In this document: positions 1 through 36,320 of the stretch, in pieces | Numbering within the stretch: the first letter of the stretch is position 1 | How the letters are laid out: every line of letters starts with the position of its first letter | From: Deltaproteobacteria bacterium | Lineage (GTDB): Bacteria; Myxococcota_A; Polyangia; Polyangiales; Ga0077539 | Assembly: GCA_030694465.1 (NCBI GenBank) | Contig: JAUXYJ010000013.1 | Span: 1 to 36,320 of the forward strand | Length of the DNA stretch: 36,320 nucleotides | Reading direction: 5' to 3' | The notes under the pieces: model-generated | Databases searched by the model: none | What the model was told of the DNA's origin: nothing | The model's input: the letters and a program-made list of their open reading frames with translations, nothing else | Position numbers and translations under genes: made by a program

Positions 1-203
1 CTCGCTGCGGCGGTGGCACTGCGCGTCCGGCGAGTCGCTAACGCATCGCATGCAAGCGCTACGCGCCAGCATGCGACGCTCGCTCCTCGGCGGTCGCTCC
101 GTGCTTTTTCCCGCCGCAGCCATCCTCATCATCACCCCCCAGTGGGCACACTGGACTGGGCGCCTCTTCTTCTCCTTCGTCCGGCACGAAGGAGAAGAAG
201 AGG
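1..203 (-). repeat. Left arm of copy 1 (hairpins H1 and H2)
   Basis: Reading outward on the minus strand. H1 is 163-203: an 18-bp perfect stem (left strand cctcttcttctccttcgt) around a 5-nt loop. H2 is 46-76: an 8-bp stem TCGCATGC/GCATGCGA (46-53 with 69-76), a 2x2 internal loop, then GCGC/GCGC (56-59 with 63-66) around a three-base loop. The block 82-125 between them is one half of the 44-bp perfect inverted repeat. About 125 bp (1-125) is almost identical to 7435-7559. Confidence 0.8.
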
Positions 204-472
204 GGTCACTCGGTCGGGCTCAAGAGCGCAATGGAGCTGGATTTATCCTAACGAAGTGAGACAACAGAGCACTTCACTGTGTACCCCAGCGACGTCGCCG
301 GGTCAATCGTGTTGCCGCGGAATGCACGGCACCCAGTGATTGAGCAAGTGCACCCAGCGACGTCGCCGGATGGGAGCAACGAGCTGCGAGCAACGGGCTG
401 CGAGCAACGGGTAACGCGGGGCCGCAGATGGGTGCTTCATTGCGTAGATTGTCTGGGAAATCCCAGCTGAAA
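204..472. repeat. Core of copy 1 between the two H1 hairpins
   Basis: A roughly 270-bp core. It holds the palindrome gcgacgtcgc twice (289-298 and 357-366) and a 14-bp unit beginning gagcaacg repeated three times from 374, 388 and 402. A short palindrome, ctgggaaatcccag, lies near 453-466, next to the right H1 hairpin. The same landmarks occur in the core of copy 2 but in reverse orientation. No open frame with coding character was seen. Confidence 0.65.
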
Positions 473-832
473 CCCCCTTCTTGCCTTCGTGCCGGACGAA
501 GGCGAGAAGGGGGCCCCCGGCACCCACTGTGACGCGGTGGGGGATGAGTGGATGGCTGCGGCGGGAAAAAGCACGGAGCGACCGCCGAGGAGCATGCTGC
601 GTTGGCTTTGCGCTTTAGCGCTTTGCCAACGTGGCGTGCGACTCGCCGGACGCGCAGTGCCACCGCCGCAGCGAGGTCCATCAAGTCCACATTCGCGCAC
701 CGTGTTTTCAGTGAGGGCTCGGCCCACCGTGTCCAGGGATAAGAGCCCGCCGTATGCACCGTGTGCATACGCGCGTGCGAGCGTCGCCAGAGCCCAGTGA
801 GCAGGGTCCATCGGGTGTGGGCCCACTGCGCT
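473..832 (+). repeat. Right arm of copy 1 (hairpins H1, H2, H3)
   Basis: H1 is 473-513, an 18-bp stem (left strand cccccttcttgccttcgt) with one T-G wobble and a 5-nt loop. H2 is 599-632: stem cgttggc/gccaacg (600-606 with 625-631), a ttt/ttt internal loop, then GCGCT/AGCGC (610-614 with 617-621). H3 is 752-770: GTATGCAC, loop cgt, GTGCATAC. A second H3 copy lies in the tail at 969-987. H1-to-H2 spacing is 86 bp and H2-to-H3 spacing 120 bp, as in the right arm of copy 2. The block 550-593 is the other half of the 44-bp inverted repeat. Confidence 0.8.
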
Positions 833-1190
833 CTCTTCACGCAACCCTGCACTTTCGCACACGGATCTCACTGTGCCCGCACCCGCCGCACCCCGCGCGC
901 GGCTCCGGCCCACTGCGCTCTTCACGCAACCCTGCCCTTTCGCACACGGATCCATTGGACCCGTGGCCGTATGCACCGTGTGCATACGCGCGTGCGAGCG
1001 TCGCCAGAGCCCAGTGAGCAGAGTCACCCGCGCGAGGGCCCACTACACCGCGCACGTGGCTGCGGCCCACTGCGCTCTTCACGCAACCCTGCACTTTCGC
1101 ACACGGATCTCACTGGACCCATCGCCCACTGCACCGCGCACGTGGCTGCGGCCCACTGCGCTCTGCGCCCACACCCGTTACCCTGTCGCA
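833..1190 (+). repeat. Tandem 85-86 bp units, tail of copy 1
   Basis: Units are anchored by ctcttcacgcaac or close variants at 833, 918, 1075 and 1161. Spacings are 85, 157 and 86 bp. The long interval contains a partial duplication of the H3 region (969-987 and flank). Each unit also carries a segment like ctttcgcacacggatctcac and a variable stretch ending in tgcggccca. Lengths of 85 and 86 are not multiples of three, so translation shifts frame from unit to unit. This argues against a repeat protein. Confidence 0.75.
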
Positions 1191-1273
1191 GACCACCCTC
1201 CGGCGACGCGGTCACACAACAATCGCTCCCACGCGCGTGCCCACGCAGCCCCTGCGCGCTGTACCCTGCGTCC

Positions 1274-2833
1274 ATGTGGGCTTCCGTGCGAGCAGTGTGT
1301 CTCTCTGTCGCGATGACCTTCGCGACGGGCTGCATATCCCCCGCGACCGTCGTCCACGTGCAGATCGACACCGACGCGCCCATCACGCAAGAGCTCACGT
1401 TTCAAGCGACCTTGGCCACACGCGATGGAAGCCAAATGGCACAGACCCCGCGGTGGATCCGCGGAGGCCCGCGCGGTGCGGTCACGCTCCCGGCGTCCTT
1501 CTCGTTGGTCCCTGGCCAGGGACCTCGCGATGCAGCCGTCACGCTCTTCGTCGACGCCACACTCACCACGCCTTCCGTTGGAACCGCTCCCGCGGTGACC
1601 CTCACGTTTCGCCGCACCGCGCAGTTTGAGTTTCGACCCCGCGAGGGCTGGAGACTCCGAGTGTTCATCGCCACGCAGTGCTTTGCGCAGGCCACCGGCT
1701 GCACTGGCACCTCCGCGTGCACCGTCGCTGCGCGGTGCCAAGAGCGCGGTCTCACCTGCGGTGACGAAGGCCAGTGTGTCGCCCCCTCTGCCGAGCTCGA
1801 ACGCGAGGACGGCGACGTATTTGCGCCTCCGCTCCGTGACGCCGCCCCACCGATGGACACCTCGGTAGACCTAGACGCACGGGACGTTGCAACGATGGAC
1901 GAGGAGCCTACTTCTGCGCCCGAGGTGTCGTGTCCAAGTGGCGTCGCCTGTGGCACGAGCTGCGTCAGTCTCAGCGACGATCCGCGCCACTGTGGACGCT
2001 GCGACAACGCGTGCCCCGTGGGTCAGGGCTGCGTGGGCGCGATGTGCACCGCGTGTATCCCGCCCAACACCATGTGCGACGCCGAGTGCGCGAATACACT
2101 GACCAATATCAGACATTGTGGCGCTTGCGGCGCTGCGTGTCCCACCGGCGCGAGCTGCACCGCGGGCGTCTGTCGTTGCCGCCTTGGCGAGTCCGTCTGC
2201 AATGGCGCGTGCAGGCTCACCGGCGGCGCGTGCTCGGTGGGCGTAGGCGCCTGCCAGCGGCCCGGACTGATCATCTGCACTTCCACAGGTCTCCAATGCA
2301 GCGCGACGGCCGGGGCGCCCCAAGCAGAGGTCTGCAACGGACGCGATGACAACTGCGACGGGACCGTGGACGAAGACCCCGCGTGCATAGAGTGCCTCAC
2401 CCTCCCCACGGTGACCACGATTGAGAACCTTACGCTCACGCGCGGTGATCGCGAGTTCGAAGGCCACGGTCCCGACGTGAGGCTCTCGGTGAACTACGCG
2501 ATCGTGGGCTCGCAAGTGCAGGCCCAGGCCTGTGTGACCATGACCGAAACACAGTCTGACTGGACCACAGGGACAGGCTGCCGGACAGTGCTAAGCGCGG
2601 CCGCTGCGACCCCCATCGACGCTGTCTTGGACGTGAACTATCTGCGCACGTACCGCGACAGCAACCACAGCTGCGATGTGCTCGCTGCGGGCCCTGGCGT
2701 GTCGAGCGCGACGTGCATCGGTGACACAAGCGGCGACGACGTGTGCGTCGGAGCGTTCAATTGCGGATCCACGAGCTGCGCGTCGTGTCAGCTCCGGATG
2801 AGCTGCGTGAGGGTCCGCCGTCGCGGAATGTAG
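1274..2833 (+). CDS. Cys-rich myxobacterial lipoprotein with MopE-like motif
   Basis: 519-residue exported lipoprotein of unknown function. The start at 1274 is chosen because it gives a short hydrophobic signal ending in a lipobox (ATGC, Cys at about residue 18); the open frame continues upstream only through the repeat element. Residues about 20-130 look like a beta-rich domain. A Cys-rich middle follows with repeated CGxxC...HCGxCxxxCPxGxxC units (about residues 215-300). Then comes one EVCNGRDDNCDGTVDEDPAC motif of the MopE/metal-binding type and a C-terminal region with further Cys pairs. Such Cys/Asp modules are common in myxobacterial surface proteins, and metal binding is inferred from the motif only. 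It converges on the next gene with 3 bp between stops. The tail of repeat copy 1 ends about 85 bp upstream. Confidence 0.85.
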   Translation: MWASVRAVCLSVAMTFATGCISPATVVHVQIDTDAPITQELTFQATLATRDGSQMAQTPRWIRGGPRGAVTLPASFSLVPGQGPRDAAVTLFVDATLTTPSVGTAPAVTLTFRRTAQFEFRPREGWRLRVFIATQCFAQATGCTGTSACTVAARCQERGLTCGDEGQCVAPSAELEREDGDVFAPPLRDAAPPMDTSVDLDARDVATMDEEPTSAPEVSCPSGVACGTSCVSLSDDPRHCGRCDNACPVGQGCVGAMCTACIPPNTMCDAECANTLTNIRHCGACGAACPTGASCTAGVCRCRLGESVCNGACRLTGGACSVGVGACQRPGLIICTSTGLQCSATAGAPQAEVCNGRDDNCDGTVDEDPACIECLTLPTVTTIENLTLTRGDREFEGHGPDVRLSVNYAIVGSQVQAQACVTMTETQSDWTTGTGCRTVLSAAAATPIDAVLDVNYLRTYRDSNHSCDVLAAGPGVSSATCIGDTSGDDVCVGAFNCGSTSCASCQLRMSCVRVRRRGM

Positions 2834-2836
2834 CCC

Positions 2837-3535
2837 TCAGCGATACGTCGGCAGCGGCTGGTCGTGCACCACAGCCACCCAGCTCCCAAACAAATCCCGC
2901 ACAAAGAGCGCCGCATGCTCGGGCGTCCGCGAGAAAGCACCCAGGTGATACACGATCGAGACCTCGGTCACCGTGTCGCTCACCCGCTGCGCGCTCGCGC
3001 TCCCACGCATGAGCTCAATAAACGAGCTCCCGCGCACTTTTTGCCACCTCGCCGCGAGCACCTGCGGGTCTTGCTCGGTTCCTGCCGCGAGCCCGTGCCG
3101 CCACTCGACGTCGAAGATCACCGTGGCCGCCGCGCGAACAATGTTGTGGGTGCTCCAGCTCTGGACGTACGCAGGGTTGCTCTGCGGTGTGACCCTAAAC
3201 TCCGTGACCTCGCGGCGGTCCGCGCACGCCTCCGCGTTGCGCATCGCAGACCACACCCGCGCCAACGGAGCCCGAATGTACCCACGCGCGTGCACCCAGC
3301 TGTACTCGCGCCCATCGGGAAGCGTCTGCGTGCCCATCAGCACCGTGAGCGTCTCAGGTGTGGGCTCCGTCGCGCTCGTCGGCAACGTCGCCGTGTTGTC
3401 CTCGATGGGCTCGAGCCCCATCGGAAACTGCGTCTGAATATCCCGAGCACAGCCGCTCGCCGACACCCCACTCAGCACACTCAGCACCACGGTGAGAGCC
3501 CGCAGGCGACGCCCGATCTTCTCTGTTCGCTCCAT
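2837..3535 (-). CDS. START/SRPBCC-like lipoprotein
   Basis: 232-residue lipoprotein from the ATG at 3535 (MERTEKIG...). A GTG at 3556 would add seven residues, but neither start has a clear ribosome binding site. The signal ends in ASGC, followed by a short Thr/Pro linker. The body, beginning near the motif YSWVHARGYIRAPLARVW, has the look of a helix-grip START/polyketide-cyclase fold: a beta-strand, then IRAPLARVWSAMRN, then alternating strands with EFRVTPQ, TVIFDVEWRH and TEVSIVYHLGAFSRT. Such domains bind hydrophobic ligands; the ligand here is unknown. The fold call is from sequence pattern and moderately sure. It is convergent with the gene ending at 2833. Confidence 0.75.
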   Translation of the reverse strand: MERTEKIGRRLRALTVVLSVLSGVSASGCARDIQTQFPMGLEPIEDNTATLPTSATEPTPETLTVLMGTQTLPDGREYSWVHARGYIRAPLARVWSAMRNAEACADRREVTEFRVTPQSNPAYVQSWSTHNIVRAAATVIFDVEWRHGLAAGTEQDPQVLAARWQKVRGSSFIELMRGSASAQRVSDTVTEVSIVYHLGAFSRTPEHAALFVRDLFGSWVAVVHDQPLPTYR

Positions 3536-3818
3536 AAGGGAGCGCGATTGCAGCACACTCTGAACCCGCAGTGGGTCTGACGTTCGTCAGTGAATTTGCT
3601 GCACGAGCGGCGTTCATCGAAGCGTCAAGAGACCGGCCAACCACCGCGCGCGAGTACAGCGCAAGGACGACAGCGAGAGCGCAGCCGTAGCGCGATGGCC
3701 CTCACGCGAGGGTCGCACTGAGCACGATCCGCACCGTGCAAAACAGTCCAGGATCCCACCCGGTTCACAGTGTGTCTTGTCGAACCATGGGCCCCCTCCC
3801 CAAGGACTCAAAACGAAC

Positions 3819-4193
3819 TCAGCGCGCGGTGTACGAGATGTGTCCGTCTTCACCGTTGAAGGTGATCGAGGTGAGGGTGCAGAGGTTCACCCCGTGCACG
3901 TCGTTGTTGTGGCCGTCGATGGTGACCCGGACGTCGAACACGCACTGTCCGCGGTAGTTTGTCGGGCGAAACAAGAGGTGATGGCTGGCATTGTTGGCGA
4001 TTACGCCGCTGCCGAGCTGGTCTGGCCCCCACGCAGTCTGGTTGCTTGGGCTCACATACAAGTGCGTGATGGTATCGCCCGTGTGGTTGACCACCGTAAA
4101 GTCGCGGTCCACCCGTTGCGCGTCTGCCACGCTGGACGACGCCACGAGGCCAAGAGTCAAGAGACCAAAAAGACCGAAAGAACGCCTGTTCAT
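3819..4193 (-). CDS. Small secreted beta-rich protein
   Basis: 124-residue exported protein. The start at 4193 follows a gtgagg ribosome binding site and begins a clear signal peptide (MNRRSFGLFGLLTLGLVASS, cleavage likely after VADA). The open frame extends farther upstream, but that part has no coding look. The mature part is about 100 residues with the pattern DFTVVNHTGDTITHLYVSPS then WGPDQLGSGVI, and two cysteines that could pair. This 'LYVSPS..W G.D.LG' pattern occurs in small exported proteins of proteobacteria, some carrying misleading enzyme names in databases. A beta-sandwich is likely and the function unknown. It stands alone; 283 bp separate it from the START-like gene, with nothing recognisable in between. 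Confidence 0.8.
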   Translation of the reverse strand: MNRRSFGLFGLLTLGLVASSSVADAQRVDRDFTVVNHTGDTITHLYVSPSNQTAWGPDQLGSGVIANNASHHLLFRPTNYRGQCVFDVRVTIDGHNNDVHGVNLCTLTSITFNGEDGHISYTAR

Positions 4194-4899
4194 AGAGACC
4201 TCACGAATGATGCAACGCGGGGGTTTGGGAGTGCCCGGCCCTGATGCCAAACACTGCAACGAGACGTTGACCAAACCTGCCTGACATCGACGGCTACAAC
4301 GTGCAAATTCTGACTGCAGGAGCATAACTCCCCATGTCATCTCGACGTCAACGGCAAACAATGGCTCCGACCGGCCCGAAAAAGCCCCCACCGGTGTCCA
4401 CCGCCTTACGCGTCACGCAACGCGCTCCCGGTGCGACTCGTCGGTCATCCGTTGGGCCCTTAGGAGCGATGAGGGCTGGACCGCTCGCCCAGCGCCGCCC
4501 CGCCGCCGTCCCCCTTAAGCCCCTCCAAGGCGCCCAACCTAGGCAGTCCCTCACCGCCTGCCCCCGTCTCGAAGCGCTCTCCCAGGCACTCACGAAGCAC
4601 TGTCCCTCATCGCGAGGGCCCATTTTTGCTATTGGACCCATCACAATTCATTCTCAGAAACCAAGGATCGCTTTGCACAAGCCTCTTCGTGGCTGACCAG
4701 AACCAATCAGCGCTTCTGAGACTACGTTGATTCACCCTGCAGAACCTATTTTTGCTTCCAGACCACTGCTCGCTCACCCTTTAGAACCTATTTTTGTGAT
4801 TTTCTATACTCTCACCCCGTAGCCGCGAGCCCAAAGAAGGCCCAACCCCACCCCCCGAAGCCCCTACGCTGGCCCACGGAGAGAGCGATTCAACCCCTC
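4194..4899. other. 706-bp intergenic region, no convincing gene
   Basis: Upstream of two divergent genes. A 120-codon plus-strand frame at 4334-4696 is Arg/Pro-rich, has weak third-position GC bias and no family resemblance, so it is not called. The segment 4617-4815 is notably AT-richer than the surroundings and carries a repeated 14-mer (separate entry). TATACT at 4805-4810 resembles a sigma-70 -10 box for the gene at 4900, but no good -35 was found. Confidence 0.6.
4741..4796. promoter_or_regulatory. Direct repeat agaacctatttttg, possible operator
   Basis: The 14-mer occurs exactly at 4741-4754 and 4783-4796, 42 bp apart (about four helical turns). A related ggcccatttttgct lies at about 4617. 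A TATACT -10-like box sits 9 bp after the second copy, and the gene at 4900 follows. The arrangement suggests regulator binding sites. This is inference; no regulator is known. Confidence 0.35.
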
Positions 4900-5634
4900 A
4901 TGTCCCCTGTTCTGAGCCTCGAAGAGCGCGCCGCGGCCCTGACACCCGCCCAAGTCCGCCGCCCCAATGTCAACGTGGGCGCCGCGTGCTCGATCGTCCT
5001 GGGCAATTTATCGCGCGTGAAAGAGCACCTACCCGACATCCTTGAGGTGATTCCGGGCTTTGACACAGACCTGGTCCACGGCCTGCGCGCGCTCGCGAGT
5101 TTCACGCTGAGCGCCTATGGGGCTCCCCTGGGCCAAGGCGTCGCTGACAAGCGCGGTGCAGAATACCGTGCAGCCCTCGCGCTGCGCGAGAAGCTCACCC
5201 GCAGCGCCGAGGCGTTGAGCTTACTTGGGCTCGCCAAGCCCCCCAACATCGCCGAAATCCGCGCGATCCCACGGTCTTACCCACAGCTTCCGCTGGCTCT
5301 TCTGGCCCTGCAGACCTTCTTTCTCACCCACCGCGAGGCCCTCGAAGGCCGCCTAGACCTTCCGTGGAGCGAAATCGTCGCACTCGACACGCTCGCCACC
5401 CGCTTGTCCCTCGAGGGCAGCAAGCGCTTTATCCGCGAGAAGCCCCCCAGCAGCAGCGACCAGACCCTGCGCGCGTACACGCTAATGGCCAACGCCTACG
5501 ACGAGGTCCGCGCCGCGCTCGCGTACGTCCGACGTCACCACCACGACGCCGACCGCATCGCCCCTCCGTTTGCCAACCGCCGAGGCTCGGTGGCCGTCCC
5601 CGCGCGCAAAGACCCGCCCGCCGAGACCCCCTGA
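4900..5634 (+). CDS. Helical cytoplasmic protein of unknown function
   Basis: 244-residue protein with no signal peptide or membrane segment; I do not recognise the family. The sequence is almost entirely helix-forming, with several Leu/Ala-rich stretches (residues about 45-80, 85-110, 125-150, 160-215), and ends in a basic, disordered tail rich in Arg, His and Pro. A region such as RVKEHLPDILEVIPGFDTDLVHGL looks like a folded all-alpha core. The start at 4900 has GGAGAG about 15 bp upstream. The gene converges on the beta-propeller lipoprotein with 9 bp between stops. The AT-rich repeat region upstream may control it. Confidence 0.75.
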   Translation: MSPVLSLEERAAALTPAQVRRPNVNVGAACSIVLGNLSRVKEHLPDILEVIPGFDTDLVHGLRALASFTLSAYGAPLGQGVADKRGAEYRAALALREKLTRSAEALSLLGLAKPPNIAEIRAIPRSYPQLPLALLALQTFFLTHREALEGRLDLPWSEIVALDTLATRLSLEGSKRFIREKPPSSSDQTLRAYTLMANAYDEVRAALAYVRRHHHDADRIAPPFANRRGSVAVPARKDPPAETP

Positions 5635-5643
5635 CGGGCTTGG

Positions 5644-6978
5644 TTACCGCGCGTTAGTGTTTTCGGGGCCCCCTCGCGCAGAGGGCCAGCCCGTCTCAGA
5701 GACGCCACGAGACTCTGCGGCGACGGCCGCGAGCAGGTCCGTCTCGGTGATCACGTACACGTCCCCAAAGGGAGAGAGCACCGGCGCCGCGCGCAAGAGC
5801 CCGCCCGAGACCGAGAGAGACCAGCGCTCGCGGCCCGTAGGCTCAATCGCAATCACGCGCGAACCCACCGCGAGATAAGTGACCCCGTCGCGGTCCACCG
5901 TGTGCGTCGCGTCGTGCAAGAAGTCTTGCGGGCCACCGCTGCCCGGCGCGGTCCAGCGCGGCGTCCCATCCGGCGCAAACGAGTAGAGCAACCCGGGAGA
6001 AGTGTTTCCGAGCTTGAGATACACGCTCACGCTGCCGTCGGGCGAGACCACAGGGGCGCCCACCACAAGGCCCGTCTGCCCCGAAGTGCTGGTCCGAAGA
6101 GTGCTTCGCCAGCGCTCGCGCCCCGTGCGAAGGTCCTTGGCGACGAGCACATACGTGCGGATCCCGAAGAGCATCGCGTAGAGCGTGTCGGCTGTGACCG
6201 CGGGGCCCACGACGTGTCGGCGGGTTCCGTCGAGGATCTCGTCGGTGGGACCGTCCCAGAGCATGCGCTCTGCGCGAAGATCAAACGCACGATCAAAGCA
6301 CGCCAAGATCGTCCCCGAGACCGCGCACTCTTCGCCATTGCGAAACTCCCGCGCCAACGTCCGTCGCACGCCATCGCGCGAAAACTGCGCGAGCTCAAAC
6401 CGCGTAGACTCACCGCTCCACGCAAGCACGAGCGGTCCTTGACCCGCAGGCACCCCAAAGAAAGAGCTCAACGTTCGATCAATCGCCAGCGCCCCGAGCG
6501 CCATCCCGTCGCGCTCGTAGCGAAAGACCCCGTACCGCGCATTGCCCCCAACGCTGTTGGTCAACAGCAGCCGCCCGTCGTCCTGAATCCGCGCGTAGGG
6601 TCGCTGCGCGATGTTGCGCGTGGCCGCGGTTCCGACCCACCCGGGGGTTCTCCACAGCAGCACGCCACAGGGGCTCACCGCAGCGAGCCCACGGCCCCCC
6701 TCGGGCTCGACCGTGGGCACATAGATCGTCCCATCGCGGCCCACCGCCGGGTGACCCGTAAAGCCCGCAAGCGTCCACCGCAGAAGCCCCCCGGGCAGCG
6801 AGCGATCGAGACACCCCGGCGCTGTCACATCGGGACGGGTCACATCGGGACTGCTCGCATCGGGACTGCTCGCATCGGGCAGAGGGATCTGGGGTGCGAT
6901 GACGGCGATGAGCTCAGAGCGGGCGCCACAGGCGGCCAAGGGCAGAGCGAGACAGAGCGCAAGCGCGTGGGTTTTCAC
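5644..6978 (-). CDS. PQQ-like beta-propeller lipoprotein
   Basis: 444-residue lipoprotein. The start is a GTG at 6978, giving VKTHALALCLALPLAAC with lipobox LAAC; the open frame runs farther upstream only into repeat DNA. After the lipid-Cys comes a linker with the unit DASSPD/DVTxPD repeated four times. The rest resembles a PQQ-type (BamB-like) propeller. Repeated blades include GLLRWTLAGFTGHPAVGRDG, GRERWRST with GAPVVSPDGSVSVY, GTPRWTAPG and GRERWSLSVSGGLLRAAPVL; each has the pattern W-x-x-x...P-x-x-x-x-D/G. Such proteins are usually scaffolds or sensors at the outer membrane. No enzymatic cofactor ligands were recognised. It lies next to repeat copy 2, whose left end begins about 60 bp upstream. 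Confidence 0.82.
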   Translation of the reverse strand: MKTHALALCLALPLAACGARSELIAVIAPQIPLPDASSPDASSPDVTRPDVTAPGCLDRSLPGGLLRWTLAGFTGHPAVGRDGTIYVPTVEPEGGRGLAAVSPCGVLLWRTPGWVGTAATRNIAQRPYARIQDDGRLLLTNSVGGNARYGVFRYERDGMALGALAIDRTLSSFFGVPAGQGPLVLAWSGESTRFELAQFSRDGVRRTLAREFRNGEECAVSGTILACFDRAFDLRAERMLWDGPTDEILDGTRRHVVGPAVTADTLYAMLFGIRTYVLVAKDLRTGRERWRSTLRTSTSGQTGLVVGAPVVSPDGSVSVYLKLGNTSPGLLYSFAPDGTPRWTAPGSGGPQDFLHDATHTVDRDGVTYLAVGSRVIAIEPTGRERWSLSVSGGLLRAAPVLSPFGDVYVITETDLLAAVAAESRGVSETGWPSARGGPENTNAR

Positions 6979-7059
6979 AGGGATGATGACGGCGAGGGTA
7001 CCACGGCGGGTGAGAGGTGAACGACACCGAGTGCAGGGGGGGGGTGCCAGAGCGCTGGA

Positions 7060-7290
7060 GTGCGTGAAGAGCGCGCGGTTAGGCGGGTGTGGGGCTCCGA
7101 GCGAAAGGGCGATGGGTTGCGTGAGGAGTGCACTGGGCCGCAGCGACGTACGCGGTGTAGCGGGTTCGGGCGCAGTGAGATCCACGTGCGAAAGGGCAGG
7201 GTTGCGTGAAGCGCGCAGCGGGCCGCGGCTGCGTACGCGGTCAAGTGGGTGTGGGTCTCCATGGGATCCGCGTGAAGAGCCCACTGGGCC
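7060..7290 (-). repeat. Tandem units, left tail of copy 2
   Basis: Minus-oriented units anchored by gcgtgaagag or variants at 7062, 7119, 7204 and 7270, with spacings of 57, 85 and 66 bp. One full unit and shortened ones are present. They are the reverse complement of the unit in the right tails. Confidence 0.65.
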
Positions 7291-7636
7291 CACCCCCGAT
7301 GGACCCTGCCCAGTGGGCACTTGCGACGCTCGCACGCTCGTATGTGCACGGCACATACGGCGGGCTCATGTCCCTGGCCCCAGTGGGCCGAGCACCCGCT
7401 GAAAACACGGTGCGCGAATGTGGACTTGATTTACCTCGCTGCGGCGGTGGCACTGCGCGTCCGGCGAGTCGCTAACGCATCGCATGCAAGCACTTCGTGC
7501 CAGCATGCGACGCTCGCTCCTCGGCGGTCGCTCCGTGCTTTTTCCCGCCGCAGCCATCCACTCATCCCCCACCGCGTCACAGTGGGTGCCGTGGGCCCCC
7601 TTCTCGCCTTCGTCCGGCACGAAGGCAAGAAGGGGG
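7291..7636 (-). repeat. Left arm of copy 2 (hairpins H3, H2, H1)
   Basis: H3 is 7340-7358: GTATGTGC, loop acg, GCACATAC. H2 is 7480-7510: stem TCGCATGC/GCATGCGA, 2x2 internal loop, then GCAC/GTGC (7490-7493 with 7497-7500) around ttc. H1 is 7596-7636 and, read outward, is identical over 41 nt to H1 of the right arm of copy 1. The 44-bp block 7516-7559 is identical to 82-125. Confidence 0.8.
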
Positions 7637-7830
7637 GTTTAGCCTGGGATTTCCCTAGCGAGATACACTATTTAACCCGCTGCAGCACCCTCGTTGCTCG
7701 TTGCTCGTTGCTCTCATTCGGCGACGTCGCCGGGGGGGGGCACAGTGAATTCATCGAGGCCCAAGAGCTCAATTTGCTAGAGATACAGACGGCCTAATTG
7801 TGCACTCTGCGAGAGAAAAACCTGGTGACC
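7637..7830. repeat. Core of copy 2, inverted relative to copy 1
   Basis: About 194 bp with the 12-bp palindrome ggcgacgtcgcc (7720-7731), three 7-bp cgttgct units (7692-7712) and a short ctgggattt block next to the left H1. These landmarks correspond to the core of copy 1 read on the opposite strand. A G-run (about 7732-7740) follows the palindrome. The core is shorter than in copy 1 and has diverged. Confidence 0.65.
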
Positions 7831-8187
7831 CCTCTTCTTCTCCTTCGTGACGGACGAAGGAGAAGAAGAGGCGCCCAGCCCAGTGTGCCCAGTGTGGGGT
7901 GATGATGAGGATGGCTGCGGGGCGTTAAGCACGGAGCGACCGCCGTGAAGCATGTCGCGTTGGCTTTGCGCGCAGCGCTTTGCCAACGTGACGTGCGCCA
8001 CGCCGGACGCGCAGTGCAGACCCCGCAGCGAGGTCCATCAAGTCCACATTCGCGCACCGTGTTTTCAGTGGGGGCTCGGCCCACTGGGTCCAGGTCCATG
8101 AGCCCGCCGTATGTGCCGTGCGCATACGAGCGAGCGAGCGTCGCCAGTGCCCACTGGGCAGGGTCCACCGGGGGTGGGCCCAGTGGG
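7831..8187 (+). repeat. Right arm of copy 2 (hairpins H1, H2, H3)
   Basis: H1 is 7831-7871: an 18-bp perfect stem identical to the left arm of copy 1, with loop gacgg. H2 is 7957-7989: cgttggc/gccaacg, ttt/ttt internal loop, GCGC/GCGC around gca. H3 is 8109-8127: GTATGTGC, loop cgt, GCGCATAC, with one G-T wobble. The inverted-repeat block 7909-7951 is degenerate compared with the other three copies (a few mismatches, 43 bp). Confidence 0.8.
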
Positions 8188-8645
8188 CTCTTCACGCAAC
8201 CCTTGCCCTTGCGCACACGGATCTCACTGCGCCCGAACCCGCTACACCGCGCACGTGGCTGCGGCCCACTGCGCGCTTCGCGCAACCCTTGCCCTTTCGC
8301 ACGCGGATCTCACTGCGCCCGAACCCGCTACGCCCTGTGCGTCGCTGCGGCCCACTGCGCGCTTCACGCAACCCTGCCCTTTCGCACACGGATCTCACTG
8401 CGCCCGCACCCACTTGACCGCGTACGCAGCCGCGGCCCACTGCGCGCTTCACGCAACCCTGCCCTTTCGCACGCGGATCTCACTGCTTCGGAACCCGCTA
8501 CGCCCCGTGCGTCGCTGCGGCCCACTGCGCTCTTCCCGCAACCCTTGCCCTTTCGCACACGGATCTCACTGCGCCCCACACCCACTTGACCGCGCACGTG
8601 GCTGCGGCCCACTGCGCTCTTCGCGCAGCCCTTCTGTTTCGCCCG
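8188..8645 (+). repeat. Tandem 85-87 bp units, right tail of copy 2
   Basis: Units are anchored at 8188, 8274, 8360, 8445, 8530 and 8617, with spacings of 86, 86, 85, 85 and 87 bp. Five units are nearly full length and the last is decaying. The constant part runs from the anchor to ggatctcactg. The variable part is a GC-rich stretch with alternatives such as gcacgtggctgcgg and gtgcgtcgctgcgg. The array is not in a constant reading frame. Confidence 0.8.
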
Positions 8646-8702
8646 TTGCCTCACGTGCGTCACCGCTGCCCATTCGCCCTCCGCCCTCGCATCACCGCGC
8701 GG

Positions 8703-8742
8703 CCCAATCGCCCAATCGCCCAATCGCCCAATCGCCCGATGG
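8703..8742. repeat. 8-bp tandem repeat cccaatcg
   Basis: Four perfect cccaatcg units (8703-8734) and a degenerate fifth (cccgatgg). It lies between the right tail of copy 2 and the gene at 8826. It looks like a simple-sequence repeat that could vary in copy number; no regulatory role is shown. Confidence 0.8.
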
Positions 8743-8825
8743 CCCTTGGCGGCCCTCCCCTGCGCGCTCACCCTTGCGCCCGCGCAACACCAGTGATACC
8801 CGCCTGAAGCTTCACCGGCTCTGCA

Positions 8826-9059
8826 ATGGACGAACCCTCTTCGACAAGCCCCTCACGCATTCGCGCCATCGAAGAAGCAGTGCTCGCGGTCCACGGCGTC
8901 GCCACCGTGCGCGTCTGGGAGAACGGAACCACCGCCGAAATCGGCATCCGCGTCGCCCCGCTGAGCTCTCCCTCCGATGTCCTGCACGCGGTCGAAGAGC
9001 TCATCGAGACCCTGCACACGCCCTACGAGTCCTGCGAGGTCGGCATCGTCAACGAGTGA
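8826..9059 (+). CDS. Small acidic protein, possible ferredoxin-like fold
   Basis: 77-residue soluble protein with no signal or membrane segment. The pattern helix-strand-strand-helix-strand (IEEAVLAVHGVATVRVWENG, then TTAEIGIRVAP, then SDVLHAVEELIETLH, then CEVGIVNE) resembles the beta-alpha-beta modules found at the ends of cation diffusion facilitators and other ferredoxin-like domains. There are no metal-binding Cys pairs; a single Cys lies near the end. Function unknown. The ATG at 8826 is the only sensible start and no strong ribosome binding site is visible. The coding character (Glu/Asp-rich, strong third-position GC) makes it more credible than the frames in the adjacent repeats. Confidence 0.65.
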   Translation: MDEPSSTSPSRIRAIEEAVLAVHGVATVRVWENGTTAEIGIRVAPLSSPSDVLHAVEELIETLHTPYESCEVGIVNE

Positions 9060-9171
9060 GCTCGCCGCCGTAGATCTCTTGCACATTGCCCCACGATCCT
9101 GGGAATACTCGCCGCCCCCCGGTGCGTCAGCGTCGGCACACTCTCTCCACTCACCGATTCTCAGAGCGACC

Positions 9172-9741
9172 ATGCGATTGGCTCAACACATTGCACTTGC
9201 CGTCACACTCGTAGGCTCCTTCGCCGGGTGTGCCACCACGCGGATTCCTAATACCGACGTCGTCGACTCTGAAGAGAACCGCGAGCTGATCGCCGTCGCC
9301 GAACGCTACCGCCACGCAGTCGAACAACGCGACGTCCGCGCGCTTCTCGCCATGGCTGCGCCCAATTACTTCGAAGACTCAGGCACGCCCGCCGGCGACG
9401 ATGACTACGGCATCGACGGTCTGCGCTTGCTCTTGAGCTCTTGGGCCGACTCGGTGCGCGAAATCCGCTACGAGTGCCGCTACCGCCGGGTCACCCGCAC
9501 CGAAGATGGCAACCACGCCAGCATTGACTACACCTACACGGGTTCGTTTACGCTCGTGCGCCCCGCCTTGGTCGCCCCGACCGGGACCGTCGCGCCCGCC
9601 GAATCGATCCTGCGCACCGACCCCGCACGAGAACCACAGTCCAACCTGGGCCCACAAGACAGCTGGCAGCGACGCGTCGCAGACAACCGCCTCGAGGTCG
9701 AACGCGTGGACGGCCACTGGCGCATCGTCGCGGGCATGTAG
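9172..9741 (+). CDS. NTF2-like (SnoaL-type) lipoprotein
   Basis: 189-residue lipoprotein. The start at 9172 gives MRLAQHIALAVTLVGSFAGC, a typical lipoprotein signal; the frame continues upstream but overlaps the 77-residue gene and has no signal there. The mature part begins with a helix (ENRELIAVAERYRHAVEQRD) and continues with ALLAMAAPNYFEDSG and a set of strands ending in ERVDGHWRIVAGM. This is the cone-shaped NTF2-like pattern (alpha helices, then curved sheet, then a final W-R-I strand). Such domains are often ligand-binding or adaptor modules; no catalytic residues can be named. It lies 112 bp after the 77-residue gene. Confidence 0.8.
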   Translation: MRLAQHIALAVTLVGSFAGCATTRIPNTDVVDSEENRELIAVAERYRHAVEQRDVRALLAMAAPNYFEDSGTPAGDDDYGIDGLRLLLSSWADSVREIRYECRYRRVTRTEDGNHASIDYTYTGSFTLVRPALVAPTGTVAPAESILRTDPAREPQSNLGPQDSWQRRVADNRLEVERVDGHWRIVAGM

Positions 9742-9858
9742 TCACAGACTCACGGGCTCCCAAGGTCACTCCACGCGTGACCAAGCAATCACGCGTCGGG
9801 AGGCCTGTGCACCCGCCCACATGAGGCCCCAGAATGTCGTCGTCGATCACAACGGTGA

Positions 9859-9887
9859 TTGAACGAGAGACAACGACACGGTAGTTT
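9859..9887 (+). promoter_or_regulatory. Possible sigma-70-like promoter
   Basis: TTGAAC (9859-9864) and TAGTTT (9882-9887) are separated by 17 bp, and the gene at 9942 starts about 55 bp downstream. Matches to consensus are partial (4/6 and 3/6), so this is a weak call. Confidence 0.3.
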
Positions 9888-9941
9888 GCCAGGGAGACTA
9901 GAGCGCGTGCGTTCGCTCACTCAGTCTGCCAGAGTGCCGTC

Positions 9942-11414
9942 ATGTCCGTCGTACCCGAAATCGATCGAAGTGTATTGAGCGCGCTGGCGGATCGCTTCGG
10001 CGTCCCCGCCGTGGACCTACGGCAGGTCGAGCTCACCCTGACGGACCTGGACCTCGTGCCGCTGGAGGTCGCCCGCACACACGTCGTGCTGCCTATTCGG
10101 CTCAACACGGACTCGGTGTTCTTGGTGATGGCGGACCCGAGCGATCGCCGCGTGATCGACGAGCTCGAGTTCGTGTCCAACCGCAAAGTGTTTCCGTATG
10201 TCTCGACCGCCGAGCAGCTGAGAGCCGCGATCGAGCAGGCTTACTCTGCGCGCAACCGTGGGCTCGCTACCTGGCAGTCCGCCGCGCGCGCCGCGAGCAT
10301 CGCCCCTGGGACGCTCTCGCCCACGGTCCCCACAGCCTCGGCACCGCCCGCAACCCTCGGGGGCGTCGGAGCAGCACAAAACCTCCGCGCCCGGACCCCG
10401 CTGACCGCGCCCCCCGCGACCATGCCCACGCAGTCCGAGGCGCCGCATGACCTCCGCCTCGATGACTCGCTCGAGACCGAGGTCCTCAGGGTGCCCGCGC
10501 CCCCCGCTGCGCGCCCAGGTCGCCCCCGCCCCGACGCGCTCACGCTGGGCTCGGACGCCTCCATTGGCCCCGCGCCCCCGCTGGCCATCCCGCCCTCGCT
10601 CACACAGCCCGACGCGCTCGACTCGGTCTTTGGCCCCATCGCCGGCGTCGTCGGCAAGTCCATCTTGATCGTCGACGACGAGGACGACATCCGCAAGCTC
10701 CTCGCCCGCGTGCTCACCGAGAAGGGCTACCGCGTGCTCGAGGCCGACCGCGGCACCACGGCCCTCGCCATGGTGAAACAGCACGCGCCCGACGCCATCT
10801 TGCTCGACGCGATGCTCCCCGAGGTCCACGGCTTCGAAGTGTGCCGCCGGATTAAGTCCTCGACCCGCTTTGGGCACACCCCCGTCCTGATGATCTCTGC
10901 GGTCTACCGCGGGTGGCGCTTTCGCGAGGACCTCAAGAGCGCGTACGGCGTCCATGACTTCATCGAGAAGCCCTTTCGATTGCAAGACGTCCTCGCTGCG
11001 GTCGAGTCCATGGTCTCCAACGCGCCCAAACCCGACCGAGACCCCGAGGCGATGGCCGCGGAGGCCGACAGGGCGTTTCAGCGCTCGGTTGAGCTGTACA
11101 AAAACGGGCAAATTGACAATGCAATCGCGCTCTTAGAGCAGGCGATCACCCTCGACCCGATGTCCTATCGCCTGCACTACCACCTGGCGCTCTTGGTGGG
11201 CCGCAAGGGCGATGTGTTTCGCGCGATCCAAGAATTAGACGCCGCCCTCGGTCTGCATCCCACGTCGTTCGCGGTGCTCAAGAACCTCGCCGTGCTCTAC
11301 CAGCAGGCCGGGTTTAAGCGCAAAGCGATCGAGATGTGGGAGCGCGCCGTCGGCGCAAGCCCCGATGAGCCCACACGACAACAGATCAAAGAACACTTAC
11401 TTTCCATGCTCTAA
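9942..11414 (+). CDS. GspE_N - response regulator - TPR protein
   Basis: 490-residue cytoplasmic protein. Residues 1-105 match the GspE N-terminal domain of type II secretion/type IV pilus ATPases (FGVPAVDL, LDLVPLEVARTHVVLPI, VMADPSDRRVIDELEF). Residues 110-235 are a Pro/Ala-rich linker. Residues 239-360 are a receiver domain: acidic D245/D246, phospho-acceptor D289 in LLDAMLPE, S319 and K343 in EKPF. Residues 370-490 contain TPR-like helices (AFQRSVELYKNGQIDNAIAL, LHYHLALLVGRKGDVFRAI, LAVLYQQAGFKRKAIEMWERA). There is no output DNA-binding domain, so it probably acts through protein contacts, with TPRs binding a partner and phosphorylation at D289 as the switch. The next gene is a GltJ/AgmX-like protein 152 bp downstream, so a role in motility or polarity signalling is plausible but not shown. 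The start at 9942 lacks a strong ribosome binding site. Confidence 0.88.
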   Translation: MSVVPEIDRSVLSALADRFGVPAVDLRQVELTLTDLDLVPLEVARTHVVLPIRLNTDSVFLVMADPSDRRVIDELEFVSNRKVFPYVSTAEQLRAAIEQAYSARNRGLATWQSAARAASIAPGTLSPTVPTASAPPATLGGVGAAQNLRARTPLTAPPATMPTQSEAPHDLRLDDSLETEVLRVPAPPAARPGRPRPDALTLGSDASIGPAPPLAIPPSLTQPDALDSVFGPIAGVVGKSILIVDDEDDIRKLLARVLTEKGYRVLEADRGTTALAMVKQHAPDAILLDAMLPEVHGFEVCRRIKSSTRFGHTPVLMISAVYRGWRFREDLKSAYGVHDFIEKPFRLQDVLAAVESMVSNAPKPDRDPEAMAAEADRAFQRSVELYKNGQIDNAIALLEQAITLDPMSYRLHYHLALLVGRKGDVFRAIQELDAALGLHPTSFAVLKNLAVLYQQAGFKRKAIEMWERAVGASPDEPTRQQIKEHLLSML

Positions 11415-11566
11415 TGCCACCGATCGCGTGACAGATTCGTTGACCACTCTCCACTCATTGCTTGCGGACTCGACATGCAGACTCCCAAGCGCTCCCTGGT
11501 GTCCGTAGTGCCGGGCGAGGTTGAATCGCAACCCCTCCCTCCACACCCCACACCTCCGAGGAACCG

Positions 11567-13753
11567 ATGAATTTTCTCTGCGAAAACTGCAAGCAGAAGT
11601 ACCACGTCGCCGACGAGAAGCTCCGCGGCCGCGCCGTCACACGCTTCAAGTGCAAAAAGTGCGAGAACATCATCGAGGTCCGCGGCGATGGCCCAGCCGA
11701 TGAGGGCGCCGACGAGGGTGGCTCAAGCTCACTCCTGACCTCCCTTCCGCCCGGCGCGTCTTCGCCTCCGCCAGGGATCTCCTCAGGTGGCACCGGGAGC
11801 CGCGCGCCCCTGCGCCCCCCCGCCTCGGCCCCGACAGCCGCTCCCACCCCCGTGATCTCAACGGGCGCTCCACGACCCGGCGCAGGCCCCGCTGCGGCCC
11901 CCGCCCCGCGCCCATTGACCTCCCCGACGACTCCCAGGCCTGCTGCGAGCCCCACGGCCGCCAGCGCACCACGCCCAGTCGGCACCGCCCCGAGCGCGCC
12001 CAAGCCTGCCCTGGCCTCGCCCAGCCCATCGGCCACCAACACCGCCTCGCGCACGCCGTTGTCCACCATCGGCAGCGCCACCGGGACGCGCCCCACGCCG
12101 CAGACTACGGCCCCCCGCGCGGCCACCACGGCAACTCGCCCCACAGCGCCCGCGAGCACGCCCGCAAGCGCTGCACGCTCTCCTGCAACCGCCCCTAGCG
12201 CCCCCCGCAGCGGAAACACCGCCCTCGCCCCTTCGCCTGCCGCCCCCACCACCGCGAGCACCTCGGCGCTGCTCAACCCCTCAGAGACCGGCTGGTACGC
12301 CGGCATCCGAGATGTCCCCGTGGGGCCCCTCACGCGGGTTGAGCTCGCGGACAAAATCGAGAGCGGTGACATCACCGTCGAGACCCTGGTCTGGCGCGAA
12401 GGCCTCGATGACTGGCGTCCCCTGCAAGAGATCAAAGAGCTCGAGAGCGTCCTGCGCGAGTCATCCAAACGACTGAGCGCGTCCATGCTGCATGGGACCG
12501 CCAAGCGCCCCGCTACCAACGTGGTGCCCATCTCGCGCGCCAACCCCAACAAGAACGACGATCCCCCCGAAGAGTCCACGCGGCTCACCTCGCTCTCGGA
12601 CCTCATCGCCACCGCCGAAGGCCCCGCCCTCAAGCGACCCGCCCCGACCGCGCCCGTCGCCGCAAGCGAGTCGCCAGCGCGCGCCCCGGTGACCACGGCG
12701 GCCACAGCGGTCCCTGAGCCCGCCAAAGTCCCCGAGCCCGCCACGGCCCCCGAGCCTGCCGCCGCCATGGTGGCCATGGTCCCGCCGCCCGCAGTGAGCG
12801 AACCCTCGGCCCTCGAAGACGCGTTCTTCTCGGGAAAGAAGCTCACGCCGGCCGTCAGCAGCCTCCCGCCTGTCGCCGCCCCGCCCCCGGCCACCCCCGT
12901 GGCGAGCGCGATGGTCTCGACGCCGCTCCCTGTGCCGCCCCCCAGCGCGCTGTCCACGCCCTTTGCGATGGACCCTCCGGCGCGCGTTGAGCAAAAAAAG
13001 GGCATGTCCACAGGGATCATCGTCCTCATCGGTGGGCTCGTCTTCGCCGCCGCCGGCGGAGGCCTCCTCGCCGGAACACGCATCAACACCCAAGCCCCCG
13101 TCACGCCCCCCGTCGTGACCGCGCCGCCCGTTGTCACCCCGCCCCCGGTGACCCCGCCACCCGTGCCCACTCCCGCCGTGGTCGCTCCGCCGACCCCCGA
13201 GGTCGTGCCTGCCCAAACGGCACCTGCCACCCCCGAGGTCGCCCCGACGACCCACACGGGCGCTCACCACGGCACCACCGCGCCGCCCAGCACCGGACGA
13301 TCGACTGCGACGGCAACAGCCCCGACCCCCGCAGGCCCCACCGCGGCGCAAATCGCCGAAATGCAACGACAATTGGGCAACGCCACGGGTGTCACCGGCG
13401 GCGGCCCGGTGATCACCGCAAACACCGCCCGCACCACCACTTCGTCCAGCGAGCCCGTGCAGGGCCCCACCGGCGGAGCCCGCGCGAGCCAAGTGCTGGC
13501 GACGTTTAACCGAACCAACGTCGTGGGCAGCTGCTGGCAGCAACAGATCACCCGCAACCCAGCCCATCCGCCAGAGCGTCTGCAGGTCACTCTCAGCGTG
13601 GGGACCACCGGCAGAGCCTCAGGCGTCAACGTCGGCGGAGCCAGCGATGCCGCCCTCGCGCGATGCATCGAGAGCCGCGCCCGAGCACAAAACTACGGCC
13701 CCGGCGGGCAGATCGACGCGCAGGCGAGCTTCAACCTCGCCATCGGCGGCTGA
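11567..13753 (+). CDS. GltJ/AgmX-like gliding-motility-type protein
   Basis: 728-residue inner-membrane protein with the order seen in Myxococcus GltJ/AgmX. An N-terminal zinc ribbon (C5, C8, C29, C32) is followed by a long Pro/Ala/Thr-rich linker and a GYF-like domain (about residues 242-292, from [14 protein letters not shown]). Another low-complexity region leads to one transmembrane helix (about 483-505). A Pro/Thr-rich periplasmic stretch precedes a C-terminal AgmX/PglI-type tail (about 643-728, [15 protein letters not shown] to the end). In M. xanthus the cytoplasmic zinc ribbon and GYF modules contact the polarity/motility GTPase system and the tail reaches the periplasm; a similar role here is inferred from architecture. 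Paralogues with this tail exist, so orthology to GltJ is not proven, and no other glt genes are in the window. The start follows a GAGG ribosome binding site. Confidence 0.85.
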
Positions 13754-13919
13754 GCGATCTCTCCCTTGGTCGCCCCTTCGTTGGAATTGCCAGGGCGCGC
13801 TCAGGCGTACTAAACCCGCGCGCCCCGCGTTATGGTGCGCGATCAACCGAGCGACGGGCGGTGTGTTGCACGCTGCGACCACCGTCTCCCCGACGCTCAC
13901 TCTCAGCAGTGCGAGACTC

Positions 13920-15182
13920 ATGGACAGCTTGCTCATTGAAGGCGGTATTCCGCTCCGAGGAACCGTCAAGGTCTCCGGCGCAAAGAACGCTGTGCTCCCG
14001 ATTTTGTGCTCATCGCTTCTGACCGAAGGGACGTGCACGTTTAGCAATGTTCCGGCGCTGCGAGACATTGACACCACCGCGGCGCTCTTGCGCTTTATGG
14101 GCGCCACCGTCGAGCTCAACGCGCCCATTGTCACGGTCAACACCGGCTCGGTCCGGGTCCCCGAGGCCCCCTACGACCTGGTCAAACAAATGCGCGCCTC
14201 GGTGCTGGTCTTGGGCCCGCTCGTCGCCCGATTTGGCCGCGCGCGGGTCTCTCTCCCTGGCGGCTGCGCCATCGGCGCGAGGCCCATCGATCAGCACCTC
14301 AAGGGCCTCGAGGCGATGGGCGCCACCATCACGCTTGACCACGGCTACGTCGAGGCCACCTGCGATCGACTCCGCGGCGCCACCATCTATTTCGACATGG
14401 CCACGGTCACCGGCACCGAGAACCTCATGATGGCCGCCGCGCTCGCCAAAGGCCGCACGCAGCTCATCGGCGCAGCGCGCGAGCCCGAGGTCGAAGAGCT
14501 CGCCCGCGTGCTCAACAAAATGGGCGCCCGCGTCGACGGCGCAGGCACCGACATCATCCACATCGATGGCGTCGACACGCTGCACCCCATCGAGCACGCG
14601 ATCATCCCAGACCGTATCGAAGCGGGCACGTTCTTGATCGCAGCCGCTGCCACCGGCGGGGATGTCCTCGTCGAAAACGTCGTCCCCGAGCACATCGAGG
14701 CCGTGTGCCAGAAGCTCCGCGCCGCGGGGGTCTACGTCGAGCGCGAAGAGCGCGGGATGCGCGTGCGATCTGCAAAATCACTGCGCGCCGTGGATATTAC
14801 GACGGCGCCCCACCCGGGGTTTCCGACGGACATGCAGGCGCAACACATGGTGCTCATGGCCATCGCGCAGGGCACCTCGGTGATCACCGAGAACATCTTC
14901 GAGAACCGGTTTATGCACGTGTCCGAGCTGCAACGGATGGGCGCAGAGATCGAGATCCGCGGACGCTCTGCCATCGTCACCGGGGTCTCGAAGCTCGAAG
15001 GCGCGCGCGTGATGGCCACAGACCTACGCGCGAGCGCCTGCTTGGTCATCGCCGGGCTCATCGCCGAGGGTCAGACCGAGATCTCACGGGTCTATCACCT
15101 GGACCGCGGGTACGAGAAAATCGAGCAAAGACTCTCGGCCCTCGGCGCCAAGATCCAGCGCGTGACGGACCGCAACGCATGA
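13920..15182 (+). CDS. murA: UDP-N-acetylglucosamine 1-carboxyvinyltransferase
   Basis: 420-residue enzyme of the first committed step of peptidoglycan synthesis: transfer of the enolpyruvyl group of phosphoenolpyruvate to UDP-GlcNAc in the cytoplasm. Length is as expected for MurA. K22/N23 lie in [12 protein letters not shown], and the catalytic cysteine is C116 in [17 protein letters not shown], so the classic fosfomycin-target Cys is retained. Further blocks are [18 protein letters not shown] and [10 protein letters not shown]. The start at 13920 gives the expected N-terminus ([20 protein letters not shown]); the frame extends upstream through a region with no MurA similarity. The stop overlaps the hisG start by ATGA, so the two are translationally coupled. 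The murA-hisG pairing is found in several other bacteria. Confidence 0.96.
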
Positions 15183-15817
15183 GCGCTGGGCCCAAGCCCC
15201 TCACCCTCGCGGCACCCAAAGGGCGGCTCCTTCAGAGGCTCGCGCCACGCCTGCATGCCTGTGGATTTACTCAGGAATCCCTCTCTGACCGCGACCGCCG
15301 GCTCATCCGTGAGAGCGCCGATCAGCGCCTGCGCTTGTTCTTGCTCAAGCCCGACGACGTGCCCACCTACGTCGAACACGGCGCCGCCGACGTCGGCATC
15401 GTGGGCCGCGACGTGCTGCTCGAGCGCGCCGCCGATGTGCTCGTCCCCGTAGACCTCAAGCTCGGGGTGTGCAAGCTCGCCGTCGCTGCGCAAAACCCCG
15501 AGGCCCTCAGGCCCCCCGCTGGGCGCGCCCTGAGGGTCGCGACCAAGTACCCCAACATCGCCCGCGCACACTTCGCTGCGCGCGGTGAAGACGTCGAAGT
15601 GATCTTCCTCGGAGGCTCGGTTGAGCTGGGCCCCTTGGCCAACCTCGCCGATTGCATCGTGGACATCGTCGAGACCGGCGAGACCCTGCGCTCCAACGGG
15701 CTCTTTGTGTACGAGACCGTGTGCGAAGTGAGCGCCGTGCTCATCGTTAACCGCGTCTCGATGAAGCTGCACCGAGACGCCATCAACGCGCTGCTCGCGA
15801 CGCTCTCAGCGGGCTAG
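15179..15817 (+). CDS. hisG: ATP phosphoribosyltransferase catalytic subunit, short form
   Basis: 212-residue HisG. It joins ATP and phosphoribosyl pyrophosphate in the first step of histidine synthesis. The family signature is clear: [10 protein letters not shown] near the start, then [23 protein letters not shown], and [18 protein letters not shown]. The length corresponds to the short form, which lacks the C-terminal regulatory domain and in known cases needs the HisZ partner for activity, so a hisZ gene should lie elsewhere in the genome. The start is at 15179 in the ATGA overlap with murA. The stop (TAG at 15815-15817) overlaps the stop of the convergent gene, sharing the palindrome CTAG at 15814-15817. 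Confidence 0.94.
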
Positions 15818-18783
15818 CGCACGCACGCGCCGCTGACCATGTCGCAACGTGAACCCGGCAAAAAGTCCGAGCAAAACGTCATCGGCAGGATCGGCGAGCG
15901 ACAATCCGGGCCGCACACCGCGGGCGCCGGGACCGGCAGCGTCAGGTAGCACGAGGTCATGCGCAGCGGGCCGCCCACACCGATGCCCGCGCACTGCGTG
16001 TTGCTTGAGCACCGGCATGCGAACTCATCGACCACGCCGTTGCCGTCGTCGTCGCGTCCGTTGCAGCACTCAGTCCCGCCGACCATCCGCAGGGGCGAGC
16101 AGTCGTCGTCGGCGCAGTCCGAGAGGCCATCGCAGTCGTTGTCGATCCCGTCGGTGCACGCAGCGACGGTGGTCTCTGGGCCTGTGGCCATGCAGCACAC
16201 CGAGAGCCCGCGGCAGCCAGGGTCTGCGCAGTCGGTGCGGCCGTCGCAGTTGTTGTCACGGCCATCGCGGCAGGTCGCGGCGGTGTTCTCTGCGCCTGTG
16301 GGGACGCACATGCTGCAACGTGGGTCGGCGCTGCAGTCGCTGTCGCCGCAGTCGATCGCGCCGTCTGCGTCGTCGTCACGCCCGTTGCCACAATCTTCGG
16401 CGGGCAAGCCCAGCGTGATGCTCAACCGAAAGGCCCCTTGCGCCGCGGCGGTCGCGCCGTCTACGAAGACAAAGTACTGCCCAGGGTCTGCAAACATCGC
16501 GACGCGGGAGTCACCGCCCACGGCGTTGTCGTTGCATGCGACCTGCGCGCCAGCCTCGCACGGGGTGCGGCGGACGTAGAGCACTGGGTCAAACCCAAAG
16601 CCCGCGAGATCAATCGTGAGGGCCGTGCGGGTGCGCACCGAGAACGTGTAGACCACGTCCGCGCCGGCTCCGCCCGAGCACCCCGGAAACCCCGCCACAG
16701 TGGGCGTAAAGTCCCCATTGGCGCCCGCCGTCGTCCCAGTGGTCACAGAGGGCACGCCCACAAACTGCGCGCCACTGCAGCGGTCGTTGGGCGGAACCAC
16801 ACGGCACGGCGCAGTCATCCCGCACCCCGGGTCACGACAATCGGTCACGCCGTCGCAGTCGTTGTCCGCGCCGTCCGCGCAGCTCGCGTCGGTGTTCTCG
16901 GGGCCCGTAGGCACGCACATCATGCACACGGGGTTGGCACGGCAGTCGGGGTCCGCGCAGTCGACCAAGCGATCGCAGTCGTCGTCGCGGCCGTTGCTGC
17001 AGTTCTCGGGCCCAGTGATCACGCAGGCGCACATCGCGCGGCCCGCGCACTCGGGGTCGAGGCAATCGATGCGCCCGTCGCAGTCGTTGTCCCTGCCGTC
17101 GCCGCACGCAGCGTCGGTGTTCTCGGGGCCCGTCGGGACGCACATCACGCAGGCGCGGTCTGCAGCGCAGTCGGGGTCGCGGCAATCGAGCAGGCCATCG
17201 CAGTCGTCGTCGCGGCCGTTGGTGCACGCGCCAAACTCTGCGCGCGCCGTCGGGATGCACATCCCACACGACGGAAACATCGCGCAGTCCGGGTCTGCGC
17301 AATCAATCGCGCCGTCACCGTCGTCGTCGCGCCCGTTGTCGCAGACCTCGCTGGGCGGGCCCACGGACAACCTGAGCTGAAACGCCCCGCGGTTTCCGGC
17401 AAACCCGTCGACAATGACGAAGTACGTCCCGGGCTCTGCGTTGGTGAGTACGATGCGTGAGCTCACCCCGCCGCCGCTGTCGTCGTCGCACGCGAGGTCT
17501 GGGCCCATGCAGTTGTCTCGGCGCACCAAGAGCATGGTGTCGTAGCTGCTCCCGATCGTGTCAATCGTAACGGTCTGCCGCACCGGGTTGCGAAACACGT
17601 ACGTGAGATCCCCCGCGCCCATGCTCGATGCGCACGTTGGCGTGAAGTCATCGCGGGCCATCGCCGTGGTTCCCGAGACGCTCCCGGGCAGAGAAATCAC
17701 ACGCGGATTGCGACAATCTTCGTTGAGCGCGGTGCACTCAGGCTGCGCAGCGCAGGCACGGTCCGCGCAATCGATCGCGCCGTTGCAGTCGTTGTCTCTC
17801 CCGTCGTTGCACGTCCCCGCGACCCCCTCGGGACCCGTCGGGACGCACATCACGCACGCGGGCGTCCCTGCACACGCGCGGTCCGCGCAGTCGGTCAGCC
17901 CATCGCAGTTGTTGTCTACACCATCACGGCAATCTTCGGGCGTGCCTGGGTTGACCCTCGGGTTGCGGTCATCGCAGTCGCGCCCTCCGGGGCAGCGCAG
18001 CGGGCCAAACCCGTCCATGTCTTCGTCGGTGGTGCCAATGACACGGCATGTGCGAGAGGCCTCGTCGCAGCGCTCCATCGTGCACGCGTCGCCGTCGTCA
18101 CAGCGCATCGCCGTGCCCCCGACACACCCGCGCACCATGAGCGAGCACTGCTCGACCCCGTTGCAAAACACCCCGTCGTCACAGCGCGCGTTGTTCGGGG
18201 CCGACTGACAGCCTCCACGCGGGTCGCACCGGTCGTCCGTGCAGTCAATCCCATCGTCACAGCGCAACGGAGGCCCCGACGCGCAAGACCCCCCACGACA
18301 CTCTTCAGTCCCGTTGCACGCGTTGCCGTCGTTGCACTCGGCGTTCGACACGCACGGCGTCGCCACACACCCTCGCACGACGTCACAGATCGCCGGGAGC
18401 ATGCACCGCGTGTTGTCCGCTGCGGCCTCACACGCGCCCGTAGACTCGTTGCAAGAGTCGGCAGTGCACGCCACGCCGTCATCGCACACCACAGGCCGCC
18501 CAGGCACACACACGCCCGCGACGCACTGCTCTGTACCATTACAAAAACTCATGTCCGCGCACTCGGCGTTCGTGCGACAACGGATGACATCAGCGTCACT
18601 CGCGTCGGACGCATCCGGCACATCTGGCACATCCATCGCGTCGGCATCAGCGTCGGCGACGTCGCCGGTGTCGCTCACGTCTGCGTCTGGGACACGTGCA
18701 TCTTCGGGCTCTTCAAGCTCCGTGCGCCCGCAAGCGGCGCTCAGGGCCAGCATGGCTGGCAGCATCCACATCAGTTTTTTCAT
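15814..18783 (-). CDS. Giant MopE-like Cys/Asp-repeat lipoprotein
   Basis: 989-residue surface lipoprotein. The start at 18783 (MKKLMWMLPAMLALSAAC) has a GAGG ribosome binding site and a lipobox SAAC. An Asp/Ala linker follows, then Cys-rich modules (CxxDxxCNGxExC, CDDGxxCTxDxC). About eleven units of the type CxNGxDDDCDGxxDCxDxxC follow, interrupted by two beta-rich PPC-like domains (one with TVTIDTIGSSYDTMLLVRRD and a second with LTIDLAGFGFDPVLYVRR). The Asp/Cys units resemble the MopE metal-binding motif, so calcium or copper binding and disulfide cross-linking are inferred. It is the last gene of the minus-strand MoxR cluster, 73 bp after the TPR gene, and may be co-transcribed. The repeated DNA makes it prone to copy-number change and mis-assembly. 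Confidence 0.85.
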   Translation of the reverse strand: MKKLMWMLPAMLALSAACGRTELEEPEDARVPDADVSDTGDVADADADAMDVPDVPDASDASDADVIRCRTNAECADMSFCNGTEQCVAGVCVPGRPVVCDDGVACTADSCNESTGACEAAADNTRCMLPAICDVVRGCVATPCVSNAECNDGNACNGTEECRGGSCASGPPLRCDDGIDCTDDRCDPRGGCQSAPNNARCDDGVFCNGVEQCSLMVRGCVGGTAMRCDDGDACTMERCDEASRTCRVIGTTDEDMDGFGPLRCPGGRDCDDRNPRVNPGTPEDCRDGVDNNCDGLTDCADRACAGTPACVMCVPTGPEGVAGTCNDGRDNDCNGAIDCADRACAAQPECTALNEDCRNPRVISLPGSVSGTTAMARDDFTPTCASSMGAGDLTYVFRNPVRQTVTIDTIGSSYDTMLLVRRDNCMGPDLACDDDSGGGVSSRIVLTNAEPGTYFVIVDGFAGNRGAFQLRLSVGPPSEVCDNGRDDDGDGAIDCADPDCAMFPSCGMCIPTARAEFGACTNGRDDDCDGLLDCRDPDCAADRACVMCVPTGPENTDAACGDGRDNDCDGRIDCLDPECAGRAMCACVITGPENCSNGRDDDCDRLVDCADPDCRANPVCMMCVPTGPENTDASCADGADNDCDGVTDCRDPGCGMTAPCRVVPPNDRCSGAQFVGVPSVTTGTTAGANGDFTPTVAGFPGCSGGAGADVVYTFSVRTRTALTIDLAGFGFDPVLYVRRTPCEAGAQVACNDNAVGGDSRVAMFADPGQYFVFVDGATAAAQGAFRLSITLGLPAEDCGNGRDDDADGAIDCGDSDCSADPRCSMCVPTGAENTAATCRDGRDNNCDGRTDCADPGCRGLSVCCMATGPETTVAACTDGIDNDCDGLSDCADDDCSPLRMVGGTECCNGRDDDGNGVVDEFACRCSSNTQCAGIGVGGPLRMTSCYLTLPVPAPAVCGPDCRSPILPMTFCSDFLPGSRCDMVSGACVR

Positions 18784-18856
18784 GGCAATCCTCGGTAGGG
18801 TGTACCTGCGAGTGCAAGTCCAGGTCCAAGGAGTGACAAGAAGATCGAAGCGGTCT

Positions 18857-20896
18857 CTACCGCGTGCGCTCGGGCCCCGTGCCGTCGCCGGTCTGCTGCA
18901 GCATCCCGCGCAGGGACTCTCGCGTGGTGTCTCGGCCGCTCGTCGTCGTGCCATCGAGTGAGCGCAAATCGATCTGCGCAAAGCCGGTCCGACTCGCGAA
19001 GATCTCGCGATGAAACTCTCTCCCAATCCTCGAGGCCCCTTGGTCCACCGTCTCGTTCGCGGGCCCCGGGGTCATGTCTACGCAGCGCACAGTGTTTCCC
19101 TGCGGAGTGCGGAGACACACCCGGTGATGGTTGGCCTCGCGAGAGACAATCACCGCGAAGCCGCCTGGGTCTTGTCGCAACCGAGGCGATCCGCCCAGCA
19201 GCTCTGCAGCCCGAACGGCCACCGGGTCGCTCCCCTCTGCGCGAACCGCCGCCGCGATCCGCAAGCCCATCCGCCGCACCACCCCAGGGTCTTTGCCCAA
19301 GGCCTGCTCCATCAACGCGCGCGAAGCAGACAAATCCCCATCACGCCGCGCAGCCTCAGCGCCCAGCGCAAACAACCGCGCGGTCAACATCGTCTCCCAC
19401 CGCGGGAGCGCCGCCGTCGCCCTGCGCACGAGCCTCACGCACTCGCTGTTTTCGCCGCGCACAAACGCCAAGTCCGCCGCGAGCCCCTCGTGATAGGGCC
19501 GCATCGCAGGGATCGCGGCGTCTCGCTCACGCGCCTCTCCGAGCGCCACCGCGAAGACCCCAGCGCCGAGAATCTCAGCCAAATCGCCCACCATCCACGA
19601 GGGCAAGGGCGCGAGACCGCCGCCCACATAGCCCCGCAGCGTCGCCACGAGGCGCTCGTCTTGGGCCAGCACACTCACCACGCGCTCATCGTCGGGCCAC
19701 GCCCGCACCATGCGCCCAAACGCCTCTGCACGCTGCGCGAGCGCGAGCCCCGGTGTCACGCTCGCTTGCTCGGCAGAGACCTCGGCCGCGCTGCGCAACA
19801 TCGCGCGCCGCAAGAGCGCATGGGCTCCCAGGGCCTGCTCGGGCTTGGAGCTCACCAGCCCGCGACGATCGGGTCGATCCATCGCGCGCGTGACAAATCG
19901 CAGACCGATCTCAGGCTCTCCGGCGACCAGCAAGAGCGTCGCGAGCGCCGTGTCACTCTCGGCGCGGTCTTGGTCACGCAAGTACGCCGGCTGCGCCGCG
20001 CGCCACCGCTGCATGGACTGCGTCGCGGTGATCGCGTCCTGTGTGCGCCCCGCATCGACGTAGAGCCTCGTCAAGATCCGCCAGGGGTTTGCCGGAGTAA
20101 ACTCAATGTGATGCGTCGCCTCGAGGGCAAACCGCTCGACATCATCGTGCCGCACCATCGCGTAGGCAGCCTCGGCCGCGTTGTACGCGTACACGGCGAG
20201 CCTCGGGCTGGTCTCGCCTTCAGGGATCGGGCGCGCGCGCGCCGCGGTCAGCGCCGCACTGCACGCATCAAAGCTCGATTGACGCTCGCCCGCCTCGGTC
20301 TCGATCGCGCACAGGGCGTTCTGACCAAGCACACGCTGGTCTGAGTCCGTGCTCGCCATCGCCTCACGCGCACGAGCGCGTGCCTCGACAAAGCGCCCCA
20401 TGCGCATGAGCGTGAGCGCCCGCTGCGCGATCAGCTGCGGGTTGTACAGAGCGTCATGAAACTCGAGAATCTGCAGCCTAAACGCGTGCTCTTCAAGCTC
20501 TCCTGCGAGCCTCTGCGTCGCGTACAAGATCTCTTCGTGGAGCTTCCACAGGTCGCCCGACGCCTGGCGCGTGGTGCCAAAGCGTGACTCGTACAGCGCC
20601 CTCGCGCGCGCGAGGTAGTGCATCCCACGCGAAGGCAACCCTTCGGCCTCGTGCAGCACCGCGCCCATCACAAAGTTGGCCACGATGGACTGCTCGTCCC
20701 GCGCGAGCACGCGCTCGGCCTTGGCGCGCGCCGTGACGAGCCGATTGTTGCGATAGTCTTCGTACGCGCCGCGCTCGTCCGCGTCGTTGCCAAACACGGG
20801 CGGCGCAGACTGCGCACGCACGCCCGCGCCCGACAACGAGAGCCCCGCGCAGAGCAAGAGGGCCGCAAGAGACCTGGCACGTACAGAGAAGGTCAT
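18857..20896 (-). CDS. Exported TPR-type protein of the MoxR cluster
   Basis: 679-residue protein with a signal peptide (MTFSVRARSLAALLLCAGLS, cleavage near VRAQ). The mature protein is helical with TPR-like pairs in the first two thirds (ARAKAERVLARDEQSIVANF, FVEARARAREAMASTD, and later ALMEQALGKDPGVVRR). The C-terminal 100 residues are a mixed region ending in REIFASRTGFAQIDLRS. The start overlaps the MoxR stop by ATGA (20893-20896), so it is translationally coupled to MoxR. TPR proteins are common partners in MoxR operons, where they are thought to help assemble envelope complexes; the exact partner is unknown. No catalytic motif was recognised. Confidence 0.8.
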   Translation of the reverse strand: MTFSVRARSLAALLLCAGLSLSGAGVRAQSAPPVFGNDADERGAYEDYRNNRLVTARAKAERVLARDEQSIVANFVMGAVLHEAEGLPSRGMHYLARARALYESRFGTTRQASGDLWKLHEEILYATQRLAGELEEHAFRLQILEFHDALYNPQLIAQRALTLMRMGRFVEARARAREAMASTDSDQRVLGQNALCAIETEAGERQSSFDACSAALTAARARPIPEGETSPRLAVYAYNAAEAAYAMVRHDDVERFALEATHHIEFTPANPWRILTRLYVDAGRTQDAITATQSMQRWRAAQPAYLRDQDRAESDTALATLLLVAGEPEIGLRFVTRAMDRPDRRGLVSSKPEQALGAHALLRRAMLRSAAEVSAEQASVTPGLALAQRAEAFGRMVRAWPDDERVVSVLAQDERLVATLRGYVGGGLAPLPSWMVGDLAEILGAGVFAVALGEARERDAAIPAMRPYHEGLAADLAFVRGENSECVRLVRRATAALPRWETMLTARLFALGAEAARRDGDLSASRALMEQALGKDPGVVRRMGLRIAAAVRAEGSDPVAVRAAELLGGSPRLRQDPGGFAVIVSREANHHRVCLRTPQGNTVRCVDMTPGPANETVDQGASRIGREFHREIFASRTGFAQIDLRSLDGTTTSGRDTTRESLRGMLQQTGDGTGPERTR

Positions 20897-21945
20897 CGCT
20901 TAAGCGCCAATCGAGCAAGAGACTCTAGCGGCTCGCGCGCACAGTCGGCGAGCACCGCGTCGACACTCTCAACGCCTGGGGCGACCTCAAGCCGGTGAGA
21001 AAAAATCAGCCCCGAGAGCGCAGCGATGTCTTCGCCGCTGACATAGTTGCGCTGGTTCATCAGGGCACGCGCTTGGAGCGCGGGCATGGCGAGCACGAGC
21101 GAGCGTGTGGACGCGCCCTGCAAGACCCTTGGATCCCGACGTGTATTTTGCGCGATGTCCACGAGACACTCACGCACCTGGGGCGCCACGTGGACTTGTG
21201 TCTCGATCACTCTGCGCGCGTCGCACACTTCGGTACGCGTCACGCGCGGGAGGTCATTGCCCGTGTTCGCCCTGCGCGCCTGCGCGCTCGCGAGGATCTC
21301 GAGCTCTGCGTCACGCGCCACGTGGGTCATCTTGACCTTAAACAAAAACCGATCGAGCTGCGCGCTCGGCAGCGGAAAAGTCCCGGCCAAGTCCAACGGG
21401 TTCTGCGTCGCGATCACAAAGAAGAGCTCGTCGAGTTTGCGCGTCCGGTTGTCCACGGTGACCTGCTTTTCGGCCATCGCCTCGAGCATCGCGCTCTGCA
21501 CCTTGGGCGAGGTGCGATTGATCTCGTCCGCTAGCACAATGTGTGCAAATACAGGCCCCGATCGAAAGAAAAACCGGTGCGTATTGGGATCAAAAATCGT
21601 GGTCCCCGTGACGTCCGAGGGCAACAAGTCCGGCGTAAACTGGATGCGCCGAAACGTCACAATGATGTCATCGGGTTTGTCATCAATGAGGCAGTCCCCG
21701 AGCGCCTTTGCGAGCGTCGTTTTGCCCGAGCCAGGGTAGTCCTCGAGCAGCACGTGGCCGTCTGCCAAGAGCGCACAGATGACAATCTCGATGGCCTCGT
21801 CGCGGCCGCGAACGGCCAGACGGATCCGGTTGCGAAATCGCTCGACGACGCCCCACGCGCCGTTGAGGTCGTTGATCGCGGGGGCGAGGGTGTGAGTGAT
21901 GTGGGGGCTGTTTTCAAAGTCCACACCGGGCGTGTCCATGGTCAT
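20893..21945 (-). CDS. MoxR-family AAA+ ATPase
   Basis: 350-residue cytoplasmic AAA+ ATPase. Walker A is PGSGKT (G72 to T76), Walker B is HIVLADEINR (D140/E141), sensor 1 is ATQNP (N182), and the C-terminal lid contains RDPRVLQGASTRSLVLAMPA. The ATG at 21945 follows AGGAG about 10 bp upstream; an upstream in-frame start at 21990 is less likely. MoxR proteins act as chaperone-like ATPases with DUF58 and TPR proteins in envelope stress or metal-enzyme maturation. Here they are flanked by TPR, transglutaminase and DUF58 genes, the standard cluster. The gap of 57 bp to the transglutaminase gene suggests co-transcription. Confidence 0.94.
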   Translation of the reverse strand: MTMDTPGVDFENSPHITHTLAPAINDLNGAWGVVERFRNRIRLAVRGRDEAIEIVICALLADGHVLLEDYPGSGKTTLAKALGDCLIDDKPDDIIVTFRRIQFTPDLLPSDVTGTTIFDPNTHRFFFRSGPVFAHIVLADEINRTSPKVQSAMLEAMAEKQVTVDNRTRKLDELFFVIATQNPLDLAGTFPLPSAQLDRFLFKVKMTHVARDAELEILASAQARRANTGNDLPRVTRTEVCDARRVIETQVHVAPQVRECLVDIAQNTRRDPRVLQGASTRSLVLAMPALQARALMNQRNYVSGEDIAALSGLIFSHRLEVAPGVESVDAVLADCAREPLESLARLALKR

Positions 21946-22002
21946 TGAGGGCGGTCTCCTGCGCGCTTCACAATACGATTGAATCTGCAATTTCGCTGGC
22001 GA

Positions 22003-24555
22003 TTACACAGCATCGAGCCAGCTCGTCGGGTTGAGTTTTCCGATCAGTCTCCGCCACCAGGGCTTGAGCTTGCGAACCTCGCCGGCCACACGCGAGAGCG
22101 CCGCGCGAAGCTCGGTCGCGTCGGGCGCGGACTCGTCACGAGCCCCTAACTTCGCCCGCTGGACCTCGTCCGTGAGCGCCTTGAGCGAGGGCACACTCCC
22201 TGCCATCCGCCGGGAAAATCCCTCGCGCGTCTCACCGTACTCACGCGCGATCCCCGCCTCGGCGAGCATGTCCAGCGCGGCACGATACGACACACGCGCG
22301 GCGGGCTTTCCGTTGGCAAACGAGGGGATCCAGCGGCGCCAAAACTTCACGCCGTACAGCCCCGCAAGCACCAGCAAGAGCACCCACGGAAACGCCCTCG
22401 CCGCCGCACGCGCCATCTCTCTCGCGCGGTTGCGCTGAGGCGTCTGCTGCTGCGGTCTCGGCGGCTCTTGCGGATCCGCAGGCTGCTCGCGCGCCATCTC
22501 GCCCAAGCGATCCCGCTCGTCGTCGTCCTGGGGCTGCCCCGGAGGGTCTTCGTTGCGCTCCGCCGCGATGTCCACCACCACCCAGCCGAGGCCCTCGACA
22601 AAGACCTCGGGCCACGCGTGCCCGTCGCCCGAGCGCACAATAATCGTCGAGGCCGAGCCTCGGTTTTGTGCATCCACATGGTACCCGCTGCCAATCCGTG
22701 ACGGGATCCCCAGCGTTCGCCACAAGAACACCGCCGCGTGCGCAAAATGCACGCAGTACCCGCGCTTGTTGCCCCAGAGCATGTCCGCCGTCGGATCACT
22801 CGCGCCCATGTGCCTCGCACGCGTGGTGTAAATCAGCTCGTGGTCGAGCCACAGCTTGATCGCGACAACCCGCGCAAACGGGTCCGCGCGCCTCGCCGCA
22901 GGCATCGTGCGCACGATCGTGTCCGCGAGCGCTCGGTACCGTGGGTCCGTGGGCGCCTGCAAATACAGCGCGCGAAGCTCAGGGGTCCACGCAGGGTTGC
23001 CCACGCGGCGACCAAAGAGCGCACGGTACGGGGTGGTCTGCGCGAGAGACTGCACATGATATGCACGTGTAAATCTGCTGGGATTAGGATTGCGCGCGGG
23101 CTCAAACCTAAACGCGCCTTCGATCCCAAAGGGGTTGTTGTGCTCGGTCAACAGCGCGATGGTCTGGTGCACCAACGTGCGCCCGGCGCGAGGCGCGCGC
23201 TCCTCGAGGGTCATCGCCTCCGTTGGATATCCCCTGGGAATATCCCGGTCGAGCTCCATCCTCGTCGGCGGAATAAGCCGCGTCCCGTTGTACTGACTCC
23301 ACGCGATCTGCCGTAGGTAATAAGCCTGCGCCGGAGGATCATAGTCGTCGCGCAAGATCAGCACCGCGAGCGGAGACTGCCGCTGCTGTTGGCTCTGCGA
23401 TTGCTGCCGCTCGTTCTCGAGGTCATCACTCGGTGGCCGCGGCGGAGGCCTGCCCGCGCCGCCCTCACTCTCGCCGCCGTCCGATTGCGACGGCGAAATC
23501 GGCACCTGCGACAGCCCGCTGTCCCCGCCGTCTTGGGCCGCGCTCGCGCCACCGTCCCCACCGTCCGAGCTCCCGCTCGCGCTCGCGCTGCCGTCGCCGC
23601 CGTCCAAGCTGCTGCTTGAGCCACCGTCGCCACCGTCGCTGCCCGCGCTCGCTCCGCCGTCGCCGCCGTCGCCGCCCTGCGCGCCTGCGCCGCCCTCGAT
23701 GGACGAGTCCCCGCCGCCGTCGCTCGACGTGCCGCCCTCGCCCTCGCCCGCGTCCGAGCGATCCGAGCCGCCCTCGCGCTCGCTGGCGTCGCCCTGATCG
23801 CCAGGACCGCCGCCGTTGCCCGCGTCCGCGCGAGACGGGTTGGGCGGGTCGCCAGGCGGCGTCAAGAGCCCCAAATCCGTCTCGGCCTGCGGAGCCGGGA
23901 GCCCCACCGCGTTGACCGTCATGATGGCCAAGAGCCCCAACGCGAACAGCGCAATAAGCGCCGACACCGCACGCCCGTTGCGGCTCTGCACAATGAGCAG
24001 CACCGCCAACGTCGTCACGCTGATCACGCCCACGCCGAGCAAGACCTGCACGGGCTCTAAGCCCACGCTCCAAGCCCAGTCGCTCAGCCACAAGGGCCGC
24101 ACGAGCACGCCATCCCGGTGGGTCGCAAAGACCGAAACGATCGCCGCCGAGAGGGCCGCGAGCTCGAGCGCCACGAGCGAGCGCTTGCGCGCAGCGAGCA
24201 CGCGCAAGACAAAAACCCCTGTAAAAACAAGGGCTCCGAAGCGCAAGAACACCGCGATCATCAGCGCCCCCGCCGGCCCCGCCCACTGCGGGATGACCTC
24301 GGTCGCCGTGATCACGCGCGACACCGTGAGCGAGAGCGCGAAGAGCACCGAGGCCCCCCCAAGCAGCGCGCCGAGCTTCATCCGTGAGCGCGAAAACAGC
24401 TCTCCCAAGACCACCGCGACGACCGCAGCCATCACGCTCGCCCCGAGGCCCTCGGTCATGGTGACGCCCCAGCCCAGCGCGAGCGCGCCAAGGCTCATGG
24501 CAAACGCCCGCACGAGGGTCGAGAAGACAATCACCAGCTTATTTTCGGGCTTCAT
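22003..24555 (-). CDS. TgpA-like transmembrane transglutaminase
   Basis: 850-residue inner-membrane protein. Residues 1-215 hold a set of hydrophobic helices (DUF3488/TgpA_N type). Residues about 240-395 are a very long low-complexity linker rich in Gly, Asp, Ser and Ala, then Gln. Residues about 395-670 carry the transglutaminase-like core with a full Cys-His-Asp triad: C601 in RGYCVHFAHA, H646 in GDGHAWPEV and D662 in VVVDIAAE. A final helix lies near 722-737 and a C-terminal DUF4129-like region follows. The start at 24555 overlaps the DUF58 stop by ATGA. The periplasmic catalytic domain is probably involved in envelope cross-linking or peptide processing; the substrate is unknown. The linker is far longer than usual in this family, as far as can be judged from memory. 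Confidence 0.9.
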   Translation of the reverse strand: MKPENKLVIVFSTLVRAFAMSLGALALGWGVTMTEGLGASVMAAVVAVVLGELFSRSRMKLGALLGGASVLFALSLTVSRVITATEVIPQWAGPAGALMIAVFLRFGALVFTGVFVLRVLAARKRSLVALELAALSAAIVSVFATHRDGVLVRPLWLSDWAWSVGLEPVQVLLGVGVISVTTLAVLLIVQSRNGRAVSALIALFALGLLAIMTVNAVGLPAPQAETDLGLLTPPGDPPNPSRADAGNGGGPGDQGDASEREGGSDRSDAGEGEGGTSSDGGGDSSIEGGAGAQGGDGGDGGASAGSDGGDGGSSSSLDGGDGSASASGSSDGGDGGASAAQDGGDSGLSQVPISPSQSDGGESEGGAGRPPPRPPSDDLENERQQSQSQQQRQSPLAVLILRDDYDPPAQAYYLRQIAWSQYNGTRLIPPTRMELDRDIPRGYPTEAMTLEERAPRAGRTLVHQTIALLTEHNNPFGIEGAFRFEPARNPNPSRFTRAYHVQSLAQTTPYRALFGRRVGNPAWTPELRALYLQAPTDPRYRALADTIVRTMPAARRADPFARVVAIKLWLDHELIYTTRARHMGASDPTADMLWGNKRGYCVHFAHAAVFLWRTLGIPSRIGSGYHVDAQNRGSASTIIVRSGDGHAWPEVFVEGLGWVVVDIAAERNEDPPGQPQDDDERDRLGEMAREQPADPQEPPRPQQQTPQRNRAREMARAAARAFPWVLLLVLAGLYGVKFWRRWIPSFANGKPAARVSYRAALDMLAEAGIAREYGETREGFSRRMAGSVPSLKALTDEVQRAKLGARDESAPDATELRAALSRVAGEVRKLKPWWRRLIGKLNPTSWLDAV

Positions 24556-25931
24556 GCGGCCTCCAATGCGCGCCGATGCGCGTCGCCATACACTCGGCCC
24601 GCGCGTCGATCGACGATCAACACGCCCCCGCGCCCCGACGCCAGCGCGCTGCACACATCGCGCAATTGCGCCTGCGTGGGCAACGGATCTCCGCCCCCCT
24701 CGGCCTCACGCTCGGCAGGCTTGCTGTCAAAAAGCCACCGACGCAGCCGCGAGCGCTTCACCGTGGGCGCCACGCCGTCGGCACACACAATAAACTCAAC
24801 AGCGCCCAGCGTCCCGCTGGCACGCCCCTGCGCAGCCGCCGCGCGGGCACGCTCAAGCCAGGGCCCCGGCGTCGCAGGACACAGCACCACCACGCGTCCC
24901 CCCGCGCTCGCGTGACGCTTTAAAAACGCAGCCAGCCCCAGCGCGCCATCCGCACGAGGCGTGTTTCCCGAGCGCGCGATGAGCTCCATGGCCTGCTGCG
25001 GCCCACGGGCCTCGTCGTCGCTGCCGTCTGCACCGAGGACCCACTGGGTCCCGAGCGATCGGGTCTCGACCAACAACCGCGCGACCCCCGCGGCGGCCTC
25101 GTCGCCCTCGCCGCTGACCACATAGGCCGTAGTCTGTTTGGCCGGCGAAAAAGCACGCTCGGGTGCACGAAGCACCAAGTCCCCGGTGCGCGCAAACACC
25201 TTCCAGAGAATAAACTTGATCGGGTCGCCCGGTGAATATGCGCGCATGTCCGCGCGCTCGCCGTCGGGTCCGCCCTTGGGGTTGGGCATGTCCTCGCCCG
25301 GCGCGAGCGTCCGCACGACCTCGACGCGCTTGAGCGCACCGACCGAAGGCAACGCGCGCGCAGCCCTGGGATCTCTCACACGAAACGCACACCGCGCGAG
25401 CCCGAACGGGTCACTCACTTCGACCCTGCGCACGACCTCGGAAAAGAGCCCACGACGCACCGGGATCACCTCTTCGTGCAGCCTTCTGCGCTCTTTCACC
25501 ACGCGCACGGTGGCCTCGGGCGTGACCCACTCCCAGCGCACAGTCACAAACGGGACCCACCACAGCGAGGGCAGATCAAACCCAGGGCGCGTCGCAAAAC
25601 CGCACTCAAGCGCGAGTGAATCTCGCGTGACCTTGGCCAACGTGCGCGAGATCTTCACCTTCAGCGCCACGGCCGTGAGCGACACAAAGAGCACCGAGAG
25701 CACCGAGAGCATCACGGTCACACCCGCCATCGCGAGCACCACAAGGTCCACGCGCTTGATGCCGAGATAGTACAACGCCAAGCCCCCCAGCACGCTCACC
25801 ACAGCGCCCAACGGGGTCAGCGGAAATGGATCGGTCACGCGCGCAGCCAACGCGCCCACCCGCGCAGCAAATTTGCGCAACCGGACAAAGCGCTGAGGCT
25901 GTGATTTTACAGGCGAACTGCTCTGGGTCAT
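24552..25931 (-). CDS. DUF58 family protein
   Basis: 459-residue protein with two hydrophobic segments near the start (LTPLGAVVSVLGGLALYYLG and DLVVLAMAGVTVMLSVLSVL), then a beta-rich region and a vWA-like DUF58 core. The core shows RRGLFSEVVRRVEVSDPFGL, MRAYSPGDPIKFILWKVFAR (with the typical YxPGD-x-x-K/R pattern) and TGDLVLRAPERAFSP. DUF58 proteins are the usual neighbours of MoxR. The ATG at 25931 begins one base after the upstream gene's stop (TAAGATG); an in-frame TTG at 25943 would add four residues inside that gene. The stop overlaps the transglutaminase start. Confidence 0.92.
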   Translation of the reverse strand: MTQSSSPVKSQPQRFVRLRKFAARVGALAARVTDPFPLTPLGAVVSVLGGLALYYLGIKRVDLVVLAMAGVTVMLSVLSVLFVSLTAVALKVKISRTLAKVTRDSLALECGFATRPGFDLPSLWWVPFVTVRWEWVTPEATVRVVKERRRLHEEVIPVRRGLFSEVVRRVEVSDPFGLARCAFRVRDPRAARALPSVGALKRVEVVRTLAPGEDMPNPKGGPDGERADMRAYSPGDPIKFILWKVFARTGDLVLRAPERAFSPAKQTTAYVVSGEGDEAAAGVARLLVETRSLGTQWVLGADGSDDEARGPQQAMELIARSGNTPRADGALGLAAFLKRHASAGGRVVVLCPATPGPWLERARAAAAQGRASGTLGAVEFIVCADGVAPTVKRSRLRRWLFDSKPAEREAEGGGDPLPTQAQLRDVCSALASGRGGVLIVDRRAGRVYGDAHRRALEAA

Positions 25932-25932
25932 C

Positions 25933-26622
25933 TTAGGGTACAAACCGCGCGCAGCCCGCGCGTTGGGGAGGCATCAAGGGGGGCGCGCTCACGGTGACGT
26001 TGGGGCGCTGCGAGGGGCCCGACGGGCCGTCAAAGCACCGGATGCGACGAAAGACCGAGGGCTCGTTGACGGCCTCGCCGCCGTCGTTGTTGACCGACTG
26101 AAACTCTTGAATCGCCGGGTCAATTCGGCCCGAAAAGTGATCGAGATTGTATGAGATCCACTGCATCGAGCCCGCAGGTCCACAGTTGAGAGTCTCGGGA
26201 CGCCACGAGGTTCCGTAGAAGTCCACGTCGAGCCCGTTGGCGCGGCCCGCGCCGGTCATAAACACCGTGCGATCCAGAGCGCCCGGTGTGCAGGGCTGAG
26301 GCTCAAACACGTTGCGAGGCCCGTTCCAAAAGCGCGCATGGAGCTCGCCGGTGAGCGTAGAAGCACCCGGCGCCGTGCGATGGATTTCGAGTGTGTAAAT
26401 GTACCAATCGAGCCCGGGCTGGTGAAACACCCGCGCCATCCACACGCCCTCGACAGGGTCCTGACAGGTCGCAGCCGGGGGCAATCTCGCCCGCTGCTCT
26501 TCGATCGAGCCGTGCAAAACCTGCGGAAACATCACCGCCCCCACCATCGCCGCCGCCACGATCCCGTGACCCACCCTGCGCGATCTTCTCTCTCCTCGGC
26601 TCGCTACCATCCGCGTCACCAT
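25933..26622 (-). CDS. Exported protein of unknown function
   Basis: 229-residue exported protein, probably with an uncleaved or cleaved N-terminal helix (HGIVAAAMVGAVMFPQVL) after an Arg-rich start. I do not recognise the family. Six Cys residues occur in the mature part (CQDP, CTPG, CGPAG, CFDG, CARF and others), and aromatic-rich segments (DWYIYTLEIHRT, ELHARFWNGPRNVF, FYGTSWRPETLN, MQWISYNLDHFSGR) suggest a beta-sandwich or calycin-like barrel. It is the first gene of the minus-strand operon, with its stop one base before the DUF58 ATG. Two starts, 26622 and 26610, are possible. Only 35 bp separate it from thiD on the other strand if the longest starts are used. Confidence 0.75.
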   Translation of the reverse strand: MVTRMVASRGERRSRRVGHGIVAAAMVGAVMFPQVLHGSIEEQRARLPPAATCQDPVEGVWMARVFHQPGLDWYIYTLEIHRTAPGASTLTGELHARFWNGPRNVFEPQPCTPGALDRTVFMTGAGRANGLDVDFYGTSWRPETLNCGPAGSMQWISYNLDHFSGRIDPAIQEFQSVNNDGGEAVNEPSVFRRIRCFDGPSGPSQRPNVTVSAPPLMPPQRAGCARFVP

Positions 26623-26657
26623 ACTCTACGGCCTCTGATCTCTGACCTCTGCAACCG

Positions 26658-27521
26658 ATGTCGCAATCTCGCTCGCCTCGCGAGACATGCCACGATGCAC
26701 CCATTGTGTCACCGCGGCCCGTCGTACTCACCATCGCCGGCTCCGATCCCTCCGGGGGCGCCGGAATCCAAGCCGACCTCAAGACCTTTCACCAGCACCA
26801 GGTCTACGGCGCCTCGGTCATCACGGTGATCACCGCGCAAAACGCCCGCGGAGTCACCCTCGTCGCGCCACTCGCCCCCGCGCTCGTCTGCGCCCAGCTC
26901 CGCGCCGTGCTCAGCGACCTCCCCGTCCGCGCGATCAAGCTCGGCGCCCTGGGCACCCACGAAATCCTCGCCGCAGTCACCGAGATTCTCTGCGAAATCC
27001 CAGACATTCCGCTGATCGTCGACCCGGTCCTGTTGTCCAAAAACAACCATGCCCTGCTCTCGCCCGACGCCCGCGCCACGCTCCGAGACGCGCTCTGTCC
27101 CCGCGCGACCCTGCTCACGCCCAACCTCCCCGAGGCCCATTGGCTCACCAGCGATTCACCCTATCCCATGGATTTCACTGACGATTCTCTCACATCTCTC
27201 GCCCACGCCCTCCTCTCGTTGGGCCCCGCCGCGGTGCTCCTGAAGGGAGGCCACCGCGCCGGTGACACCGTCTCCGACGCGCTCTATCACCAAGGCCAAG
27301 TGCACACATTCAGCCACCCACGCATCGCCACGCGCCACACCCACGGGACCGGTTGCACCCTGAGCGCTGCCATCGCTGCGCGCCTCGCCCTGGGCAGCTC
27401 ACTGCCAGAATCCGTGCAATTGGCCAATGATTTCGTCCACCGCGCCATCGCCGCTGCCCCTGGGTATCTCCCCGCAGACCCCTCGTCCGTCGGCCCCCTC
27501 GATCACTTCGTGCACCCATGA
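26658..27521 (+). CDS. thiD: Hydroxymethylpyrimidine (phosphate) kinase
   Basis: 287-residue kinase of thiamine synthesis that phosphorylates 4-amino-5-hydroxymethyl-2-methylpyrimidine and its monophosphate. Signatures: VVLTIAGSDPSGGAGIQADL near the start, KLGALGTHEILAAV, VDPVLLSKNNHALLSPDA, TLLTPNLPEA, and the ATP/anion-hole HTHGTGCTLSAAIAA. The N-terminal extension of about 16 residues before VSPRPVV is not typical; a GTG at 26706 would give a 271-residue enzyme closer to normal length, so the real start may lie there. The stop overlaps the next start by ATGA. It is divergently placed with the minus-strand MoxR cluster. Confidence 0.94.
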   Translation: MSQSRSPRETCHDAPIVSPRPVVLTIAGSDPSGGAGIQADLKTFHQHQVYGASVITVITAQNARGVTLVAPLAPALVCAQLRAVLSDLPVRAIKLGALGTHEILAAVTEILCEIPDIPLIVDPVLLSKNNHALLSPDARATLRDALCPRATLLTPNLPEAHWLTSDSPYPMDFTDDSLTSLAHALLSLGPAAVLLKGGHRAGDTVSDALYHQGQVHTFSHPRIATRHTHGTGCTLSAAIAARLALGSSLPESVQLANDFVHRAIAAAPGYLPADPSSVGPLDHFVHP

Positions 27522-28564
27522 CCCTCCGCTCGCTGTGCGCCCTCGTGTGCCTCACCGCGTGCGCCACCGCGCGCCCCCAGCCCCGCGCGATCGCGACGCC
27601 CACAGCCCCCCGCCATCGACCCACGGCGCCCGCGTCTGCGCAGCCCAACACACTCGCGCTGCCTGCAAATTCGCCACCCGTTTGGCGCTGCCATCGCGCA
27701 CTTGTGCCCTCGCTCATGACCCACACAGAGGCCCTCGCGATGCCCTCGCTCGGGGTATCCATCGACCTGTTTTACGCAGGCTCACTCATCGCCCGCGAGC
27801 GCCTCAGCCCCTCGCCAACCCCACGATGGAACGCCGAGATCTCTCTGCGAATTGTCAGCGATTTGTTCTCTGCCACGGTGAGCTCCCCGAGCGCCCCCGC
27901 GCTCATCGCACCCTGGCAGTGCCTTGACCGCGCGATCCCGCTGTTGCGCCGCTGCGATGACCTCGCACGCTGCACCCTCACCGCGTTCGCGAGTGCCACC
28001 CGCGCCGTCACCACCGAGGCCGAAGTCTCACGCGATTCGCTGATTTTTGCCGCGAGGTTCTCGCCAGACCGCGCCGCGTGGCTCACCGCGCGCGACCAAC
28101 AGCGCACCTGCACTGTCACCGAGCTCGTGAGGGACACGCTACGCACGCTCACCACGCCGCCCGCGCCAGATCACAGCGCCTGTGTCGGGCTCACTCAGTC
28201 CAACGAATCCCTGCAAATTGTCTGGCAGAACAGCGAGCACTCTGACCACGATCCGTCTGCCATCGCGCAAGATGCGCCCACACGTTTGTGCGCCCCAAGC
28301 GTACAGCGCCCAAGCCCAGACGCCGTGCTCGCTGCACACGTCACGCTCGACGAGCCGCTGCCACACGTGCACACCGTGAGTCTCAAAATCTCGCACGATT
28401 TGCAGGGTCCCTGCGTACTCTCTCTCTCTGGAAGGCTCGACGATCACCTCATCTCGCGCCACCTCGAAGCGCGCACCGAGGGGTCGGCCCTGCAGGGCTT
28501 GCTCACCTCCTCGCGCGGTCCGCAGAGCGTACGATGCGTGCCCCCAGAGGCTGCGCACCCATGA
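27518..28564 (+). CDS. Lipoprotein of unknown function
   Basis: 348-residue lipoprotein with signal MTLRSLCALVCLTACATARP (lipobox LTAC) and then a Pro/Ala linker. The body contains several Cys residues (WRCHRAL, PWQCLDRAI, RCDDLARCTL, RTCTVTEL, CVGLTQ, RLCAP, GPCVLSL, VRCVPP) that could make disulfides. I do not recognise the family. The start overlaps the thiD stop by ATGA, so it is translationally coupled to thiD although functionally unrelated as far as can be seen. It ends 55 bp before the phosphorylase gene. Confidence 0.78.
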   Translation: MTLRSLCALVCLTACATARPQPRAIATPTAPRHRPTAPASAQPNTLALPANSPPVWRCHRALVPSLMTHTEALAMPSLGVSIDLFYAGSLIARERLSPSPTPRWNAEISLRIVSDLFSATVSSPSAPALIAPWQCLDRAIPLLRRCDDLARCTLTAFASATRAVTTEAEVSRDSLIFAARFSPDRAAWLTARDQQRTCTVTELVRDTLRTLTTPPAPDHSACVGLTQSNESLQIVWQNSEHSDHDPSAIAQDAPTRLCAPSVQRPSPDAVLAAHVTLDEPLPHVHTVSLKISHDLQGPCVLSLSGRLDDHLISRHLEARTEGSALQGLLTSSRGPQSVRCVPPEAAHP

Positions 28565-28619
28565 GCGCTCGCGCTGGCATGCGCTCTCACGTACCGTGCA
28601 CACCCAGAGCAAGCATTCT

Positions 28620-29927
28620 ATGAAAACACTCCCCGAAATGATCGCGCACAAGCGCGACGGCCACGCGCTCTCGCACGACGAGATCCAGTGGATCATCCGC
28701 GAATACACCCGCGAAGCGATCCCCGACTACCAGATGTCCGCCCTCGCGATGGCCATCTTTTTTCGCGGCATGTCCGAAGACGAAATGGTCGCGCTCACCC
28801 TGGCCATGCGTGACTCGGGCAGCGTCCTAGACCTCGCGCACATCCCCGGTCGCAAGGTCGACAAACACTCGACCGGCGGTGTGGGCGACAAGGTCTCGCT
28901 CGCGCTCGCACCGTGGGTCGCTGCGTGTGGCGTCCGTGTGCCCATGGTGAGCGGCCGAGGCCTCGGACACACCGGCGGAACCCTCGACAAGCTCGAAGCC
29001 ATCCCAGGCTTCTCCGTCCAGACCAGCACCGCGCGCTTTATCGAGCTCGTCGCCACCGTCGGCACCGGCATGATCGGCCAGACCGCCGACGTCGCCCCCG
29101 CAGACAAGAAACTCTACGCCCTGCGCGATGTCACCGCCACCGTCGAGAGCGTCCCGCTCATCGTCGCGAGCATCCTCAGCAAGAAGCTCGCAGAAGGCAT
29201 CGACGCCCTCGTGCTCGACGTCAAAGTCGGCCGCGGCGCCTTCATGAAAGACCTCGACCAAGCCCGCGTGCTCGCCAACGCCCTCGTCCGCACAGCCCGC
29301 GGTGCAGGCAAAGACTGCGTCGCGCTCTTGACCCGCATGGACGCCCCTCTCGGTCGCACCGTCGGCAACGCGCTCGAGACCGCCGAAGCCTTCGCGATCT
29401 TGCACCAGCGCGCCCCTCGGGACCTCTACGAGTGCACCCTCAAGCTCGCGCAAGAGATGCTCATCCTCGGTCACGTCGCACGCACCCACGAGGAGGCCCA
29501 GGCCAAGCTCGAAGCCGCCCTGCAAGACGGCTCTGCGCGAGACACTGCACGCGCCATGGTCCAAGCCCAAGGAGGCGACCCGCGCGTGGTCGATGACCCC
29601 TCGATCCTCCCCGTTACGCGCACAAAAATCCCCGTAAAAGCCACGCAGAATGGCTTTATTCAGTCCATCGATGCCCTCGAAGTAGGCCTCGCCGCCGTCT
29701 CCCTCGGCGCAGGCCGCACCCGCAGCGACGACGTGATCGACCCCGCCGTGGGATTTGTCTTCGAGCGCACCCTCTCAGAGCCCGTCACCGCCGGAGACGT
29801 CATCGCGTGGATCCACAGCGACGACCCTGCTCGCGCCGAAGCCGCACAGACGCGCGTCGCCAACGCCATCACGGTGGGCTCTTCAGCGCCGACGGTGCCG
29901 AGCCTCGTTCTTGAGCGCATCGGATGA
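28620..29927 (+). CDS. deoA: Thymidine/pyrimidine-nucleoside phosphorylase
   Basis: 435-residue enzyme of nucleoside salvage: phosphorolysis of thymidine (and perhaps uridine or deoxyuridine) to base and (deoxy)ribose-1-phosphate. Signatures: IPDYQMSALAMAIFFRGM, VDKHSTGGVGDKVSLALAP (K82, phosphate/K+-binding Gly loop), VSGRGLGHTGGTLDKLEAIP, and the C-terminal SLGAGRTRSDDVIDPAVGF. The length fits DeoA/Pdp; whether it is thymidine-specific or broad cannot be told from sequence. The start at 28620 gives MKTLPEMIAHKRDG; an upstream ATG at 28596 would add eight residues of poor quality. It is followed after 34 bp by the kinase gene in the same direction. Confidence 0.93.
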   Translation: MKTLPEMIAHKRDGHALSHDEIQWIIREYTREAIPDYQMSALAMAIFFRGMSEDEMVALTLAMRDSGSVLDLAHIPGRKVDKHSTGGVGDKVSLALAPWVAACGVRVPMVSGRGLGHTGGTLDKLEAIPGFSVQTSTARFIELVATVGTGMIGQTADVAPADKKLYALRDVTATVESVPLIVASILSKKLAEGIDALVLDVKVGRGAFMKDLDQARVLANALVRTARGAGKDCVALLTRMDAPLGRTVGNALETAEAFAILHQRAPRDLYECTLKLAQEMLILGHVARTHEEAQAKLEAALQDGSARDTARAMVQAQGGDPRVVDDPSILPVTRTKIPVKATQNGFIQSIDALEVGLAAVSLGAGRTRSDDVIDPAVGFVFERTLSEPVTAGDVIAWIHSDDPARAEAAQTRVANAITVGSSAPTVPSLVLERIG

Positions 29928-29961
29928 CCCCATTGCAAAACATGACGTAGAGTGACCCGCT

Positions 29962-31755
29962 GTGGACGCGCTCGCATCAACTGAAGTCCCTCTCGTACCG
30001 TCCAACGAGGCGTTCGAGGACTACAACCTAGCGTCCAACCTCCGGCGCCTCCGCCCCGTGATGCTTGCCCTCTTGGCGACACATCTGGTCGTCGGCGAGC
30101 TTGTCTATGGCACCCCACGGACAGACCCCAGCGAGAACTTTCGAAACGCGATCCAGACGCTCCATCGCGTCGGATGGATCGCAGACCTCGTCTTTCTCGG
30201 GGCCCACTTCGGCCTGAGCAAGCGCCCGAAAGGTAGCCGCCTGGGCCAGCAAGCGCTCGTGAGCGCGGGCATGCTGTTCTACATGGCCTTCGGAGCGCTC
30301 GTCTCTGCCAACGCCCAACGCCTCAACGGCAACATCAACACCTTCGTCGCGGTCTGCTTTGGCACCGGGGTCGCCGTATGCCTCCCAGTCGCTCACTCCG
30401 TAGCCATCTACCTGCTGGGCTACGTCATCTTGGCCGCGGGCGTCTTGGTCGTTGGCATCGAGCCCGCGCTCCAGACCGCCGCGTTTGTCAACGGGCTCGG
30501 GGCGGCCGCGATGGGATTGGTCGTCGCACAACTTCACCGCCGCGAGGTGCGAAAGCTCTTCAACACCACCCACCTCGCCGAGCGGCAAGCGGCACAGCTC
30601 ACCGCACAGCGCGAAGCCATCGAGACGCTCAACACCAAACTTGAGCAACGCGTGCGCTCCCAGGTCCAAGAGATCGTCGCGCGCGCGGCCGAAATCGATC
30701 TGCTCAACGCCCACCTGCGCGAGCGCGTGGTTGACCAGTCACGCCAATTGCGTCGGCTTCTCTCAGCGTCTGGTGAATTCCACGGGGACGAGGTCTTGGT
30801 CGGCTCCATCATCGATGATCGCTTTGAGGTCATCTCCAACCTCGGACGGGGCGGAGCAGGGGATGTGTTCTTAGCGTTTGACCGCACCGCCTCGCACCGG
30901 GTCGCGCTCAAGATGGTCCGCACTGACAAGCACTCCGCCAAAGAAAATCTCGCGCGATTCGCCGCCGAAGCCGAGACCGCCGCCTCTGTGCAGCACCCCG
31001 CGATTGTCAAGCCGCTTCACGTGGGCGTGACCGAGACTGGCCGCCTCTATCTCACCATGGAGTATGTCGATGGGCTCTCGCTTGCAGACGCGATTGGCCA
31101 GCGAAAACTGTCACTATCCGAGGCTCTCGCGGTCTTCGCGATCCTCTCGGACGCGCTGTCCGCAGCGCACGACGCCGCGCTTGTGCACCGTGACATCAAG
31201 CCCTCTAACATCCTCCTCGCAGAGCGCGCTCCGGGCGCATTTCTCGTCGATTTTGGGATCTCGAAGCGCATCCTCTCGGACGGAAGCTCACAGCATCAGA
31301 CCGACGAAAACGTGGTCTTGGGCACCCCCCAGTACATGCCGCCAGAGCAGATGCTCGATCCGCACTCGGTCACATCTTCTGCCGACATCTATGCGCTCGG
31401 CCTAGCACTGTCCGAAGCCCTCACCGGTGCCCCCCCTCACGCTGGTGGCGGCCTCGAGCAAATCATGCTCAGTCGGCTCACCGTCGGTGCGACCCCGCTG
31501 TCACCCGACGACTTCCCCAAAGCGCTCTGCGAGCTCCACCGCAGGATGCTCCATCGCATGCCCGAAGCTCGACCATCAGCTCGCGAGGTCGGCAACGCGC
31601 TCCGTGACATCGCGCACCTGAGCGAGCATCAAGCCTCTTGCGTGGCATCGTCCATCGTCACAACCCTGCAGCGCCCACACATCGACGGTGATCCTCAGCA
31701 GAGCAAGCCCACCCTCCACGAGAACAACTCCGAGTCCTCGCGCCAGACTGGCTAA
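29962..31755 (+). CDS. Transmembrane Ser/Thr protein kinase (Hanks type)
   Basis: 597-residue kinase. The start is a GTG at 29962. Residues about 30-190 contain six hydrophobic segments (MLALLATHLVVGELVYG, VSAGMLFYMAFGALVSA, FVAVCFGTGVAVCLPV, IYLLGYVILAAGVLVVGI and others). Residues about 190-280 form a coiled-coil-like region (LAERQAAQLTAQREAIETLN, LEQRVRSQVQEIVARAAEI). The kinase domain spans about 288-550: Gly loop LGRGGAGDVFLAFD (residues 294-), VALK lysine K317, HRDIKPSNIL (D411), DFG (D430) and GTPQYMPPEQ. All key residues are intact, so it is probably active. The arrangement, with sensor membrane part and coiled coil ahead of the kinase, differs from the usual PknB layout (kinase first, single transmembrane helix). 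The input signal is unknown. It is probably co-transcribed with deoA, 34 bp upstream. Confidence 0.92.
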   Translation: MDALASTEVPLVPSNEAFEDYNLASNLRRLRPVMLALLATHLVVGELVYGTPRTDPSENFRNAIQTLHRVGWIADLVFLGAHFGLSKRPKGSRLGQQALVSAGMLFYMAFGALVSANAQRLNGNINTFVAVCFGTGVAVCLPVAHSVAIYLLGYVILAAGVLVVGIEPALQTAAFVNGLGAAAMGLVVAQLHRREVRKLFNTTHLAERQAAQLTAQREAIETLNTKLEQRVRSQVQEIVARAAEIDLLNAHLRERVVDQSRQLRRLLSASGEFHGDEVLVGSIIDDRFEVISNLGRGGAGDVFLAFDRTASHRVALKMVRTDKHSAKENLARFAAEAETAASVQHPAIVKPLHVGVTETGRLYLTMEYVDGLSLADAIGQRKLSLSEALAVFAILSDALSAAHDAALVHRDIKPSNILLAERAPGAFLVDFGISKRILSDGSSQHQTDENVVLGTPQYMPPEQMLDPHSVTSSADIYALGLALSEALTGAPPHAGGGLEQIMLSRLTVGATPLSPDDFPKALCELHRRMLHRMPEARPSAREVGNALRDIAHLSEHQASCVASSIVTTLQRPHIDGDPQQSKPTLHENNSESSRQTG

Positions 31756-31841
31756 GCCTTCGTACACCCCCGCTGCCCCGCCGCTGCCCCGGCTGCGATC
31801 CCGGGACTCTTATCCACCGACGCCGTAGCGCCAAACCCCGC

Positions 31842-32837
31842 TCAGTGGTCTGCGAGGATCTCTGAGATCGAGCGATAGCGACTGGGCTGGCGTGTCCCAT
31901 AGTGCACGACCTCGCCACCCACGATCATCCAGGCTTCTTGCAGGCGATTGTCCGGAGATTGAATGCGAACCATGTAGTCGCCTTCGCCAAAGCCCCAGTG
32001 GTTGCCGTCCTTGCCAAAGTGATCAATCTTGGCACCCCGACGCGTGCGGATGTGCCAGTAGTCGCTCTCGATCGGCCAGCTCTTGTCGATCACAAACCGG
32101 ATGACTTGCCACCACAAGCCCGACGGCAGCACGCCTTGATCCACCAAGAGCCCCGCGTCGTTGGGAAGCCCGAAGATCATAAAGTGAGGATTTCGCCTCG
32201 CTGCGTGTGCGAGATCGCTGTCACGACTTGGGTCGTGGTGCAGCGTGCACATCACGTTGCGCACGAGCCCAAAGCCGCTGTTGTCGCCGCCCACATCGTA
32301 GCTCTCGCGAAAGAGCGTCTCGCACAGCTGGTCTGCACCCGCAGAGAAGCCCACGGTGAGCTTCCCTTGGCGCTGGCGCTCATGCAAAAGACGGCCAAAT
32401 TTGCCCCACTCACCGTCTGCAAAGCGCGCCCCGAGCTCTTTGTACCGACGCAGTCCCGTGACCGAGTGACCGCCGCCGAGGATCACCACCTCGGCGTTCG
32501 CGAGCTCGTACCAGAGCTTGTCTACGTCTTCGCGACGCAGCGTGCTGCGCCAGTAAAACGGAAAATACTCGAGCCCGTGCTTCTCGTAAAAGTCGAAGTA
32601 CCAGCGAAAGGTCCCCCAGGAAAAATCCTGACGTTCTGTCTCGCTACCGTTTTGCACTGTCTCGCTGATGGGCAAGAACAAGATGCGTTTGTTGTCTGTA
32701 CCGCGCAGCGCCCGCTGCACGATAAAATCATTGTGAATGTGATCGCCACGATTGTGCGAGCTGTAGACCAGTGCCGTTCCGCGCATGATGGCCGCGATTG
32801 CACGGGCACGGGTGCTTTCGGTCAAGCGCGAAATCAC
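31842..32837 (-). CDS. S51-like peptidase (cyanophycinase/dipeptidase E-type fold)
   Basis: 331-residue protein of the class I glutamine-amidotransferase-like/peptidase S51 group. Signatures are VVILGGGHSVTGL and the nucleophile elbow GFSAGA (S165). LHHDPSRDSDLAHAARRNPH and GLPNDAGLLVDQG then match the S51 pattern of His and downstream Gly-Asp. The family cleaves Asp-X bonds in small peptides or cyanophycin; the substrate here is unknown. There is no signal peptide, so it is cytoplasmic. The start may be GTG at 32837 (7 bp after the upstream stop) or ATG at 32786, which begins the conserved part (MRGTALVYSSHNRGDH). It is the second gene of a two-gene operon with the amylase. Confidence 0.82.
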   Translation of the reverse strand: MISRLTESTRARAIAAIMRGTALVYSSHNRGDHIHNDFIVQRALRGTDNKRILFLPISETVQNGSETERQDFSWGTFRWYFDFYEKHGLEYFPFYWRSTLRREDVDKLWYELANAEVVILGGGHSVTGLRRYKELGARFADGEWGKFGRLLHERQRQGKLTVGFSAGADQLCETLFRESYDVGGDNSGFGLVRNVMCTLHHDPSRDSDLAHAARRNPHFMIFGLPNDAGLLVDQGVLPSGLWWQVIRFVIDKSWPIESDYWHIRTRRGAKIDHFGKDGNHWGFGEGDYMVRIQSPDNRLQEAWMIVGGEVVHYGTRQPSRYRSISEILADH

Positions 32838-32844
32838 ACCAACA

Positions 32845-34974
32845 TCACTGCGCTCGCAAAATCACCCAGCTTCGAGGCGGCACCATCATCGCGCCGCCCA
32901 TCGAGACTGCCTCGCTCGCGAGGTCCGTGTAGCGCCCCGAGGGCACCATCACGCCACGCGACACATCCGCCCGATTGATTGCCACGGTGACCGCAGCAAA
33001 GCCCGCCCCGCAGCCCTCCATGCGATACACCCAGGTGTCTTGATCCGACGAGAGCGTCGTGCGTCGCCCGCGGCCCAGCACTGGATTCTGCCCACGGATT
33101 CGCCCTAATTGTGCGACCCGTGCCCTGAGCGCGCGCTGGTGCACATTGAGCTCAGCGTCACTCCACGGCATCGCGCGACGGTTATCCGGGTCACCGCCGC
33201 CAGCCAGGCCGACCTCGTCGCCGTAGTAAATCAACGGTAGCCCCGGGTTGGTCATCATGACCGCAAACGAGACCCCAAGGCGCTCATACGGCGCGGCGTC
33301 TGTGGGCTGCGCAAAGGCTGCTCCGTTCCACCCGTTGCTGGGGCTCGAGCCCTCGCGGCAGTTGCCGATCTGTCGCGATGCAAAGTGAATGGCGCGCGGG
33401 ATGTCATGGTTGCCAATCCAGGTCGACATGATCGACCCAGGACCATAAAACCGGTCGTTGTCATCCATCCACGTCGCGAGGTTCGACATGCGCCCGTCGG
33501 GCGTAAAAATCGCCTCGCACGCCCGCGCCTTAAACGGAAAATCAAACTGCCCATCGAGCATCGTCGCCGGGTTCACAAACGACCGCAGCAGCGCCCGGTC
33601 GTCGTAGCTAAACGTCTCGCCCACCATGTAAAATCTCCCGCCCGGTGCCGTCCGAACTTCACTGTTCAGGCGCCTCCGCAGGTCCGTCAGCCACGACAAC
33701 GGCACGTGCTTGATGGCGTCCAACCGATACCCATCGATCCCAAACTCCCGTGCCCACCAGACCGCGTCGTTCACGCTCCACACGCGCGCCTGGGCGTTCT
33801 CAAAATCAAAGGGCGCCAGGTAGTCCGTAAAGGCACAGCGTGTCCCCCAGTACGCGTCGTCCCAGAGGTTCTCGGGGCCGCACAGCCGAAACCGCCCGTT
33901 GTCTCGCGCAAACCAGTCCATGTGCGCGCGATAGAGCCCGCTCTCGGTGTCCACATGCTTCATCACGTAGTCAAAAAGTACCTTGACGCCCTGCCCATTT
34001 GCGCTCGTCGCGCCATGCGCAGCCCGAACCAACGCGTGCAAATCCGCCGCGGTCCCGATGCGAGATTCAACTCTCGGCGTGGGCCTTGGCGTGCGTGGGT
34101 CCGAGTAGTCCACGTTCTCGGGCGAGGGCCAGTAGCCATGAAATGCCGAGTAGCTCCGCGGATCGCTCCCAGGATCAATCGCCGCACCCGCCAGCTCACG
34201 ATTCTCATAGGGCGCCGAGAGCCACAGCGCCGTCACTCCCAAGCTCACCAAATACGGAATCTTCTGCGTAACCCCAGGCAAATCTCCGCCCACATACTGC
34301 CCGCTCGGCCCCGTACGTGCGTCCCCACCCGTGGCCCCCGCAACGGGCATCGCCCGGCTGTCACTATCAAAGAAGCGATCAACGAGCGCGAAGTACATCA
34401 CCGGGTCGCGCCAATCAAAGCGCGTCGGCTCGCCACAGCTCTGCGCACCGCCGCAGAGCTCAAGGACCGAGTTGTTGCCCCCAAAGCCGTCGCTCTCGGT
34501 CTGCGAATTCGCAGGATCCGCGATCCACTGCGTCCCATCGACAATTAACTTATAGAAGTGCCTTACCCCGCGAGGTTCGACCGTGTGCGTCCCGCGCCAC
34601 ACACCATCCCCTCCTCGCGTGAGCACAATCGCGCCCATCGCCGGCGTCGCACCCCAGCCCGTAAACGACCCGCTCACCCAGACCGAGCGCGCCGTCGCAC
34701 TGCGATACTCAAACGTGTGCACATTGCACGCGACCCCGGCATCTCCCACGGCCGCGTCTCCAGCCGCCGCATCGCCCATGGGTTGTACCGGGCACGTCCC
34801 ATCCAAGAATCTAGGCAACCCATTGGCGCACGGAGGCAGCTCCGCGTCGCCCCCCCCATCCACAGCTGCCCCTCCCTCTTGGGCGGCGTCCCCAAAGTAG
34901 TAGCGGCCATCGCCGCCACACGCCGAGACAACACCCACCGCCACCAGCGACAACCCAACGAGTCCGATGCGCAT
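32845..34974 (-). CDS. GH13 alpha-amylase-family lipoprotein
   Basis: 709-residue surface-anchored glycoside hydrolase. The signal MRIGLVGLSLVAVGVVSAC has lipobox SAC. A Gly/Asp/Ala-rich linker follows, then an isoamylase-N/CBM48-like beta domain (about residues 85-170, FTGWGATPAM, HFYKLIVDGTQWIADP). The GH13 barrel follows (YFALVDRFFDSDS, KVLFDYVMKHVD). Catalytic residues are D419 in DGYRLDAIKHV (nucleophile), E453 in VGETF (acid/base) and D524 in IGNHDIPRA. A C-terminal beta domain ends the protein. It should attack alpha-1,4-glucans outside the cell, though fine specificity (amylase, pullulanase or other) cannot be told. ATG at 34974. The stop lies 7 bp before the peptidase's GTG. Confidence 0.93.
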   Translation of the reverse strand: MRIGLVGLSLVAVGVVSACGGDGRYYFGDAAQEGGAAVDGGGDAELPPCANGLPRFLDGTCPVQPMGDAAAGDAAVGDAGVACNVHTFEYRSATARSVWVSGSFTGWGATPAMGAIVLTRGGDGVWRGTHTVEPRGVRHFYKLIVDGTQWIADPANSQTESDGFGGNNSVLELCGGAQSCGEPTRFDWRDPVMYFALVDRFFDSDSRAMPVAGATGGDARTGPSGQYVGGDLPGVTQKIPYLVSLGVTALWLSAPYENRELAGAAIDPGSDPRSYSAFHGYWPSPENVDYSDPRTPRPTPRVESRIGTAADLHALVRAAHGATSANGQGVKVLFDYVMKHVDTESGLYRAHMDWFARDNGRFRLCGPENLWDDAYWGTRCAFTDYLAPFDFENAQARVWSVNDAVWWAREFGIDGYRLDAIKHVPLSWLTDLRRRLNSEVRTAPGGRFYMVGETFSYDDRALLRSFVNPATMLDGQFDFPFKARACEAIFTPDGRMSNLATWMDDNDRFYGPGSIMSTWIGNHDIPRAIHFASRQIGNCREGSSPSNGWNGAAFAQPTDAAPYERLGVSFAVMMTNPGLPLIYYGDEVGLAGGGDPDNRRAMPWSDAELNVHQRALRARVAQLGRIRGQNPVLGRGRRTTLSSDQDTWVYRMEGCGAGFAAVTVAINRADVSRGVMVPSGRYTDLASEAVSMGGAMMVPPRSWVILRAQ

Positions 34975-35158
34975 GGTGTGTGATCGTGCGAGAGAGTCCC
35001 GCGCGACGCAATCGCCAAGCGCTCATCAGTAGGCAATCCGTGCGATCACAGACCAAGCGAGACGAGCCCTACAAACGGCCCGATGGCGCCGCCCGCACGC
35101 TGCAACGCTCAGTGAATCAGGTGCCCGAGCGTGCGCGAGCGCGTAAGCTCCACGCATC
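34975..35158. other. Divergent intergenic region
   Basis: 184 bp between the amylase gene (minus) and the lipoprotein (plus), expected to hold both promoters. I see no strong -35/-10 pair, operator palindrome or RNA motif in it. Confidence 0.5.
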
Positions 35159-35929
35159 GTGAACCACCGAAGATTCTCTCCCGCCGTGTTCTTTGCTCCG
35201 TTCGTTCTCTTCGCGGCTGCGTGCGGAAGCACAGCGACCCCCATGGACTCGGGCACGGACAGCCCCACCGCAACCCCCGACGCAAACCCGGAGGCTTCGG
35301 CCGACGCAGAGAGCATCCCCGATGCGTCCACGACTGCAGACGCTGGCAATCCCTTCCCGGACGCAGGACCACTCGGAGATCCCCCGTGGGTCCCGATCAC
35401 AGTGCTGACCACCGGAACCTGCCCGGTGCTCACTCCCTGCGGTGGCGACGTCACCGGGACTTGGGATGTCTCCGGCGCATGCATCGAAGTGCCCATCGAG
35501 AGCGCGTTGGCCGCGTGCCCCGGAGCCATGATCACGCGTCGCGAGGGCCGCGGACGAGGACGCGTCATCTTCGGAACCTCGCCCATGATCGCGCGACGGA
35601 TCGCACAGTCCGAGGCAGTGGTCGAGATGTTCGTCCCGGCGCTCTGCGCGACCCCTTTGGGCGGGTGCCCAGGGCTGCAGACCCTCTTGCAGCGAGTCAA
35701 CGCCGCAGCGACGTGCTCGCCAACCCCAGCGAGCGACTGCAACTGCAGCGCAGGAGCCAACTTCACGATCAACGACACAGACACGTACAGCACGATGAAC
35801 AACGAGATCACGTCGGCCTCAAGCAGCAAGCGCTGGGCCTACTGCATCGCAGAGAACACCCTCCGTTACCGCGACACCAGCCCAAGCGAACCTCGCGAAC
35901 CGGGGACCATTTCGCTGACTCGAAGGTAA
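35159..35929 (+). CDS. Lipoprotein of unknown function (myxobacterial type)
   Basis: 256-residue lipoprotein. The start is a GTG at 35159 giving VNHRRFSPAVFFAPFVLFAAAC (lipobox AAAC). A Asp/Ala/Ser/Pro-rich linker (DSGTDSPTATPDANPEASAD and more) leads to a beta-rich body with VTGTWDVSGACIEVPIES. Conserved-looking Cys pairs follow (CPVLTPC, ACPG, LCATPLGGC, CSPTPASDCNC, YCIAE), suggesting disulfides. The Gly-Asp-Val-x-Gly-Thr-Trp-Asp-x-x-x-x-Cys pattern is typical of a myxobacterial lipoprotein group of unknown function. It lies divergent to the amylase gene and is followed by about 275 bp with nothing recognisable until the rRNA terminator. Confidence 0.82.
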   Translation: MNHRRFSPAVFFAPFVLFAAACGSTATPMDSGTDSPTATPDANPEASADAESIPDASTTADAGNPFPDAGPLGDPPWVPITVLTTGTCPVLTPCGGDVTGTWDVSGACIEVPIESALAACPGAMITRREGRGRGRVIFGTSPMIARRIAQSEAVVEMFVPALCATPLGGCPGLQTLLQRVNAAATCSPTPASDCNCSAGANFTINDTDTYSTMNNEITSASSSKRWAYCIAENTLRYRDTSPSEPREPGTISLTRR

Positions 35930-36207
35930 CCAAGGGTCGTCGCCTCAGCTCTGCCCGCGCGCGTCACCGTCGAGAGATTTCGGGCGCTCAGCCCCAAGTC
36001 AATCACTGCAGCCTTCACGCTGCGCCAGGCAAGAGCTCGCTCCAAGTCTCATAGCGCCGACCCGACTAAGGTCGCGATTGGGAAAGGTCATCGAGACCGC
36101 ACCGCGGTCTACGGCATGGGGCCATCGCATGGCATTGGGCGCTTTAAGTCCGTCCCTCGGAGGCACCCACAAAGGACCCAAGCGCCCACCACGCCGGGAG
36201 AAAAGAC

Positions 36208-36251
36208 AAAACCCCTTCAAGTGCACGCTTTCGCGGTCTTGAAGGGGTTTT
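36208..36251 (-). terminator. Intrinsic terminator of the rRNA operon
   Basis: A 14-bp perfect stem (aaaaccccttcaag at 36208-36221 with cttgaaggggtttt at 36238-36251) encloses a 16-nt loop. Reading on the minus strand it follows the 5S gene by about 11 bp, and the descending arm is followed by a T-rich tract (ttttgtctttt). It fits a Rho-independent terminator for the rRNA operon. Confidence 0.85.
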
Positions 36252-36262
36252 GGGGGCATTAG

Positions 36263-36320
36263 GCCCCGGCGGCGTCCTACTCTCCCACACAGTCACCTGT
36301 GCAGTACCATCGGCGCTGGG
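36263..36320 (-). rRNA. rrf: 5S ribosomal RNA, 3' part (cut by window end)
   Basis: On the minus strand the sequence reads CAGCGCCGATGGTACTGC, then GTGGGAGAGTAGGACGCCG, then a final CCGGGG-type 3' stem strand. This is the conserved 3' half of 5S rRNA. The 5' half, and presumably 23S and 16S genes, lie beyond the right end. The 3' boundary is accurate to a few bases only. Confidence 0.93.

What the first reader, a model, noticed from the sequence alone, without database searches (positions are those of the whole stretch)
1..8645. Two copies of a large, non-coding multi-hairpin inverted-repeat element
1-1190 (truncated) and 7037-8645 share the same plan: outward-reading arms with hairpins H1-H2-H3 at fixed spacing (H1 to H2 about 86 bp, H2 to H3 about 120 bp), a core between the H1 hairpins, and tandem 85-87 bp tails. 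This is seen directly. I recognise no described family: it is much larger than REP/BIME or typical MITEs and has no gene inside. It could be a non-autonomous mobile element, a structured ncRNA pair, or a chromosome-organising repeat.
Basis: partly seen in the sequence, partly recalled or inferred. Interest (0 to 1): 0.85.

Follow-up and report, generated by a model that had tools for sequence, protein, structure and literature searches.

The report
Giant gene-free hairpin-armed foldback repeats
About one-kilobase stretches of DNA without predicted genes, scattered between genes of a myxobacterial relative and a sister genus, keep one predicted hairpin design through matched mutations and likely spread as non-coding mobile DNA, with the enzyme that would move them still unknown.

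Summary
1-1193 (cut by the contig start) and 7037-8645 are two copies of one interspersed repeat with outward arms H1-H2-H3 and tandem ~85-bp tails. Its own genome has 16-18 arms; relatives were found only in three genomes of one sister genus, out of 144 of the order searched. The arm is a defined structured unit: H1 is a near-perfect hairpin; H2 is closed by a covarying outer stem and is a ladder hairpin whose short helices change in matched pairs while an A.A mismatch (30/30 distinct arms) and a C.C mismatch (28/30) stay fixed. G.T wobble is almost absent there, which fits selection on a DNA fold. Each element joins two different arm types (10 of 10 evaluable pairs). One sister-genus copy of about 1 kb has an empty orthologous site in a congener. 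No predicted gene, Rfam family, plasmid or phage match was found, and no Y1/RAYT-type transposase in the genome. Best reading: a new, very large REPIN/foldback-like non-autonomous mobile repeat, moved in trans by an unidentified enzyme (inferred). Structured RNA is the main rival. The core also carries a 16-bp palindrome found 368 times in this genome and in none of 12 relatives.

The parts
1..1193 (.). Copy A (left arm cut by contig start; right tail to about 1193)
1..124 (-). Copy A, left (R-type) arm, H2 block, outward on - strand; cut at base 1
163..203 (-). Copy A H1, R type
286..301 (.). Core palindrome P (one mismatch to the 16-mer), first copy
354..369 (.). Core palindrome P (one mismatch to the 16-mer), second copy
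372..412 (-). Degenerate heptads (GAGCAAC-like) of the core
473..513 (+). Copy A H1, L type
551..675 (+). Copy A right arm H2 block (outer stem plus ladder hairpin)
751..771 (+). Copy A H3 hairpin
830..1193 (+). Copy A right tail (85-bp and H3-like units)
7037..8645 (.). Copy B, complete head-to-head element (outer limits approximate)
7037..7270 (-). Copy B left tail (85-bp units)
7339..7359 (-). Copy B left H3 hairpin
7435..7558 (-). Copy B left (L-type) arm H2 block
7596..7636 (-). Copy B H1, L type
7693..7713 (+). Core heptads (GTTGCTC)3
7718..7733 (.). Core palindrome P (single copy here, one mismatch to the 16-mer; two copies in A, C9 end, C39, C92, C12)
7831..7871 (+). Copy B H1, R type
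7910..8032 (+). Copy B right (R-type) arm H2 block: outer stem, ladder with A.A and C.C mismatches
8108..8128 (+). Copy B right H3 hairpin
8187..8645 (+). Copy B right tail, about five 85-87 bp units

Best explanation
The two blocks are copies of a dispersed foldback repeat without predicted genes, whose two inverted, non-identical arms are predicted to fold as single strands into a fixed hairpin series and which likely spreads in trans through an unidentified enzyme that would recognise those folded arms. Shown: many copies in two genera, nearly all between predicted genes; H1-H2 conserved as a foldable design; matched changes on both sides of helices with fixed A.A and C.C mismatches; one arm of each of two types per element; one occupied/empty orthologous site. 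Inferred: folding on single-stranded DNA during replication or repair, binding of a recombinase to the mismatched ladder hairpin, and copying of the two-armed unit into intergenic DNA. Tails, heptads and solo arms would be secondary amplification and decay, as proposed for REP singlets derived from REPINs.
For: Copies: 102 pieces on 22 contigs; 16-18 arms own, 17 in G004, 2 in G006, 2 in G009, 0 in the other 140 of 144 order genomes (the 144-genome scan used stricter filters). Structure, counted so that neither half chose the sample: in 30 distinct blocks found by the outer stem alone, the ladder has A.A in 30 and C.C in 28 (T.C in 2), and its 14 stem positions are 407 WC, 3 G.T, 0 A.C, 10 other of 420; in 29 arms found by the ladder alone, 28 have a full 8-bp outer stem and one has 7 of 8. 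Outer-stem positions 1, 6, 7 and 8 change on both sides with no wobble (120 of 120 cells WC). On alignment A2, 8 of 15 ladder pairs change on both sides, covariation score 0.377 against 0.126 shuffled, slid versions at most 0.105. Two-type pairing: 5/5 in own genome and 5/5 evaluable in G004. Empty site: flanks of a G004 element 1,056 bases apart are 21 bases apart in G006. Five own-genome places share an identical 88-nt ladder.
Against: No enzyme is linked to it; Y1_Tnp was not found in the own genome. No target-site duplication could be read. No near-identical full-length pair was seen: non-self matches run from 68 to 96% identity. Two other G004 copies gave no clean empty site: for L069 the G006 and G009 contigs end there, for L184 only one flank aligned in place. 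Arm order differs: head-to-head in the own genus, tail-to-tail in G004 and G006. The empty site could be a loss in G006. Predicted G.T pairs are commoner on the outward strand (52 of 841) than on the inward one (20 of 822), which a strand-specific RNA would also give. In one search the number of further pair types was not above shuffles (11 against 11.2; 362 of 500 as high) and 12 of 500 shuffles reached 8 double-changed pairs. Arms are related to each other, so counts are not independent events, and only intact arms enter them.
Confidence: 0.5

Rival explanations
1. Each arm is a structured non-coding RNA read outward (H1, H2, a conserved unpaired stretch with ACCGTGTTTTCAG, H3), present as inverted gene pairs, and dispersal is a by-product of recombination.
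For: RNA z-score -8.5; a stretch after H2 like ACCGTGTTTTCAG is recognisable in many arms of three lineages, though changed in others; outward strand richer in G.T pairs, 52 of 841 against 20 of 822.
Against: Almost no wobble in the covarying stems; sequence before H1 differs between L arms, R arms and the sister genus, so no shared promoter is visible; no Rfam match at gathering score, and all 12 weak hits are miRNA models; one congener lacks the element at an orthologous site.
Confidence: 0.22
2. A host-serving architectural repeat, like gyrase- or nucleoid-protein-binding BIMEs or transcription-end barriers, kept between genes by selection.
For: Nearly all places examined lie between predicted genes, and by my count 21 of 32 flanking gene ends in the own genome are 3' ends; the core contains palindrome P, which often follows stop codons; tandem units near 85 bp recur in both genera.
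Against: Few copies for such a role; one congener lacks the element at an orthologous site; none in the other 9 genomes of the family.
Confidence: 0.13
3. A passive satellite: inverted duplications by foldback replication and tandem slippage keep the arms complementary without selection on hairpins.
For: Tandem tails and heptads vary in number; long inverted arms up to 94% complementary; a different inverted repeat with the same heptads exists in G009.
Against: Templated repair between arms does not by itself keep A.A and C.C mismatches fixed inside a hairpin while flanking base pairs change together; each evaluable element keeps two different arm types.
Confidence: 0.12

Closest known systems
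REPINs / REP-BIME elements (PMC3116915; abstract and 12 of 44 passages seen)
   Same: Inverted pair of structured units as replicative unit, intergenic, compensatory changes, singlets as remnants, no gene, presumed trans mobilisation
   Different: Here an arm is hundreds of bases with three hairpins and fixed mismatches, element 1-1.6 kb, tens of copies; no Y1/RAYT gene found in the genome
Eukaryotic Foldback-type transposons (e.g. Tm1, Galileo; search listing only; architecture recalled)
   Same: Long inverted arms with internal tandem repeats around a variable middle
   Different: Bacterial host; arms carry conserved hairpins; no transposase relative found
MITEs (recalled)
   Same: Non-coding, non-autonomous, dispersed
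   Different: Much longer; no target duplication could be read; no autonomous parent seen
Integron attC sites and IS200/IS605 ends (recalled)
   Same: Folded single-stranded hairpins whose unpaired bases are read by an enzyme
   Different: Symmetric A.A and C.C mismatches instead of bulged bases; no Y1 gene found; integrase not tested

Membership tests
REPIN/REP with RAYT | Y1-type tyrosine transposase (PF01797) in the genome | tested here: not met
   0 hits in own genome (93.99% complete) while 11 of 13 family genomes hit
REPIN/REP with RAYT | Inverted pairs of structured extragenic units | tested here: met
REPIN/REP with RAYT | Short unit (16-mer ends, 71 bp apart in GI REPINs) | tested here: not met
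   copy B about 1.6 kb; G004 copy about 1 kb
MITE / classical DNA transposon derivative | Terminal inverted repeats with target-site duplication | tested here: inconclusive
   large inverted arms yes; ends too diverged to read a duplication
Foldback element | Long inverted arms with internal tandem repeats | tested here: met
Foldback element | Insertion polymorphism | tested here: inconclusive
   three G004 copies tried: one occupied/empty site, two inconclusive
Foldback element | Transposase relative or autonomous copy | not tested
   no gene seen inside copies; genome-wide transposase survey beyond PF01797 not run
Known structured RNA (Rfam) | Covariance-model match at gathering score | tested here: not met
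   0 of 4227 families; 12 sub-threshold hits, all miRNA models
Integron attC | attC boxes and an integron integrase | not tested
   no integrase search run; symmetric mismatches differ from bulged attC bases (recalled)

The most novel reading that the evidence does not exclude
A new class of bacterial mobile DNA: kilobase foldback elements whose identity lies in a folded single-stranded ladder hairpin with obligatory A.A and C.C mismatches, built as an obligate pair of two arm types and moved by an enzyme family not yet known to read such DNA structures; the head-to-head and tail-to-tail forms would be permutations of one circular intermediate.
Probability: 0.2. Interest if true: 0.86.

Novelty: new variant of a known kind. 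Interest (0 to 1): 0.62.

Why it matters
If right, bacteria have foldback-type mobile DNA roughly ten times larger than REPINs that does not rely on a resident RAYT enzyme, with a structure code (fixed mismatches between covarying helices) precise enough to fish for the enzyme. The repeat also sits at 17 of this assembly's 210 contig ends, so it bears on how such genomes are assembled, and it gives a natural sequence set for separating DNA-level from RNA-level selection on hairpins.

Tried and rejected
Known RNA family: no match at gathering score. Plasmid or phage origin: no match for 7825-8210 in either collection; no viral contig with the exact H2 pattern. RAYT mobilisation in this genome: no PF01797. 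A gene travelling with the element: in an all-against-all of 199 predicted proteins from the loci (some loci overlap, so some proteins are duplicates) no family flanks most copies. Matches that did appear: the gene right of copy A against the gene left of the C92 copy (37-45% over 84-115 aa) and that one against a gene beside a C30 tail piece (33% over 422 aa), kinase-like matches, ABC-like matches (L047 and L078, 41%) and L053 with L077 (60%) (these family names are my reading). tRNA: none in window. A and B as ends of one composite element carrying the genes between them: not supported, as the genes beside other copies are mostly unrelated. The MAFFT alignment misplaced the outer stem between genera, so a ladder-only alignment (A2) was used and the outer stem was counted by position. 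On re-checking I saw that the pattern behind itself fixes the A.A letters and some stem letters, and the pattern behind fixes outer-stem pairs 2-5; therefore recounts each half in arms chosen by the other half, and its numbers replace the A.A count (27/27 by construction; C.C there, 24 of 27, was free). H1 counts come from a pattern that asks for a paired stem and count both strands. L078 was first taken for the same element; only its heptads match. The genome scan also hit one Nocardioides and one Anaerolineales contig; no arm was found in them by the patterns, and I dropped them as chance. G023 gave one weak 40-base match to a tail (E 6.2e-4), also taken as chance.

Full report
What was checked. 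The window is a whole contig (C10) of a 7.2-Mb, 105-contig genome. Copy B (7037-8645) is complete, with arms 92% complementary over 203 nt and tails repeating every 85-86 bp. Copy A (1-1193) is the same element cut in its left arm by the contig start. The predicted fold is much stronger than in shuffles (z -9.0 DNA, -8.5 RNA).

Copies. The element matches 102 pieces on 22 contigs of its own genome (both strands counted). By my reading, 17 of the 210 contig ends have such a piece within 150 bases. A covariance model of the H2 ladder finds 18 arms in the own genome at E<=1, 16 of them below 1e-5. In 144 genomes of the order, scanned with stricter filters, it finds arms only in G000 (16), G004 (17), G006 (2) and G009 (2); the last three are one sister genus, and the 9 other genomes of the family have none. 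G006 has further pieces by DNA match, several at contig ends, so its count is low. A DNA search of 57 relatives also gave one weak tail match in G023, taken as chance. No match turned up in viral contigs (exact pattern), plasmids or phages.

Anatomy. Reading outward from the centre, an arm has H1 (near-perfect hairpin, pyrimidine-rich first strand; 12 of the 24 hairpins listed are perfect over the 16 bp counted), GATGG, an outer stem, the H2 ladder, an unpaired stretch (GTCCATCAAGTCCAC...CACCGTGTTTTCAG in copy B), H3, then tails. G009 arms have a more interrupted H1. In the own genus two arms sit head to head around a core with GGGATTTCCC, GTTGCTC-like heptads and two copies of palindrome P (one in copy B). 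In G004 and G006 two arms sit tail to tail, and in two G004 copies ~86-bp repeats lie outside H1, in one of them as a continuation of the inverted arms. G009 arms and L074 are solo. Each element joins two different arm types: L-type with R-type H1 in 5 of 5 own-genome pairs (A, B, C9 end, C39, C92), and GGAGCGACCG with GGAGGGAGCG ladders in 5 of 5 G004 pairs where both ladders were found; a sixth pair had one ladder unrecognised. Three solo arms of the own genome that could be read to their inner end are all R type (C9 start, C59, C93).

Structure under selection. The fairest count is. In 30 distinct blocks found by the outer stem alone, with the ladder register chosen only by its stems, the first single mismatch is A.A in 30 and the second C.C in 28 (T.C in 2). 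The 14 stem positions give 407 WC, 3 G.T, 0 A.C and 10 other of 420 cells. Between lineages the stems differ (for example CGG, CGC and CGT on the 3' side of the third helix) while A.A and C.C do not. In 29 arms found by the ladder alone, 28 have a full 8-bp outer stem. Outer-stem positions 1, 6, 7 and 8 are double-changed with 120 of 120 cells WC. On alignment A2, 8 of 15 pairs change on both sides (12 of 500 shuffles as high), 94.9% of cells pair (inflated, since the pattern that chose these arms fixes some letters), score 0.377 against 0.126 shuffled (0 of 500), best slid version 0.105; further pair types were not above shuffles (11 against 11.2). H1 types L and R differ by paired changes; the L type holds one conserved G.T. 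Wobble-poor covariation is what selection on a DNA fold would give. The contrary hint is that whole-ladder folding gives more G.T pairs on the outward strand (52 of 841) than on the inward one (20 of 822), so one strand may be the one that folds, as DNA or RNA.

Mobility. Flanks of a G004 element (L183) align collinearly to G006 contig C246, with 1,056 bases in G004 against 21 in G006 between the match ends. Two other G004 elements were inconclusive: for L069 the G006 and G009 contigs stop near the site, and for L184 only one flank aligned in place. For L183 in G009 the flanks lie on different contigs. Direction (gain or loss) is not known and no target duplication could be read. Flanks of own-genome copies were not tested in relatives.

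Context. Of the places examined, nearly all lie between predicted genes. Exceptions are a 60-base tail piece in L066 inside a low-scoring prediction, a predicted frame over H1 in L068, and the open frame left of copy B. By my count 21 of 32 flanking gene ends in the own genome (tail-only pieces included, one ambiguous flank left out) are 3' ends. No neighbour family flanks most copies, though a few neighbours match each other. Left of copy B is a PQQ/BamB-like protein reading away; right of it is a small protein without a Pfam match.

Mechanism. I commit to a REPIN/foldback-like non-autonomous element: the two-armed unit would be copied by an enzyme that reads the folded arms. The enzyme is not identified. 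PF01797 was not found in the own genome although 11 of 13 family genomes have it; other recombinase families were not surveyed. REPIN features used for comparison come from the abstract and 12 passages of PMC3116915. The paper searches listed nothing that describes this element; they cover only the held open library, and only listings were seen.

Palindrome P. CCGGCGACGTCGCCGG occurs 368 times in the own genome and 0 times in the other 12 family genomes, with 0 for the reversed control (the looser SSGCGACGTCGCCGG gives 444 and 439 on the two strands). In the contexts printed (21 lines, some overlapping, nearly all from contig C4) several place it directly after what looks like a stop codon. 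It is a separate high-copy repeat that the element's core carries.

Noticed in passing
own genome, e.g. near window 7718-7733; L105-L134: A 16-bp perfect palindrome CCGGCGACGTCGCCGG with 368 copies in this genome and none in 12 relatives, in several printed contexts right after what looks like a stop codon.
   Followed up: partly
L078 2190-2834 (G009): A different inverted repeat with arms 97% complementary over 183 nt, 41-bp tandem units outside and GAGCAAC heptads in the middle.
   Followed up: partly
L167 and L168 (G009), upstream of the arms: A hairpin-like sequence GGTTGGCAAACCCGCCGCTAGCGACG occurs before both arms and twice in L168.
   Followed up: no
L047 965-2896 and L078 2862-4478: ABC-type ATPase-like proteins (my reading) 41% identical, both with their 3' ends facing a large inverted repeat, in two genera.
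   Followed up: no
L053 458-3964 and L077 481-3000: Genes 60% identical over 754 aa lie next to element-related repeats in two genera but with opposite ends facing them.
   Followed up: no
tails 8187-8645; L183 2909-3042 and 3716-3826; L184 3888-3999: Different tandem repeats in two genera share a period of about 85-86 bp.
   Followed up: no
window 8702-8745: Octamer tandem GCCCAATC just outside copy B.
   Followed up: no
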